A stretch of DNA of 53,667 bases from Alphaproteobacteria bacterium (lineage in GTDB: Bacteria > Pseudomonadota > Alphaproteobacteria > Bin95): the NCBI GenBank assembly GCA_022826185.1, contig JAJDVH010000132.1, positions 1 to 53,667 of the forward strand, read 5' to 3'. Made by a program: the position numbers and the translations under genes. Shown one piece after another: positions 1-53,667 of the stretch (position 1 is its first letter; the number at the start of each line of letters is the position of its first letter). The notes below the pieces were generated by a model, which worked only from the letters and a program-made list of their open reading frames with translations, was not told the origin of the DNA and made no database searches.

Positions 1-369
1 GAGCTCAACTACTACAAGGCCACCGGCATCTTCCCCATCAGCCACATGGTGACTCTCAAGCAGGACTTCGTGGACAAGCATCCGGACGCGCCGGTGGCGC
101 TGCTGGAGGCCTACCGCCGGGCCCGCGACGTAGCCTTCGACCGCCTCTACGGCGCCGACCCCGAGGTGCTCATCACCTCCTGGGTGGCGGCCGCCATCGA
201 CGAACAGCGCGCGGTCATGGGCGAGAACTACTGGTCCTACAACATCGAGGACAACGTCACTTCACTGGAAGCCATGATGACGTTCGCGCACCAGTTCGGG
301 CTGACCGAGGAAAGGCTCGACTACGGGAGCTTCTTCCATCCGGAGGCGGCGGCGCTGGGGGGAGTCTAG
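1..369 (+). CDS. C-terminal part of a 4,5-dihydroxyphthalate decarboxylase / NMT1-like substrate-binding protein
   Basis: The gene is cut by the left edge; reading is open from base 1 and stops with TAG at 367-369, giving the last 122 residues. The pattern GIFPISH near the start, then a W..E......G.NYW.YN.E.N..(S)LE stretch and a closing Y-x(2)-FFHPE, matches the C-terminus of proteins annotated as 4,5-dihydroxyphthalate decarboxylase or SsuA/THI5-like ABC binding proteins, which share the periplasmic-binding-protein type II fold. The first name would imply decarboxylation of a dihydroxylated aromatic acid, and the dioxygenase gene just downstream makes an aromatic-degradation role plausible. 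The fold alone does not separate enzyme from binding protein. The N-terminus, including any signal peptide, is outside the window. Confidence 0.7.
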   Translation, partial: ELNYYKATGIFPISHMVTLKQDFVDKHPDAPVALLEAYRRARDVAFDRLYGADPEVLITSWVAAAIDEQRAVMGENYWSYNIEDNVTSLEAMMTFAHQFGLTEERLDYGSFFHPEAAALGGV

Positions 370-377
370 AGAGATAT

Positions 378-410
378 GGCGCCCTTAGCGAAGCGAAGTC
401 GAAGGGCGCC
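378..410. terminator. Nine-base-pair hairpin after the first gene, possible terminator or mRNA-end stem
   Basis: A perfect 9-bp inverted repeat GGCGCCCTT / AAGGGCGCC (378-386 and 402-410) encloses a 15-base loop and begins nine bases after the stop codon. No T-tract follows, so a classical intrinsic terminator is not shown. It may be a 3'-end stabilising stem or a dispersed palindrome. Confidence 0.35.
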
Positions 411-459
411 GGCACAACGGATCTGATCAGAGTGTTACCGGAGCATCAAGGAGACCAAC

Positions 460-1503
460 ATGAGTGAAGCCGTCAACACCGACGACCCGCGGCTCAAGGA
501 GCTGCACCGCATCATGGCGGAGAATTCCCTGGCGGGGCACTGGCAACCACGCCAGCCCGCGCCGGAGCTCAGGTCCCACCTGTGGCGCTGGCCGGTGATC
601 TATTCCTGCCTGATGGAGTCCGGCGAGGTGGTGAAGCTCGGGCACATCGACGAGGCCGCGAAGCGGCGTACCGTGCAGCTGGTGAACCCGGGCCTCACGG
701 CGTTCAAGTCCACCACCCGCACCATCCAGATGTCGGTGCAGCTCGTGAAGCCCGGAGAGCGGGCCGAGTGCCACCGGCACACCGCCGCGGCGCTGCGCTT
801 CGTGGTGGAGGGCGACGGCGCCTACACGGCGGTGGACGGCGAGCGCACCACCATGGCGGAGGGCGATTTCGTCATCACGCCCCACTGGACCTGGCACGAC
901 CACGGCAACGAGTCCGACCGGGCGATGATCTGGCTCGACGGGCTCGACATCCCGATGGTGCAGATGCTGGACGCCTCCTTCGCCGAACGGCTGGGCGAGA
1001 ACCGCCAGCCGCTCTCGCGGCCGGAGGGCGACAGCCTCGCCCGCTACGGCCAGGGGCTGCTGCCGGTGGACCATGAGCCGGGCGCACCCGCCTCGCCGGT
1101 GTTCAACTACCCTTACGCCCGCTCGCGCGAGGCGCTGGAGGCGATGCGCCGGCGCGAGGCCTGGGACCCCTGCCACGGGCTGAAGCTGCGCTACGCCAAC
1201 CCGGTGGACGGCGGCCACGCCATGCCCACCATCGCCGCGCATCTGCAGTTGCTGCCGGCCGGCTTCGAGACCGCAAGCTACCGCGCGACGGACGCGGCGG
1301 TGTTCGCGGTCGTCGAGGGCAGCGGCGAGACGCGCATCGGCGACGAGACGGTGTTCTCCTGGGGGCCGCGCGACATTTTCGTGGCGCCGAGCTGGCACGG
1401 CCTCCGGCACAGCGCGCGGACCGACGCGGTGCTGTTCAGCTTCTCGGACCGCGTCGTGCAGGAAAAGCTCGGCCTCTGGCGCGAGGACCGCGGCAACGCC
1501 TGA
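460..1503 (+). CDS. Gentisate 1,2-dioxygenase-like bicupin
   Basis: This 347-residue protein has the size and architecture of gentisate 1,2-dioxygenases (bicupins of about 340-370 residues). These are Fe(II) enzymes that open the ring of 2,5-dihydroxybenzoate to maleylpyruvate. The N-terminal cupin has the metal-binding pattern C-H-R-H at residues 104-107, the glycine-rich turn GDGAYT and a later PHWTWHDHGN motif. The C-terminal half holds a second cupin with GDETVFSWGPRD and SWHGLRH. An ATG follows a purine-rich AAGGAGACC site. It lies between a possible dihydroxyphthalate decarboxylase and a metallo-hydrolase, all on the same strand, consistent with a small aromatic-acid operon. Related salicylate or 1-hydroxy-2-naphthoate dioxygenases share the fold, so the substrate is inferred. 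Confidence 0.82.
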   Translation: MSEAVNTDDPRLKELHRIMAENSLAGHWQPRQPAPELRSHLWRWPVIYSCLMESGEVVKLGHIDEAAKRRTVQLVNPGLTAFKSTTRTIQMSVQLVKPGERAECHRHTAAALRFVVEGDGAYTAVDGERTTMAEGDFVITPHWTWHDHGNESDRAMIWLDGLDIPMVQMLDASFAERLGENRQPLSRPEGDSLARYGQGLLPVDHEPGAPASPVFNYPYARSREALEAMRRREAWDPCHGLKLRYANPVDGGHAMPTIAAHLQLLPAGFETASYRATDAAVFAVVEGSGETRIGDETVFSWGPRDIFVAPSWHGLRHSARTDAVLFSFSDRVVQEKLGLWREDRGNA

Positions 1504-1516
1504 GAGGGGACGGAGG

Positions 1517-2401
1517 ATGAGCGAACTCGATACGGGCCTGACGGCCTGGCGGATGGCGAGCAACCACAACCGGATGATCGAGCTGCAGGCCGACCGCTCG
1601 CCGGCGCGCGAGGGGCCGGTCGAGATCGCCTATTTCGGCAGTTCGGCCTTCCGGATCACCTCGCCGAAGGGGGTCTCGGTCATGGTCGATCCCTGGCGCA
1701 ACCACCCCTCGCGCCGCTGGGACTGGTATTTCCGCGATTTCCCTTTGACGGCGGTGGACATCGGCGCGTCCACGCACGCGCATTTCGACCATGACGCGCT
1801 GCACCGCCTCGACGCGCATGTGCTGCTCGACCGGCCCATCGGGCGCTACGAATTCGCCGACATCGTCATTCGCGGCATCGCGGACAAGCACGCCACGGAT
1901 TCGAGCGCGGCGCTCTACGACTTCAAGAAGATCCATGCGGCCTTCGGCGGCGCGAACATCGAGCCGCCCGACAATCCGCGCTCCTGGGACAACTGCCTCA
2001 TCACGGTCGAGACCGGGGGGCTCCGCATCCTCCACTGGGGCGACAACCGCCACAATCCGCCGCCGGAGGTCTGGGAGGCGCTCGGGCGGATCGACATCGC
2101 GCTGCTGCCCGTGGACGGCTCGCAGCATGTCATGGGCTTCCACATGGTGGAGCACATCATCGAGGCGCTCCGGCCCCGTGTCGTCATCCCGCACCACTAC
2201 TACATCTGGGACGTGGTGCAGCGGCAGAGCACCTTGCAGCCGGCCGACGCCTGGGTGGGCGCGCGCGCCGGCGCAAAGACGCTCGACGGCCCGGCCCGGG
2301 TCTATTCCGCGGCGGACCTTCGCGGCCTCGACCGCGCGGTCCACTTCTTCGGCGAGCATGTGGCCTTCGACCGGGAGGCATGGCACCGGGAAGGCGGCTG
2401 A
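1517..2401 (+). CDS. Metallo-beta-lactamase-fold hydrolase (UlaG-like)
   Basis: The 294-residue protein carries the binuclear-zinc signature H87-A-H89-F-D91-H92, preceded by a strand ending in VMVDPWRNHP. Later metal-ligand candidates lie in LHWGDNRHN and VVIPHHYY. This arrangement resembles the UlaG-type 'MBL fold metallo-hydrolase' group, which includes lactonases and esterases. The start lies 13 bases after the dioxygenase stop and has a GGGGACGGAGG site, so it is probably in the same transcript. A role in hydrolysing a ring-cleavage product or lactone is inferred from position only. Confidence 0.8.
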   Translation: MSELDTGLTAWRMASNHNRMIELQADRSPAREGPVEIAYFGSSAFRITSPKGVSVMVDPWRNHPSRRWDWYFRDFPLTAVDIGASTHAHFDHDALHRLDAHVLLDRPIGRYEFADIVIRGIADKHATDSSAALYDFKKIHAAFGGANIEPPDNPRSWDNCLITVETGGLRILHWGDNRHNPPPEVWEALGRIDIALLPVDGSQHVMGFHMVEHIIEALRPRVVIPHHYYIWDVVQRQSTLQPADAWVGARAGAKTLDGPARVYSAADLRGLDRAVHFFGEHVAFDREAWHREGG

Positions 2402-2412
2402 GACGCAGGACG

Positions 2413-2784
2413 CTATTCGGGGCCGCCCTGCCCCGGCGGCAGCCGTCTGTCCGTCTCCGCCCGGTCCTCCAGCGCGCCGGCGACCCGGTCCTCCGCGCGT
2501 TCGAGCCGGTCCTGCATCCGGTCCTGCCGCTCCTCCATGCGGTCCAGGCGGCTGTCGAGCCGCTCGATGCTGCGGTCGAGCTTGTCCTCCATGCGGTCCA
2601 GGCTTTGCGCCATCCGGTCCACGCTCTCGCCCATCCGGTCCACGCTTTCGCCGATCCGGTCCATGCTCTCGCCCAGGCGGTCCATGGAGCGGCGCATATG
2701 CGAGCGCAGCCACAGGACCCCCGCAACGATGACGGCGAGCCCGATCCAGGGCGCGAGCGTGGAGAGGAGGGAGGCGTCGGGCAT
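2413..2784 (-). CDS. Small membrane-anchored heptad-repeat coiled-coil protein
   Basis: The 123-residue protein has one hydrophobic segment (about residues 8-26) followed by nine consecutive seven-residue units from residue 34, mostly of the form [MLV]-D-R-[MIL]-x-x-[SKR]. That is an almost pure parallel coiled coil. The C-terminal 25 residues are polar. It probably sits in the inner membrane with the coil on one side. It begins 24 bases after the kinase-like gene on the same strand, so the two may be co-transcribed. The repetitive composition means similarity searches would be dominated by coiled-coil bias; the function is unknown. Confidence 0.65.
   Translation of the reverse strand: MPDASLLSTLAPWIGLAVIVAGVLWLRSHMRRSMDRLGESMDRIGESVDRMGESVDRMAQSLDRMEDKLDRSIERLDSRLDRMEERQDRMQDRLERAEDRVAGALEDRAETDRRLPPGQGGPE
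2497..2685 (-). repeat. Nine 21-base heptad-coding tandem repeats
   Basis: The DNA for residues 34-96 of the membrane coiled-coil protein repeats every 21 bases. The first four units are the closest to each other (MDRLGES, MDRIGES, VDRMGES, VDRMAQS). The pattern suggests slippage-driven growth of the coil. Confidence 0.75.
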
Positions 2785-2808
2785 GGCGCGGTCTTTTCCG
2801 GTACCGGG

Positions 2809-3990
2809 CTAGCGAAACGCCCGGCGCACACGGTAGGCGGCGCCGAACAGGATGGAAAGGCCGCCCGCCAGACTGAGGAACGACCGGCGCTCCGGCAGGA
2901 ACTCGGCGGCGTCCAGGTCCTCGATGGCGGCCAGGGTCCGCCGCACGCCGGTTTCCACCAAGCGGCGTTTGCGCTCGTCCTCCAGGTCCAGCCCCCCGCA
3001 CACGAGAACCGCGACCATCAGGAGCGAAACCATGTTCCGCCGGTATAGCTGCCAGCAGTCCTCGAAGGTGAAGTCCTCCGCGCCCATGCCGGCGACGATG
3101 TCCCGGTATTCCATCAGCGCGTCGCGCTCGATTTCGCGGCGCAGCCCGGTCGGTATGTTGCCGGCCAGAAAATAGGCGACGTCGTAAAGGCCGCTGCCGA
3201 CGCCGCAAACCTGCCAGTCGATCATGGCGACGCCGTCCCCGCCGCCCGCCTCGAAGAACATGTTGTCGAGCCGCACATCGCCGTGGACGAAGGTGGCGGG
3301 CGCGGCGGCGATCCTGCCCAGATAATCGACCACGTTCAGGCCGTAGGCCCGGGCGACGCGGCGCATTTCGCCCGTGAAGAGGCCTTCAATGCGGTCGAGC
3401 GCCGGCGCGAGGTTCGCCAGATAGACGAATTGCAGCAGCTTGAGGCGTTTCGGGCTGAAGGAGTTGTGAAACCCGGCGAGCGGCGGCCGGTCGGTCCGGC
3501 TCCAGTGGAAGCCGTGCATCCGCGCCAGCGCGCGGACGACGCGCCGCGCCTGCTCGGCGGTCGCGCCGGCGATCTGGTCGCCGGGCGCCATCCCGCCCAG
3601 GTCCTCGAGCACCAGGACGAAGCGGTGGCTCCGCGCCTCGAAGTCCCCGTACAGAAGGGCCGGAGAGCGCATCGGCGCCTGGCCGCCTATATGCCGGTAG
3701 AAGTCGTATTCGCGCCTGTAGAGCGACAGGCGCCGGCAGAGGCGAACGCTTTTCGGGTCGGGCGACGGCAGCTTGACGATGACGCTCCCGGGCGCCTCCT
3801 CCGCCGCCTCCTCCCAGACCATGCGGCAGCGCAGGATTTCCCCCAGCAGGCCGAACCCGCCGCCAATGGCCTCGACGGCCACCTCCCGGATCGCCGGGAG
3901 GTCCGACGCGCCGCCGGCGGCCAGCGCCCGCTGCAGCCAGTCGGCGTCGACCGCCTTGCCGCTTTCCGGAATTTCGGGCCTGTCGGCCAT
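2809..3990 (-). CDS. Aminoglycoside phosphotransferase/ecdysteroid-kinase-like protein
   Basis: The 393-residue protein has a protein-kinase-like fold of the APH/EcKinase type. It shows a VIVKLPS strand-lysine motif in the N-lobe, the catalytic-loop pattern FVHGDVRLDN with D238 as likely catalytic base, and the metal-binding strand AMIDWQ about 18 residues later. ILGN-type residues after it agree with choline/ecdysteroid-kinase relatives. The C-terminal tail ends in a hydrophobic stretch (SLAGGLSILFGAAY). These enzymes phosphorylate small hydroxylated molecules; the substrate cannot be read from sequence. The start ATG follows a promoter-sized gap from mipZ. Confidence 0.75.
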   Translation of the reverse strand: MADRPEIPESGKAVDADWLQRALAAGGASDLPAIREVAVEAIGGGFGLLGEILRCRMVWEEAAEEAPGSVIVKLPSPDPKSVRLCRRLSLYRREYDFYRHIGGQAPMRSPALLYGDFEARSHRFVLVLEDLGGMAPGDQIAGATAEQARRVVRALARMHGFHWSRTDRPPLAGFHNSFSPKRLKLLQFVYLANLAPALDRIEGLFTGEMRRVARAYGLNVVDYLGRIAAAPATFVHGDVRLDNMFFEAGGGDGVAMIDWQVCGVGSGLYDVAYFLAGNIPTGLRREIERDALMEYRDIVAGMGAEDFTFEDCWQLYRRNMVSLLMVAVLVCGGLDLEDERKRRLVETGVRRTLAAIEDLDAAEFLPERRSFLSLAGGLSILFGAAYRVRRAFR

Positions 3991-4071
3991 GTCCGCCCGT
4001 CCTGCGACAGAATGGACATTTGTAGCAGAAGATGCCCCGCAAGGGGCGGACTGAAATGGATTTGCGCCGGG

Positions 4072-4839
4072 CTATATCGGCGGCACGCCCAGCATGTCGA
4101 GCAGGCGGCGCACCTCGTTGCGCGCGGCAACATGACTCATGGAGAGCGTCCTCTCGATGCCGGGCTGGCGCAGGTCCATCAGCGCCAGGCCATCGGGGAA
4201 CATCTCGCGGAAGATCGTGCGCTCGCCGAAACCGGGCGCGATGTCGAAGGCGAAGCGCTTGGCGAGGTTCGCGAGCAGGCCGCGGACTTCGCGCGTATTG
4301 TGCGAATCGACCTGGCGCACCCGGTTCAGCATCACGATCCAGTCGAGCGCCTTGCGCCCGGAGCTTGCGCGCATCATGCGCTGCCTCCAGACCAGCTCGG
4401 CATAGACGCCCGGCCGCGCCGCATCGCGGCTTCCGGGATCCAGCCGTCCGATCAGGTCGAGATCGACATGACTGTCATTGAGCGGCGTGATGAGCACGTC
4501 CGCATGGCTGTGCGCCTCCTGGGCCGCCGGAGCGGGCTGGCCCGGCGTGTCGACCACCACCGCGTCGTGGCGCGCGGCGAGCGCCTCCAGCGCGCCGTTC
4601 AGCGCTTCGGGGCCGTCGGCGATTTCGACCGCCGGCTGCGGCAGCGCAGTTCCGGTGCGCTCCGCATAGGCGCGGCGGTTCTCGACCTGGCGCGCGAGCG
4701 TCGCCTGGCGGGGATCGAGGTCGATGCAGCCGACGGATTTGCCGGCGCGCAACAGACCGACAGCGAGGTTGAACGCCACCGTGGACTTGCCGGTGCCGCC
4801 CTTCTCGTTGCCGATGACATAGATACGAGTTTCGGTCAT
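4072..4839 (-). CDS. mipZ: MipZ-type division-plane positioning ATPase
   Basis: The 255-residue protein is a deviant Walker-A P-loop ATPase, with NEKGGTGKST at residues 11-20 and CIDLDPRQATLARQ as the A'-like segment. It then has VDTPG, PLNDSHVDLDLIG, and a long segment with VWRQRMMRASSGRKALDWIVMLNR. That combination is the hallmark of MipZ rather than ParA. In Caulobacter, MipZ binds ParB at the poles and forms a gradient that inhibits FtsZ away from midcell. A second in-frame ATG lies 15 bases upstream at 4854; the internal one gives the usual MTETRIYVIGN-like beginning. The parAB operon with which it would work lies about 7 kb away in this window. Confidence 0.93.
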   Translation of the reverse strand: MTETRIYVIGNEKGGTGKSTVAFNLAVGLLRAGKSVGCIDLDPRQATLARQVENRRAYAERTGTALPQPAVEIADGPEALNGALEALAARHDAVVVDTPGQPAPAAQEAHSHADVLITPLNDSHVDLDLIGRLDPGSRDAARPGVYAELVWRQRMMRASSGRKALDWIVMLNRVRQVDSHNTREVRGLLANLAKRFAFDIAPGFGERTIFREMFPDGLALMDLRQPGIERTLSMSHVAARNEVRRLLDMLGVPPI

Positions 4840-4896
4840 TTCAGGCCGTTTCATGCTACATGCTGCCCTCATGCCGCAAGAGCCGGAGGCAAGGAA

Positions 4897-5673
4897 ATGC
4901 GGATAGGCATCATCGGCGCCGGCGGGCGCATGGGCGGGCTGCTCGTGGAACTCGTGCAGGCGGCCGACGATCTCGAGCTTGTCGCGGCCTGCGAGGCGCC
5001 GGGCCATCCGGCGCTCGGACGCGACCTCGGCGGCGGCGTCTCCATCGGCGGCGACGCGGCGGCGGTGTTCGAGGCGGCCGACGCGGCGATCGAATTCACC
5101 CTGCCCGGCCCGACCGTCGAGCATGCCGGGATGGCGGCCGCAGCCGGCACCCGCCATGTCATCGGCACCACCGGGCTCGACGCCGGGCAGGAAGCGGCGC
5201 TCGCCAGGGCGGCGGCGAGCCTGCCCATCGTCTATGCGCCGAATATGAGCGTGACGGTGAACGCGCTGTTCGCCACGGTCGAGCGCGTGGCCGCCATGCT
5301 GGGCGACGAATACGACATCGAGATCATGGAGATCCACCACAAGCACAAGGTGGATGCGCCCTCGGGCACGGCTGTCGGCCTCGGCCGGGCGGCGGCGGCC
5401 GGGCGCGGCGCCGACCTGGACGCGGTGGCGCAATGGAGCCGCGAGGGCCATACCGGCGCACGGCGCGACGGCGATATCGGCTTCGCGACGCTGCGCGGCG
5501 GCAATGTGGTGGGCGAGCACACGGTGATGTTCGTGAGCGAGGGCGAGCGGCTCGAATTCACCCATCGCTGCATGGACCGCTCGCTGTTTGCGCGCGGGGC
5601 GCTGCGCGCGGTGCGCTGGTCGGCCGGCAAGCCGCCCGGCCTCTACTCCATGCGGGATATTCTGGGGCTCTGA
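4897..5673 (+). CDS. dapB: 4-hydroxy-tetrahydrodipicolinate reductase
   Basis: The 258-residue protein starts with the Rossmann motif GIIGAGGRMG and carries the DapB signature E-I-H-H-K-H-K-V-D-A-P-S-G-T-A, with H147/H148 at the active site and K151 nearby. The FATLRGGNVVGEHTV segment is also typical. It catalyses NAD(P)H-dependent reduction in the diaminopimelate/lysine pathway in the cytoplasm. The ATG at 4897 follows AAGGAA closely and gives normal family length. The gene is transcribed away from mipZ and is followed by the OmpA-domain gene 30 bases later. Confidence 0.95.
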   Translation: MRIGIIGAGGRMGGLLVELVQAADDLELVAACEAPGHPALGRDLGGGVSIGGDAAAVFEAADAAIEFTLPGPTVEHAGMAAAAGTRHVIGTTGLDAGQEAALARAAASLPIVYAPNMSVTVNALFATVERVAAMLGDEYDIEIMEIHHKHKVDAPSGTAVGLGRAAAAGRGADLDAVAQWSREGHTGARRDGDIGFATLRGGNVVGEHTVMFVSEGERLEFTHRCMDRSLFARGALRAVRWSAGKPPGLYSMRDILGL

Positions 5674-5703
5674 TCCGGGAGGCCCCCGACGGCGGGCGCC
5701 GAC

Positions 5704-8700
5704 ATGGCGGGCAGGACGAGAAGACGCAGACGGGACATCAATACCTGGCCGGGCTTCGTGGATGCGCTGGCGAGCCTGTTGATGGTCGTGGTCTTCCTCG
5801 TCATGGTCTTCGTGCTGGCGCAGTTCTTCCTGAATGAAGCCCTCTCCGGACGGGACGCGGCGCTGACGCGGCTCAACCGCGAGCTCGCCGAGCTCGCCGA
5901 GATGCTGGCGCTCGAACAATCGACCAATGCCGACCTGCGCGACGACCTGGAGGCGCTGACCTCGGAGCTGCGCCTCGTCACGGCGGCGCGCGACGACTAT
6001 GCGGACCGGCTGGACGCCGTGACGGCCGAGGCCGCGCAGGCCGCCGGCACCGTCGAACTGGTGCGCGAGGACTTCGCCCGGCTGATGGACAGCGCCGCCG
6101 CCGACCGGGACCGGGTGGAGATCCAGGCAAGCGAGATCGAGCGCCTCACGCGGGACCTGATCGCGCTTCAGCGCAGCCGGGACGCGCTGGAGGCCGCGCT
6201 TTCGGACTCGCGCCAGCAGAAGAGGGACGCCGATTCAGCCCTCGCCGAAGCGCAGCGCCTGCTTGCCGCCAATCTCGAACGGCTGGCCGAACGCGAGCGC
6301 GAATCCGATGCCCTCAAGGTCCGGCTGGAGGCGGTGCAGGCGGAGTCGGCGAGCCGCGCCGGGGAGATCGCGAGGCTCGGCACGGCGCTGCAGGCAAGCC
6401 GGGAGGACGTCGCTGCGCAGGCGGAGAAGCTCGCCGAGCTCAACCGGACGATCACCGGGCTCATGGCGGCCCGGGCGGTGCTGGAGGAAGACCTGGCCAC
6501 GCTAAGGACCGAGGGCGACGCGCAGGCCGCAGAGGCCGAGCGGCTCAAGGCGGCGCTGGGCGAGGCGCGCCGGGCGCTGGCCCAGGCGAATGCGGAAGCG
6601 GCCCGGCTCAAGACGGCGCTGGCGGAAAAGACGGATATGGCGGCGGCCGACATTGCCGCGCTGGAAAAGGCGCTGGCGACGGCGGAGATCGAGATCGGGC
6701 GGCTCTCTGCGCAACTGGCCGACACCGAGGCGGATCGAACGGCGGGACAGGCGGAAATCGCCAGGCTGGAGGCCGTTCGCGCCGGGGAGGCGGAGACGGC
6801 GCGCTCCGAGATTGCCGAGGCTCGGAAGGAAATCGGGCGTCTTTCCGCGCGGCTGTCCGAGGTCGAAACCGACCTTGCCGCGAAGCGGAGGGAAATCGGG
6901 CATCTGGAAACGGCGCGCGCCGGGGAAGCGAAGACGGCAGCGGCGCGGCTCGCAGCGCTGGAGCGGGCCCTGGAGGGGGCGCAAGCGGAAATCGGGCGGC
7001 TTGCGGCGCGCCTGGCGGATATTGAGGCCGAGCGGCTGGCGGGGCGCGACGAAATCGCCCGGCTGGGCGCTGCGCGGGCCGCGGAAGCCAGAAAGGCGCA
7101 GGCGCGGATTGCAGCGCTGGAGCAGGCGCTGGCCGGCGCGAAGGAGGAAATCGGGCGTCTGGCCGCTCGCCTGGCGGAAGTCGAGGCCCAGCGGCTCGCA
7201 GGACGTGACGAAATCGCCCGGCTGACGGCCGCGCGGACCGAAGAGGCGGAGACGGCGCGCGCGGACATCGCGGCGCTGGAGCGGACGTTGGAGGAGGAAC
7301 GGACGCAGGCGGCGTCCCTCTCGGCCCGGCTCGACGATACCGAAACCCGGCGGGCGGCGGGAGTGGACGAGATCGAGCGGCTCCGGCAGGCGCTTGCGGA
7401 AACGCGAGAGCAGGCCGCGTCGCTCTCCGCGCAACTCGGGGAAACGGAAGCCCGACAGGCGGCCGGGGAAGACGAGATCGCCGGACTGGAGCGGGCGCTG
7501 GCCGCGGCGAGGGACGATGTCGCATCGCTCTCGGCCCGGCTCGACGACATGGAGACCGCCCGCCTTGCCCGGCAGCAGCGGATCGCGGCGTTGATGGAAG
7601 CGCTCGCGGCGGCGGAAGCAAGGGTCGTGACACTCGCCGGCAGGCTGGAGGAGGCGGAGGCCGGCCGGGCCGCGGGGCGGGATGAAATCAGACGCCTGGA
7701 GTCGGCGGCCGCCGAGGGAGAGGAGGAAGCGCGGACGGAAATTGCAGCCCTGAAGCAGGCGCTGGCGGAAGCCGGGGCGCAGGCCGCGGCGCGCGCCCGC
7801 CTGCTCGAAAGCGCCGAGGCCGAGCGCGATGCGCAGCTTGCGGAGGCCGCCAGGCTCCGGGAAGCGCTTGCGGGGGCGGAAGCGCAAGCAGCGGCTTTCG
7901 CAGAGCGGCTGGCCGCGGCGGAGCGCGATCGTGACATGCAACGGAACGAAACCGCCCGGCTGGAGGCGGCGCTCGCCGAAGCGGCCGGGGAACGCGCGGC
8001 AGAGCAGCGCGCCGGCGAAAACCGTCTGGAAGAGGCGCTCGCGGAGGTCGCCCGGCTCCGGGATGAACTTGCGCTGGCGCGCAACCGCCTCGCCGAGGCC
8101 CGCGAGGACCTGCAATTGCGGCGCGGCGTCACGGAGACCCGCCCGACCGGAGAGCCCGCCGCGCCCGACACGGTGGAAAGAGCCATGTTCGAAGCGGCGG
8201 AGGCGCGCGTCATGCAGCTCGCGGTCGAGAACACCCGGCTCAGGGACCAGCTGGCCGACCTCGACGCCATCGAGCGGGGCAACGAAGACCGCATTGCGGC
8301 GTTGCGCCGGCAGATTGACGAGCAGATCGCGGAAATCGAGAAGCTCGACGCGCTGCGTCGGGCGCTCGCCGAAGCGCAGAAGAGGCTCGAAGCCGAGAAG
8401 GCCGAACAGGTTGACCGGTTGGCGTATCTCCGGTCGCGGGCCGAGAAGGCGGAGGCCGAATCGCGGCAGGCGAAGGCCCAGATCGCCCGTCTCGCGCAGA
8501 ATATCCAGGCGCTCAAGGAGCAGGTGAAGCGGCTCAACGAGGCGCTGGAGGCCTCCGAAGCGAAGGCCGAAGCCGCGGAAACGCTGGTGATCGACGCGCG
8601 CCTCAACAGCGCGCTGGTGCGCAAGATCGACGAGTTGCGCCGCTTCCGCTCGGAGTTCGTCGGCCAGTTGCGCGAGGCGCTGGCCGGCCAGCAGGTGGTG

Positions 8701-9093
8701 CGGACCGAAGACGACCGCTTCTACCTGCCGGCCGAAGTGCTGTTCCTGAGCGGCTCCGCGGACCTCGACGGGCAGGGGAAGGACCGCGTGCGCCGGATCG
8801 GCAGGGCCCTGACCGATGTCGCGGCCCGTATCCCCGAAGACCTCGACTGGGTGCTGCGCGTGGACGGCCACACCGACCGGCAACGACTCCGCGACCGGTC
8901 CCGCTACAAGACCAATTGGGAGTTGTCGGTCGCGCGGGCGGTTGCGGTGGTCAGGCTGCTGGAGGAGGCCGGCGTGCCGCCCGAGCGCCTCGCCGCCACC
9001 GGGTTCGGCGAGTTCCATCCCCTCGACCCGGCGGACACGAGGGAGGCCTACCGGCGCAACCGGCGCATCGAGTTTTCGCTGACCCGGAAGTAA
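5704..9093 (+). CDS. Giant inner-membrane coiled-coil protein with C-terminal OmpA/MotB peptidoglycan-binding domain
   Basis: The 1129-residue protein begins with a basic tail and the motif D-x-N-T-W-P-G-F-V-D-A-L-A-S-L-L-M-V. One transmembrane helix follows (about residues 21-42), as in MotB-like or 'peptidoglycan-binding' proteins of alphaproteobacteria. Residues about 45-990 are almost continuous coiled coil rich in Ala, Glu and Arg, with four 46-53-residue tandem units at 317-521. Residues about 1000-1129 form an OmpA-like domain with FLSGSADLD, RVDGHTDRQR and NRRIEFSL. MotB-type relatives are usually near 340 residues, so the periplasmic coil is greatly extended. The expected topology is a membrane anchor, a long periplasmic rod, then a wall-binding head. 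No MotA/ExbB/TolQ-like partner lies next to it. Confidence 0.85.
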   Translation: MAGRTRRRRRDINTWPGFVDALASLLMVVVFLVMVFVLAQFFLNEALSGRDAALTRLNRELAELAEMLALEQSTNADLRDDLEALTSELRLVTAARDDYADRLDAVTAEAAQAAGTVELVREDFARLMDSAAADRDRVEIQASEIERLTRDLIALQRSRDALEAALSDSRQQKRDADSALAEAQRLLAANLERLAERERESDALKVRLEAVQAESASRAGEIARLGTALQASREDVAAQAEKLAELNRTITGLMAARAVLEEDLATLRTEGDAQAAEAERLKAALGEARRALAQANAEAARLKTALAEKTDMAAADIAALEKALATAEIEIGRLSAQLADTEADRTAGQAEIARLEAVRAGEAETARSEIAEARKEIGRLSARLSEVETDLAAKRREIGHLETARAGEAKTAAARLAALERALEGAQAEIGRLAARLADIEAERLAGRDEIARLGAARAAEARKAQARIAALEQALAGAKEEIGRLAARLAEVEAQRLAGRDEIARLTAARTEEAETARADIAALERTLEEERTQAASLSARLDDTETRRAAGVDEIERLRQALAETREQAASLSAQLGETEARQAAGEDEIAGLERALAAARDDVASLSARLDDMETARLARQQRIAALMEALAAAEARVVTLAGRLEEAEAGRAAGRDEIRRLESAAAEGEEEARTEIAALKQALAEAGAQAAARARLLESAEAERDAQLAEAARLREALAGAEAQAAAFAERLAAAERDRDMQRNETARLEAALAEAAGERAAEQRAGENRLEEALAEVARLRDELALARNRLAEAREDLQLRRGVTETRPTGEPAAPDTVERAMFEAAEARVMQLAVENTRLRDQLADLDAIERGNEDRIAALRRQIDEQIAEIEKLDALRRALAEAQKRLEAEKAEQVDRLAYLRSRAEKAEAESRQAKAQIARLAQNIQALKEQVKRLNEALEASEAKAEAAETLVIDARLNSALVRKIDELRRFRSEFVGQLREALAGQQVVRTEDDRFYLPAEVLFLSGSADLDGQGKDRVRRIGRALTDVAARIPEDLDWVLRVDGHTDRQRLRDRSRYKTNWELSVARAVAVVRLLEEAGVPPERLAATGFGEFHPLDPADTREAYRRNRRIEFSLTRK
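6652..7266 (+). repeat. Four tandem coiled-coil units, three of 159 bases and one of 138 bases
   Basis: Residues 317-369, 370-415, 416-468 and 469-521 of the OmpA-domain protein are copies of one unit: IAALE.AL..A..EIGRLSA, then RLA..EA.RLAGRDEIARL, then ..AR..EA..A. Three copies are 53 residues long. The second is 46, exactly one heptad shorter. A weaker partial unit follows from residue 522. Confidence 0.75.
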
Positions 9094-9099
9094 CCGCGC

Positions 9100-9978
9100 T
9101 CAGGCGGCCGACTGGCGCAATTTCGGGCGCACGCCCAGCATGTGGCAGACGGCGCGCGTCAGTTCCGGCCGGTTGAGCGTGTAGAAATGCAGGCTTTCGA
9201 CGCCCTCCGCCTCAAGCCGGCGGCACTGTTCGACAGCAATCGTGGCCGCGACCATGCGCCGGGTCTCCGGGTCGTCTTCGAGGCCGTCGAACTGCGCGAC
9301 GAGCCAGGACGGCAGGTGCGCCCCGCAAAGCCGGGCGAAGCGGGCCGCCTGGGTGAAATTCCCGACAGGCAGGATGCCGGCAACGATCTCGCAGTCGATT
9401 CCGGCCTTCCGGCAGCGGTCCCGGAAGCGGAGATAGCAGTCGGTCTCGAAGAAGAACTGGGTGATCGCCCGCGTCGCGCCGGCATCGAGCTTGCGCTTCA
9501 GATAGTCGATCTCGAATGCGGCATCCGGCGCGTCGGGGTGGCCTTCCGGATAGGCCGAGACGCTGATCTCGAAATCGTGCAGGCAACGGAGGCCGGCAAC
9601 CAGATCGAGCGCATAGGCGTAACCGCCGGGATGCGGCCGGTAGCGTTCCCCGATGCCGGAGGGCGGATCGCCGCGCAGTGCGACGATATGCCGGATGCCT
9701 GCCTGCCAGTAGCGCCGGGCCGTGCCGTCGATCTCCTCCCGCGAGGCGCCGGCGCAGGTCAGATGAGCCGCGACGGGCAGCCCTGTGCCGCTCGCAATCC
9801 GGGTTGCGGCGATCGCGGTGCGCCCGTGCGCGCTTCCCCCTCCGCCGCCGCCCGCCCCGCAGGTCACCGACACGAAACGCGGCCCCAGCGGCGCCAGGGC
9901 GTCCAGGGTCCGCCGGAGGCCGCCCTCCCCCGCCGTCGTCTTCGGTGGAAAGAACTCGAACGAAACCGCGAGCGTCAC
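9100..9978 (-). CDS. metF: 5,10-methylenetetrahydrofolate reductase
   Basis: The 292-residue protein matches MetF in length and motifs: VSFEFFPPKT at the start, FVSVTCGAGG, the conserved HLTC.GASREEID segment, GIRHIVALRGDPP, and TQFFFETDCYLRFRDRC with GILPVGNF. It reduces methylene-THF to methyl-THF for methionine synthesis using FAD. The GTG at 9978 gives the family-typical N-terminus; reading stays open upstream, so an earlier start is possible. Where relatives read YGAGGS, this protein reads C-G-A-G followed by five more glycines, a local expansion in a G-rich tract. The gene converges on the OmpA-domain gene with six bases between stops. Confidence 0.9.
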   Translation of the reverse strand: MTLAVSFEFFPPKTTAGEGGLRRTLDALAPLGPRFVSVTCGAGGGGGGSAHGRTAIAATRIASGTGLPVAAHLTCAGASREEIDGTARRYWQAGIRHIVALRGDPPSGIGERYRPHPGGYAYALDLVAGLRCLHDFEISVSAYPEGHPDAPDAAFEIDYLKRKLDAGATRAITQFFFETDCYLRFRDRCRKAGIDCEIVAGILPVGNFTQAARFARLCGAHLPSWLVAQFDGLEDDPETRRMVAATIAVEQCRRLEAEGVESLHFYTLNRPELTRAVCHMLGVRPKLRQSAA

Positions 9979-10166
9979 GGGACAGGCTCGGGTTCCCGCC
10001 GCGCGGTCGGCGGAAGAAGCGTGACAATGGAGCGATACATGATGCGCACTCGTTATAGGGTCGCGCGGCCCGCCTGTCACCTGTGCGCCCGCTCTGGTCT
10101 GTTTGCTGCCTTGTAGTAGTATGCTAACCACTCTCGGCGATGTGCTCGGAGGGCGCAAAAACGCAG

Positions 10167-11066
10167 ATGCGAGAACGATTCGAGCATGTCATGGACACGT
10201 CCTGCCAGCCCCTCGCAGACGAGCGTCCCGCCCTGCTCGGGCGGTTGCGCATCCGGGCGGCCATATGCATGGTGGCCTGTCTGCTTGGTCTGGCGGCGGC
10301 GCTTCCGTCGAGCGCGGGCGAGGAGCCGCAGCCTCCGTCCTTCAACGATCCGCTTGAGCCGCTGAACCGGCTGGTCTTCGCGATCAACGAAGCGCTGGAT
10401 ACGATAATCCTGCGCCCGGCCGCTATCGTATACGGAACAATCGTGCCCGACCCCGTCCGGCGCGGCGTGCGCAATGTCGTCCGCCACCTGACGCTGCCGT
10501 TCACATTCGTCAACGATGTGGCCCAGGGCGAATGGAGACGGTCCGGAGACACGGCCCAGCGTTTCTTCATCAACACGATGGTCGGTTTCGCCGGTCTGTA
10601 CGATGTCGCGGCGAAAGAGGGCCTGCCCCATCGAAGCACGGATTTCGGCAGCACACTGGCGTCCTGGGGCGTGGGCGACGGGCCCTACCTGGTATTGCCG
10701 ATTGCCGGCCCCTCCAATGTCCGCGACGCCGCCGGCCTGCTCGTCCAGGGGGTTGCCGACCCCGTGGATATCGCCTTCCGCAGGGCCGATATGGACCATA
10801 TGCCGCTGATCCGCTCCGGCGTCGCGACCATCGACTTCCGGCATACCAACCTCGAGGCGCTCGACGATTTCAAGGCGAACGCGCTCGACTATTACGCCTT
10901 TGTCCGCGCGCTTTACCGTCAGCGCCGGGCCTTCGAAGTCGAAAGCAGCACGGAAATGTACCTGAAGGGCGGCACGGACAGCGAAGGCGAGGCCTATTCC
11001 TATCCGCCGCCGCGGCCGGACTTCACCCGCGGCGGACAATCGCTCGAACGCCGGCCGGCCCAGTGA
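10167..11066 (+). CDS. mlaA: MlaA/VacJ-family outer-membrane lipid-asymmetry protein
   Basis: The 299-residue product shows the MlaA pattern FNDPLEPLNR, VFAINEALD, then DTAQRFFINTMVGFAGLYD, the D-F-G-S-T-L-A-S-W-G-V motif and GPYLVLPIAGPSNVRD. MlaA removes misplaced phospholipids from the outer-membrane outer leaflet and passes them to MlaC. A hydrophobic export signal lies shortly after a basic stretch (RLRIRAAICMVACLLGLAAA). Unlike most homologues there is no cysteine at a lipobox position before the mature domain. In-frame ATGs also occur at 10140 and 10191; 10167 was chosen because a GGAGGG lies 13 bases before it, which is a weak argument. mlaC follows 17 bases after the stop. Confidence 0.9.
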   Translation: MRERFEHVMDTSCQPLADERPALLGRLRIRAAICMVACLLGLAAALPSSAGEEPQPPSFNDPLEPLNRLVFAINEALDTIILRPAAIVYGTIVPDPVRRGVRNVVRHLTLPFTFVNDVAQGEWRRSGDTAQRFFINTMVGFAGLYDVAAKEGLPHRSTDFGSTLASWGVGDGPYLVLPIAGPSNVRDAAGLLVQGVADPVDIAFRRADMDHMPLIRSGVATIDFRHTNLEALDDFKANALDYYAFVRALYRQRRAFEVESSTEMYLKGGTDSEGEAYSYPPPRPDFTRGGQSLERRPAQ

Positions 11067-11083
11067 TCCGGGGAGCCTCCGCC

Positions 11084-11671
11084 ATGCGCCCTTTGCGCCT
11101 CCTCCTTCTCCTGCCTTTCCTCACGGTCGCCCTCGCCGGGCCGGCTGCGGCCAGCGACGGCGCGGACGGCTTCATCCGGACTCTCGCCGCGACGGTCCTC
11201 CCGCAACTGACGGACCCGTCGATACCGATCGAACAACGCAAGACCCGGTTCCGCGAGGTCCTGAACCGGGATTTCGATCTCGACAAGATCGGCAAGCTCG
11301 TGCTGGGCCGGCACTGGCGGCGGGCGAAGCCGGCAAAACGAAAGGAATTCCGGAAGCTTCTCGAAAATTACCTCTCCGGCCTTTATGCGCGCCGGTTCGA
11401 GGATCTGGCGGGGCTGGACATCAAGGTGGACGGGGTCCGCGATTTCGAGGGCTGGTCGATGGTCTATACGACGGCCACGCGCGCCAATGGCGCGCCCGTT
11501 CTGCTCGACTGGCGGGTGGACAGCAAGGACGGAGGCTACGCGATCACCGATCTCGTGATCGAAGGAGTCAGCATGGTCATCGCCCAGCGCGAGGAATTTT
11601 CTGCGATCGTGATCGAGTCCGGCAGCCTGGACGGGCTTTTGATAAAGCTTCGTATGAGAATTGCCGGCTAA
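11084..11671 (+). CDS. mlaC: MlaC/Ttg2D-family periplasmic phospholipid-binding protein
   Basis: The 195-residue protein has a clear Sec signal peptide (residues 1-22, ending in PAAASDG) followed by the MlaC fold. Typical elements are a RKTRFREVLNRDFDLDKIGKLVLGRHWRRA segment read as R-x-x-F-x-x-x-L-x-x-x-F-D, Y-x(3)-Y-x-R-R-F-E, and the D-W-R-V pattern near Y-x-I-x-D-L-V-I-E-G-V-S. It ferries lipid between MlaA and the inner-membrane MlaFEDB complex. It directly follows mlaA; no mlaFED genes are in the window. The stop overlaps the parB stop on the other strand by four bases. Confidence 0.88.
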   Translation: MRPLRLLLLLPFLTVALAGPAAASDGADGFIRTLAATVLPQLTDPSIPIEQRKTRFREVLNRDFDLDKIGKLVLGRHWRRAKPAKRKEFRKLLENYLSGLYARRFEDLAGLDIKVDGVRDFEGWSMVYTTATRANGAPVLLDWRVDSKDGGYAITDLVIEGVSMVIAQREEFSAIVIESGSLDGLLIKLRMRIAG

Positions 11672-12519
11672 TGCCGCAGGCGGCTTAGCAGATCGTCCAG
11701 CTCTTCGAGTTTGCGATAATGGAGGGTTAGCCTGCCGCCCTCCCCCTTCTGCGCCAGCGATACCCTGAGGCCGAGCGAGTCGCGCAGTTCCTGCTCGAGC
11801 GCCAGCACGTCGGCGTCCTTGACTGCCTCCTGCTTCCGGCGCGTCGTCGTCGGCCCCTGGACGAGGCGTTCGACCCGGCGCACGCTCATCCCCTCAGCCA
11901 CGACTCGCTTCGCCAGACCGACGGGGTCCGCGGCGGCCAGCAGCGCGCGGGCATGGCCTGCGGACAGCGACCCGTCATCGACGAGGTTGCGAACCGGCTC
12001 CGGCAGCGAGAGCAGCCGCAGCGTGTTGGCGATATGCGGCCGGCTTCGGCCCACCACCATCGACAGCCGTTTCTGGGTGCAGCCGAATTCCTCCATCAGA
12101 CGCTTGTAGCCTTCGGCCTCCTCGATCGGCGACAGGGCGTTGCGCTGGATGTTTTCGGCGAGCGCGGCTTCCATCGCAGCCCGGTCGTCCAGGTCCCGGA
12201 CCGCAACCGGCAGTTCCGCGAGCCCGGCGCGGCCGGCGGCCAGCCAGCGCCGTTCTCCGGCGACGATCTCGTAACTGTCGGGTGCGTCGGGCAGAGGCCG
12301 CGCCAGGATGGGCTGCAGGATTCCATGCTCGCGGATGGACTGCGCCATCGCGTCCAGCGCCTTGTCGTCGAACCGCCGCCGGGGCTGGAAGCGGCCCGGC
12401 GATAGCCGGTCGAGCGGGACCATTCTGGTTCCTGCCGGCGGGTCCCGGTCCGGGGCCGGAGCGTCGGGGATCAGCGTCGAAAGGCCGCCGCCGAGGCGGG
12501 CCGGTCTGTCGCTGCTCAT
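11668..12519 (-). CDS. parB: Chromosome-partitioning protein ParB
   Basis: The 283-residue protein has a ParB/Spo0J layout. An N-terminal RLGGGLSTLI box (ParA contact) is followed by the CTP-binding N-domain with QPRRRFD, GILQPILAR, the GERR motif at residues 88-91 and ENIQRN at 122-127. A helix-turn-helix (about 145-170) and a C-terminal dimerisation domain follow. It binds parS and slides as a CTP clamp to load SMC and recruit ParA and MipZ. Two exact parS sites lie 1.3 and 3.3 kb upstream of its start. It overlaps parA by four bases, so translation is coupled. Confidence 0.95.
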   Translation of the reverse strand: MSSDRPARLGGGLSTLIPDAPAPDRDPPAGTRMVPLDRLSPGRFQPRRRFDDKALDAMAQSIREHGILQPILARPLPDAPDSYEIVAGERRWLAAGRAGLAELPVAVRDLDDRAAMEAALAENIQRNALSPIEEAEGYKRLMEEFGCTQKRLSMVVGRSRPHIANTLRLLSLPEPVRNLVDDGSLSAGHARALLAAADPVGLAKRVVAEGMSVRRVERLVQGPTTTRRKQEAVKDADVLALEQELRDSLGLRVSLAQKGEGGRLTLHYRKLEELDDLLSRLRH

Positions 12520-13307
12520 GGGGCGCCCTCCTCCCGCCGCAGGAATTCGCCCGCAAAGCGGATATAGGCCTGCGAGCCGCTTGCCTTCATATCGTAGACG
12601 ATAACCGGTTTGCCATGCGAGGGCGCCTCGGACACGCGCACATTGCGGGGGATGACGGTGTCGTAAACGAAGCGGCCGAACTCGGCATGCCCGCGGACAT
12701 CCGCCTCGACCTCCACCGAGAGGCGGTTGCGGCGGTCGGACATGGTGAGCAGGATGCCGGCATAGGACAGACGGGGGTTCAGCGCAGCGCGCACGGCTTC
12801 GACGGTCTGCTTCAGGAGGACAAGGCCTTCAAGGGCCAGAAACTCGGTCTGGAGCGGCACGAGCACCCGCGCGGCGGCAGTCAGCGCATTGATGGTCAGG
12901 AAGCCGAGCGACGGAGGGCAATCGATCAGCACATAGTCGTAGCGCTGCGCCGCGCCGGCAAGCGCGTCGCGCAGCCGGGTCTCGCGCGACGGTTCGCCCG
13001 CAAGCTCGATCTCGGCGCCGAACAGGCGTTCCGTGGACGGCACGAGGTCGAAGCCCGCGATGTCCGTTCCCATCGCGACATCGCCGAGGCGGGCTCGTGC
13101 GAGCATGAGGTCCCAGGCGCCCATACGGCGGCGGTCCGCAGCGATGCCGAGGCCGGTGCTGGCATTGCCCTGGGGATCGAGGTCCACGACGAGCGTGCGC
13201 CGGCCGGTCGCCGCCAGCGCCGTCGCGAGATTGACGGCGGTCGTGGTCTTGGCGACGCCGCCCTTCTGGTTGACGACGGCGTGGATGCGGGCGCGGTCAG
13301 GCGGCAC
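12516..13307 (-). CDS. parA: Chromosome-partitioning ATPase ParA
   Basis: The 263-residue protein starts RIHAVVNQKGGVAKTTT, a deviant Walker A with the intermolecular K15 and the P-loop K20. VVDLDPQGNAST and VLIDCPPSLG follow. Alanine instead of glycine in GGVAKTT occurs in other ParA proteins. It drives segregation of ParB-parS complexes over the nucleoid. It overlaps parB by four bases downstream and rsmG by 11 bases upstream, giving the operon order mnmG-rsmG-parA-parB. Confidence 0.95.
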   Translation of the reverse strand: MPPDRARIHAVVNQKGGVAKTTTAVNLATALAATGRRTLVVDLDPQGNASTGLGIAADRRRMGAWDLMLARARLGDVAMGTDIAGFDLVPSTERLFGAEIELAGEPSRETRLRDALAGAAQRYDYVLIDCPPSLGFLTINALTAAARVLVPLQTEFLALEGLVLLKQTVEAVRAALNPRLSYAGILLTMSDRRNRLSVEVEADVRGHAEFGRFVYDTVIPRNVRVSEAPSHGKPVIVYDMKASGSQAYIRFAGEFLRREEGAP

Positions 13308-13911
13308 GGGAAAGCCCGCTCACTTCAAGCACCACCCCGTCCGGCGCGCTGCGGCTCCGATGCCTGCGCAGCGCCATCTTCCACGCCGCGCGCGCCTCGC
13401 TCACCTCCTCCTCGACCCGCGCGCCCTTGAGGAAGAGGCAGAGGCCTCCGGACGCCAGCAGCGGCAGGGCCAGGCCGAGCAGCCGGTCCAGCGGCGCGCA
13501 CGCCCTCGCGGCCACGATGTCGGCCTCGAGGTCCAGCTGCTCCGCCCGGGCATTGTGCACTTCGGCCGGCGCTCCGGTGATGCGGACCGCTTCGCGCAGG
13601 AACGCCGCCTTGCGCGCGTCGCTCTCGATCAGGTGAACCGGGCCGCCGCGAAGGACGGCGAGCACCAGGCCCGGAAAGCCGGCGCCGGAACCGAGATCGG
13701 CGAGGCGGGCCCCGGCCGGTACCAGCGGCGCAAGCTGGGCGCTGTCGAGCATGTGGCGGCGCCACGGGTCGCGGAGCGTGGCGGCCCCCACAAGATTGAT
13801 CCGCTTCTGCCAGCGGCGCAGCAGGTCGAGATGGCTGGCGAGGCGGTCCAATGTTTCACGTGAAACACCGGTCATGCGCGCAAAATCCTCAGGCGCGAGC
13901 GCGCTGGACAT
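13297..13911 (-). CDS. rsmG: 16S rRNA (guanine527-N7)-methyltransferase RsmG
   Basis: The 204-residue protein carries [10 protein letters not shown]...[10 protein letters not shown] and the SAM-binding [16 protein letters not shown], all diagnostic for RsmG/GidB, which methylates G527 of 16S rRNA. The ATG at 13911 is preferred because alphaproteobacterial RsmG normally has EDFARxxGVSRETL near the N-terminus; an internal ATG at 13875 would remove part of it. The codons for V-S-R-E-T encode a parS site. The start overlaps mnmG by 23 bases. Confidence 0.92.
13852..13867. promoter_or_regulatory. parS: parS site inside rsmG
   Basis: The 16-base perfect palindrome TGTTTCACGTGAAACA equals the bacterial parS consensus. 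On the minus strand it encodes V-S-R-E-T within the GVSRETL motif of RsmG, so the site is both coding and a ParB-binding centromere. Confidence 0.95.
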
Positions 13912-15727
13912 GCCGCAGCAACAGGGTGACGGCCGCGGGCGTAATTCCCTGCATCCGCCCTGCCGCGCCCAGCGTTGCCGGCCGGGCTGCGGCCAGTCTT
14001 TCGCGCGCTTCCGCGGAGAGGCCGTGAACGCGCCGATAGTCCAGGGTCTCGGGCAGGCGCAGCGCCTCGTCTTTCCGGTAGGCCCGGATGTCGGCCGCCT
14101 GCCGGTCGAGATAAGAGGCATAAATGGCCTCGATCGAGAGCTGGCCGGCGATGTCGGCGGAAATGTCGGCCAGTTCCGGCCAGGCGGCGGCGATTCGAGA
14201 CCAGTCCACGTCGCGGTAGCCGAGGAGGTCGAAGGCGCTCCGCCGCCGTCCGTCCGCATTGACCCGGAAACCGAGCGCCGCGAGCGCTGCGGGCGAGCCG
14301 CCGAGCCGGCGGATACGCGCCTCCGCCTCCGCGAGCGCGCGCCGCCGCGCCTCGAACCGCCGGGCGCGTTCCGGGCCGACGCACCCGAGTTCGATGCCGC
14401 GCCCGGTCAGGCGCAGGTCCGCATTGTCGGCGCGCAGGCTCAGACGGTATTCGGCGCGCGAGGTGAACATGCGGTACGGCTCGTCCGCGCCCCGGGTTAC
14501 GAGGTCGTCGATCAGCACGCCGATATAGGCTTCGGCGCGGTCGAGCACGACATCCGCGCCGGCGGCGTTCAATCCCGCGACCAGCCCCTGGGCGGCCGCT
14601 TCCTCATAGCCGGTGGTGCCGTTGATCTGTCCGGCCAGGTAGAGCCCCGGCACGGCGCGGAGTTCCAGCGTCGGGCGGAGCGCGCGCGGGTCCACGAAAT
14701 CGTACTCAATCGCATAGCCCGGCCGCAGCATGACCGCGTCTTCAAGGCCGGGGATGGTCTTCAGCATGGCGCGCTGGACGGCCTCCGGCAGCGCCGTCGA
14801 GATGCCGTTCGGATACACGGTCGGGTCGTCCAGCCCCTCCGGCTCCAGGAAGATGCGGTGCCCGGCCCTGTCCGGGAAGCGCACCACCTTGTCCTCGATG
14901 GAGGGACAGTAGCGCGGCCCCGCGCCTTCGATCCGCCCGGCATAGACCGCCGTCTCGCCGAGATTGGCGCGGACCAGCGCGTGGGTCCCGGGCGTCGTCG
15001 CCGTCACATGGCAGACGGTTTGCGGCACCTCGATGCGGTCGGTCATGGCCGAGAACGGAACCGGCGGGTCGTCGCCCTGCTGCTCCTCGAGCCTGTCGAA
15101 GGCGATCGTGCGGCCGTCCAGGCGCGGCGGCGTGCCCGTCTTGAGCCGGCCCATCGGCAATTCCAGCCCCTCGAGAGTCCGGGCGAGCCCCACCGCCGGC
15201 GCATCGCCCACCCTGCCTGCCGGCACGGTCTTCCGGCCGACATGGATCATGCCGCGCAGGAAGGTGCCGGTGGTAAGCACGACCGCTCCCGCGGCGACGG
15301 TATCCCCGCCTGCCAGCGCGACGCCCGCGATCCGCCCGCCCGGGTCCAGAACGAGGTCCTCAACCGCGCCTGCGCATAGTTCGAGACCCGGCTGTTCGTC
15401 GAGAAGCACCCGTACAGCCCGGCGATAGAGCTTGCGGTCCGCCTGCGCGCGCGGCCCCTGCACCGCCGGGCCCTTGCTGCGGTTCAACATCCGGAACTGG
15501 ATGCCCGCGCGGTCGATGGCGCGCCCCATGATCCCGTCCAGCGCGTCGATCTCGCGCACCAGATGGCCCTTGCCGAGCCCGCCGATGGCGGGATTGCAGG
15601 ACATTTCGCCGATGGTGTCGAGCTTGTGCGTGACGAGCAGCGTGCGGGCGCCGCTGCGCGCTGCGGCCGCCGCCGCCTCGCAGCCCGCATGGCCGCCGCC
15701 GACCACGATGACATCATACGCGCTCAT
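13889..15727 (-). CDS. mnmG: tRNA uridine-5-carboxymethylaminomethyl modification enzyme MnmG
   Basis: The 612-residue protein has the FAD-binding start [38 protein letters not shown], the conserved [11 protein letters not shown] region and RPGYAIEYD; the length is normal. With MnmE it modifies the wobble uridine of several tRNAs. It starts the minus-strand segment mnmG-rsmG-parA-parB. In many alphaproteobacteria mnmE lies immediately upstream; here cobS does. Confidence 0.96.
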
Positions 15728-15787
15728 GGCCGCTGCAATAAGCCGATGCGCTGCGAGAGACAAGTCCGGCGCGCGCCGAAAACACCG

Positions 15788-15803
15788 TGTTTCACGTGAA
15801 ACA
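15788..15803. promoter_or_regulatory. parS: parS site between cobS and mnmG
   Basis: A second exact copy of TGTTTCACGTGAAACA lies in the 109-base gap between cobS and mnmG, 61 bases upstream of the mnmG start. The two sites are 1.9 kb apart, matching the usual cluster of parS sites around the par operon. Confidence 0.95.
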
Positions 15804-15836
15804 CCGCCGCGGCCGCGGACATCTGCGCTCCGCGTC

Positions 15837-16532
15837 TCAAGCAGCCGCAAGCGCCACAAGGACAGCGAGTTCCGTCGCCTGCTGGACGGCGCCGAGCGTA
15901 TCCCCGGTATGGCCGCCGAACCGGCTTGCCGCCAGCCATGCAACGCCGAAGGCCACGACAGCCGCTACCGGAACCGCCTGCCAGCCCAGCGCAAGGCCTA
16001 CCCCCGCCGCCACCAGGAGCGCCGGCACGGGGCGCACCGGCCCCGCTTCCGCCGCCAGCCCGTCGGTTCGGGCCGGCGGCGTCCATGCCATCGCCCCCGC
16101 CACCGCCCCGCGCGAAAGCGCATGGGCCGCGATTGCCGCCGCCGGGCCCGCGGCTGCGAGCGCGAGGGCCCGCAACGGAACGCTGAACGCCAGTGCGAGC
16201 GCACCGAAGGCGCCGGTGCGCGGGTCCCGCATGACCTCCAGCGCGCGGCGCGGGTCCCGGCTGCCGAGCGCATCGGCCGTGTCGGCGAGGCCGTCCTCAT
16301 GCAGCCCGCCGGTGAGCGCAATCCCCGCCCCGACGGCGAGGAAGCCCGCCAGCACGGATGGCAGGCCGACCGCCTGCGCCGCCAGGAACCCCCCCGCCAC
16401 GCACGCGCCCACGGCAACGCCTACCAGCGGAAAGCACCAGGCGGCCTCGCCCAGCGGGCGCGGCTCCGGCCGGCCCACGGGCAGCAGGGTGAAGAACTGG
16501 AAGGCCAGCCGCATGTCGTCCAGCGCGCGCAT
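15837..16532 (-). CDS. cobS: Adenosylcobinamide-GDP ribazoletransferase
   Basis: The 231-residue membrane protein has the CobS signature: [11 protein letters not shown] at the start, [10 protein letters not shown], then [16 protein letters not shown] and the following [12 protein letters not shown]. At least five hydrophobic helices follow. It joins adenosylcobinamide-GDP and alpha-ribazole in the inner membrane, the last step of cobamide assembly. It is divergent from cobT across only 36 bases, so the pair could share a promoter region. ATGs at 16532 and 16514 are both usable. Confidence 0.93.
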
Positions 16533-16568
16533 GGACTTCCTCCCGCGAATCCGCGATAGACCGCCAGC

Positions 16569-17660
16569 ATGGCCGAAACCGACCCCACTGTCTCGCCTGA
16601 CGAGACCAGCCCTGTCGCCTCGCCCAACGAGACCGCGCCTATCGTCTCGCTCGCCGAGATCGCCGAGACCCTGGCTCATCTGCCCGGTCCCGACGAGGCG
16701 GCGCGCGAGGCGGCGCGGGTGCGCGAGGCGCAACTCACCAAGCCGCCGGGCGCGCTCGGCCGGCTTGAGGAACTCGCCGAGTGGCTGGCCGCATGGCAGG
16801 GGCGCCATCCGCCCCGCATGGAGCGCGCGCGCGTCGCGGTTTTCGCCGGCAATCACGGCGTCGCCCGGCGCGGCGTCTCCGCGTGGCCCGCCTCGGTGAC
16901 GGCGGAAATGGTGCAGAATTTCATCGCCGGGGGCGCCGCCGTGAACGCCATTTGCGGCGCGCTCGATGCGGAGCTCCGGGTCTATGAGCTGTCGCTGGAG
17001 GCGCCGACGGCGGACTTCACCACCGCCCCGGCCATGACGGACGAGGAATGCGCGCGCGCCGTCGCCTACGGCATGATGGCGGTCGAGCCCGGCATCGACG
17101 CGCTCGCGATCGGCGAGATGGGCATCGCCAACACGACCTCGGCCGCCGCCATCGCCCATGCGCTGCACGGGGGCCGGCCGGAGGACTGGACCGGGCCCGG
17201 CACGGGCGTCTCGGGGACGCGGCTCGAAGCCAAGGTCGAAACGGTGCGGCTCGGCGCGGACCGGCACGGCAACCGCCCGCCGCTGGAGGTGCTGCGCCGT
17301 CTCGGGGGCTTCGAGACCGCCGCCATGTTCGGCGCGCTCGTGGCCGCCCGCATGGGCCGGGTGCCGGTGCTGCTCGACGGCTACGGCGCGGCGGCGGCGG
17401 CGGCCGTGCTGCATGCGCTCGACCCGTCGGGCCTCGACCACTGCCAGGCCGGCCACCTCTCCGCCGAGCCGGCCCACGGGCGGCTGCTGGCTATCTGGGG
17501 CAAGGCCCCGCTGCTCGACCTGGGCATGCGCCTCGGCGAAGGTTCCGGCGCGGCGCTGGCGCTGGCGCTGCTCAGGGCCGCCGCCCGTTGCCATGCGGAT
17601 ATGGCCACCTTCGAGGGCGCCGGCGTCTCGGGCCCGGAGACCCGCCCGGCAGGCCGGTAG
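16569..17660 (+). CDS. cobT: Nicotinate-nucleotide--dimethylbenzimidazole phosphoribosyltransferase
   Basis: The 363-residue protein carries the CobT motifs LTKPPGALGRLEELA, VFAGNHGVARRGVSA, EMGIANTTSAAAI, GTGVSG and VLLDGYGAAAAAAVLH, with SAEPAHGRLL near the end. It makes alpha-ribazole phosphate for the lower ligand of cobalamin. The first 27 residues are an unusual Thr/Ser/Pro/Glu tract of three degenerate V-S-P-D-E-T-like units absent from the catalytic core. Together with divergent cobS it forms a lower-ligand assembly locus; no upstream corrin genes are in the window. Confidence 0.94.
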   Translation: MAETDPTVSPDETSPVASPNETAPIVSLAEIAETLAHLPGPDEAAREAARVREAQLTKPPGALGRLEELAEWLAAWQGRHPPRMERARVAVFAGNHGVARRGVSAWPASVTAEMVQNFIAGGAAVNAICGALDAELRVYELSLEAPTADFTTAPAMTDEECARAVAYGMMAVEPGIDALAIGEMGIANTTSAAAIAHALHGGRPEDWTGPGTGVSGTRLEAKVETVRLGADRHGNRPPLEVLRRLGGFETAAMFGALVAARMGRVPVLLDGYGAAAAAAVLHALDPSGLDHCQAGHLSAEPAHGRLLAIWGKAPLLDLGMRLGEGSGAALALALLRAAARCHADMATFEGAGVSGPETRPAGR

Positions 17661-17673
17661 TCCGCAAAGGGCT

Positions 17674-18231
17674 CTACAGCACCGGCGCGCCGAACAATAC
17701 GGCGTGGAAATATGCGAAGAGGGCCGCGGCGACGAGTCCCGACACCAGCGCGGCTGCGTCCATCGCGAGGCGCGGCTTCCTGTCGGCGGGAGGCCGTTTG
17801 CCGCGCGCCACGGCGCTCACCGCCGCCACCAGCGAATAGCCTGCAAAGCCCCCGAAGAGCACGAGCGAGCGCAGGTCGCCATTCGCCGCCAGATGGGCAA
17901 GCGCCCAGAGAAGGAGCCCGAGCAGCATGGGGTGCTGCACGACGGACCGGATGTGCGTCGGCATATTGGCCGCCGCGAACAGCACGAACGCCGCCGGCGC
18001 CAGCCACATCGCCGCCTGCCGCCCCCAGTCCGGAGGCGAATAGACGGGCTCGAACGGCGCCGCCGAATAGCCCCATACGATCAGCACGAGGGCTGCGAGC
18101 GCGAGGCCCGAGAACGCCCCGCGATACCGCTTCCCGCCCATACTGGCGACAAGGCCGGCGCGAAGGGGAGGAACGCTCGGAACCAGATGCAGGACGATGA
18201 AAAGCGCGAGTCCGGCAACGAGGAGAGTCAT
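17674..18231 (-). CDS. NnrU-family integral membrane protein
   Basis: The 185-residue protein is almost entirely hydrophobic, with about five predicted membrane helices. The start has a HLVPSVPPLRAGLV-like segment, and the H-x-V-Q-H-P-M-L-L-G core (TRHPML-like) is typical of NnrU and of isoprenylcysteine-methyltransferase-like proteins. NnrU was named for a link to nitric-oxide/nitrite respiration. No denitrification genes are nearby, so that role is not supported here. It is convergent with cobT. Confidence 0.78.
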   Translation of the reverse strand: MTLLVAGLALFIVLHLVPSVPPLRAGLVASMGGKRYRGAFSGLALAALVLIVWGYSAAPFEPVYSPPDWGRQAAMWLAPAAFVLFAAANMPTHIRSVVQHPMLLGLLLWALAHLAANGDLRSLVLFGGFAGYSLVAAVSAVARGKRPPADRKPRLAMDAAALVSGLVAAALFAYFHAVLFGAPVL

Positions 18232-18339
18232 GGCAACTCCTTCCTGGCTTCAACGCCGGGGAAATCCGCCGGGCGCTGGCGGCTCCGGATAGAGCGGCGC
18301 ATCAAGAAGAGATGTCGGTGGGCAATGCTGGAGGGCGCC

Positions 18340-18510
18340 TCACTCCCAGTCGTCCAGGCTTTTCGCCCAATCCTCGAATGCAGCGTCCAGGAACGCCATG
18401 AGTTCCGGGTCGTCCCGGTCGGCCTTTGCAGCCAGCGCCGCCTGCCGGCGGCACTCTTCCTCGAAGCCTGGTTGGTTGCGGTCCTTGTCGAATTGCGGCG
18501 CAATTTTCAT
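18340..18510 (-). CDS. 56-residue acidic micro-ORF resembling the C-terminal part of DUF3018/MazE-like antitoxins, coupled to moaB
   Basis: The ATG at 18508-18510 overlaps the moaB stop (ATGA) and follows an AGGATGA-type junction, so it is positioned for translational coupling. The peptide begins [13 protein letters not shown]. It continues P-G-F-x-E-E-C-R-R-Q, then A-A-L-A-A and [13 protein letters not shown], ending DDWE. That second half matches the usual tail of DUF3018 'antitoxin MazE family' proteins (F-A-x-E-x-R-R-Q-x..., then D-x-x-D-F-x-x-A...W). The normal DNA-binding first half is missing. It may be a remnant or a repurposed short protein. The family link rests on a short segment. 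Confidence 0.6.
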
Positions 18511-19058
18511 CCTCCGCGGCCCGCGACATGCTCCTGGAGGCGGGGCATGATCTCGACGAAATTGCAGGGGCGGAAGCGGTAGTCGAGCTGCCAGTGGAGG
18601 ATGTCGTCCCAGGCGTCCCTGCAGGCGCCGGTCGAGCCGGGCAGGGCGAACAGGTAGGTGCCGCGGGCGACCCCGGCCGTGGCGCGCGACTGGATGGTCG
18701 AGGTGCCGATCTTCTGGAAGCTCTGCCAGCGGAACAGCTCGCCGAAGCCGTCGATCCGCTTCTCATAGACGCCCTCGAACGCTTCGGGCGTCACATCCCG
18801 GCCGGTGAGACCGGTGCCGCCCGTCGCGATCACACAGTCCACTGCGGGGTCCTCGATCCAGCCGCGCAGGGCCGCCCGGATAGCATCGACCTCGTCACGG
18901 ACGATGGCGCGGTCCGCGAGCACATGGCCGTCGCGCTCCAGCCGCTCGACCAGCGTGTCGCCCGAGCGGTCGTCGGCCGCGCTGCGCGTGTCCGAGACGG
19001 TGAGCACGGCGATGCGAACCGGAATGAATGGACGGCTTTCGTCAATGTTGCCGGGCAT
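18507..19058 (-). CDS. moaB: Molybdenum cofactor biosynthesis protein B
   Basis: The 183-residue protein has the MogA/MoaB fold, with [19 protein letters not shown], the GGTG-containing [16 protein letters not shown], and [18 protein letters not shown]. It belongs to the group that adenylylates molybdopterin before molybdenum insertion. The ATG at 19058 gives the family-like I-D-E-S-R-P-F-I-P beginning. A GTG at 19094 overlapping the lytic transglycosylase stop is a possible alternative. A molybdopterin oxidoreductase that would need this cofactor is encoded 8 kb away. Confidence 0.9.
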
Positions 19059-19090
19059 TGTGCAGGGCTCTCCCGGTCCGTCGGGCGTCG

Positions 19091-20809
19091 TCACGCATTG
19101 GGCGGGCGGCCGCGCGCGTCCGCCTGCCGGGGATCGAGGGATTCATAGAGCGGGGTCTGCCCGGCCGCCAGCGCTTCCAGACTCGGCCGCGCCTGGCCCA
19201 GGCGCGCGCGATAGGCCCAGATGTTGGTGAGCAGATGCTCCACGAACAGCCGGGTCTCCTTCGCGGGCAGGCTTTCGATGAACAGGAGCCGGTCGCCCAT
19301 ATGCCGGACTGTGGCGCTCCAGCGGCGCAACCGGCCGGCGCCGGCATTGTAGGCGATGGCGAGATTGAGGAGGTCGCCCGCAACCACCTCCTTGTCGAGG
19401 AGCAAGCGAAGATAGTCGCGGCCAAGGGTCAGATTGAGCTCGGGCTCCAGCAAACGCTTCAGCGTCCTGCCGCTGAACCGTTCGCCTTCGGAAACGGCGT
19501 TCGCCGTCGAGGGCATGAGCTGCATCAGCCCGCGCGCCCCGGCATGGCTCGAAGCGCGGGTGTCGAACGCGCTCTCGCGGCGCATGAAGGCAAGCAGCAG
19601 CGCCCTGTCCAGCCCGTAACCGCCTTCCGGCTCCCAGGGCGCCAGCGGATAGAGCGCGAGATCGCGCGGCGTGTCGCCGCGGCCGAGCAGCCGGCGCCCT
19701 GCAAGCAGCGCCGCGCGCGGCAGATGGGCCGATATGGCGGCGCCGAGCAGCGCGCGCGTCGTGTCCGCATCCGCGTCGGCGAGCGCCCGGCGCATTTCCG
19801 CCTCGGCCGCCACGGTTTGCCCGACCTGCGCCAGCGCCAGGGCGCGAATGGCCGCCGGCTCGGCATGAATTCGCAGCCTGTCCGCATCGTCGAGCGGCAG
19901 CGGCTCGAAATTCAGCCCGTGCGGCCAGCCCAGCATTTCGCGGGCGAGCATGCCGTAGAAGGTCCGCTTGTGTTGCGCCGCCTCCTGCAACCACTTTTCG
20001 GCCGCCTCCGGGCGGTTGAGCTGCCGATACATCCGCGCCGCCCAGAACGCCCCTGCGGAGGCGTTCCACGGCGAGGCGGCGGGAGACTTTGCGTGAGCAG
20101 CAAAATGCCGCGCCGCGCCGGCATGCCAGCCAAGCCTGAGCGCCGCCAGGCCGGAAACCCAGTGGAGCAGCGACACGCGGTTCTGCGCCAGCTCCGCCCG
20201 CCGCGAGGCGAGGCTGTAGGCTTCGGCATCCTTGCCGAGCAGGTAGAAGGAAAAGGCGATGTCGGCGCGCAGCTTGTCCGCATAGTCCTGGCCGAGCGCC
20301 CGGTGGACGGCGGCGTCGCGGAACAGGCTGCCCGCCAGGTCGGGCCGTTCGTCCTTCAGATGCTGTTCGATGACCCGGGCGTAGATGGTGCCGACTGCCG
20401 TTGGCGGCTTCGCCAGGGGTTCAGCGATGAACAGCGGCGTCGGTTTGCGCACCGGCGGATGTTTCTCCGGGGGCGGCGGCAGCATTCCGGGCGGGCGGCG
20501 CTTGAGCGCCAGGCGCGATACATGGCGGGCCCCGGGATGGTCGCTGTAGGCCTCGAGCCAGGCCCGCAGTTCCTCGTAAGGCGTCACATAGTCATGCGAG
20601 ACGACATAGCGGCGATAGAGGACATGGCCCATCAGCAGCCGGTTTTCGAGCGCGAGCGCGAGCGCGTCCGATTCCTCCCAGCGGTTCTCCGCCTCCAGTT
20701 GGAAAAGACGGCCGTAGCGCTCGACATCGGCTGCGGAAAGGACCCGGAAGTCGGCCGCCTCGGAGGCGCCGCTCCATACCGTCAGCATGGCGAGTGCGAG
20801 AGCCCTCAC
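19091..20809 (-). CDS. Soluble lytic murein transglycosylase (Slt70-type)
   Basis: The 572-residue protein starts with a short Sec signal peptide ([18 protein letters not shown]). A long alpha-superhelical segment follows. The C-terminal family-1 lytic transglycosylase domain contains [11 protein letters not shown] (catalytic Glu), [23 protein letters not shown] and [14 protein letters not shown]. It cleaves peptidoglycan in the periplasm with 1,6-anhydro ring formation. The GTG start overlaps the uracil glycosylase stop (GTGA), and its stop nearly touches moaB, so it is the middle of an overlapping operon. The superhelix is less conserved than the catalytic domain. Confidence 0.9.
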
Positions 20810-21588
20810 GAGCCGGCGCTCTCCAGCCGGGCCTTGACCGCCAGCAGGTCGCGCCAGGACTCCCGCTTGCGCGCCGGAGACCGCAACAGGAAAGCCGGAT
20901 GGAAGGTCGGCATGACATCGATGGAGCCGTCCGGGGTCCCGAACCGGCTCCAGCGCCCCCGCAGGCGCATGATGCCTTCCGTCGTGCCGAGCAGCGTCTT
21001 TGCGGCCGCGCCGCCGGCAAGCATCAGCACCTCGGGCGCCACCAGCGCGATCTGCCGGTTGATGAACGGGCGGCACGCCTCGACCTCCTCCGCCGAGGGG
21101 GTGCGGTTGCCCGGCGGGCGCCAATAGACGGTATTGGCGATATACACGTCCTCGCGCGGGAGCCCGATCGCCGCCAGCATCTGCTCCAGCAGCCGTCCGC
21201 TCGGTCCGACGAAGGGGCGGCCCTGCCGGTCCTCGTCCGCTCCCGGCGCTTCGCCGACGATCATCAGCCGGGCGCCGGCGGGGCCTTCGCCGAACACCGT
21301 GGTGGTTGCCGTTTTCCTGAGCGCGCAGCCGTCGAAAGCGAGCAGGCGCTCGCGCAGCGCATCCAGGTCGCCCGCCCCGGCGGCGTCCTGCGCCGGGCCC
21401 GGCGCGGCGGTCTCCGCCGCCGGACGCGCGAAAACCGCCGCCGCCCTGGAAGCAGGGGGCGGGGCGGCAGGCGCCTTGCGTTCCGGCGGCGGAGCGAACC
21501 GGTCGGCCGGCTCGAAGCCGACGACCTCGTCCACTCCGGCCGCCAATTGCCACTCCAGCGCCGCAAGCAGAGGTCCCCGTCCGGTCAT
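20806..21588 (-). CDS. Family-4-like uracil-DNA glycosylase
   Basis: The 260-residue protein has the family-4 motifs GEAPGADED (residues 112-120), [28 protein letters not shown] and FHPAFLLR (H230). Residues about 35-72 form a Pro/Ala-rich linker. Classical members bind a 4Fe-4S cluster through four cysteines. Here only C88 and C172 remain; the position in the usual K-C-R-P-P-G-N-R is W156. This variant occurs in alphaproteobacterial relatives. It excises uracil from DNA in base-excision repair. It leads the udg-slt-moaB-micro-ORF operon with four-base overlap to slt. Confidence 0.88.
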
Positions 21589-21652
21589 GGCGCAGCCCGA
21601 ATGTGTGCCTTATGTTAGCACGAAAGCGCGCGCCGGATGGAGGGGCGGGGAC

Positions 21653-23296
21653 ATGGAACGCGAGAGCATGGAGTTCGATGTCGTTATCGTCGGCGGCGGT
21701 CCGGCGGGGCTGGCGGCGGCGATCCGCCTGAAACAGCTTGCTGCCGAGGCCGGTTCCGAGCTTTCCGTCTGCCTGATCGAGAAGGGTTCCGAAGTCGGCG
21801 CCCACATCCTGTCCGGCGCCGTTCTCGACCCGCGCGCGCTCAATGAACTGATACCCGACTGGGAAGAGCAGGACGCGCCGCTGGACACTCCCGTGACCGA
21901 GGACCGGTTCTTCCTGCTCGGCGAAAAGCGCGCCTTCCGGTGGCCGGGGCCGTTCATTCCCCCGGCGCTGCGCAACCACGGCAACTACATCGTGAGCCTG
22001 GGCAATGTCTGCCGATGGCTGGCCGAGCAGGCCGAGGCGCTGGAGGTGGAGATCTATCCGGGCTTCGCCGCCGCCGAGCTGCTCTACCGGGAGGACGGGG
22101 CGGTCGCCGGCGTCGCGACGGGCGACATGGGCATCGGGCGCGACGGCGAGCCCAAGGCGACGCACGAACCGGGCATCGAGCTGCGCGCGAAATACACGCT
22201 GTTCGCCGAGGGCTGCCGGGGCTCGCTCGGCAAGGAGCTCATGGACCGGTTCGACCTCCGGCGGGATTGCCAGCCGCAGACCTACGGCATCGGCCTCAAG
22301 GAGCTCTGGGACGTCGATCCGTCGGTCCACGAGCCGGGCCTGGTGGTCCACACTGCCGGCTGGCCGATGGACGGCCGCACCTATGGCGGGTCCTTCCTCT
22401 ACCACCTTGCGGGCGGGCAGGTGGCGGTCGGCTTCGTCATGGCCCTCGACTACCGCAATCCCTGGCTCAGCCCCTTCGACGAATTCCAGCGCTACAAGAC
22501 CCATCCGAAGATCCGCCCCTTCTTCGAAGGCGGGCAGCGCGTCGCCTACGGCGCGCGGGCGGTGAACGAGGGCGGGATGCAGGCGCTGCCGAAGCTCGTG
22601 TTTCCGGGCGGCGCGCTGATCGGCTGCGAAGCGGGGTTCCTCAACGTGCCGCGCATCAAGGGCAGCCACGGCGCCATGAAGACCGGAATACTGGCCGCCG
22701 AGGCGGCCTTCCGGCGGCTGTCGGAAGGCTCGGAAGGGGGCGATGAACTGGCGGCTTATCCGGAAGCGTTCCGCGCCTCCTGGCTCCACGACGAGCTGCA
22801 CAGGGCGCGCAATGTCCGCCCGGCGTTCCGCTGGGGCCTCGCGGCCGGCATGCTCCATGCCGGTATCGACCAGATGCTGCTGCGGGGCCGGGCGCCCTGG
22901 ACGCTGCGCCACCACGGCGCGGACCACGCCGCCACCGGCCGCCGGGAGGACTACGCGCCGGTCGAATATCCCAGGCCCGACGGGGTGGTGTCCTTCGACA
23001 AGCCGTCCTCCGTCTATCTTTCGGGCACCAATCACGAAGAGGACCAGCCGGTCCATCTGGTGCTGAAGGACGCGGAGATCCCGATCCGGGTCAATCTCGC
23101 GGAGTTCGATGCGCCGGAGCAGCGCTACTGCCCGGCCGGGGTCTACGAGATCGTCGAGGACGCCGGCATGCCGCGCCTCCAGATCAATGCGCAGAATTGC
23201 GTCCACTGCAAAACCTGCGACATCAAGGATCCGACCCAGAACATCGTCTGGACAGTGCCGGAAGGCGGCGGCGGTCCCAATTATCCGAATATGTGA
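21653..23296 (+). CDS. Electron-transfer flavoprotein-ubiquinone oxidoreductase
   Basis: The 547-residue protein has an N-terminal FAD motif [34 protein letters not shown], and [22 protein letters not shown]. The C-terminal 4Fe-4S ferredoxin site has cysteines in RYCPAG and in [17 protein letters not shown]. It passes electrons from ETF, fed by acyl-CoA and related dehydrogenases, to the membrane quinone pool. Length and all cluster ligands are normal. It is divergent from the uracil glycosylase gene and followed 10 bases later by the TPR gene. Confidence 0.95.
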
Positions 23297-23306
23297 GACC
23301 GGCCGG

Positions 23307-24944
23307 ATGCGCGCTCTCGTTCTGGCATTCGCGCTTCTGCTGTCGGCCGCTTGCCGGCCCCACGCCGCGCCGGCGCTGACGGACTGGCTTGCTGCCGGCT
23401 ATGCGGAGCGGCAATTCGACCTCGCCGCTGCCGTCGATTTCTACGGCCGCGCGCTCGATTCCGACCCCGACAACCAGAAGATCCAGGGCCGCTTGCTGCG
23501 AATGCGCATAGCCGCAGGCGCAACCGCCGAAAGCCTCGAACTCGCCAGGTCCCTGGAAGCGGCGTCCGCGGCCGGTGGAGCCTATGCCGGCAGGTCGTTC
23601 GACAAGGCCCTCGTGGCGCTCCGCCTCGCGGTGGACGCGGCGCGCCGGGGCGACTGGCCCGCGACCGTCCGGCTGCTGGAAGAGAGGGGCGGCGAGTCGC
23701 TGCCCGCGATGGTCCGCCTGCTCAGCCTGGCCTGGACTCACGAGGCGATGGGCGACGGCGGCGCGGCGCAAGCGGCGCTGGCGGAGGCCGGCAAGGTGGC
23801 GGGAGCGGCGGGCTGGACGGCCTTGCACCGCGCCCTGCTGCTGCAATCGGCCGGGCGGCGCGAAGAAGCCCGCGCCGCTTTCCGGACGCTGCGCAGCGCA
23901 GGGGCCGGCGCGCGGGGGCTGCTCGCCGAAGCGGCATTTCTGGCGGCGGGCGGCGACGGCGAGGGCGCGCGCGACCTGCTGCGGCAATACCGGCTGGTCG
24001 GCGGGCGGCTCCATGTGGACGAACCGGCTGGCCTTGCGCCTCTGGCCACCAGCCCGGCCGAAGGCATCGCCGAAGTTCTCTACGGGATGGCGGAGCGCCT
24101 GCAACGCCGCCGTTTTCCCGTGGCGCTGCTCTATGCGCGGCTTGCCGCCATGCTCAGTCCGGACCATCACGCAGCGCTGGTGCTGGCCGGCGACATCCTG
24201 ACCGGCCGCGACCGGCACGGCGAGGCGCTGTCGGCCTATCTGGCGGTGCCGGAGGATTCGATCTGGCGGCCGGCGGCGGAAATGCGGCGGGCGAGGGCGC
24301 TGGCCTCGCACGACCGCTTCGACGAGGCCGTCGCGGTGCTGGAAGCCGAGGCGGCGGCGCGGCCGAAGGACCCGTTTCCGCTCGGCGAGCTGGGCCATCT
24401 GCTGCGCGGCGAGAAGCGGTTCGACGAAGCGGCAACCGCCTATGGCCGCGCAATCGAGCGCGTCGGCGCGCAGCCGGAACGCCGTCACTGGCGGCTGTTC
24501 TACGGACGCGGCATCGCGTTCGAGCGCACGCGCCGCTGGGAGCTCGCCGAGCGCGACCTGCTGCAGGCGCTGGATTTCGTGCCCGGCCAGGCCTACGTGC
24601 TGAACTATCTCGGCTATTCCTGGATCGACCGGGGCGAGCATTACGACCGCGCCGAGGAAATGGTCGCCAGGGCCGTCGATCTCCGCCCGCGGGACGGCTA
24701 TATCGCGGACAGCCTGGGCTGGGTCTATTTCCGCACCGGGCGTTACAGCGAAGCGGTCGAGGAATTGGAGCGCGCTGCGGCGCTGGACCCGGTGGTCAAC
24801 GAACATCTGGGCGACGCCTACTGGAAGACGGGACGCCGGCTCGAAGCCCGGTTCCAGTGGCGCCGGGCGCTGGAGTTCGACCCCGATCCCGAGCGCGTCG
24901 ACGGGCTGCGCCAGCGCCTCGATTGCGGGCTGGACTGCGGCTGA
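23307..24944 (+). CDS. Exported TPR-repeat protein
   Basis: The 545-residue protein has a short signal sequence (residues 1-16) with a cysteine at 16 in LLSAAC, a weak lipobox. Many helical hairpins follow, and canonical TPRs are clear near the C-terminus: YVLNYLGYSWIDRG, then GYIADSLGWVYFRTGRY, and VVNEHLGDAYWKTGR. The layout resembles alphaproteobacterial TPR lipoproteins, possibly at the outer membrane. Such proteins act as scaffolds; no specific partner can be read. It lies between the ETF oxidoreductase and ispE with gaps of 10 and 13 bases. Confidence 0.8.
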   Translation: MRALVLAFALLLSAACRPHAAPALTDWLAAGYAERQFDLAAAVDFYGRALDSDPDNQKIQGRLLRMRIAAGATAESLELARSLEAASAAGGAYAGRSFDKALVALRLAVDAARRGDWPATVRLLEERGGESLPAMVRLLSLAWTHEAMGDGGAAQAALAEAGKVAGAAGWTALHRALLLQSAGRREEARAAFRTLRSAGAGARGLLAEAAFLAAGGDGEGARDLLRQYRLVGGRLHVDEPAGLAPLATSPAEGIAEVLYGMAERLQRRRFPVALLYARLAAMLSPDHHAALVLAGDILTGRDRHGEALSAYLAVPEDSIWRPAAEMRRARALASHDRFDEAVAVLEAEAAARPKDPFPLGELGHLLRGEKRFDEAATAYGRAIERVGAQPERRHWRLFYGRGIAFERTRRWELAERDLLQALDFVPGQAYVLNYLGYSWIDRGEHYDRAEEMVARAVDLRPRDGYIADSLGWVYFRTGRYSEAVEELERAAALDPVVNEHLGDAYWKTGRRLEARFQWRRALEFDPDPERVDGLRQRLDCGLDCG

Positions 24945-24957
24945 ACGGCCGGCCTCG

Positions 24958-25752
24958 ATGCTCTGCGAGCCCGCGCCGGCCAAGGTCAATCTCTACCTGC
25001 ATGTCGTCGGGCGGCGCGCGGACGGGCTGCACCTGCTGGAAAGCCTGGTCGCCTTCGCGGAGGCGGGCGATGTGCTCTCCGCCGAGCCGGCGGACGCGCT
25101 CAGCCTCGAAGTCGCCGGCCCGTTCGCCGGGGCGCTGGCCGGCGAGGCCGACAATCTGGTGCTGCGGGCCGCGCGGGCGCTCGCGCCGGGGCAGGGCGCG
25201 CGGCTGGTGCTGGAGAAGAACCTGCCGGTGGCGGCGGGCCTCGGCGGCGGCTCGGCCGATGCCGCGGCGGCGCTCCGCCTGCTCTCGCGGCTCTGGGGAA
25301 TCGAGGCGGACCTGGAAGCGCTGGCGGCCGGCCTCGGCGCGGACGTGCCGGTCTGTCTTGCCGGCGAGACCTGCTTCATGGCCGGCATCGGCGAACGCCT
25401 GACGCCCCTGCCGGCCTGGCCCGCCCCGCTCCTGCTGCTCGCCAATCCCGGCGTCGCGCTGCCGACGCCGGCGGTATTCGGCGCGCGGCAAGGCCCGTTC
25501 CGGGAAAGCCGCCCCTGGCCGCAGACCGTCGCGGAACTGGCCGACTGCGCGAACGACCTGACGGAGGCCGCCCTTTCGCTCGCGCCGGAAGTCGGCGAGG
25601 TCCTCGACGCCCTGGCGGCGCTCGAGGGCGCGTCGTTCGCCCGCATGTCCGGCAGCGGCGCCACCTGCTTCGCCGCCTTCGCCGACCCCGCCGCCCGCGA
25701 CCGGGCGTGCAAGGCGCTGCGCGAACGCCGTCCGGGCTGGTGGATTGCCTGA
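24958..25752 (+). CDS. ispE: 4-diphosphocytidyl-2-C-methyl-D-erythritol kinase
   Basis: The 264-residue GHMP kinase begins with PAPAKVNLYLHV, has the ATP loop PVAAGLGGGSADAAAAL, and ends with the third motif ARMSGSGATCFAAF. This is the full IspE set. It phosphorylates CDP-methylerythritol in the MEP isoprenoid pathway. It starts 13 bases after the TPR gene on the same strand, and most likely they share a transcript. Confidence 0.94.
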   Translation: MLCEPAPAKVNLYLHVVGRRADGLHLLESLVAFAEAGDVLSAEPADALSLEVAGPFAGALAGEADNLVLRAARALAPGQGARLVLEKNLPVAAGLGGGSADAAAALRLLSRLWGIEADLEALAAGLGADVPVCLAGETCFMAGIGERLTPLPAWPAPLLLLANPGVALPTPAVFGARQGPFRESRPWPQTVAELADCANDLTEAALSLAPEVGEVLDALAALEGASFARMSGSGATCFAAFADPAARDRACKALRERRPGWWIA

Positions 25753-25757
25753 AACGG

Positions 25758-26687
25758 CTACCGGTTCAGGAAATTGAGGGGCAGGCCGGGGCGGTCCCAC
25801 TCCGTGGAGACCAGCCGGCCGGACATGGACAGCGTGATGAAGGCGGTGCGCAGCCCCTCGCCGCCGAAGGCGATGTTGGTCGTCACCGGGTCCGGCATCG
25901 GCACATGCGCCGCCGCGCCGTCGTCCGGGGAGACGATGGTGATGCCGCCATTGTGGATGGTGGCGACGCAGATGCGGCCGTCGGCGTCGACCGCGAGCGA
26001 GTCGAAGAATTGCAGGCCCGGCGCACCGTGGAGGCATCGTCCCCGGTGGCCGCGCACGCGCTTGCCATTGGAACCCGCAATGACGCCCGGCGCTTCGAGC
26101 TCGAAGGCGATGAGGCGCGCGGTCTCGGTCTCCGCCACATAGACGCGGTCCTCCTCCGGCGAGAGGCCGACGCCGTTCGGCGCGTGGAGCGGCCAGACCG
26201 CCTCGCGCACGGGCCCGCCGTCCGCCGGCGCGTAGAAGAGGCCGGTCACGTCCCGAGAGCGCCCGCGCTCCTTGCCGTTGTCGGTGAACCAGAGGCCGCC
26301 CGTGCGGTCGAAGACCAGGTCGTTCGGCCCCTTGAGCGGCTCGCCCTCGCAGTCGCGCCAGACCGTCTCGACCGCGCCGGTTTCCAGGTCGATGCGCTGG
26401 ATCGATCCGCCCTCATAGTCGCGCGCGCAGCCGATCGGGAAGAGCCTGCCGCCGCGGTCGAACCACTCCATGCCGCCATTGTTGCAGACCCAGAGCCTGC
26501 CGTCGGGACCGAGCGCGGCGCCGTTGGGGCCGCCGCCGGTTTCCGCCGCCACCGTCCGCGCGCCGTCCGGGGCGATGCGCGCAATGCGCCCGGCCGCGAT
26601 CTCGCAGACCAGCACATCGCCGCCGGGCAGGGCCACCGGCCCCTCGGGAAAGCGGAGCCCGCTTGCGATCTCCCGTAGTTCCGTCAT
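25758..26687 (-). CDS. SMP-30/gluconolactonase-type beta-propeller hydrolase
   Basis: The 309-residue protein shows the SMP-30 pattern: GLRFPEGPVALPGGDVLVCEI (read as F-x-E-G-P), GGGPNGAALGPDGRLWVCNN, GPNDLVFDRTGGLWFTDNG, HAPNGVGLSPEEDRVYVAET and a late VDADGRICVAT. The glutamate and asparagines of these motifs bind the catalytic divalent metal. Family members hydrolyse sugar lactones or organophosphate-like esters. Substrate is unassigned. The ATG at 26687 gives the normal N-terminus. It is convergent with ispE and divergent from the molybdopterin enzyme. Confidence 0.85.
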   Translation of the reverse strand: MTELREIASGLRFPEGPVALPGGDVLVCEIAAGRIARIAPDGARTVAAETGGGPNGAALGPDGRLWVCNNGGMEWFDRGGRLFPIGCARDYEGGSIQRIDLETGAVETVWRDCEGEPLKGPNDLVFDRTGGLWFTDNGKERGRSRDVTGLFYAPADGGPVREAVWPLHAPNGVGLSPEEDRVYVAETETARLIAFELEAPGVIAGSNGKRVRGHRGRCLHGAPGLQFFDSLAVDADGRICVATIHNGGITIVSPDDGAAAHVPMPDPVTTNIAFGGEGLRTAFITLSMSGRLVSTEWDRPGLPLNFLNR

Positions 26688-26746
26688 GTCGCGCTCACGC
26701 CTCCCGTCCCCTATACTTGCCGCCCGCAACCGCAAGGAGCGGCCTC

Positions 26747-28819
26747 ATGGACGGAAGCCCGACCATCCATTTCAGCGCGTGCCCGCACGATTGCCCTTCG
26801 ACCTGCGCGCTCGAGGTCGAACGCTTCGACGCCCGCAGCATCGGCCGCGTCCGGGGCGCCCGCGACAACGACTATACCGCCGGCGTGGTCTGCGCCAAGG
26901 TCGCGCGCTACGCCGAGCGCATCCACCATCCGGACCGGCTGCTCCACCCGATGGTCCGCACCGGCCCCAAGGGCTCGGGCAGGTTCGAGCGGATTTCCTG
27001 GGACGCCGCTCTCGACCTCTGCGCGGAGAAGTTCCTGGAGGCCGAGGCGAAGTTCGGGCCGGAGACCGTCTGGCCCTACTATTATGCCGGCACGATGGGC
27101 CTGGTGCAGCGCGACGGCATCAACCGGCTCCGCCACGCCAAGCGCTATTCCGGCTTCCATGCCACAATCTGCACGACGCTCGCCTGGAACGGCTTCATCG
27201 CCGGCACCGGCAGGCTCGCCGGCTCCGACCCGCGCGAGATGGCGAAGGCCGACCTGCTGGTGATCTGGGGCACCAACGCCGCCGCCACCCAAGTGAATGT
27301 GATGACCCATGCGGTCCGCGCCCGCAAGGAGCGCGGCGCGCGGATCGTCGTGATCGACGTCTATCGCAACGAGACGGCGAAGCAGGCCGACCGCTTCCTC
27401 TGCGTGCGTCCGGGCACGGATGGCGCGCTCGCCTGTGCGATCATGCATGTGCTGTTCCGCGACGGCCATGCCGACCGGGCCTTTCTGGAGGCGATGACGG
27501 ACGCGCCGGCGGAGCTGGAGGCGCATCTGGCAAGCCGCACGCCGGAATGGGCCGAGGCGATCTCCGGCGTGCCGGCCGCCGAGATCGAGGCGCTGGCGGG
27601 CGAGATCGGGCGCACGAAGCGCACCTATCTGCGCCTCGGCTACGGCTTCTCGCGCCAGCGCAACGGCGCGGTCAACATGCACGCCGCGTCGTGCATCGCC
27701 GCGGTCACCGGCGCCTGGAAATATGAGGGCGGCGGCGCCTTCCACAATAACGGCGCGATCTACGGCTGGGACAAGTCGCTGATCGAGGGGCTGGACGTGC
27801 GCGACCCGGATATCCGCCTGCTCGACCAGACGCGCATCGGCCCGGTGCTGACCGGCAATCCCGCGGACCTGCAGGGCGGCCCGCCGGTAACCGCCATGCT
27901 GATCCAGAACACCAACCCGATGATGGTGGCGCCCGAACATCTGCTGGTCCGCGCCGGCTTCGAGCGCGAGGACCTGTTCACCTGCGTTCACGAGCAGTTC
28001 ATGACGGTGACGGCGCAGATGGCCGACCTCGTGCTGCCGGCGACCATGTTCCTGGAGCATGACGACATCTACCAGGGCGGCGGGCACAGCTATGTCATCC
28101 CCGGGCCGAAGATCGTCGAGCCGCCGGGCGAGTGCCGGTCGAACCACGAGGTGACGGCGGCGCTTGCAAAGCGGCTCGGGGTCGATCATCCGGGCTACGC
28201 CATGACGGCGGCGGAGGTCGCCGACGAGACGCTCCGCCGCTCCGGCTATCCCGGCTTCGAGGCGCTGAAGGCGGAGCGCTGGACCGATGCCCAGCCGGAC
28301 TTCCGCACCGCGCACTATCTGGACGGCTTCGCCTGGCCGGACGGCAAGTTCCGCTTCAAGCCGGACTGGGGAGCCTTCTCCCCGCGCGCCCACAACAACG
28401 CGGCCGGCATGCCGCGCCTGCCGGACCACTGGGACGTGATCGAAAATGCCAGCGCGGACAAACCGTTCCGCATGGCGACCTCGCCCGCGCGCGGCTATCT
28501 CAACTCCTCCTTCACCGAGACGCCCACCTCGCAGCAGCGCGAGGGGCGGCCGACCGTGATGATCCATCCCGAGGACGCGGACGCGCTCGGCATTCCGGAC
28601 GGCGGGCGCACGCGGGTCGGCAACGACAAGGCGTCGGTGGTCGTTCACGCCCGGCATTTCGACGGCGTGAGGCGGGGCGTCGTGGTGGTCGAGAGCATCT
28701 GGCCGCATGAGGCGTTCGAGGAAGGGCTCGGCATCAACGCGCTCACCTCCGCCGATGCGGCTCCGCCCGTCGGCGGCGGCGTGTTCCACGACACGGCGGT
28801 CTGGGTGCGCGCCGCCTGA
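26747..28819 (+). CDS. Molybdopterin-dependent oxidoreductase with 4Fe-4S site
   Basis: The 690-residue protein belongs to the DMSO-reductase superfamily. An N-terminal [12 protein letters not shown]...VCAKV cysteine set binds a 4Fe-4S cluster. Later come [40 protein letters not shown] and a C-terminal molydopterin-binding barrel ([16 protein letters not shown]). No Tat signal is visible, suggesting a cytoplasmic enzyme. The substrate is unknown; short-chain members of this group are often unassigned. It ends with TGATG overlap into lpxD. Confidence 0.88.
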
Positions 28820-29919
28820 TGGCCGTCGCGCTCGAAGCGGTCGCGGCCGCGACCGAAGGGCGCTTGCACGGCGATGGCGGGTTCACGGTCGAGCGTCTGG
28901 TGCATCCGGTCGAGGCGCGCCGGGCGGACGACCTGATCTTCCTGATGGAGGCGCGCCACGCCGCCATGCTGGGGGACTCGCCCGTCCGCGCCGCGGTGCT
29001 GCCGGAAGGGGCGAAGCCGCCCGAGGGCGCGCTCGACGCCTGGGTCGAGGTGGAGGCGCCGCGCTATGCGCTGGCCGGTCTGGTGGCGCTGTTCGAACCG
29101 GGGCCGCATGCGCCGCCGGGCGTGCATCCGACGGCGGATGTCGCCGGGGACGCGGCGCTGGGACCGGGCGTTTCGCTGGGCCCGTTCGTGTCGGTCGGGC
29201 CGGGGGCGGAGGTCGGCGCGGGCGTGCGCATCCTCTCCCACGCCTCGGTCGGGGCGGGGGCGCGCATCGGGCCCGACTGCCTGATCCATGCGGGCGCGCG
29301 CATCGGCGAAGGCGTGGTGCTGGGCGCGCGCGTCATCCTGCAGGCGGGCGCGGTCATCGGCGCGGACGGCTTCAGCTATGTGACGCGCGGGCCGGCCTCC
29401 TTCGAGGCGGCGCGCCGCTCCGGCGACTTTCACGGCGTCGTCAACGAGCGGGTCCGGCGTATCGGCTCGCTCGGCCGGGTCGAGATCGGCGACGATGTGG
29501 AGGTCGGCGCCAACAGCTGCATAGACCGCTCGAATATCGGCGCGACGCGCATCGGGGCGCGCACCAAGATCGATAATCTCTGCCAGATCGGCCACAACAT
29601 CATCATCGGCGAGGACTGCCTGATCTCCGGCAAGACCGGCATCGCCGGCAGCACGCGCATCGGCGACCGGGTGGTGCTGGGCGGGGCCGCCATGCTCGCC
29701 GACCATATCGAGATCGGCGACGATGCCGTCGTCGGCGGCGCGGCGGCGGTCTGGAAATCCGTGCCGCCCGGCCAGGTCTGGGTCGGCTATCCGGCGCGTC
29801 CGAAATCGGTCTATCTCGCCGCGCAGGCGCATCTGGCGCGCATGGGCCGCGTCGCAACCCAGCTCCGCCGCCTCGCCGCCCGCGTCCTCACGCTGGAAGG
29901 CGGCTCGGGCCGGTCCTAG
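28819..29919 (+). CDS. lpxD: UDP-3-O-(3-hydroxyacyl)glucosamine N-acyltransferase
   Basis: The 366-residue protein has an N-terminal UDP-binding domain and a long left-handed beta-helix of hexapeptide repeats from about residue 98 ([17 protein letters not shown] onward). The LpxD core [28 protein letters not shown]-x(N-I-G) and [12 protein letters not shown] is present, with the catalytic His in GHN. It adds the second hydroxyacyl chain in lipid A synthesis. In many genomes it sits with bamA, fabZ and lpxA; here it overlaps a molybdoenzyme gene. A second lpxD elsewhere is possible. Confidence 0.88.
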
Positions 29920-30051
29920 CCCGGATTTCCCGGCAGCTCGCCCATCCGGCACAGTTGGAGTGTCATGGTATGTCATGTTTCGTCATGTTCTCCATACCTG
30001 CGAGGCATGTTCGATCGCCCGTTCCGGCATAGCTCCGTCTCTCCGGGCCTA

Positions 30052-30092
30052 CCGGATTCATACCAACGGTCGTTGACCGGACCCGATGGCGG
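30052..30092 (+). repeat. Dispersed 40-base repeat, copy 1
   Basis: The core ATACCAACGGTCGTTGACC recurs with few changes at 53445-53485 (ATACCAGCGGTCGTTGACC). Similarity extends a few bases on each side to the ATGGCGG/ATGACGG end. Both copies lead into REP-like palindromic DNA. Confidence 0.75.
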
Positions 30093-30104
30093 GGCCACCC
30101 TCAC

Positions 30105-30235
30105 CGTCGCCCCGGCCCCCGAGCCGGGGCCCAGCCTCGGTCCTGGCGGTCGCTTCAGCGGTTGAGCCTGCTCTCCGCCGGCTGCGGCGGCATCGGGAGC
30201 GGTGGTTGGACCCCGGCTCGGGGGCCGGGGTGACG
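30105..30235. repeat. Paired REP-like palindrome, CCCCGGCCCCCGAGCCGGGG type
   Basis: Two 29-base arms, 30105-30133 and 30207-30235, are reverse complements except for two positions and are separated by 73 bases. Each arm is built around CCCCGGCCCCCGAGCCGGGG, itself partly palindromic. The layout resembles bacterial REP pairs (BIME-like). Confidence 0.8.
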
Positions 30236-30261
30236 ATATGGGGGAACGGGGACAACGAAAG

Positions 30262-30290
30262 AGCCCGCCTTGAGCTTGCCGAAGGGGCCG
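30262..30290 (+). repeat. Possible copy of a common GAGCTTG(C/T)CGAAGG intergenic element
   Basis: The stretch CCTTGAGCTTGCCGAAGG resembles a short repeat often found between alphaproteobacterial genes. Only one copy is seen in this window, so the call relies on recall rather than on repetition here. Confidence 0.3.
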
Positions 30291-30647
30291 CCGAACGGGG
30301 CGTAGCCGGGCCTGCGGATGCACCGGATACAGGGCGAGACGAGATGTGTTCATGCGGTAACCTTCCGGGCCGGGGCTTCGGGTATTCCGCCCGGTTCCGC
30401 CGTCTGTCTGTCATCGGCACATGCTCCTCCTTTCGATCCGGTTCGCGCCCGCCGCCCGGCTTGCGGCGGGTCCCTGTTTTGCGCGCGTTTCGCGTGGGCG
30501 CGCGGGCGGGGCCGCGGGCGGGTGTCGGCGCCGGCGCGGTTCGCGCACCTGATTGCGCGCGCGAGACGACAGACGCACCTCGCCCGTCCGTTCCCGCCGG
30601 GGTCTTTTTCGCGGCCCCCGGCCATCGCTTTCTGCAGAAACGCCGAA

Positions 30648-30668
30648 AGGCGGCCCCGGAAGCCGCCT
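30648..30668. terminator. Terminator-like hairpin in the repeat region
   Basis: AGGCGGC (30648-30654) pairs perfectly with GCCGCCT (30662-30668) across a seven-base loop. Pyrimidine-rich sequence follows on the plus strand, and TTCGGCGTTT on the minus strand. Which transcript, if any, it ends is unclear. Confidence 0.4.
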
Positions 30669-30680
30669 CTCTCTACTTTC

Positions 30681-30707
30681 ATTCTACACCATACCGCCAA
30701 ATGTCAA
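30681..30707 (-). promoter_or_regulatory. Sigma70-like promoter candidate without an assigned gene
   Basis: On the minus strand TTGACA (perfect -35) and TAGAAT (5/6 to the -10 consensus) are separated by 15 bases, which is two short of optimal. It would fire leftward into the hairpin and toward a Shine-Dalgarno AAGGAGGA at 30425-30432. Confidence 0.4.
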
Positions 30708-30845
30708 GCACCGGTGGGAACGAAAAATGAAAATGGCGGATATTTTTCACGGATGCCGGCGGAAACGAGGTCCGGACCGACGCTCGACAACCCGCTTTCC
30801 GTCATGCCTCCTCCCGTCGCGCCTTCTCCTTGTCATGCCTCTCCT

Positions 30846-30933
30846 CGTCATGCCCGGACTTGTTCCGGGCATCCACTTCCATCGCTTACCCCGGACGGCC
30901 GCATGGATGCCCGGAACAAGTCCGGGCATGACG
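30846..30933. repeat. Perfect 30-base inverted repeat of the ATGCCCGGACTTGTTCCGGGCAT type
   Basis: Arms 30846-30875 and 30904-30933 are exact reverse complements with a 28-base spacer. Each arm contains ATGCCCGGACTTGTTCCGG. Transcribed, it would form one very stable stem. Partial copies occur at 31033-31069 and 53529-53565. Confidence 0.9.
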
Positions 30934-31032
30934 GAGAGGGGCGTTCGGGCATGATGGAAAGGGAACAGACGGGAGGGGCCGTGCGCGCCCGAAAACCCCG
31001 GCCGACACCCGTTCGCCTTCACCCGATGGCTG

Positions 31033-31069
31033 AACCGGACAGCCGTGGAACAAGTCCGGGCATGACGGA
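31033..31069 (-). repeat. Half-copy of the REP-like element, identical to the one at 53529-53565
   Basis: The 37 bases are an exact reverse complement of 53529-53565. They share ATGCCCGGACTTGTTCC with the 30846-30933 palindrome but continue as ACGGCTGTCCGGTT instead of the palindromic arm. Confidence 0.88.
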
Positions 31070-31146
31070 GGGCGCGCATTCAGGCATGGCGGAAAGCGAG
31101 GGGACAGGAGGCGTTGCGCGCTCCCGCCGACGAGGCGGCCCCGGCG

Positions 31147-31581
31147 TCAGCGAAGCAGGGGGTTGCGGGCGCCGAAGCCGGGGAAGCGGCTGAAATCGCG
31201 GTCGGCGGACCAGAGCTGCGTTACGCCATGCGCGACGCAGAGCGCCGCCACGCGGGCATCGTGGACCATCGGCCCCCGAAGCCGTCCGGCCATCAACTGC
31301 TCCTTCAGGACGGTCCAGTGCGTCCCGGTCTCGGTCAGCAATTCCGCGACCGGGGATTCGAGCCAGGCGTCCACCTGGTCGAGGGCTTCCTCCAGGGACG
31401 AAGGCGGATTGTAGATTCCGGGGTGGGTCGCAATGGCGATGAATTCGTGGATGCACGGCCAGGGCAGCCCCCACCGCTCCCGCCCCTCGGCGAGTTCCCG
31501 GATGCGGTAGCGCGCCGGCCCGTGCCATTCCGAGTCCTCCCGGTGGGCATACACCAGGATGTTGGTGTCGACGGCGATCAA
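31147..31581 (-). CDS. vapC: VapC-type PIN-domain ribonuclease toxin
   Basis: The 144-residue protein has the PIN-domain acidic residues in order: D5 in AVDTNILVY, E46 in PCIHEF, D in VHDARVAALC, and D in LWSADRDFSRF. VapC toxins cut specific RNAs and are held by VapB. A TTG start at 31581 overlaps the upstream antitoxin stop (TTGA), giving the family-typical MIAVDTN beginning; no ATG or GTG fits as well. It is the second gene of the vapBC operon. Confidence 0.88.
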   Translation of the reverse strand: MIAVDTNILVYAHREDSEWHGPARYRIRELAEGRERWGLPWPCIHEFIAIATHPGIYNPPSSLEEALDQVDAWLESPVAELLTETGTHWTVLKEQLMAGRLRGPMVHDARVAALCVAHGVTQLWSADRDFSRFPGFGARNPLLR

Positions 31582-31826
31582 CTCCCCCGCCCTTCATAGG
31601 CGGCGCCCCGGATGCGTTCCCAGCCCGCGCCCCGGTAGGCGTCCTGCAAGCCCCGCCCGCGAACGCTGGCGTCCCGCAGCACGAACGGTTCCGGCTCCGT
31701 CCCGGCGGCGCGCAGAACCTCCCGCAAGCCGCGTTCGACCACGGAGCGGAAGGTCACGCCTTCCCGGGCAATATAGGCCTTCACCTCCTCGGCAAGGCCG
31801 TCCGATATTTCCACCGTGGTCTTCAT
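31578..31826 (-). CDS. vapB: VapB-type ribbon-helix-helix antitoxin
   Basis: The 82-residue protein begins MKTTVEISDGLAEEVKAYI, a ribbon-helix-helix N-terminus, then RSVVERGLREVLRA. A C-terminal tail ends near GRGLQDAYRGAGWERIRGAAYEGRG, likely the toxin-wrapping part. It would neutralise the adjacent PIN protein and repress the operon. An alternative ATG lies 15 bases upstream at 31841. A palindrome at 31849-31862 sits just before it. Confidence 0.82.
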   Translation of the reverse strand: MKTTVEISDGLAEEVKAYIAREGVTFRSVVERGLREVLRAAGTEPEPFVLRDASVRGRGLQDAYRGAGWERIRGAAYEGRGS

Positions 31827-31848
31827 ACCGTATGCCCGCATCGTTAAG

Positions 31849-31888
31849 TATGGGTGCCCATATTCAAAGATAGGGGAAACAAGGTCAA
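31849..31888 (-). promoter_or_regulatory. Candidate vapBC promoter and operator
   Basis: TTGACC (31883-31888) can serve as a -35 box, with a weak -10 (GAATAT) 17 bases downstream. Overlapping this end is the inverted repeat TATGGG-TG-CCCATA (31849-31862), a plausible binding site for the RHH antitoxin. Both calls are by eye. Confidence 0.4.
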
Positions 31889-31954
31889 TGCTCCCGTCGA
31901 TGTTGCCAAACAGGCCGCAAACCAATGCACCGCCGACTGGATGATGAATATCGC

Positions 31955-32182
31955 CTACCTGGCTTTCAGAAAATCGTCCACTGAAATATCGGCCTGCTTC
32001 AGGATGGCCCGTAAAGTACCTTCGGGCATTGTGCCGGGATGATTGGGGACCGTGGTGTAGCGGTTGGCTTGTTCACTGAACCAGATTTCATGAGATCCTG
32101 CAGCTTGTCGATCAAACGAGAACCCGAACGACTTCAGGCGCCTGACAACCGTGCGATAGCGGAACCCGGCAAGGCGGCCCAT
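31955..32182 (-). CDS. hicA: HicA-family mRNA interferase toxin
   Basis: The 75-residue protein has the HicA double-stranded-RNA-binding-like fold, with a YRTVVRRLKSFGF helix, the G-S-H31 motif containing the catalytic His, VPNHPG and GTLRAILKQADIS. It cleaves mRNA when not bound by HicB. Its ATG directly abuts the hicB stop (TGA ATG). Local base composition is less GC-rich than in neighbouring metabolic genes. Confidence 0.9.
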   Translation of the reverse strand: MGRLAGFRYRTVVRRLKSFGFSFDRQAAGSHEIWFSEQANRYTTVPNHPGTMPEGTLRAILKQADISVDDFLKAR

Positions 32183-32431
32183 TCAAAGTCCGCCGACCAC
32201 CAGCGGATAATCGAGACTATCGCCAACGGGGATGGGGCCAGTATCGTCTGTTTCCGGCGGGTTGCGCCGTTCGGACCGGGCCTCGAGAAGCTTTCGGGCG
32301 ACATCACGGGCGATTTCCAGCGTTTCGGTAACGGTTCGACCCTGAGCGACCAAGCCCGGTATCTCCTCGGAGGTCGCCAACCAGACGCCTTCCGGCTGTT
32401 TTTCGATATGCAGCTTCACGATTCGCTCCAT
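32183..32431 (-). CDS. hicB: HicB/DUF1902-type antitoxin
   Basis: The 82-residue protein has the partial RNase-H-like HicB core: VKLHIEKQPEGVWLATSEEIPGLVAQG, then TVTETLEIARDVARKLLE. The short form without an added DNA-binding domain matches DUF1902 members. It lies immediately upstream of hicA. An AAGGAGG at 32438-32444 supports the ATG at 32431, and TTGACG - 17 bases - CCTATT upstream is a possible promoter. Confidence 0.85.
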   Translation of the reverse strand: MERIVKLHIEKQPEGVWLATSEEIPGLVAQGRTVTETLEIARDVARKLLEARSERRNPPETDDTGPIPVGDSLDYPLVVGGL

Positions 32432-32481
32432 CGCCGACCTCCTTCCAGATAGCGCAAATAGGGCCTTTCAACGCCTCGGCG

Positions 32482-32739
32482 TCAAGCGCGCCAGGCGGAG
32501 AAGTCGGCGCTCCAGCGGCTGCACTCCCGGGTCCCGAGCACGACCCGGCGCGCCGCAGCCCGCAACTCTTTCTCCGGCCGGAAGAAGGCGTCCACATCCC
32601 GGGTCGAAGCGCGCGCGTCGAATACCAGACACATGACCGCGCCCCCGACCAGATAAACCTCTCCGAGGATGCCGGAGCGCTCCAGTTCGCCGTTCAGGCG
32701 CTCGAAGAGCCTCTCGATGTCCTGCCTGGACAGTTCCAC
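32482..32739 (-). pseudogene. Truncated DUF6036-type nucleotidyltransferase
   Basis: The 85-residue frame starts at a GTG that shares its first base with the TAG of the upstream gene. It begins VELSRQDIERLFERLNGELE, then GEVYLVGGAVMCLVF and ASTRDVDAFFRP, matching the N-terminal nucleotidyltransferase core of DUF6036 proteins (G-G and D-x-D). Intact relatives extend roughly twice as far with a W-L-N-D-x-V-K-x-F-like continuation. That part is missing here and the DNA passes directly into the hicB upstream region. It is therefore probably a remnant. Such proteins resemble antitoxin or resistance nucleotidyltransferases. Confidence 0.65.
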
Positions 32740-33150
32740 TAGGCGCGCTGTCCGATGGACGAATCGACAAACAGATTCCGGCGCCGGAACGGCGGGGGCG
32801 AGCGGGTCAGCAGATGCAGCCGTAAACTCATGAGCGAGGTTCCGAACCAGGGTTCCGGCAGCGGCGGAACGGCCCCCGTCCAGCGCGGGGGGGGGCACGC
32901 CTTTCGACGCGGCCGCATATTCGACCATTGCGGCCAGGTAATTCGCCTCGAAGGGAGCCAAGCCGATTCCCGGGGGATTCGACACCGATTGCGCCAATTC
33001 GCTGCTGCTGAGCCTGTCCAGAAAATCGTGAATCGCCGCGAACGCGAACGAGCGCTTGCCGGGATTTGCGGCAAGCGCCTCCACAAGCGCCCGGAATTGC
33101 TGCTCGACGGGTGGGAGCGCCTGACACAGCACCCAGTCCGAGACGGTCAT
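32739..33150 (-). pseudogene. Partner gene of the DUF6036 pair, frameshifted at a nine-C tract
   Basis: Reading from ATG 33150 gives a coherent helical protein for about 85 residues up to a C9 tract (plus-strand G at 32887-32895), then turns into an unlikely sequence that runs on into the DUF6036 frame. From the tract, the other frame continues P-P-P-R-W-T-G-A-V-P-P-L-P-E-P-W-F, then LRLHLLTRSPPPFRRRNLFVD and stops at 32739 exactly at the next gene's start. This second part looks like the natural C-terminus. With eight Cs the product would be 136 residues. Alternatives are sequencing error, phase variation or ribosomal frameshifting. Confidence 0.65.
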
Positions 33151-33165
33151 GCCAGCCCCGCCGCC

Positions 33166-34713
33166 TCAGGGCCGCATGCGGAAGTAGCTGGGGCCGGTTT
33201 CGCGCAGGGGGGCGGAGAGGTTGGCGAACTCGCAGAGCAGCGGGCGGGTGTTGCGCGGGTCCACGATCTCCTCGATCCAGAAGGTTTCCGCCGAGCGGAA
33301 GGGCGAGCGCAGCTTCTCCAGCCGCTCCTCGATCTCTGCGAGCTTGGCGTCCGGGTCCTCGGCCTCGTCGAGGTCCGCCCGGTAGGCCGCCTCGATGCCG
33401 CCTTCGAGCGGCAAGGAGCCCCAGAAGCCCGAGGGCCAGGCGTAGCGGTATGACAGCCGCCCGCCGTTCTGGTGCGCCGCGCCGGCCACGCCGAAGACAT
33501 TGCGCAGGATGACCGCGCACCAGGGAATGGTGGTCTGCCAGATCGCCGACATCGCCTCGACGCCGTAGCGGATGGTCGCCTCGCGCTCGGATTTCGAGCC
33601 GATCAGGAAGCCCGGGCAATCGACCAGATAGACCATCGGCAGGTGGAAGGTCTGGGCGAGATCGACGAAGCGGCGCACCTTGCGGCAGGCGTCCGCGGTC
33701 CAGCCGCCGCCGAAGAAATAGGGGTCCGAGGCCATCACCGCCACGGGCCAGCCGTCAAGCCGCGCGAAGCCGGTGGCGACCGACCGGCCCCATTCCCGCC
33801 CGAACTCGAAGAAGCTGCCCCGGTCCACCACCGCCTCGACGATGGGGCGCACGCGATAGACCTTGCGCCGGTCGCGCGGCACGGCCTCGATCAGCCACTC
33901 CTCGCGCCGGTCCGGGTCGTCGGTCTGCGGCCCCTGCTCGGCAAGGCTGTCGATGGAGGAGGGCAGGTAGGAGAGGAAACGGCGAGCGAGGTCAAAGGCG
34001 TGCTCCTCGCTGTCGGCGGCATAGTCGATGGCGCCGTTGCGGGCATGGATCTTCCAGCCGCCGAGCTCCTGCTTGTCGAGCTTCTCGCCGAGCCGCTCGA
34101 CCACGGGCGGGCCGGCGACGAACAGCGCCGCCTGCTCCTTGACCAGCACGGAGAAATGCGCCGCCGCCAGATGCGCCGCGCCGAGCCCCGCGACCGAACC
34201 CAGCCCCAGCGCCACGCGCGGCACGGCGCCCATGTTCTCGACCACCCATTCCCAGCCCTTGACGCCCGGCACGTTCGAGCGGCCGTCGGTCTCGATGGTC
34301 TTGACCGAGCCGCCGCCGCCCGAGCCCTCCACCATGCGCACCAGCGGCAGGCGAAGCTGGTTCGCCATCTGCTCGCACATGATGTGCTTTTCCTTGATGG
34401 TGGCGTCGGCCGAGCCGCCGCGCACGGTGAAATCGTCGCCGCCGACGACCACCGCCCGCCCGTCGAGCCGCGCGCGCCCGAAGACGAAATTGGACGGCAG
34501 CAGATGTTCGAGGTCGTTGCGGCCGTCATACTGCGCCAGCCCGGCAATGGCGCCGATTTCGTGGAAGCTGCCCTCATCGACCAGCGCCGCGATCCGCTCG
34601 CGGACATTGAGCCGCCCGCCGTCGCGCTGGCGCTTGACGCGCATCTCGCCGCCGAGCCTGAGCGCAAAGGCTTCGCGGCGGCGCAATTCGTCGAGTTCGG
34701 GCTGCCAGTTCAT
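33166..34713 (-). CDS. Acyl-CoA carboxylase carboxyltransferase (beta) subunit
   Basis: The 515-residue protein has the two crotonase-like carboxyltransferase halves. The N-half has GGRLNVRERIAALVDEGSFHE, DFTVRGGSADATIKEKH and the oxyanion-loop region EGSGGGGSVK. The C-half has DRGSFFEFGREWG, VAVMASDPYFFGGGWT, CPGFLIGSKSE and GVAGAAHQNGG. It transfers carboxyl from biotin to propionyl-, methylcrotonyl- or a related acyl-CoA. No biotin carboxylase alpha subunit lies beside it, so substrate class is open. Together with the thiolase, hydratase and ETF oxidoreductase it points to acyl-CoA metabolism. Confidence 0.87.
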   Translation of the reverse strand: MNWQPELDELRRREAFALRLGGEMRVKRQRDGGRLNVRERIAALVDEGSFHEIGAIAGLAQYDGRNDLEHLLPSNFVFGRARLDGRAVVVGGDDFTVRGGSADATIKEKHIMCEQMANQLRLPLVRMVEGSGGGGSVKTIETDGRSNVPGVKGWEWVVENMGAVPRVALGLGSVAGLGAAHLAAAHFSVLVKEQAALFVAGPPVVERLGEKLDKQELGGWKIHARNGAIDYAADSEEHAFDLARRFLSYLPSSIDSLAEQGPQTDDPDRREEWLIEAVPRDRRKVYRVRPIVEAVVDRGSFFEFGREWGRSVATGFARLDGWPVAVMASDPYFFGGGWTADACRKVRRFVDLAQTFHLPMVYLVDCPGFLIGSKSEREATIRYGVEAMSAIWQTTIPWCAVILRNVFGVAGAAHQNGGRLSYRYAWPSGFWGSLPLEGGIEAAYRADLDEAEDPDAKLAEIEERLEKLRSPFRSAETFWIEEIVDPRNTRPLLCEFANLSAPLRETGPSYFRMRP

Positions 34714-34838
34714 GGCCGGAATCCTGCTGTTTCTGGAGTCGTTCCGGGGCGGATGCTACCCTGACCCGCGCTTCGTTGGCGAGGGCGTCCCCGGGGCGTC
34801 GTAGAGGCGCAGCATCCGACAAGCCGGGGGCGGCCTGC

Positions 34839-35834
34839 ATGCGTCTATTCCTCTACCGGCCCGACCATGAGCGGCTTTCCGCCCGGCTGGCGGCGTTTCC
34901 GGGCCTCGACATCGCCGTCATGGATGACGGAAAAGCGGTTCGCGGCGCGGGCGGAAGGGCAATCGACCGCCAGGCCGTCGCGCCGGACGCCGCCTATGCC
35001 TCCAGCGGCCTCTACACGCACGGCCCGGTGCGCGCCTTCTTCGGCGTGCTGCGCCATGCGGGGACCCTGCGCTGGCTGCAATCCGGCGCCGCAGGCCACG
35101 ACGCGCCGGTCTTCCCGCTGCTGGCGCGCGAGGGCGCCGCGATCTGCAACAGCGACGCCGCCGCGCCGGCGGTCGCGGATTATGTGATGGCGGGCGTGAT
35201 GGAGGCGTTCCATCGCGGCGGGGAGCGCCGCGCGCAGCAGCGCGGCCGGCTGTGGCGGCGGGTCGAGTTCCGGGAGATCGCGGACACGCGCTGGCTGGTG
35301 GTGGGCATGGGCCATATCGGCAAAGCGGTGGCAAGGCGCGCAAAAGGGTTCGACGCGCATGTGACGGGCGTGCGCCGGCGGCCCGCAGGCGACGAGCCGG
35401 CCGACGCGATGATCGCCCCGCCGGCGCTCGACCGCGCGCTGCCCGAGGCCGACGTCGTCGTGCTGACGGCGCCGCTGACGGACGAGACGCGCGGCATGGT
35501 CGATGCGGCGTTCCTGGACGCGATGAAGGCGGGCTCCGTGCTGGTGAACATCGCCCGCGGCGGGCTGGTGGACGAACGGGCGCTGCTCGCCGCGCTCGAC
35601 CGGGGCCGGCCGGCGCATGCGGTGCTGGACGTGTTCGAGGAGGAGCCGCTGCCCGCCTGGAGCCGCTTCTGGTCGCATCCGCGCGTGGCGATGAGCGCCC
35701 ATTGCGCGGGCGCCTCGCCCGGCACCGTCCGGCGCAACGACGCGCTCTTCCTCGACAATCTCGACCGCTACCTTTCCGGCAGGCCGCTCCGGCTGCAGAT
35801 CGATCCGGGGGTGCTCGCAGGCACGGGCGGATGA
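34839..35834 (+). CDS. D-2-hydroxyacid dehydrogenase
   Basis: The 331-residue protein has the NAD-binding GMGHIGKAVARRAKGF motif (G-x-G-x2-G), the catalytic-Arg segment LVNIARGGLVDE, the Glu in VFEEEPLP and a catalytic-His segment MSAHCAGASP. These are the D-2-hydroxyacid dehydrogenase features (lactate, glyoxylate or phosphoglycerate type); the substrate is not evident. The ATG at 34839 fits the family start. Its TGA overlaps the following MFS gene's ATG (ATGA). Confidence 0.88.
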   Translation: MRLFLYRPDHERLSARLAAFPGLDIAVMDDGKAVRGAGGRAIDRQAVAPDAAYASSGLYTHGPVRAFFGVLRHAGTLRWLQSGAAGHDAPVFPLLAREGAAICNSDAAAPAVADYVMAGVMEAFHRGGERRAQQRGRLWRRVEFREIADTRWLVVGMGHIGKAVARRAKGFDAHVTGVRRRPAGDEPADAMIAPPALDRALPEADVVVLTAPLTDETRGMVDAAFLDAMKAGSVLVNIARGGLVDERALLAALDRGRPAHAVLDVFEEEPLPAWSRFWSHPRVAMSAHCAGASPGTVRRNDALFLDNLDRYLSGRPLRLQIDPGVLAGTGG

Positions 35835-37054
35835 GGGCGGCGGCTGCGCGGCCCGGCCTCCATCCCGGGGAGTTCGTTCCGCTCGTCGCGCTGCTGATGT
35901 CGCTCGTGGCGCTCGCGATAGACGCGATGCTGCCGGCGCTGCCCGCCATCGGCCGCGACCTCGAGGTGCCGCGCCGGAACGACGTCCAGCTCGTCGTCAC
36001 CTCCGTGTTCGTGGGGCTGGGCCTCGGCCAGCTCCTCTTCGGCCCCCTGTCCGACCGCATCGGGCGCAAGCCCGCCATCCAGGCCGGCCTCGTGCTGTTC
36101 CTGGCCGGGTGCCTGATGAGCATCTTCGCCCCGACCTTCGAGGGGATGATCGCCGGCCGGGTGCTGCAGGGCATCGGGGCCGCAGGGCCGCGCGTCGTGG
36201 TCGTGGCGCTGGTGCGCGACCGGTATGAGGGGCGGCAGATGGCGCGCCTCCTGTCCTTCGCGATGGCCGTGTTCATCCTCGTTCCCGCCATCGCCCCGGC
36301 GCTCGGACAGGGAATCCAGTGGCTCGGGGGCTGGCGCGCGATCTTCGCCGCCTTCTTCGCCGCGGGCGCGCTCGCCTTCGCATGGTTCGGGCTGCGCCAG
36401 CCGGAAACCCTGCCGCCTGCCCGCCGCCGACCCTTCACGCCCCGGATCGTCGGCGCCGGCGCGCTGGAAGTGCTGAGGAACCGCGCCGCCTTCGGATACA
36501 CCTTCGCCACCGGGTTCGTGTTCGCGCTGTTCGTCGCCTATCTGAGTTCCGCCCAGCAGGTCTTCCAGGAAGCCTACAGCACGGGCGCGCTCTTCCCGCT
36601 CTATTTCGCGGTGCTGGCGCTCGCCATCGCCGGCGCTTTGCTCGCGAACGGGCGGCTGGTGATGAAACACGGGATGCGCCGGCTGGTCCGGGCGGCGACG
36701 GCGATGATTACACTGCTCTCGGCGGCTGCATGGGCGCTGGCCTGGGCCTTCGAGGGGCTGCCTCCGCTCTGGCTGTTCACCGCCTACCTGTTCACGGCGT
36801 TTCTCGGCATCGGCCTGCTGTTCGGGAACCTCAACGCGCTTGCGATGGAGCCCCTCGGCCATATTGCCGGCGTGGGCTCGGCCGTGGTCTCGTCGCTCTC
36901 CACTTTCGTTTCCGTGCTGCTGGGCGCGGGCGCGGGCCTGATCTTCGACGGGACGGTCTATCCGCTGATCGGCGCCTTCGCGGTCTTCGGAGCGGCGGCC
37001 TACATGGCCATCCGATGGGCGGAGGGAAGCGGAAGGGCAGGGCGCAGCCCCTGA
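35831..37054 (+). CDS. MFS transporter, Bcr/CflA drug-efflux type
   Basis: The 407-residue protein has about 12 membrane helices. The DHA1-family signature D-A-M-L-P-A-L-P-x-I is near the start, with LGQLLFGPLSDRIGRKP in the loop after helix 2, and motif C-like residues follow. This fits the Bcr/CflA group, which exports small drugs or metabolites by proton antiport. It is translationally coupled to the hydroxyacid dehydrogenase gene, so an exported organic acid is possible but not shown. Confidence 0.85.
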   Translation: MRAAAARPGLHPGEFVPLVALLMSLVALAIDAMLPALPAIGRDLEVPRRNDVQLVVTSVFVGLGLGQLLFGPLSDRIGRKPAIQAGLVLFLAGCLMSIFAPTFEGMIAGRVLQGIGAAGPRVVVVALVRDRYEGRQMARLLSFAMAVFILVPAIAPALGQGIQWLGGWRAIFAAFFAAGALAFAWFGLRQPETLPPARRRPFTPRIVGAGALEVLRNRAAFGYTFATGFVFALFVAYLSSAQQVFQEAYSTGALFPLYFAVLALAIAGALLANGRLVMKHGMRRLVRAATAMITLLSAAAWALAWAFEGLPPLWLFTAYLFTAFLGIGLLFGNLNALAMEPLGHIAGVGSAVVSSLSTFVSVLLGAGAGLIFDGTVYPLIGAFAVFGAAAYMAIRWAEGSGRAGRSP

Positions 37055-37073
37055 CCCCGGCGGGGAGTCCGGG

Positions 37074-37418
37074 TCAGTCCTCCGTCCAGACGGCGAGCTC
37101 GTGGCCGTCCGGGTCCGTGAAGTGGAAGCGGCGGCCGCCGGGGAAGGCGTAGGCGGCTTTCACGATCCGCCCGCCGGCCTCCTCGATGCGCCGCGCTGCC
37201 GCCTCAAGGTCCCCGCTGTAGAGCACGACCAGCGGGCCGCCCGGCGCGGGGCCGCCTTCCAGCGCGTTGAAGCCGCCCTTCAGGCGCCCGTCCGTGAACT
37301 CCGTGTAGCCGGGGCCGAAATCGGTGAAGCTCCAGCCGAAGGCGCGCCCGTAAAAGGCCTTCGAGCGGGCGGTGTCGGCCACGGCGAACTCGACATAGTC
37401 GATGCACACGGCCGGCAT
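37074..37418 (-). CDS. VOC-superfamily (glyoxalase-like) protein
   Basis: The 114-residue protein has paired beta-alpha-beta-beta-beta units of the vicinal-oxygen-chelate fold: DYVEFAVADTARSKAFYGRAFGWSF at the start, and RRFHFTDPDGHELAVW at the end, where the Glu is a typical metal ligand. Such small VOC proteins include lactoylglutathione lyase relatives and antibiotic-binding proteins; the function is unassigned. It lies four bases from the stop of its minus-strand upstream neighbour, suggesting co-transcription with the MFS gene. Confidence 0.85.
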   Translation of the reverse strand: MPAVCIDYVEFAVADTARSKAFYGRAFGWSFTDFGPGYTEFTDGRLKGGFNALEGGPAPGGPLVVLYSGDLEAAARRIEEAGGRIVKAAYAFPGGRRFHFTDPDGHELAVWTED

Positions 37419-37422
37419 ACCG

Positions 37423-38772
37423 TCACGCCTCGCGGCGGTCGCCTTCCGGGCGCACCCAGGCCATGAGCACGAGTCCGATCGCCAGCAGAGCCAGGATCGG
37501 CACCACGCCGACGCGCTGGCTGCCGGACAGGTCGGTCGCCAGCGCGACGAGGAAGGGAGCGATGAACGAGGTCGCCTTGCCGGTCAGCGCATAGAGGCCG
37601 AACGCCTCCGCCATGCGCTCCCGGTCCGCCTGGTGGACGAGCATGGTGCGGGACGCCGCCTGCAGCGAGCCCGCCGTCGCGCCGATGACGGCGCCGCAGG
37701 CATAGAAGGCGACCATCGGCAGGGAGGAGGGCGCCTCGGCCGTGCCCACGGTGAGGAACAGCACTTCGTGCGGCGCGATGGTCATGATGGCGGCCGTGGC
37801 CACCGTGAGCGCGACGATGTTGACCAGGATCACGGGCTTGGGGCCGCGCCGCACGTCCTGCAGCCCGCCGGCCCAGGCCCCGGCGGCGCCGGCGACGAGG
37901 ATGACGAGGCCGAACACGCCGATCTCGAACAGGCCCCATCCGAGCACGCCGGAAGCGTAGATGCCGCCGAATGTCCCGATGCCCAGTATGGCGTCCCGGT
38001 AGAACATGGAGGCGAGCAGGTAGGCGAGCAGGCTCGGCCGGGACGGCAGGCCGGCGAGCGTGGCCTTCAGGCTGCCCAGGCCCTCCCGGACCACGCCGGC
38101 GGTCGCGACGGCGCGGCGGCTCACATCCGGCGACCAGAGGAAGAAGGGCACCATGAAGACGAGATACCAGAGCGCCGAGAAGGGCCCGGCCGCCCGCGCG
38201 CCCTCTCCGAGCGCCGGGTCGAGGCCCAGGACCGGGGCCACGCCGAGCATCGTCCTGTCCGAGCCCGGGGCCGGCGTCATCAGGCCGAGCACGATGACGA
38301 GCGCCACGAGGCCGCCCCAGTAGCCGAACGCCCAGCCGGACCCCGATATGCGGCCCAGCTCCTCGCGCGGGCCGACTTCCGGAAGCAGCGAGTTGACGAA
38401 AACGGTGGCGATCTCCGCCCCGATCAGCGCCACCGCCAGCAGCACGAGAACCGTCAGCGGGTCGTCCATCCCCGGCGTGGCGAGCCAGAGGCCGGTAACG
38501 CCGACCAGGTAAATCAGCGAGAACGCCAGTATCCACGGCTTTCTCGGCCCCTGCGCGTCCGCGACCGAGCCCAGCACGGGGGCCGAGAGCGCCATCAGCA
38601 CCGAGCCCGCGGCGATCGCATAACCCCATATCGCCTGGCCATCGACCACATTCTCGGCGACGCGGGAGGCGAAATAGGGACCGAAGACGAATGTGGTGAT
38701 GACGGTGTGGAAAGGCTGGTTGGCCCAGTCGAAGAACATCCAGCCCCAAACGCCCTTGCCTCCGGATTTCAT
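37423..38772 (-). CDS. UMF1/Atg22-type MFS transporter
   Basis: The 449-residue protein begins with the W-G-W-M-F-F-D-W-A-N-Q-P-F pattern diagnostic of UMF1 (unknown major facilitator 1)/Vacuole effluxer Atg22-like carriers. It has 12 hydrophobic segments and the loop GSVADAQGPRKPWI after helix 2. Substrates of bacterial members are unknown. The upstream region contains no clear regulator. Confidence 0.86.
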   Translation of the reverse strand: MKSGGKGVWGWMFFDWANQPFHTVITTFVFGPYFASRVAENVVDGQAIWGYAIAAGSVLMALSAPVLGSVADAQGPRKPWILAFSLIYLVGVTGLWLATPGMDDPLTVLVLLAVALIGAEIATVFVNSLLPEVGPREELGRISGSGWAFGYWGGLVALVIVLGLMTPAPGSDRTMLGVAPVLGLDPALGEGARAAGPFSALWYLVFMVPFFLWSPDVSRRAVATAGVVREGLGSLKATLAGLPSRPSLLAYLLASMFYRDAILGIGTFGGIYASGVLGWGLFEIGVFGLVILVAGAAGAWAGGLQDVRRGPKPVILVNIVALTVATAAIMTIAPHEVLFLTVGTAEAPSSLPMVAFYACGAVIGATAGSLQAASRTMLVHQADRERMAEAFGLYALTGKATSFIAPFLVALATDLSGSQRVGVVPILALLAIGLVLMAWVRPEGDRREA

Positions 38773-38910
38773 CGGCGCCTCCCTGGCTGCAACCGGCCCG
38801 CTGGCCTCCCGTCAGTGTAAAACACCATCGCCAGCGGGTCACTTTCCCAGGCCGGCCACCCTTCAGCAGGGACCCGGGAAGCCGTACCGGCGCCGGCCCG
38901 ATCGCTTACT

Positions 38911-39186
38911 TCAACGCCGGTCGACGACTACGCCGGCCAAAGCGCCAATGGCTGTCGACCCGATGGCGACCGCGAATTCCGGTACTGCCATGCCGGCCGC
39001 AGCCAGAGCGAGCGCGCCGGCCAGGGCCAGACCCGCAAGAATGGCAAGAGACCAGGCCACAACCCTGTAGAAGTGCCGGTCGCGAAGATAGGCGGGGCCG
39101 GACTGCAATGAGGTGGAGCGCCCCTCGTCCACCGATCCCCAGTCGTCGGGTGAGCCGCTTGTTGTTTCGGGTTCCGGATTTGCCAC
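38911..39186 (-). CDS. Small two-helix membrane protein
   Basis: The 91-residue protein has a polar acidic N-terminal half of about 40 residues, then two hydrophobic helices (about 42-65 and 69-87) joined by a short M-A-V-P-E-F turn, with a basic VVDRR end. It starts two bases downstream of the RHH-like gene, so the two are co-translated. I recognise similar small proteins of unknown function but no named family. Confidence 0.62.
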   Translation of the reverse strand: MANPEPETTSGSPDDWGSVDEGRSTSLQSGPAYLRDRHFYRVVAWSLAILAGLALAGALALAAAGMAVPEFAVAIGSTAIGALAGVVVDRR

Positions 39187-39188
39187 CG

Positions 39189-39419
39189 TCAGGCCGCCGG
39201 ACTGCCCAGTCCGGGGATGACCAGCGTCTCCATTGAACCGTCCTTCCTCCTGACCATCACTTCCCCTCCGTCCTGGACCATTCTCGTGATTCCCTCGGTA
39301 ATCGCCAGAGCGCTGCTCACAGCGGAGGCTTTATTCCTCGTATTCAGCCGGGTCGTCAGAATCTCCGTATTGGCGATATCCCGAGCGGTGAGGTTCATGG
39401 TGACCTTCTTCAACTCCAC
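39189..39419 (-). CDS. Small ribbon-helix-helix-like protein
   Basis: The 76-residue protein starts at GTG 39419, nine bases after a perfect AGGAGG. Its MELKKVTMNLT strand is followed by helices ARDIANTEILTTRLN and NKASAVSSALAITEGITRMV, then GGEVMVRRKDGSMETLVIPGL. This strand-helix-helix order resembles RHH DNA-binding proteins, but the family is not one I can name securely. It is the first of a two-gene unit with the two-helix membrane protein. Confidence 0.62.
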   Translation of the reverse strand: MELKKVTMNLTARDIANTEILTTRLNTRNKASAVSSALAITEGITRMVQDGGEVMVRRKDGSMETLVIPGLGSPAA

Positions 39420-39552
39420 GATCTCTACCTCCTGACACGATGGCGCTGGCCGGAGCCAGCGAAAGTATTGCCAATATACAGCTAATCGCTGGCGTCATCA
39501 ACCTCGCGCATCCTGACGACAGACCGAATCGAGCCTCCGCAGATGCAGGCGG

Positions 39553-40434
39553 TCAGTCCTTGCGCGGCCGGGCGCTGTAGTCGCCGAAGGGGGCGTCGCG
39601 GGCGGCGGCGGTGCGGCGCATGCCCTGTTCGGCAAGGCTTTCGGCCCAGCGGCGGGCTTCCTCCGTGTGGCGCGTCATGCCGTCGAACAGCGTGCCGAGC
39701 AGTTGCGTCGTTCTCAGGCCCATATTCTCGAAGGCCTGGTTGATGAGCAGCTTGTTGAGCGCGAGCTGGTTGGCCGGAATGTGCTCGAAGCGCCGCGCAT
39801 GGGCCTCCACGCGCTCGTCCAGCTCCTCCGGCGGGCAGACATGGGAGACGAGGCCGATCCGGTGCGCGGTCGCCGCGTCGATGGCGTCCCCGCTCAGCAG
39901 GAACTGCTTGGCGTGCTCCAGCCCGAGGCGATAGACCCAGAGCATGGTGGTCGGCGTGCCGAATATCCGGGACGGCGCATAGCCGATATAGGCGTCGTCG
40001 GCCATGAAGAGCAGGTCGCAGCAGAGCACGAGGTCCGTCGCGCCGCCGACCGCCCAGCCGTGTATCGCGCCCAGCACCGGCTTCGGGCAGTCCCAGATCT
40101 TCATGAACCGCTCGACATTGCGGCCCATGCTGCGGTAGTCGCGCACCGGGTCCCAGGCGCCGGGGCGCGGCTCCGGGCGCGGCGCGTCATAGGGCTGCGA
40201 CCAGCCGGACTCCAGCGACGCGCCGGTCGCCTCCAGGTCGTAGCCGGCCGACAGCGCGCGCCCTTCGCCGCGCAGCACGACGGAGCGCACCGCGCGCGAG
40301 GAGGCGGCGCGGTCGATGGCGTCGGCGACACCCTGCACCAGTTCCTCGGTCAGCGTGTTGAGCCGCTCCGGGCGGTTGAGCGAGACGATAGCGACGCTGC
40401 CGCGTTCCTCGTAGAGGACGACGGAGTCCGCCAC
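39553..40434 (-). CDS. Enoyl-CoA hydratase/isomerase-family protein
   Basis: The 293-residue crotonase-fold protein shows VAIVSLNRPERLNTL, GEGRALSAGYDLE (first oxyanion segment), PVLGAIHGWAVGGATDLVLCCDLLFMADDAYIGY read as the G-G-x-x-L-x-L-x-C-D motif, and HRIGLVSHVCPPEEL. The usual catalytic Glu pair of hydratases is not clearly matched (YAPSRI occupies the second site), so another crotonase reaction is possible. It is the last gene of the selenoprotein operon, seven bases after the glutaredoxin gene. Confidence 0.84.
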   Translation of the reverse strand: MADSVVLYEERGSVAIVSLNRPERLNTLTEELVQGVADAIDRAASSRAVRSVVLRGEGRALSAGYDLEATGASLESGWSQPYDAPRPEPRPGAWDPVRDYRSMGRNVERFMKIWDCPKPVLGAIHGWAVGGATDLVLCCDLLFMADDAYIGYAPSRIFGTPTTMLWVYRLGLEHAKQFLLSGDAIDAATAHRIGLVSHVCPPEELDERVEAHARRFEHIPANQLALNKLLINQAFENMGLRTTQLLGTLFDGMTRHTEEARRWAESLAEQGMRRTAAARDAPFGDYSARPRKD

Positions 40435-40441
40435 CGCGCCC

Positions 40442-40690
40442 TCAGTCGAGCCCGAGCGCCCGGTCCAGCGCCTCGCGGGTCAGCCCGTCGCCGACGAGGA
40501 AGGTCCCGGCCACCTCGACGGCCGGCGTTCCGCGGATGCGGGCGGCGTCGAGGCGGTCCTGGGCCTCCTCGTCCATCATCAGGTCGCGCCGGGTGAAGGC
40601 GACGCCGCGCGATTCCAGGTAGCGTTTGATCTGCTCGCAGGGCGCGCAGAGCGGCGTGGTGTAGAGCGTGACCTCGGGCGCGGCCGCCAT
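40442..40690 (-). CDS. Glutaredoxin-family protein
   Basis: The 82-residue thioredoxin-fold protein has the redox motif C-A-P-C within LYTTPLCAPCEQIKRYLES, then the cis-Pro in GTPAVEVAGTFLVGD. It is the size of class-I-like glutaredoxins. It begins five bases after the stop of the selenoprotein-candidate gene, making it a likely dedicated reductant for the UxxC centre of that protein; that pairing is inference. Confidence 0.87.
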   Translation of the reverse strand: MAAAPEVTLYTTPLCAPCEQIKRYLESRGVAFTRRDLMMDEEAQDRLDAARIRGTPAVEVAGTFLVGDGLTREALDRALGLD

Positions 40691-40695
40691 GGCGC

Positions 40696-41580
40696 TCACA
40701 CCTTGCCCGCCGCGCGGAGCTGGCGGTATTCCTCCTTGCGCGCCATCCATTCGGCGTGCGTGGCTTCGTCCTGCCAGGGCTGCTCGGCGGTGAACACGAG
40801 CCGCTTCCAGTCCTCGCCGGCCCGCCAGCGGAAGCCGGCCTCGCGGGTGGTGCGCGGTCCCTCCGCCTCCTCCAGCAGGTCGAGCGCCATCTGGAAGATC
40901 GCGCGCTGCTGGTCCGTGTCCCAGGGCTCGCCGCAGGGGCTGCCGAGCGGGAAATCGGTGAAGACATAGCGGGCGACGCCGCAATGCTCGACGATGTCGC
41001 GCGCCGCCCCGATCACCACGGTCGGGATGCCCGCCGCCTCGATATGCCTGCTTATCAGACTCACGGTCTGATGGCAGACGGGTCAGACGGGCACCATGAG
41101 CAGCGCGTCGATGCCGTCCTCGCGGCACCAGGCCAGCGCCTTGGGCGCCTCCTCGGTCATCACCTTGCGCTTGCTGTAATTGTTGTAGCAGCCATAAAGC
41201 CGGTCCGGGATGCCGGCGACCCGGCCGTCGGCCACCGCCTCGCGCAGCCGGTCCACCGGGTAGTAGGCGTTGACGTCGTCCAGATGGGTGGCGAAGCGGT
41301 CGAAGGACCTTGTGCGGCTGTAGAGCTTCTCCGTCGGCGTGTCGGCGGCGAAGGAATAGACGCCCCGGAAGTCCTCCTCGACCACGGGGTTTTCTTCCGT
41401 CTCCGGGTCGTAGCGCACCGCGATCTCGCTGGTGCCGATCAGCCCGACGCGGCATTGCGAAAGCGGCTTGTCGAGGCGCGCGAACGGCGCATCCTCGAAA
41501 TGCGCCCACTCATAGGCCTTCTCATAGCCCTGCCGGATATAGTCGTCGCGCGTGCGGTCGATATAGCGCACCGGTTCCAT
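40696..41580 (-). CDS. GrdB-like (glycine/betaine/sarcosine reductase selenoprotein B family) protein with in-frame UGA, likely selenoprotein
   Basis: The coding sequence is read through an in-frame TGA at 41083-41085 (codon 166), giving 294 residues. It begins MEPVRYIDRTRDDYIRQGYE, has CRVGLIGTSEIAVRYDP, and just before the TGA reads ALLMVPV. After it come P-V-C-H-Q-T-V-S-L, GIPTVVIGAARDIVEHCGV and FTDFPLGSPCGEPWD. The motif is therefore U-P-V-C, where relatives in this family have C or U in a UxxC/CxxC redox pair. The downstream half is fully coherent and ends right before the glutaredoxin gene. A SECIS-like hairpin starts six bases after the TGA. The enzymatic substrate is unknown. A nonsense mutation is the alternative, but conservation on both sides and the hairpin argue against it. 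selA, selB, selC and selD must be found elsewhere in the genome. Confidence 0.85.
41048..41085 (-). promoter_or_regulatory. UGA codon with bacterial-type SECIS hairpin
   Basis: Downstream of UGA (41083-41085) the mRNA can fold as follows. CUGC (41074-41077) pairs with GCAG (41048-41051). AUCAGAC (41066-41072) pairs with GUCUGAU (41054-41060). The apical loop is CGUGA. Seventeen bases separate UGA and loop, inside the range known for bacterial SECIS elements, and a G is among the first two loop bases as required by SelB recognition rules. Confidence 0.85.
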
Positions 41581-41670
41581 GCACCGCCTCCCGGTAATCT
41601 CTGCCCGCCCGATTAGACGCCCCGCGCCGGCCCCCGGTCAAGCCGGGCCGGAGCAGTCTGCCGGGAAGCA

Positions 41671-43416
41671 TCAGGCTCGTCCGGAGCCTTGCCTGTATTC
41701 GAGCAGCGCCGACCGCCCGAGGATATCGACAATCCGCACCGTCAGTTCGACGCCGTTGGCGTCCATGAGGTTCAAGTCTTCGCCCGGCGCAAAATGGACC
41801 GGTTGTTGCCGTCCTCCGTCGATAGTGATGTTGGAGGCATACAGATAGGTGCGGTCAAGCGTGTCCAGTATGGGATTCAACCGCCCGCTGAGGCCGGGCA
41901 GCACACCCGTTGCTTCCGGGAACACGACTGCTCCGCCCGAGGGCAGACTTTCGAGTTCCAGGGCCAACGCCCCCCGAGCCGGCGCCCATTCCCTTTCAAC
42001 ATACGCAGCATGTCCCCTTGCGGCGGCATAGACGGTCATCGGCAGGTGCGTGCTGTGCAGGTCGAGAACGGCTTCGCCGGCTTGGTCGGTGGACGCGCGC
42101 ACCCATGTCTTGTTCGGGAACAGCGCGAGGACATCGACTCCCGATAGAGGCCGTCCGGCGGCATGGGCGGTCACAACCGCTCGCGCCGGAGAAGGTTCGA
42201 GATCGGCGGCGGGAATGACGAGGTTGAGGTTCGTGTCGTCCACCAGCCGGTAAACGGGAAAGCGGCCGGACGTCGCGCGCGTTGCGCGCAGAATGACCGG
42301 CACGCCGTCGCCGCGCCGTTCCATGAGGAATTGCCGGCTCTCCGACCCTGGAATGCCCGCGACCGGCATACGGCCGAAAACCGAGGCGATAACCTCATTT
42401 CGGGTCGCCTGGCTGGCTTCCATGCCGGCAATGGTCATGCCGTTGGGAAGAGCGCCGGGAGACTCGATCTCCAGCCGGTCCTCGAACATGGACAGGCGAA
42501 TGCGGCGGCCGCTCACGGAATAGTCCCTGTGGGCGACGGCGTTGACCACCGCCTCGAATACCGCTTCCACGCTGTATTGGGGCAAATCCTCGCGACCCGG
42601 GCTCTTTCTGGCAGCAACGCGCATGTTTCGAGCGGCAAAGCGCACCGCGTCAGCAATCTGGCGATGCAGCGGCCCCGCTATCTCCTGGGCGTCGAGTTGC
42701 TCCGATGTGCGGTCCGGACCCCGATAGCGGGTTGCCGTCACCCTGGCATTCGGGAACCAGTCTTCCGGTTTCTCGGCGCACAAGAGCACGCCGGCCACGG
42801 TGGCGCGCAACGCATCGTGCTCGTCGAGGGTCAGCAGGCGCAAATTGCGCAATGCCTGCTCCGGTTCCGCCGCAGCCGACACACTCAACAGCGGCTTCCA
42901 GAGGCCCTCGCTCAGGGTCGCAAAACCGGTGCCCGCCACCGGCTGTTCGTCGAACCAGAGAAACCGCGACTGCCCGCGCCGCTGCGCCAGCCGCAAGGCC
43001 TGGTCGCTCGTCATGCGCCGTTTGGAACTGCCCATCCTGCGATAGCTGCCGCCGGGGCTGTTGTGCAGGGCGTAGCCCGCTGCAATGGAAACGGCAAGAA
43101 CCATCCGGCCGTCCAGCTCGTGGCGGTAAGTGTCCGCCTCAATTTGCGGCTGGATCGAATCGTTGCAGACCTCGACGACGCATCGCTCAAGGGCGTCGAG
43201 CTGCGCACGGGTCATGCCCTGGACCTGCCCGGCGTCCGTGACGCCGAACAATATGACGCCGCCTTCGCCATTGGCGAAGGCAGCCAGTTCGTCCGCCAGG
43301 TCCGTGCGGCGCGGAGCGACCGGGCGGTTGTTGCGGAATTCTACCTGCTTGAACTCCCAGAGGCTGTCCTCGCCCAGTCGAAGCTGTTGTCCGATATCCG
43401 CAGCGCTGACTCTCAT
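41671..43416 (-). CDS. AlbA_2 (Schlafen-type) / GHKL-like ATP-binding protein with C-terminal beta-rich extension
   Basis: The 581-residue protein has an N-terminal AlbA_2 domain (about 10-140: LWEFKQVEF, TDLADELAAFANGEGGVILFGV). An ATP-binding HATPase_c_4-like region follows (about 270-380), with the N-box VFEAVVNAVAHRDYSVSGRRI and IESPGALPNGMT. From about residue 395 a beta-rich extension carries a carboxypeptidase-regulatory-like stretch (AAGRPLSGVDVLALFPNKT). AlbA_2/ATPase proteins include regulators and phage-defence components. It overlaps the mini-MNT frame by four bases (ATGA), so it belongs to the HEPN/MNT operon. Confidence 0.82.
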   Translation of the reverse strand: MRVSAADIGQQLRLGEDSLWEFKQVEFRNNRPVAPRRTDLADELAAFANGEGGVILFGVTDAGQVQGMTRAQLDALERCVVEVCNDSIQPQIEADTYRHELDGRMVLAVSIAAGYALHNSPGGSYRRMGSSKRRMTSDQALRLAQRRGQSRFLWFDEQPVAGTGFATLSEGLWKPLLSVSAAAEPEQALRNLRLLTLDEHDALRATVAGVLLCAEKPEDWFPNARVTATRYRGPDRTSEQLDAQEIAGPLHRQIADAVRFAARNMRVAARKSPGREDLPQYSVEAVFEAVVNAVAHRDYSVSGRRIRLSMFEDRLEIESPGALPNGMTIAGMEASQATRNEVIASVFGRMPVAGIPGSESRQFLMERRGDGVPVILRATRATSGRFPVYRLVDDTNLNLVIPAADLEPSPARAVVTAHAAGRPLSGVDVLALFPNKTWVRASTDQAGEAVLDLHSTHLPMTVYAAARGHAAYVEREWAPARGALALELESLPSGGAVVFPEATGVLPGLSGRLNPILDTLDRTYLYASNITIDGGRQQPVHFAPGEDLNLMDANGVELTVRIVDILGRSALLEYRQGSGRA

Positions 43417-43622
43417 GGGTTGCCACCGGGCGCACTCGACGCCACGCCTCCGATGGTTTGCGCTTCACGCAGCACCGCATGGCGGCGTTCGATTTCCCGG
43501 CGGAAGCGCTCCGGCAGCCGGGCCCAGTCGCGCGCCTGGACCAGGAACGGGATGGTGGAAGCCTCCAGCGCGCGTTCGAGCGCGGTGCGGTGGCGCTCCT
43601 GCAGGAGGAGCCCGTCAGCCAT
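43413..43622 (-). CDS. Shortened, degenerate minimal nucleotidyltransferase (MNT)
   Basis: The 69-residue frame matches only the last third of MNT antitoxins: ALEASTIPFLVQARDWARLPERFRREIERRHAVL corresponds to the usual E-S-x-L-P-x-x-V-D-x-x-D-W-A...F-R-x-x-I pattern. The N-terminal G-S-R-A-x-G and D-x-D catalytic part is absent, and the final V-D is changed to V-Q. It overlaps the HEPN gene upstream by eight bases and the AlbA gene downstream by four. It is either a decayed antitoxin or a minimal partner-binding peptide. Confidence 0.6.
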   Translation of the reverse strand: MADGLLLQERHRTALERALEASTIPFLVQARDWARLPERFRREIERRHAVLREAQTIGGVASSAPGGNP

Positions 43623-44049
43623 CGCCCGCGTCCTCGACGGCATCGGCAAGAGACCGCGCGTCCGAGATGAACGCGGGTATGAGCTCCAGCGCCGTCTCGG
43701 CGAAGCGCTCGCCATAATCGTGCGCGGAGGCGTTGTGGGCGTCGCGATATTGCAGCCACCGTTCACAGGCCTCCGCCGACATGAGGCCGTGTTTCGCGCC
43801 GTGGTGGAACGCATCCCGGAAGGTCAGCCGGTCGGCCTCCCGGCTGCTGGTGAATAAGTCGCCAAGGCGCCTGCGCAGCAGCGAGCCGCCGATATTCAGC
43901 ACGAGTTCGAATTGCCTTTCGCAAGCGGCGTTGAAGACGTGGCGCAACGTCTCGTCCTGCTCTTCGCGTCGAAATTGTTCAAGCGCTGCCTCCAGCGTGC
44001 CGATACACCGCCGGAAGCCGCTGGTGTCGATGTCCGCCGTTCGCGACAT
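43615..44049 (-). CDS. HEPN-domain (HI0074-like) protein, toxin or nucleotidyltransferase-substrate partner
   Basis: The 144-residue all-helical protein follows the HI0074/HEPN plan. FRRCIGTLEAALEQF begins it, AACERQFELVLNIGGSLLRR matches the F-E-x-x-x helix, and YRDAHNASAHDYGERFA is the motif helix. In active HEPN toxins this reads R-N-x-x-x-H (RX4-6H); here it reads H105-N-A-S-A-H110, so the Arg is replaced. It is the first gene of an overlapping operon with the short MNT and the AlbA protein. Confidence 0.78.
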   Translation of the reverse strand: MSRTADIDTSGFRRCIGTLEAALEQFRREEQDETLRHVFNAACERQFELVLNIGGSLLRRRLGDLFTSSREADRLTFRDAFHHGAKHGLMSAEACERWLQYRDAHNASAHDYGERFAETALELIPAFISDARSLADAVEDAGDG

Positions 44050-44084
44050 GGCCGCTGCGCTCCGAGGGTGCCGCAGCGGGGATT

Positions 44085-44618
44085 CTACAGCGTGAAGTCG
44101 TCGCGGGTGAAGAGCGGGGCGAGGCGGATGCCTTCGCGGGCGAGATTGGCTTCCGCGCCCTCCAGCCGGTCCACCACGGTGTAGAGCGTCTCCACCCGGC
44201 AGCCGGCGGCGCGCGCGGCCTCGACCGCGATCATCGCCGAGCCGCCGGTGGTGGTCACATCCTCGAACAGCAGCGCCTCGCCGCCCGCCGGCAGATAGCC
44301 CTCGACGCGCCGCTCGGTGCCGTGGTCCTTGGTCTCCTTGCGCACGAAGAAGGCCCGGCGCGGGCGCGGGGTGGCCCGGCTGAAGGCGCAGACCGCCGCC
44401 ACGATGGGCACCGCGCCCATGGCGATGCCGCCGATATGGTCCGCCGGCTCTCCGCCTATCCGCTCCAGGAAGGCCTCGGCGATGAGCGTCAGCCCCTCCG
44501 GGTCCAGCATCACCTGCTTCATGTCGAAGAAATATCCGGTGCCCACCCCGGAGGCGAGGGTGAACTCTCCGGTGGAGAGCGCCCGTTCGGCGATCAGGTC
44601 GCGGAGTCGTTCGCGCAT
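44085..44618 (-). CDS. pyrE: Orotate phosphoribosyltransferase
   Basis: The 177-residue protein has the PRPP-binding motif LLFEDVTTTGGSAM, the flexible-loop segment FVRKETKDHGTERRVEG and GGIAMGAVPI, as in alphaproteobacterial PyrE of this shorter type. It makes OMP from orotate in pyrimidine synthesis. It overlaps the RNA methyltransferase gene by 25 bases and closes the lutA-to-pyrE operon. Confidence 0.93.
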   Translation of the reverse strand: MRERLRDLIAERALSTGEFTLASGVGTGYFFDMKQVMLDPEGLTLIAEAFLERIGGEPADHIGGIAMGAVPIVAAVCAFSRATPRPRRAFFVRKETKDHGTERRVEGYLPAGGEALLFEDVTTTGGSAMIAVEAARAAGCRVETLYTVVDRLEGAEANLAREGIRLAPLFTRDDFTL

Positions 44619-45868
44619 AGAGCCTCCTCGCGTTCCAGAATGGCGGCGTAGAACCCGTCCGAGCCGTCGCGGGCGGGCGAGATGCGGAGGTCGTCTTCGG
44701 CGCGCGCGAAACCCGGCGCGGCATCGAGAAAGCGCGCGACCCGCGCCTCGTTCTCGTCCGCGAGCAGCGAGCAGGTGGCATAGACCAGCCGGCCGCCGGG
44801 TTTCACCAGCCGCGCGGCGCTCTCCAGTATGCGGTCCTGTAGCGCCACCAGTTCGGCGAGGCCGGGGCCGTCGCGCGTCCAGCGCGCGTCCGGGTTGCGC
44901 CGCCAGGAGCCGGTGCCGGTGCAGGGCGCATCGACCAGCACGCGGTCGAACTTGCCGCGCTGGCGGCGGACCCAGCGGTCGCGCTCGCTCTCCAGCAGGC
45001 GGCGCTCGATATTGTGCGCGCCCGCCCGGCGCATGCGCTCGCCGAGGCGCGCCAGGCGCTTGTCATGCACGTCCGTCGCGACGACCCGGCCCTTGCCCTC
45101 CATGTCGGCGGCGAGCGCCAGCGCCTTGCCGCCCGCGCCGGCGCAGAAATCCACCACCTGCATGCCCGGCCCCGCGCCGACGGCCTGCGCAACGCGCTGC
45201 GAGCCGGCGTCCTGCACCTCGACCAGGCCCTCGCGGAAGGCGCGGGTGCGGCCGAGCGCCGGGCGGCCCTCGCAGCGCAGCGCCCAGGGGCTTGCCTCCA
45301 CAGGCTCGGTGCGGACGCCCTCGCGGAACAGGAGGCGCCGGGCTTCGCGGCGCGTCGTCTTGAGCGCGTTGACCCGGAGGTCCACCGGGGCGGGCTCGGC
45401 AAGCGCCTTCATTTCCTCCGCGAAGGCCCCGCCAAGGCTCTCCCGGAGGCCGCGTTCGGCCCAGGCCGGGCACTCGGCGCGCACGGAGGCGGGCATGTCC
45501 GGCGGCTCCAGCGGCTCGCCGGCCAGCGCCATGAACAGGTCGAGTTCGGCCTCGTCGAGCGGGGCGGGCGCGTATTTTCCCCGCCCGAACACGGAGCCCG
45601 GCTCCTGCAGGCGGTCCACCAGCAGCAGGCGGGCGAGCATGCGCGCGCGCGCCGTCGGCTCGACGCCCCGGCGGGCGAGGTGCCAGTCCAGCCGGGCGCG
45701 GCGGCGCAGCACGCCGAACACGCGCTCGGCCACCGCCTTGCGGTCGCTCGCGCCGATATGCCGGCGGGCGCGGAAGAAGCCGCCCAGCACGGCGTCGGCC
45801 GGGCGCCCGGTCTCCTCGATCTCCTCCAGAGCCTCGATGGCCGCGCCGACGCGCGCCGCGGGGGTCAC
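44594..45868 (-). CDS. RsmB/NOP-family rRNA m5C methyltransferase
   Basis: The 424-residue protein has an N-terminal NusB-like helical domain and a C-terminal SAM domain with DFCAGAGGKALALAADM, the motif-IV catalytic segment DAPCTGTGSWRRNPD and the motif-VI YATCSLLADEN with its Cys. These two cysteines define (cytosine-5) RNA methyltransferases. The likely target is 16S rRNA. The GTG start overlaps the Smr gene stop by four bases. Confidence 0.88.
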   Translation of the reverse strand: MTPAARVGAAIEALEEIEETGRPADAVLGGFFRARRHIGASDRKAVAERVFGVLRRRARLDWHLARRGVEPTARARMLARLLLVDRLQEPGSVFGRGKYAPAPLDEAELDLFMALAGEPLEPPDMPASVRAECPAWAERGLRESLGGAFAEEMKALAEPAPVDLRVNALKTTRREARRLLFREGVRTEPVEASPWALRCEGRPALGRTRAFREGLVEVQDAGSQRVAQAVGAGPGMQVVDFCAGAGGKALALAADMEGKGRVVATDVHDKRLARLGERMRRAGAHNIERRLLESERDRWVRRQRGKFDRVLVDAPCTGTGSWRRNPDARWTRDGPGLAELVALQDRILESAARLVKPGGRLVYATCSLLADENEARVARFLDAAPGFARAEDDLRISPARDGSDGFYAAILEREEALCANDSAT

Positions 45869-46392
45869 GGCCTCGGCTTCCTGAGATAGACATAGAGCGC
45901 GCCGTCGCCGCCGTCGCGGGGCTGCGCCGGGGCCGTGTCCAGCACGCGCGCGGCATTGGGCGGACGCGAGAGCCAGACCGGCGCCTCGCGGCGGATGACC
46001 CCCGCCGCCATGCCGTCCTCGGCCCGGCGGCCCTTGCCGGTGACGACCAGCACCAGCCGGCGCCCGGCCGCCTGGCTCTCGGCGATGAAGCGGGTGAGCC
46101 GGCGGCGGGCCTCCTCGCGCGTGAAGCCGTGCAGATCGATCCGCGCCTCGATCCGCAGCGCGCCGCGCCGGATGCGCCGGGCGGTGCGCTTGTCGATGCC
46201 TCCGCCGGCCGGGGCAGGGCGGGGAACGGGCGCGGGGCCGCAGGGCGGCGGCGGGGGCTCCGGACGGTCCCGCTCCGTTTCCGCTTTCCGCGGCCTTGCC
46301 TCGGGCGGCATGCGGCGGCCCGGCAGGGGCTGGACCGAGCGCGTCAGCCGGCGCCAGACCTCGAAATCGTCGGGACCGGAGCTAGCAGACAT
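45865..46392 (-). CDS. Smr-domain protein
   Basis: The 175-residue protein has a Pro/Arg-rich N-terminal half. The Smr domain (about 80-170) has ARIDLHGFTREEARRRL, VVTGKGRRAEDG and a final DGALYVYLRKP. Smr domains (MutS2/SmrA type) are nucleases or RNA-rescue factors. The D-L-H-G and T-G-x-G motifs are intact. It overlaps lutC by 11 bases. Whether it acts on DNA or on collided ribosomes cannot be decided here. Confidence 0.87.
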   Translation of the reverse strand: MSASSGPDDFEVWRRLTRSVQPLPGRRMPPEARPRKAETERDRPEPPPPPCGPAPVPRPAPAGGGIDKRTARRIRRGALRIEARIDLHGFTREEARRRLTRFIAESQAAGRRLVLVVTGKGRRAEDGMAAGVIRREAPVWLSRPPNAARVLDTAPAQPRDGGDGALYVYLRKPRP

Positions 46393-47047
46393 CGGAACCG
46401 CCCGGCCGGCCGTCATCCACCAGCACGATATGCAGCTTTCGGGGCCCGTGCGCGCCCATGCGCAGTTCCTGGCCGATATCGGCGCTGCGCGACGGCCCGG
46501 TAATCAGGTTGACCGCGCGGGGTGTGTCGCCCGCCGCGCGCATCCGCGCCCACATGTCCTCATAGGCGCCCACAAGGTCGCGCGTGCTCACCAGCGCGAT
46601 ATGGGCTTCGGGCAGGAAGTTGAGCGTGACGGGGCGCTCCGGCCCGGAGAGCATGGCGAGCGTGCCGGTCTCGGCGACGCCCGCGAAACAGGGCGTCAGC
46701 GCCACGCGGTCCTCCGGCTCCGCCCGGCGGCGTTCCAGGGTCAGCAGCGGGCGGCTGCTCCAGGGAAAGCGGTCGAGCGCCGGGTCCGGCGAGGCGGCGA
46801 GGCGGGCCGGCAGGTTCTCGGCAACCAGCCACTCGGCGACCGCGGCCGGCACGTCCTCCGGCGGGACGGGGCCGGAAACCGTGCTGCCGGCCGCGCGCGC
46901 CTCGGCCGCGAACCGTTCGACCGGGTCGTCCCCGGCACGGGCCGGGCGGGGTCCTTCGGGACGGGCGGCGAGCCGCTCGGGCGCGTCTCCCGCATCGCCG
47001 CCGGTGGCCGCGCGGATGCGCGCCAAAACGGCTTCGCGCGCGCTCAT
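46382..47047 (-). CDS. lutC: LutC/YkgG-family lactate-utilisation protein
   Basis: The 221-residue protein has the DUF162/LUD-domain C-terminus: VALTPCFAGVAETGTLAML, HIALVSTRDLVGAYEDMW, NLITGPSRSADIGQ.LRMGAHGP and HIVLVD. In Bacillus LutABC oxidises L-lactate to pyruvate. Here lutC follows a small membrane-protein gene instead of directly lutB, with a four-base overlap. The N-terminal region is Ala/Pro-rich and variable. Confidence 0.9.
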   Translation of the reverse strand: MSAREAVLARIRAATGGDAGDAPERLAARPEGPRPARAGDDPVERFAAEARAAGSTVSGPVPPEDVPAAVAEWLVAENLPARLAASPDPALDRFPWSSRPLLTLERRRAEPEDRVALTPCFAGVAETGTLAMLSGPERPVTLNFLPEAHIALVSTRDLVGAYEDMWARMRAAGDTPRAVNLITGPSRSADIGQELRMGAHGPRKLHIVLVDDGRPGGSDVC

Positions 47048-47475
47048 TGCCGCTGCCCCAGATGGCGGGTCGCGAAGCGGGTCCAGTCGCCTTCGGGCGA
47101 CGCGACGAGAGTGTCGTCCCGCTGCGGCAGGCGCAGGGTCAGCCCGCCCTTGTCCCAGAGCCGCTGCCAGCCCTCGGGATCGGAGAGCGCATAGGCGAGC
47201 GCCCGCCGGCGCAGTCTCAGCATGAGCAGATATTGCAGGCCGGTCGCCATCAGGATGAGCGCGGTCCCGGCGACCGCCAGCGCCCAGATCCAGCCGCCGA
47301 AATAGAGCGCGGCGAACACCGCGCCCATGGCAACGAAGAAGGGCGCCGCGTTCTCGGCGCGGTTGAAGACCGGGGAATCCGGCTCGTTCAGCCGGCGCAG
47401 ATCGACGCCGACCTCGACGGCCTGCGCGCCTTCCGCCGCCACGATGCGCTCATGCAGGGCCGCCCGCGACGCCAC
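47044..47475 (-). CDS. Membrane protein of unknown function inside the lut operon
   Basis: The 143-residue protein has two hydrophobic helices in the middle (FFVAMGAVFAALYFGGW and ALAVAGTALILMATGLQYL), with soluble ends. The order lutB - this gene - lutC with 5-base spacing and 4-base overlap suggests it works with lactate oxidation, for example as a quinone-side membrane anchor, but no motif supports a particular role. Confidence 0.7.
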   Translation of the reverse strand: MASRAALHERIVAAEGAQAVEVGVDLRRLNEPDSPVFNRAENAAPFFVAMGAVFAALYFGGWIWALAVAGTALILMATGLQYLLMLRLRRRALAYALSDPEGWQRLWDKGGLTLRLPQRDDTLVASPEGDWTRFATRHLGQRQ

Positions 47476-47479
47476 CGCC

Positions 47480-48889
47480 TCAGCGCCTCCGCCCCGCGCG
47501 CCAGAGGCTCATGAAGCTCCGGCCCTCGGACGCCGGGAAATCGCGCGTGCCGGTCCAGCCGCCGGCAAGCGGCAGCCGCTTCCAGGGGCGCCCTCTGCCC
47601 AGCACCCGGGCGGCAAGGGATGCAAAGGGCCGGTAGAGCGCCGGACGGGCGGCGAAGAAGGCCCAGAGGCCGAGCCCGTAGCGGAATTTGGCCGGGCTGA
47701 GGCGGCGGGCGAACTCGCGCTCGCGCCAGTGCCGCATCATGCGCGGCAGCGGAATGCGCACCGGGCACACCTCCTCGCACTTGCCGCAGAAGGTGGAGGC
47801 GTTGGGCAGGTGCCCCGCCTCTTCCACGCCGCGCAGGCCCGGCGTCAGCACCGCGCCCATCGGCCCCGGATAGACCCAGCCATAGGCGTGCCCGCCGATC
47901 TGCCTGTAGACCGGGCAGGCGTTCATGCAGGCCGCGCAGCGTATGCAGCGCAGCATGTCCTGGAACTCGCCGCCCAGCATGTCCGCGCGGCCATTGTCGA
48001 GCAGCACGACATGGTATTCCTCGGGCCCGTCGAGATCGCCCGCCCGGCGGGGGCCGGTGGAGAGCGTCGTATAGACGGTGAGCTCCTGCCCCGTGGCCGA
48101 GCGCGGCAGCACGCGCATGAACACCGAGAGGTCCTCCAGCGTCGGGATCACCTTCTCGATGCCGGCGATGACGATATGGGCGCGCGGCAGGGTCTGCGAG
48201 AGGTCGCCGTTTCCCTCATTGGTGAAGATCACCGAGGAGCCGGTTTCCGCAATCAGGAAATTCGCGCCCGTCAGGCCGACATCGGCGCCGAGGAACTGCT
48301 CGCGCAGCACCGCGCGGGCCTCCGCCATGATCTCGCTGCCGTCGGAAAGCGAGCGGTCCGCCGGCCTGTCCGTGTGGGCGGCGCGGAAGGCTTCGGTCCA
48401 CTGCTCGGTCGCGACATGGATCGCCGGGGCCACGATATGGCTCGGCGACTCGCCGCGAAGCTGGAGGATGTATTCGCCGAGGTCGGTCTCGACCGCGCGC
48501 ACGCCCTCTTCGGCGAGGAACTCGTTGAGGCCGATCTCCTCCGAGACCATGGACTTGCCCTTCGCCATGGTCTTCGCGCCGAGGCGCCGGCAGATGGCGA
48601 GGATCGCCTGGCGGGCGTCTTCGGCCGTCGCGCACCAGTGGACCTCGCCGCCGGCCGCGCGGCAATTCTCCTCGAAGCGCTCCAGGTAGAAATCCAGATG
48701 GGCGAGGCAGTGGTTCTTGATGTCGCGCGCCCGGTCCCGGAGCGCCTCGAATTCCGGCAGCCGCCCGGCGGCCTCGACCCGCCGGACCTGGAAGCCCTGG
48801 CTGAACCTGGCGAGCTCGCGCTGCAGCGGCTCGTCGGCAAGCGCGCGGGCGGCGCTGACGCGGAAATTGGCGGGGCCGGCGAAGCTCAC
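47480..48889 (-). CDS. lutB: LutB-type iron-sulfur lactate-utilisation protein
   Basis: The 469-residue protein has the LUD domain (GLNEFLAEEGVRAVETDLGEYI, DVGLTGANFLIAETGSSVI) and two C-terminal 4Fe-4S motifs, CIRCAACMNACPVY and CGKCEEVCPV. It is the central electron-transfer subunit of LutABC. The GTG at 48889 overlaps the lutA stop (GTGA), favouring this start. Confidence 0.92.
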   Translation of the reverse strand: MSFAGPANFRVSAARALADEPLQRELARFSQGFQVRRVEAAGRLPEFEALRDRARDIKNHCLAHLDFYLERFEENCRAAGGEVHWCATAEDARQAILAICRRLGAKTMAKGKSMVSEEIGLNEFLAEEGVRAVETDLGEYILQLRGESPSHIVAPAIHVATEQWTEAFRAAHTDRPADRSLSDGSEIMAEARAVLREQFLGADVGLTGANFLIAETGSSVIFTNEGNGDLSQTLPRAHIVIAGIEKVIPTLEDLSVFMRVLPRSATGQELTVYTTLSTGPRRAGDLDGPEEYHVVLLDNGRADMLGGEFQDMLRCIRCAACMNACPVYRQIGGHAYGWVYPGPMGAVLTPGLRGVEEAGHLPNASTFCGKCEEVCPVRIPLPRMMRHWREREFARRLSPAKFRYGLGLWAFFAARPALYRPFASLAARVLGRGRPWKRLPLAGGWTGTRDFPASEGRSFMSLWRAGRRR

Positions 48890-49632
48890 AGCGGCGGGAC
48901 CTCGTCCGCCATGCCGGCCAGCACCTCCGCGACATGGCGCACCTCGACCGGGCTGCCCTCGCGCGAGAGCCGCCCGGCCATGTTCATCAGGCAGCCGAGG
49001 TCGCCGGCGAGCAGGGCGCCGGCCCCGCTGCTCTTCACGGCGGCGGCCTTGTCCCGGACCATGGCGGTCGAGATGTCGGGATATTTGACGCAGAAGGTGC
49101 CGCCGAAGCCGCAGCACACCTCGGCATCGGGCAGTTCGGCGAGTTCGAGTCCCTCCACCATCGCCAGCAGGGCGCGCGGCTGGTCCTTCACGCCGAGTTC
49201 GCGCAGCCCCGCGCAGCTGTCGTGATAGACGGCCGTCATCGGCCAGCGGGCCCGCACGTCCTGGAAGCCGCAGACATCGACGAGGAAGGAGGTCAGTTCC
49301 CATACGCGCTCGCCGAAGCCCTCGTCATCGCCCAGCAGGTCGGCATAGTGGCGGCGCAGCATGCCGGCGCAGGAGCCGGAGGGGACGACGATCCATTCAT
49401 AGCCGCGGAAGGCGCGCACCGTCCGCCGCGCGATCCGGGCGGCATGTTTGCGGTCGCCGCTGTTATAGGCCGGCTGGCCGCAGCAGGTCTGGGCGGCCGG
49501 CACGTCCACCCGGCAGCCGGCGGCCTCCAGCAGGCGCACGGAAGCGAACGCGACCGACGGCCGGACGAGATCGGCCAGGCAGGTCGCGAACAGGGCAACG
49601 GTCCGGGGCGTCTTGCCGGTCTCGGACGCCAT
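48886..49632 (-). CDS. lutA: LutA-type CCG-domain lactate-utilisation protein
   Basis: The 248-residue protein has two cysteine-rich CCG domains, marked by TCCGQPAYNSG and VCCGFGGTFCVKYP, as in LutA and glycolate-oxidase or heterodisulfide-reductase subunits. It is the first gene of the lut operon. The ATG at 49632 precedes ALFATCLADLV as in relatives. The intergenic gap of 147 bases before the divergent thiolase gene presumably holds both promoters; no distinct operator is evident. Confidence 0.9.
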   Translation of the reverse strand: MASETGKTPRTVALFATCLADLVRPSVAFASVRLLEAAGCRVDVPAAQTCCGQPAYNSGDRKHAARIARRTVRAFRGYEWIVVPSGSCAGMLRRHYADLLGDDEGFGERVWELTSFLVDVCGFQDVRARWPMTAVYHDSCAGLRELGVKDQPRALLAMVEGLELAELPDAEVCCGFGGTFCVKYPDISTAMVRDKAAAVKSSGAGALLAGDLGCLMNMAGRLSREGSPVEVRHVAEVLAGMADEVPPL

Positions 49633-49779
49633 GCGGTCAACTCTCCGAGCGGGCGGATAGCGGCGTTTTAGAACGGTTCCCCGGGAGGGGGAAGACGCCT
49701 GCCCCCGGCGCGGCCATTGAAACCGGGCGCGCGGACTGGCAATACTCGCTGCCGAATTGGAGTTCAGGGAGAACAGCAG

Positions 49780-50961
<1,182 letters not shown>

Positions 50962-51000
50962 CCGTCGGTCCGTAGCAGCGCGGGAGGCGCCGGCAGGGAA

Positions 51001-52362
51001 ATGGATGCTTCCCGCATTTTCGCCCGCCATGTGGCGGGCACGGGCTTCGACGACCTGCCGGCGGCGGCGGTCGAGGCCGTCAAGACCTTCGCGCTCGATT
51101 CCTTCGGCGTGGCGGCGGCCGGCTCGCGCGGCCCGTTCACGACCGAGTGGCGCCGCGTGCTGGCCGGCCCGCCGGCCGAGGCGCGGGTCTGGGCGACCAC
51201 CGATGTGCTGCCGGCCCCGGCCGCGGCGGCGCTCAACGCCTACCAGCTGCACAACTCGGAATATGACTGCGTCCACGAGGGCGCGGTGGTGCATACCATG
51301 GCGGTGCTGTTCCCGGCCGCCATGGCGTTCGCCGAGCGCGAGGGCGGCGTGTCCGGCCGCCGGCTGATCGAGGCGGTCGCGGTCGGATCGGACGTCGCCG
51401 CGGGGCTCGGGCTTGCCTCGAAGGCGGGGCTGCGCTTCTTCCGCCCGGCGACGGCCGGCACCTTCGGCGGAACGGCGGCCTGCGCGAAGCTCGCCGGGCT
51501 GGGCGAGGAGACGGTGGCGCACGCCTTCGGCATCGCGCTCGGGCAGGTCTCCGGCACCATGCAGGCGCATGGCGAAGGCTCGCCGCTGCTCGGCATGCAG
51601 GTCGGCTTCGGCGCGCGCAACGCCATCGCGGCAGTGGACATGGCGCGGGCCGGCCTGCCGGGACCGCAGGGCAGCATCGAGGGCGAGCACGGCTATCTGG
51701 AGCTCATCGAGGGCGCGCACGATATCGCGCCCGTGCTGGCCGGTCTCGGCCGGGTCTGGCGTATCGCGGAGACGGCGCACAAGCCCTGGCCGAGCGGCCG
51801 CGCGACCCACGGCGTCGTCGAGGCGCTGCTGGCGCTCCGCGCGGAGCACGGCTTCGGCGCAGACGACGTGGCCGATGTCCTGTTGAGCGTGACGCCGCTG
51901 GTGGAGCAGCTTGTGGGCCGCGAGGTCCGGGGAGAGCTGGCGGTCAACCAGGCGCGGCTCTCGGTCCGCTGGACGACGGCGCGGATCCTGCTCGGCAGCG
52001 ATCTCGGCCACGCGGATTTCACCCCCGACGCGCTCGCCGACAGGGAAAGCCAGGAATTCGCCGGGCGCGTGCGCGTCGAGACCGACGGCAATCCCGACCC
52101 GAATGCGCTGGCCCCGGTCGCGGTCGAGATCGCGCTCAAGGACGGCCGCCGCCTCGCGCGCCGGGTCGAGGACGTGCCCGGCGGCCCGGCCCGGCCGCTG
52201 ACCCGCGCCCAGCACCTCGCCAAGTTCCGGGGCAACTGGGCCTGGGCCGGGCTGGACGCCGAGGCGGGCGAACAACTCATAGACCTTGTGGACCGGCTTG
52301 AGTCGGTCACGGAAGTGGGCCAGCTTGCGGCCCTGACGCAACCCGGAGACCTATCGCCATGA
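51001..52362 (+). CDS. MmgE/PrpD-family protein
   Basis: The 453-residue protein shows the MmgE/PrpD pattern: ALDSFGVAAAGSR, NAYQLHNSEYDCVHEGAVVH (normally N-a-x-x-x-H-x-x-D...H), VGSDVAAGLG, GTFGGTAACAKLAGL and HKPWPSGRATHGVVEALL. Members are dehydratases (2-methylcitrate, aconitate-like) or decarboxylases (cis-aconitate, itaconate related). Which one is not evident. The ATG lies 39 bases after the thiolase stop; the stop overlaps the next ATG (ATGA). Confidence 0.88.
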   Translation: MDASRIFARHVAGTGFDDLPAAAVEAVKTFALDSFGVAAAGSRGPFTTEWRRVLAGPPAEARVWATTDVLPAPAAAALNAYQLHNSEYDCVHEGAVVHTMAVLFPAAMAFAEREGGVSGRRLIEAVAVGSDVAAGLGLASKAGLRFFRPATAGTFGGTAACAKLAGLGEETVAHAFGIALGQVSGTMQAHGEGSPLLGMQVGFGARNAIAAVDMARAGLPGPQGSIEGEHGYLELIEGAHDIAPVLAGLGRVWRIAETAHKPWPSGRATHGVVEALLALRAEHGFGADDVADVLLSVTPLVEQLVGREVRGELAVNQARLSVRWTTARILLGSDLGHADFTPDALADRESQEFAGRVRVETDGNPDPNALAPVAVEIALKDGRRLARRVEDVPGGPARPLTRAQHLAKFRGNWAWAGLDAEAGEQLIDLVDRLESVTEVGQLAALTQPGDLSP

Positions 52363-53444
52363 AATGGGCCGTCTTCAGCCTGAGCCAGATGCCGGACCAG
52401 TCCCGGCGGGTGGAGGCGTTCGACGAGGACCTCGACTATTTCGTGAAGGCGGAGGAGCTTGGCTACGACACGGTCTGGCTCGCCGAGCACCTGTTCTCGA
52501 CCTATGGCGTCGTCACCTCGACGCAGGTCTATGCCGCCGCCGTCGCCCAGCGCACCAAGCGCATCAAGATCGGCACGGCGGTCGTGGCGATCCCCTTCAA
52601 CCATCCGCTCAGGACGGCTTCGGACTTCGCGCTGATCGACATATTGAGCCACGGGCGGCTCCTGTTCGGCGTCGGGCGGGCCTACCAGCCGCATGAGTTC
52701 GTCGGCCTCGGCGTGCCGATGGCGGAAGCGCGCGAGATGATGAACGAGGGCGTCGACATCGTGCTCGACGCCTGGACCAACGAGACCGTCAGCCGGCCCG
52801 ACGGCCGCCACTGGCCCATTCCCGACCCCGTCGAATGCCTGCCGAAGCCGGTCCAGCAGCCGCATCCGCCGGTCTATCAGGCGACGATCTCGCCGGAGAG
52901 CTTCACCCAGGCGGCGGAGAAGGGCTACCACCTGCAGCTCGCCTCGCCCTTCACCTACCGCACCTACCGGGAGGTCTGGGTGGAGAAGCTGCAGGAGAAT
53001 CTCGGCGTCTATGAGTCGGTCTGCGAGGCCAATGGCCGCGACCCGAAGGCGGCCGAGCGCATGATGCTCATGCCCTATTTCTGTCACGAGGACGGGGCGG
53101 CGGCGCGCGAGATCTTCGGCGAGCGCGTGCAGTGGTTCTACAACAAGGTCGCCAGCAACCAGCTCTCGCAGACGGGCACCTTCCAGCCGGTCAGGGGCTA
53201 TGAACTGACCATGACCGAGGGGTTGAAGACGCGCGAGCTGGGCTATCTCAACTTCGAGAAGCTGCACGAATTCGGCGCCTGCATCGCCGGCGACCCGGAG
53301 GAGTGCATCGCCCGCCTCCGCGAGCTGCGCGACAGGCTCGGCATCACCGAGTTCGCGCTCTGGAGCACGCTCGGCGGCCTGCCCATCGAGCATGTCGAGG
53401 CGTCCATGCGGATCACGATGGAAAAGGTGATCCCCTACGTGTGA
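52359..53444 (+). CDS. Luciferase-like (LLM class) flavin-dependent oxidoreductase
   Basis: The 361-residue TIM-barrel protein has the LLM pattern: GYDTVWLAEHLFSTYG, IKIGTAVVAIPFNHPLRTASDFALIDILSHGRLLFGVGRAY and VYQATISPESF. It would use FMNH2 or F420-like flavin to oxidise or cleave a substrate, with no way to name it here. Translation is coupled to the MmgE/PrpD gene by ATGA overlap; the three genes look like one catabolic operon. Confidence 0.88.
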   Translation: MKWAVFSLSQMPDQSRRVEAFDEDLDYFVKAEELGYDTVWLAEHLFSTYGVVTSTQVYAAAVAQRTKRIKIGTAVVAIPFNHPLRTASDFALIDILSHGRLLFGVGRAYQPHEFVGLGVPMAEAREMMNEGVDIVLDAWTNETVSRPDGRHWPIPDPVECLPKPVQQPHPPVYQATISPESFTQAAEKGYHLQLASPFTYRTYREVWVEKLQENLGVYESVCEANGRDPKAAERMMLMPYFCHEDGAAAREIFGERVQWFYNKVASNQLSQTGTFQPVRGYELTMTEGLKTRELGYLNFEKLHEFGACIAGDPEECIARLRELRDRLGITEFALWSTLGGLPIEHVEASMRITMEKVIPYV

Positions 53445-53485
53445 TCCGGCTTATACCAGCGGTCGTTGACCGGAACCCATGACGG
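53445..53485 (+). repeat. Dispersed 40-base repeat, copy 2
   Basis: This is the second copy of the ATACC(A/G)GCGGTCGTTGACC-type repeat at 30052-30092, starting right after the stop codon of the flavin-oxidoreductase gene. Confidence 0.75.
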
Positions 53486-53528
53486 CTTTGGCGCCCGCCG
53501 TCCCGACCGCCCTCCATCGACAGGCTCT

Positions 53529-53565
53529 TCCGTCATGCCCGGACTTGTTCCACGGCTGTCCGGTT
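53529..53565 (+). repeat. Half-copy of the REP-like element, exact inverse of 31033-31069
   Basis: Thirty-seven bases match the reverse complement of 31033-31069 without a mismatch. The sequence right of base 53565 is different, which would fit an insertion boundary. Confidence 0.88.
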
Positions 53566-53583
53566 TATTTTTGTGGACGGGTT

Positions 53584-53655
53584 GCATGGCATTGATTCTA
53601 CTGGCGTCCAAGCGTTTGCGAACGTTTTGGACACGAAGGAGGCTCAATGCCATGC
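53584..53655. repeat. Nested inverted repeats covering the start of a probable transposase gene
   Basis: GCATGGCATTGA (53584-53595) is the exact reverse complement of TCAATGCCATGC (53644-53655). Inside lie GTCCAA/TTGGAC (53606-53611 and 53627-53632). In RNA the outer stem would hold both a Shine-Dalgarno AAGGAGG (53636-53642) and a start codon at its right arm. Confidence 0.7.
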
Positions 53656-53667
53656 GCCACCACAATA
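53652..53667 (+). mobile_element. First codons of a probable IS4-type transposase (truncated by the window edge)
   Basis: After a perfect AAGGAGG at nine-base spacing, ATG CGC CAC CAC AAT encodes M-R-H-H-N, like the N-terminus of IS4-family transposases with a DUF4372 domain (M-R-H-x-N-T-x-F). Only five residues are inside the window, so the identification is weak; the inverted repeats and the break in the REP-like repeat support an insertion sequence. Confidence 0.35.

Follow-up and report, generated by a model that had tools for sequence, protein, structure and literature searches.

The window analysed here, a 53,667-nucleotide stretch of an alphaproteobacterial genome, contains at positions 5704-9093 of the forward strand a single unbroken open reading frame of 1129 residues, a long-rod form of the family NF006543 (PRK09039, "peptidoglycan -binding protein"). 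It lies between dapB (4-hydroxy-tetrahydrodipicolinate reductase, 4897-5673, same strand), which stops 30 bp before it, and the convergent metF (methylenetetrahydrofolate reductase, 9100-10158, reverse strand). The Arg-rich residues 1-15 (5704-5748) are probably cytoplasmic, as the positive-inside tendency suggests, and precede a transmembrane helix at residues 16-45 (5749-5838), seen in the sequence, the alignment and the structural model, that carries the motif WPGFVDALASLLM. Within this helix, Asp20 (5761-5763) is invariant in all 42 aligned rows and occupies a position like that of the ion-carrying Asp of MotB, TolR, ExbD and ZorB, whose role it may share. A motif search that required this Asp retrieved 138 proteins, all of which by design have it, and the same motif minus Asp retrieved 0 proteins.

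The remainder of the chain consists of a heptad coiled coil with internal repeats and no proline (rod 1, residues 46-809, 5839-8130), a Pro/Gly hinge (residues 810-822, 8131-8169), an arm that is near-constant across the genus (residues 823-993, 8170-8682), and an OmpA/MotB-type peptidoglycan-binding head (residues 1000-1129, 8701-9090) with GHTD, NWELS..RA and NRR motifs. The head matches PF00691 at 50.8 bits (cut-off 27.2) and a MotB-like fold (3khn, E 2.8e-10, TMt 0.80). Its conserved residues in the alignment, GHTD, R1078 and NRR 1119-1121, appear to correspond to those given as required in ZorB in the portion of PMC11890865 consulted; peptidoglycan binding is a putative function. The N-terminal anchor, the C-terminal peptidoglycan-type head and the long periplasmic coiled coil of the original prediction are thus all present, with heptad periodicity extending over about 920 residues.

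Periodicity of the rod is very strong: residues 47-966 have a hydrophobic period of 3.52 with a power of 53.8, whereas 200 shuffled versions reach at most 10.3. Among the 918 rod residues counted, prolines are confined to positions 814, 818 and 821, all in the hinge. Internal repeats occur across the genus at lags of 35, 46, 49 and 53 residues and are similar at the DNA level, and the longest exact direct repeat within the gene is 20 bp, so that collapse or inflation of the assembly is unlikely. An α-helix rises 0.1485 nm per residue. Fully extended, residues 46-809 would measure about 114 nm, and the post-hinge arm about 24 nm more; the earlier estimate of a rod longer than 100 nm, beyond any ordinary periplasm, thus holds for the extended state. 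The hinge divides the rod into this 114 nm part and an arm of near-canonical length, which aligns to the entire rod of ordinary family members with no large gap. Across the genus, the distance from the hinge start to the head anchor is 169-179 residues, and the pre-hinge part ranges from 408 to 1020. Rod prolines occur in five of six proteins inside the genus and in none of 132 outside it. In the single-chain model the rod is broken at 135-145, 400-410, 573-575, 670-673 and 810-822; the last alone is the Pro/Gly hinge, and the first three fall in low-confidence stretches. Judging from the model breaks that precede the hinge, the rod may be jointed or folded back.

NF006543 is an uncharacterised family of Alphaproteobacteria and a few other bacteria. 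The window protein scores 352.8 bits and so passes the curated cut-off of 305, a test of which length is not a part. Both ends of the protein match the 350-residue model (at the C-terminal side, residues 837-1128 align to model positions 57-349), with about 780 residues inserted between. The protein thus has the transmembrane motif, heptad rod and head of the family, and differs in these additional residues, in the prolines of the hinge and in being parted from a MotA-like partner gene (see below).

The other complete orthologues from the same genus (n=5) have 725, 1250, 1299, 1302 and 1347 residues; that of genome G003 is cut by a contig end, and G006, which is 75% complete, gave no match. 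The long rod is accordingly genus-wide, yet variable, with an almost two-fold spread (725-1347 residues) among six complete orthologues. Fifty-three named relatives measure 335-502 residues from the presumed Met (median 349), and two further rows 333 and 552. An earlier survey of the class, which kept best rows only and was biased against long rods, found a match in 248 of 385 genomes; because matches to long rods had been split in it, the survey was redone with the C-terminal head alone, giving matches in 92 of 142 genomes, in most families of the class, mostly in open frames of about 300-660 residues. Long proline-free rods exist outside the genus as well, in G088 (913 residues) and G129 (900 residues). 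Three other candidates (G028:C23, with an open frame of 1276 residues, L084 and L092) were rejected as long orthologues for want of the N-terminal anchor, and the 837-residue open frame of G196 comes to 493 residues when counted from its anchor. The original prediction put the rod at about four times the length of its relatives. That it is much longer is correct; the factor is about three for the whole protein and about six for the rod. The suggestion that orthologues of the same length in most related genomes would make the protein ordinary applies in part, in that long forms are found throughout the genus, but their lengths are widely spread and most of the family is far shorter.

Between two fixed motifs, the rod spans 142-1185 residues across the family, and its length appears to be quantised. 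A single class modulo 7 holds 31 of 53 distinct rod lengths (104 of 138 proteins, p 2.3e-17), in a non-random sample drawn from the loci at hand and with kinship handled solely by counting distinct lengths. The distribution is flat at moduli 5, 6, 8 and 9, and so is that of the partner tail modulo 7 (56 distinct lengths, p 0.74). With stricter motifs, eight of 15 distinct lengths from 25 proteins share one class. None of the six proteins of the window genus belongs to the main class; within this genus, the clearly aligned rod indels are of 7, 7, 14, 21, 21, 28, 39, 49 and 4 residues, i.e., heptads, hendecads or a stutter. One other clear indel, of 3 residues, is inside the hinge, and some longer gaps relative to G001, together with gaps of 45 and 478 residues, are ambiguous or do not fit. 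In the relatives, rod length would seem from these comparisons to change almost solely by whole coiled-coil repeats, which suggests that an unbroken coil from the channel helix to the wall anchor matters. There is a precedent in Rec-GGDEF proteins, where, in the part of PMC8041772 available to us, lengths of coiled-coil linkers are separated by multiples of 7; those linkers are short, cytoplasmic and involved in signalling, whereas the rod of this family is periplasmic and of the lengths given above. Whether the coil is unbroken bears on the question of a stiff or a floppy axle in motors of this type.

Throughout the family, the gene is associated with a MotA/TolQ/ExbB-like partner. At 77 of 80 named loci a MotA-like gene is immediately upstream on the same strand, and the three exceptions are two anchorless proteins and one contig that is cut upstream. 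Among 60 genomes, with NF006543 scored as present at E <= 1e-30, both genes are found in 40, the partner alone in two (G019 and the incomplete G006), NF006543 alone in none, and neither in 18. The gene order in relatives is efp, suhB, the MotA-like gene and then the NF006543 gene. The two genes are separated in the window genus, where the partner has stayed at efp-suhB-guaA and the long-rod gene lies between dapB and metF; in the window genome the partner (P0002) is on another contig (G000:C45:4070-5206). A model of a partner homologue (L137, pLDDT 80) has ExbB, TolQ and ZorA as its top fold matches, at weak E-values (best Foldseek value 2.3e-3) and a Z of 11.6, where helical-bundle matches are safe from about 13. 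The partner also matches Pfam MotA_ExbB in one stretch with 20.6 bits, under the cut-off of 22.9, and its transmembrane helices carry invariant Thr and Ser. When the profile of the partner was compared by sequence with solved structures, unrelated coiled coils were the sole matches. No flagellar locus surrounds the gene or its partner, both of which are found among housekeeping genes. The proposal of a polar or mid-cell location, made in view of the partition genes nearby, is not upheld: parA and parB are about 2.5 kb and further downstream, past metF, mlaA and mlaC. Relatives have the gene elsewhere altogether, in the efp-suhB neighbourhood. We found no study of the NF006543/MotA-like pair in the open-licence literature.

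We consider it probable (roughly 60%) that the product of this gene is the MotB/ZorB-like B subunit of an ion-driven motor in the alphaproteobacterial inner membrane, as yet uncharacterised and similar to ZorAB and TolQR, in which the long rod most likely runs laterally. On the sequence level this reading relies on the transmembrane helix with its invariant Asp, the heptad coil, the OmpA-type head and the adjoining MotA/TolQ/ExbB-like gene of the relatives; the dimeric state, the motor activity and the lateral rod are inferred. Five A subunits would form a ring around two B helices, with Asp20 in the ion path, and the B dimer would continue as one parallel coiled coil up to the peptidoglycan-bound heads, so that the A ring would rotate against an axle fixed to the wall. 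A rod of about 150 residues, or about 22 nm, would bridge the inner membrane and the wall in ordinary relatives, and length changes by whole heptads would keep the coil unbroken. The window genus would have gained its additional residues by repeat growth between the transmembrane helix and the old arm, and acquired the Pro/Gly hinge just ahead of that arm. The added rod presumably cannot stand upright, because TolA, which crosses the same periplasm, has an ordinary length. It would most likely lie along the inner membrane, with the hinged arm of the old length touching the wall, and the wall anchor could be up to about 100 nm sideways from the motor. The lateral placement follows from geometry, and the almost two-fold length variation would fit neutral drift equally well.

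Neutral repeat expansion is, indeed, a serious rival, if on balance a doubtful one. Here the motor subunit would be as proposed, and the extra rod would be ballast with no role of its own, lengthened and shortened by slippage of heptad repeats and either crumpled or folded into hairpins. This agrees with the spread of lengths inside one genus, with the repeat lags and the likeness of the repeats at the DNA level, and with the four model breaks ahead of the hinge. Residues 361-811 are, moreover, the least conserved large part of the protein (64-83%, compared with 85-96% in the head), and a Pro-rich gene beside the partner is likewise longer in the long-rod genomes, as judged by gap lengths. On the other hand, ballast accounts less readily for the fact that all six complete orthologues are long, for clear rod indels that come as heptads, hendecads or a stutter, and for the long proline-free rods of other families. 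A passive tie between the inner membrane and the wall, comparable to a long lipoprotein and with no motor role, would require only the OmpA-type head and the coiled coil; the invariant Asp within the transmembrane helix, and a MotA/ExbB-like protein that is almost always encoded in the same genome and next to it, make this quite unlikely.

If the periplasm of the genus were unusually wide, the rod might merely span it. MotB lengths vary in a manner that, according to the part of PMC9389320 seen, may reflect periplasm thickness, and the Pro-rich gene beside the partner, which is OmpA-like, is also longer in long-rod genomes. The size of TolA, a protein that has to extend to the outer membrane, speaks against this. 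TolA has 297-329 residues in the three genus members measured (G001, G005 and G007) and is about the same size by motif position in G002, G003 and G004; open frames in seven other families have 320-395 residues, and the window genome has one of 455 residues, counted over the whole open frame, with the right C-terminus. These loci were located by tblastn, as a motif search had caught tolQ in only three of 19. TolA domain II has 110-335 residues, with a median of 192 (PMC12204202, seen in part). Between G001 and its relatives the rod almost doubles, while TolA changes by about 10%. Since TolA is ordinary and spans the same periplasm, the periplasm need not be wide; we set this explanation aside as very improbable, and the thickness idea of PMC9389320 does not fit this genus. 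Finally, an anti-phage defence system of the Zorya type is scarcely credible, even though the best PADLOC matches are ZorB3 for the long-rod protein (1.7e-19) and ZorA1 for the partner (9.2e-15), given that no ZorC, ZorD or ZorE was seen among the examined neighbours of either gene, that both lie among housekeeping genes (efp, suhB, guaA, dapB, metF), that the partner scores 22 bits against the cut-off of 100 of NCBIfam antiphage_ZorA_2, and that NF006543 proteins occur across the majority of families in the class, unlike a defence system with its patchy distribution.

The reading as an ion-driven motor with a lateral rod can be extended, speculatively and with a rather small chance of being right in full. 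The pre-hinge rod might be a stiff 114 nm boom along the inner membrane, from which the hinged arm of ordinary length places the head on the wall, thereby acting on, sensing or linking wall sites within a reach of about 100 nm; the family in general might possess a torsionally locked axle, in which length can change by heptads only unless a hinge frees it. Were the motor reading correct, Alphaproteobacteria would have a widespread, unstudied motor, and with it a natural series of rods, from 142 to 1185 residues, for testing how B subunits are coupled to the wall.

Several known systems resemble the proposed motor in part. Ranked by Z, the folds most similar to the partner come from TolQR and ExbBD, whose B subunits also have an Asp in the transmembrane helix; TolR and ExbD are short and are not known to have a long rod or an OmpA-type head. 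ZorAB is likewise a pair of MotA-like and MotB-like proteins, and ZorA is one of the partner's nearest fold matches, but the long part in Zorya, as described in the section of PMC11890865 consulted, is the cytoplasmic tail of ZorA, whereas here it belongs to the periplasmic B subunit. Flagellar MotB-like proteins are nearest in fold to the head, and MotAB, PomAB and MotS, in what was seen of PMC12505986, have a flexible plug and linker and no long coil. In the 5:2 motor GldLM, the periplasmic part of GldM is long and dimeric and is described as a shaft of 18 nm (PMC9389320, in part); it is made of four folded domains rather than a coiled coil, and is about six times shorter than the long rod.

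The reading frame at 5704-9093 (+) encodes a protein of 1129 aa whose family and kind are already known. It scores 352.8 bits against the NCBIfam model NF006543 (cut-off 305), with C-terminal residues 837-1128 aligned to model positions 57-349 of 350; in the genome search, the N-terminal part matched positions 2-185. Since both parts match, the sequence has the two ends of a 350-residue protein, with about 780 residues added in between. A Pfam scan detected the OmpA domain, chance coiled-coil families and no others. Between the transmembrane helix and the head lies the rod (residues 47-966), whose hydrophobicity varies with a period of 3.52 and a power of 53.8, as compared to at most 10.3 in 200 shuffles; it is made largely of Ala (26%), Glu (15%), Arg (13%) and Leu (12%), and its only prolines are at 814, 818 and 821. 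An AlphaFold2 model, built from a 42-row alignment, consists of helices 16-134, 146-269, 272-399, 411-572, 576-669, 674-809, 823-960 and 966-993 and a head at 1000-1128, with pLDDT by block of 75-97; the overall pLDDT of 71.7 and pTM of 0.32 make its rod layout untrustworthy. In a fold search the head resembles MotB-like proteins (3khn, E 2.8e-10, TMt 0.80).

Complete proteins from the same genus measure 725, 1129, 1250, 1299, 1302 and 1347 aa, and open frames in another genus of the same bacterial family (G008, G010-G013) run from 525 to 787. We surveyed 142 genomes of the class with the head only, and 92 gave a match; beyond the window genome, open frames above 700 were seen in G008 (720, same family), G035 (729), G088 (914), G129 (908), G028 (1276 on contig C23, no anchor) and G143 (789, weak match). 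The rods of G088 and G129 are heptad, proline-free and accompanied by a MotA-like neighbour, so long rods arose more than once; that of G088 repeats every 28 residues, or four heptads. The longest anchored rods among the genomes examined are those of the window's genus. At loci L164 (G088:C3, 913 aa) and L165 (G129:C70, 900 aa), the proline-free rods are independently lengthened. L056 (G028:C23), L084 and L092 encode a closely related head without the channel-type anchor, one of them in the 1276-aa frame, and form a branch of their own, unanchored, within the head family.

Rod length, taken in 138 family proteins as the distance between WPGFVD and the RS.F motif that precedes the head, has 53 distinct values between 142 and 1185. 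Thirty-one of these (104/138 proteins) equal 5 modulo 7 (chi-square p 2.3e-17), while moduli 5, 6, 8 and 9 show no such preference (p 0.87, 0.43, 0.99 and 0.80). By the same measure, the tail of the MotA/TolQ/ExbB-like partner has 56 distinct lengths, evenly spread (p 0.74); head-to-end distance is also flat, but with 7 distinct values only. Heptad-spaced lengths are known in Rec-GGDEF linkers, where, according to excerpts of PMC8041772, they keep phase between two domains. The main class holds 104/132 proteins and 31/47 distinct lengths outside the genus and 0/6 proteins inside it. Clear rod indels between genus orthologues are of 7, 7, 14, 21, 21, 28, 39, 49 and 4 residues, with one 3-residue indel located in the Pro/Gly hinge (residues 810-822); larger gaps, chiefly against the short G001 protein, are open to more than one reading, and two gaps, of 45 and 478, fall outside this pattern.

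Prolines occur in the rods of 0/132 proteins outside the genus versus 5/6 inside, always in the segment after LQLRRGV; the sixth member, from G005, has RGETGAADT at the hinge position. From LQLRRGV to the head motif there are 169-179 residues, and the part ahead of LQLRRGV varies from 408 to 1020. The canonical rod spans about 180 residues from the motif Trp (commonest value 180), about 30 of them in the transmembrane helix. Because the hinged arm is nearly equal to it in length, the genus kept the arm and placed a new rod in front, with the hinge separating the two. Loss of the phase lock goes together with the appearance of the hinge.

An upright rod of 114 nm would fit only in an enormous periplasm. 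In G001, G005 and G007, TolA, which must extend as far as the outer membrane, is of ordinary length (297, 322 and 329 aa), near that in other families (open frames of 320-395 in seven genomes) and also near the median of 192 residues given for TolA domain II in excerpts of PMC12204202; it is therefore most likely that the rod runs along the envelope or folds up. It may be jointed, folded or idle. We favour a lateral rod on two grounds: indels that keep the phase suggest that an intact coil is under selection, and the hinge sits where such a rod would need to turn upward.

A MotA/TolQ/ExbB-like gene precedes the NF006543-family gene on the same strand in 77/80 named loci, with suhB farther upstream in 61/80 and efp in many. 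Among 60 relatives (family present at E <= 1e-30, partner as listed), 40 have both families, 2 the partner only, none the NF006543 family only, and 18 neither; the partner-only genomes are G006 (75% complete) and G019, where other genes come after the partner. The G019 locus (L059, on C158) has efp, a suhB-like gene and the MotA-like partner but lacks a B subunit behind the partner; the frames that come next, on the opposite strand, are fabG- and fabD-like (gene names by eye).

In the window's genus the two genes of the pair sit at separate loci. The partner locus has the order efp-suhB-(Pro-rich OmpA-like)-motA-guaA in L037, L046, L047 and L048, and L049 agrees from the Pro-rich gene onward. 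The NF006543-family gene sits between dapB and metF in the window and L040-L044 (6/6 complete loci), and in L045 dapB and a truncated copy are visible. The window genome's partner, P0002 (379 aa), has a weak Pfam match (20.6 bits vs 22.9; 25.6 when searched with neighbours). For the predicted structure of its homologue at L137, the nearest solved folds in Foldseek are ZorA, TolQ and ExbB (E 2.3e-3 and up). VIA-align returns ExbB, TolQ and ZorA (Z 11.6 to 10.3, rmsd 3.2-5.2 for most rows). Although Z in this range does not settle the matter for helical bundles, the first 24 rows all belong to this one superfamily. The nearest PADLOC families are ZorB3 for the rod protein and ZorA1 for P0002. 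Beside the partner, L037:1792-4020 (G000:C45) encodes a 742-aa protein, possibly a third component, that begins like a signal peptide, has long repeats rich in Pro, Ala and Glu and ends in a weakly OmpA-like part. Within the genus, suhB and motA are 2008-2321 bp apart in long-rod genomes and 1032 bp apart in G001, whose rod is the shortest.

By analogy with MotAB, TolQR, ExbBD and ZorAB (excerpts of PMC9389320, PMC11890865 and PMC12505986), ions would pass at Asp20, the invariant Asp of the transmembrane helix, and their flow would turn an A pentamer about a B dimer anchored in the wall. The wide spread of the family (92/142 genomes of the class sample by head-only match) and its position among housekeeping genes suggest that this predicted motor serves the envelope rather than defence. 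To us, the very long rod with its hinge, the splitting of the operon and the series of heptad-quantised lengths are new, and paper searches in an open-licence library turned up none of them.

Elsewhere in the window, 2413-2784 (-) encodes another short membrane-anchored heptad coil, a small protein with one transmembrane helix and a run of 7-residue, SMDRLGE-like repeats. Directly past metF, 10140-11671 (+) contains mlaA and mlaC, of outer-membrane lipid transport, ahead of parB/parA (named by eye).

Follow-up and report, generated by a model that had tools for sequence, protein, structure and literature searches.

A UGA-interrupted alphaproteobacterial gene is predicted to encode an orphan PrdB-like selenoprotein with a UxxC motif and a glutaredoxin neighbour

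The window analysed here, the whole 53,667-nucleotide stretch of contig JAJDVH010000132.1 from an alphaproteobacterial genome, contains a minus-strand reading frame (41580-40696) that ends in TGA and is broken by a single internal stop, another TGA at codon 166 (41085-41083). The question raised by this locus is whether codon 166 terminates translation or specifies selenocysteine (Sec) and, in the latter case, what kind of protein is made. The original prediction had described two coherent halves in one frame, parted only by the TGA at codon 166, with the motif U-P-V-C at that site; translation of 41580-40696 with TGA read as U agrees on both points (...LLMVPV-U-PVCHQTVSL..., containing UPVCHQ). 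As it had also anticipated for gene callers, the mechanical list of open reading frames splits the gene into a 165-aa fragment (41083-41580) and a separate 122-aa C-terminal frame (40696-41064). The features of the gene are given below, with the evidence for each in brackets.

40696-41580, minus strand: predicted coding sequence of a PrdB/GrdB-like selenoprotein of 294 residues with Sec at 166 (TGA=U translation, TIGR04483 match, orthologues, pN/pS)
41083-41085, minus strand: in-frame UGA, putative Sec codon 166, encoding the U of UPVC (sequence; TGA or TGC/TGT in 157/157 aligned relatives; PrdB counterpart)
41046-41079, minus strand: SECIS-type hairpin with loop CGUGA at 41065-41061 (fold energy; apical helix kept in Sec relatives)
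41587-41592, minus strand: GGGAGG, likely ribosome-binding site, 6 nt 5' of the ATG (sequence)

Direct orthologues bearing the TGA were found in four further congeneric genomes (95-98% identical), and two paralogues in the same genome carry a single TGA at the matching site (C156, 45% identity, AANUPVCHQTVSL; C97, 31%, VPVUPNCTRAV); with the TGA recurring in this way, a sequencing error is very unlikely. At least three TGA-cut proteins of this kind are encoded in the genome, and a mechanical gene call would take the TGA for a stop in each of them. The third paralogue (L003) is of a longer type of ~430 aa. Across 157 distinct relatives the codon at the Sec site is TGA in 67, TGC in 73 and TGT in 17, and nothing else, in ratios that are not natural frequencies because the pattern of the named-genome scan, CPVCHQ[TS]V, could match Cys forms only. 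The alignment of homologues at codon 166 that had been proposed as a check on the Sec reading gave Cys or Sec in all 157. Among five congeneric copies pN/pS is 0.09 in the part 3' of the TGA vs 0.145 in the N-terminal half, and the 3' part therefore appears to be both translated and selected.

A selenoprotein gene implies a decoding apparatus, and the original prediction had pointed to selA, selB, selC and selD as the genes to look for. In the window genome (4.48 Mb, 279 contigs) selA, selB, selD and a tRNA-Sec(UCA) gene are all present: profile scores are 538 bits for selA, 435 bits for selB and 281 bits for selD, and the tRNA-Sec gene (anticodon tca) scores 72.6 bits, each above its curated cut-off. 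The selA gene lies directly 5' of selB. In other Alphaproteobacteria the tRNA-Sec gene has been reported to be nested in selB (PMC8124441); here tRNA-Sec and selAB lie on different contigs (L013, L005; C63, C232), so tRNA-Sec is not nested in selB. Across genomes, selA was detected in 29 of the 33 with a TGA copy vs 0 of the 9 with Cys copies only (Fisher p 1.6e-6, a value that treats related genomes as independent and so overstates significance, although all tests point the same way). The four TGA-copy genomes in which selA was not detected are G003, G012, G024 and G324; of these, two have a completeness of 77-83%, one shows 9% contamination, and G324 has a completeness of 95%. As a separate observation, in four genomes from other families (G066:C48, G047:C4, G114:C5, G080:C80) a member of the ~430-aa type is located ~3-9 kb from selA.

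Bacterial SECIS elements are in general hairpins just 3' of the UGA with a small apical loop containing G, as described in PMC1088965. Folding of the 43 nt from the TGA yields a hairpin at 41079-41046 of -17.7 kcal/mol (z -3.9), an energy matched by 1 of 200 shuffled sequences. Its upper stem of 7 bp is closed by a CGUGA loop at a UGA-to-loop distance of 17 nt and stands on a lower stem of 6 bp. The hairpin of the original prediction thus stands in its upper stem, loop and distance, whereas its lower stem has 6 bp rather than 4. Among relatives only a 5-bp apical helix is conserved; the window copy's lower stem is not. This apical helix is intact in 62 of 67 Sec forms vs 4 of 90 Cys forms among the 157 distinct relatives, and in a non-redundant set all five apical pairs are formed in 40/41 Sec vs 2/45 Cys forms; when one side of the helix was slid by 1-3 bases as a control, only 0-3 of the 67 Sec forms pair. 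Compensatory changes occur within the helix, with G-C replaced by A-U in L136, L137 and L029 and, in the third paralogue's type, A-U, G-C, A-U replaced by G-C, C-G, G-C. Codon choice follows the same division in the non-redundant set: the Val codon in the SECIS loop is GTG in 40/41 Sec vs 7/41 Cys forms, and the Ser codon is AGT in 31/31 Sec vs 5/35 Cys forms. Third-position entropy drops to 0.0-0.2 in Sec forms alone, and there only at codons 6-9 downstream of the UGA. Comparison among the relatives shows selection on UGA166 as a putative Sec codon with its SECIS. A genome-wide search with a UGA + CGUGAG pattern recovered both UxxC copies; with 37 matches vs 19 in a reversed control, it lacked the specificity to identify further selenoproteins.

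On the phylogenetic tree (89 rows), Sec and Cys have replaced each other 11 times by parsimony, with at least 7 changes forced by well supported branches. The closest Cys relative, L053:9995-10876 (53%), is interrupted by a TAA at about codon 90, but much of its apical SECIS sequence is retained and a glutaredoxin gene still comes next; either Sec gave way to Cys recently in a gene that is now decaying, or the metagenome-assembled genome contains errors or a misassembly, and we give L053 little weight on account of the TAA and the half-kept hairpin. A side branch with TGA and SECIS reads U-P-L-D-H-Q-T-V-G, the resolving Cys having become Asp (L157:14067-14813; Sec codons at L158 13890, L159 7559, L161 7875, L167 2592 and L180 2770), and in G199, G292 and G369 a UPLD copy lies 5-7 kb from a UxxC copy. 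TAG was considered as an alternative Sec codon, as two relatives have an in-frame TAG, and was rejected: the Sec site itself is Cys in L043 and TGA in L052.

In the mechanism that we propose for decoding, SelB would bring Sec-tRNA(UCA) to UGA166, directed by the SECIS hairpin at 41079-41046; that UGA166 is recoded as Sec in this way seems to us almost certain from the comparative evidence. The idea that a changed code or leaky read-through puts a different amino acid, such as Trp, at the UGA would likewise leave the frame open, but homologues have Cys and never Trp, tRNA-Sec and SelA/SelB are present and ordinary frames, that of the selenoprotein included, still end in TGA, so that its probability is close to nil. 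Scarcely more credible is a pseudogene stop, an assembly error or a functional 165-residue fragment: any of these would look alike in one genome, where a frame with one internal stop is all that is seen, but the same TGA is found in four congeneric genomes, in two paralogues and in dozens of relatives, the downstream part is under purifying selection (0.09) and the SECIS is kept only together with TGA. The selenoprotein reading of the original prediction is thus upheld by the Sec machinery of the genome, by homologues with only Cys or Sec at the codon and by the recurrent TGA. We regard it as very probable that the gene encodes a genuine Sec protein whose redox site is UxxC, a judgement that covers the site and not the substrate.

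To which family this protein belongs is less straightforward. The best named family is PrdB (TIGR04483), with 99 bits (E 2.7e-28) over residues 33-240 and a cut-off of 300 bits, and Peptoclostridium acidaminophilum PrdB has its own TGA in UGTCH at the site matching UPVCH of the window protein. Homology to GrdB/GrdF/GrdH (PF07355, TIGR01917/01918) is weak and limited to the C-terminal part around UxxC, at 27-35 bits: GrdH gives 35 bits vs a cut-off of 775, the other GrdB-type models 27-30 bits and TIGR01917 among them 27 bits vs 602. No Pfam model, including GRDB (PF07355), matches the selenoprotein at E 0.001. The assignment to the GrdB family in the original prediction therefore has to be revised, PrdB being nearer (99 vs at most 35 bits) and the score lying below the curated cut-off of either family. 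Unlike PrdB, the window protein is ~55 residues longer, and its gene has a glutaredoxin neighbour rather than prd genes. GrdB has the motif UxxCxxC (PMC13188914) and a profile of ~430 residues; the window protein instead reads UPVCHQT, with Thr172 at the place of the second GrdB Cys. Profile searches of the genome gave no match to GrdA or PrdA, with controls that held no positive genome for either, and PrdC matches only below cut-off; GrdA and PrdA are probably absent from the genome. Because the scores are far under the PrdB and GrdB cut-offs and neither PrdA nor GrdA was detected, the protein is, as judged from its sequence, an orphan PrdB-like selenoprotein. These same results bear on the reading of the protein as a genuine D-proline reductase or glycine/betaine/sarcosine reductase subunit, acting with a pyruvoyl partner (PrdA/GrdE) in Stickland fermentation. 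Such a role would fit a best match to PrdB over 200 residues with Sec at the homologous site in UxxCH, but it is very improbable given the shortfall against both sets of cut-offs, the lack of a Pfam GRDB match, the results for PrdA, GrdA and PrdC given above and the neighbours seen, none of which is a pyruvoyl partner.

Relatives of the orphan PrdB-like protein are common in the class: 30 of 385 genomes in an even sample hold one at E <=1e-30, and the suggestion that this form is unusual in an alphaproteobacterium is not borne out. Relatives ~40% identical occur in Roseomonas and on Haematobacter plasmids, where NCBI names them 'glycine/sarcosine/betaine reductase selenoprotein B family protein' and, in contrast to the split window gene, annotates them as whole genes. 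PrdB and GrdB are among the commonest bacterial selenoproteins (PMC9312934). The available text of PMC1088965 and PMC2398784 describes UxxC 'PrdB' selenoproteins, with Cys homologues, as abundant in Sargasso Sea and Global Ocean Sampling (GOS) metagenomes (42 and 235 sequences), the GOS 'PrdB' being defined as pfam07355, and mentions neither partners nor operons for them; likened by these descriptions, the marine proteins and the window protein probably belong to the same broad group. UxxC 'PrdB' selenoproteins are hence already known from marine metagenomes, and the window protein is a further member. A GrdB-like selenoprotein has also been proposed outside classic glycine reduction in the fluoroacetate reductase FarB/FarE of Cloacibacillus porcorum (PMC10838667), which differs in coming from an anaerobe and in having a GrdE-like partner and a radical-SAM protein.

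The genes that follow the selenoprotein gene are listed here.

40442-40699, minus strand: glutaredoxin (CAPC), starting from GTG 40699 or ATG 40690 (PF00462, 45.5 bits)
39553-40434, minus strand: enoyl-CoA hydratase/isomerase family protein, next in the apparent operon (PF00378, 113 bits)
37423-38772, minus strand: MFS transporter (ATG22/UMF1-like), further downstream, link uncertain (PF11700, 117 bits)
37074-37418, minus strand: Glyoxalase/VOC domain protein, further downstream, link uncertain (PF00903, 52.9 bits)

The possible GTG start of the glutaredoxin gene overlaps the selenoprotein stop by 4 nt, and the gap between the two genes is -4 to +3 nt in the congeners, L149, L150 and L053 (clade A); L028 has a glutaredoxin gene in the matching place. 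In clade A, to which the window gene belongs, a glutaredoxin gene is thus the usual next gene, but the clade A members L133, L134 and L135 have none there, so the partner is not obligatory. An enoyl-CoA hydratase gene stands beside the selenoprotein-glutaredoxin pair in five congeneric genomes, a conservation seen only within the genus. In the sister clade, which holds the type of the second paralogue, a family III CoA-transferase gene lies on the same strand at 22 loci (14 Sec, 8 Cys), directly adjacent in 17 of the 22, and genes for acyl-CoA dehydrogenase or enoyl-CoA hydratase turn up repeatedly nearby. The conserved neighbours of the Bradyrhizobium Cys copies were set aside, as they look like ordinary synteny and hold no functional clue. 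Directly upstream of the window selenoprotein gene, 41671-43416 on the minus strand encodes a protein with Schlafen/AlbA_2 and RecG-like C-terminal domains.

In an AlphaFold2 model built from 80 sequences (mean pLDDT 93.8), Sec166 sits between a strand (159-163) and a helix (167-182). A PDB sequence search with the profile returned no solved relative, and Foldseek with VIA-align against the PDB found only a general Rossmann/periplasmic-binding-type likeness and no close solved relative; the best fold match (Z 8.7, rmsd 3.3 over 138 residues, to a LacI-type core) is in the range of common arrangements. From the lack of a close solved relative it does not follow that the fold is novel. Sec166 and Cys169 would make up a UxxC redox pair placed at the N-terminal end of a helix, within a Rossmann/flavodoxin-like domain that has PrdB as a relative, an assignment that we consider highly likely in view of the PrdB homology. 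In the cycle we envisage, Sec166 would reduce or cleave the substrate, a selenenyl-sulfide would then form with Cys169, and the glutaredoxin encoded by the adjacent gene would reset the pair at the expense of glutathione; the chances for and against this cycle seem about equal. The weakest step is the substrate, which might tentatively be a small carboxylic acid, free or as its CoA thioester, in which a carbon-heteroatom bond can be reduced, a suggestion drawn by analogy from PrdB/GrdB chemistry, the enoyl-CoA hydratase neighbour and the CoA-transferase of the sister clade.

UxxC together with an adjacent CAPC glutaredoxin would equally suit redox defence, and the protein could be a generic thiol-disulfide or peroxide-reducing enzyme that cleaves no C-X bond. 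We nevertheless hold this to be unlikely: the homology is to substrate reductases, residues far from UxxC (D102, P108, E181, R204, D209, G213, G217 and Q225) show little or no variation, as in an enzyme that binds a substrate, and the sister clade is accompanied by CoA-transferase, acyl-CoA dehydrogenase and enoyl-CoA hydratase genes. A broader picture is somewhat speculative though conceivable: PrdB-like selenoproteins may have diversified into stand-alone selenoenzymes of non-Stickland bacteria that need no pyruvoyl partner and act reductively on acids or CoA thioesters. One clade would use a dedicated glutaredoxin as electron source, and the UPLD branch would do without the resolving Cys. 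Related UxxC 'PrdB' proteins are among the most abundant selenoproteins in ocean metagenomes, and we found no function, solved structure or fitting curated family for them; a literature search on GrdB-like and PrdB-like proteins in Alphaproteobacteria returned no functional study. As far as the literature was searched, there is no earlier description of the gene neighbourhoods with glutaredoxin and CoA-transferase, of several copies in one genome or of the UPLD branch, and the direct glutaredoxin and CoA-transferase neighbours offer testable handles on the electron donor and the substrate.

Two further observations concern other genes. A gene of the SelO type (protein adenylyltransferase) adjoins a family member in Roseomonas haemaphysalidis (L190:5824-7296), and another, SelO-like by appearance, lies downstream of L167:2335 in G008. 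Elsewhere in the window, 31147-32431 on the minus strand holds small genes that include, by appearance only, one for a PIN-domain-like product and a HicA/HicB-like pair.
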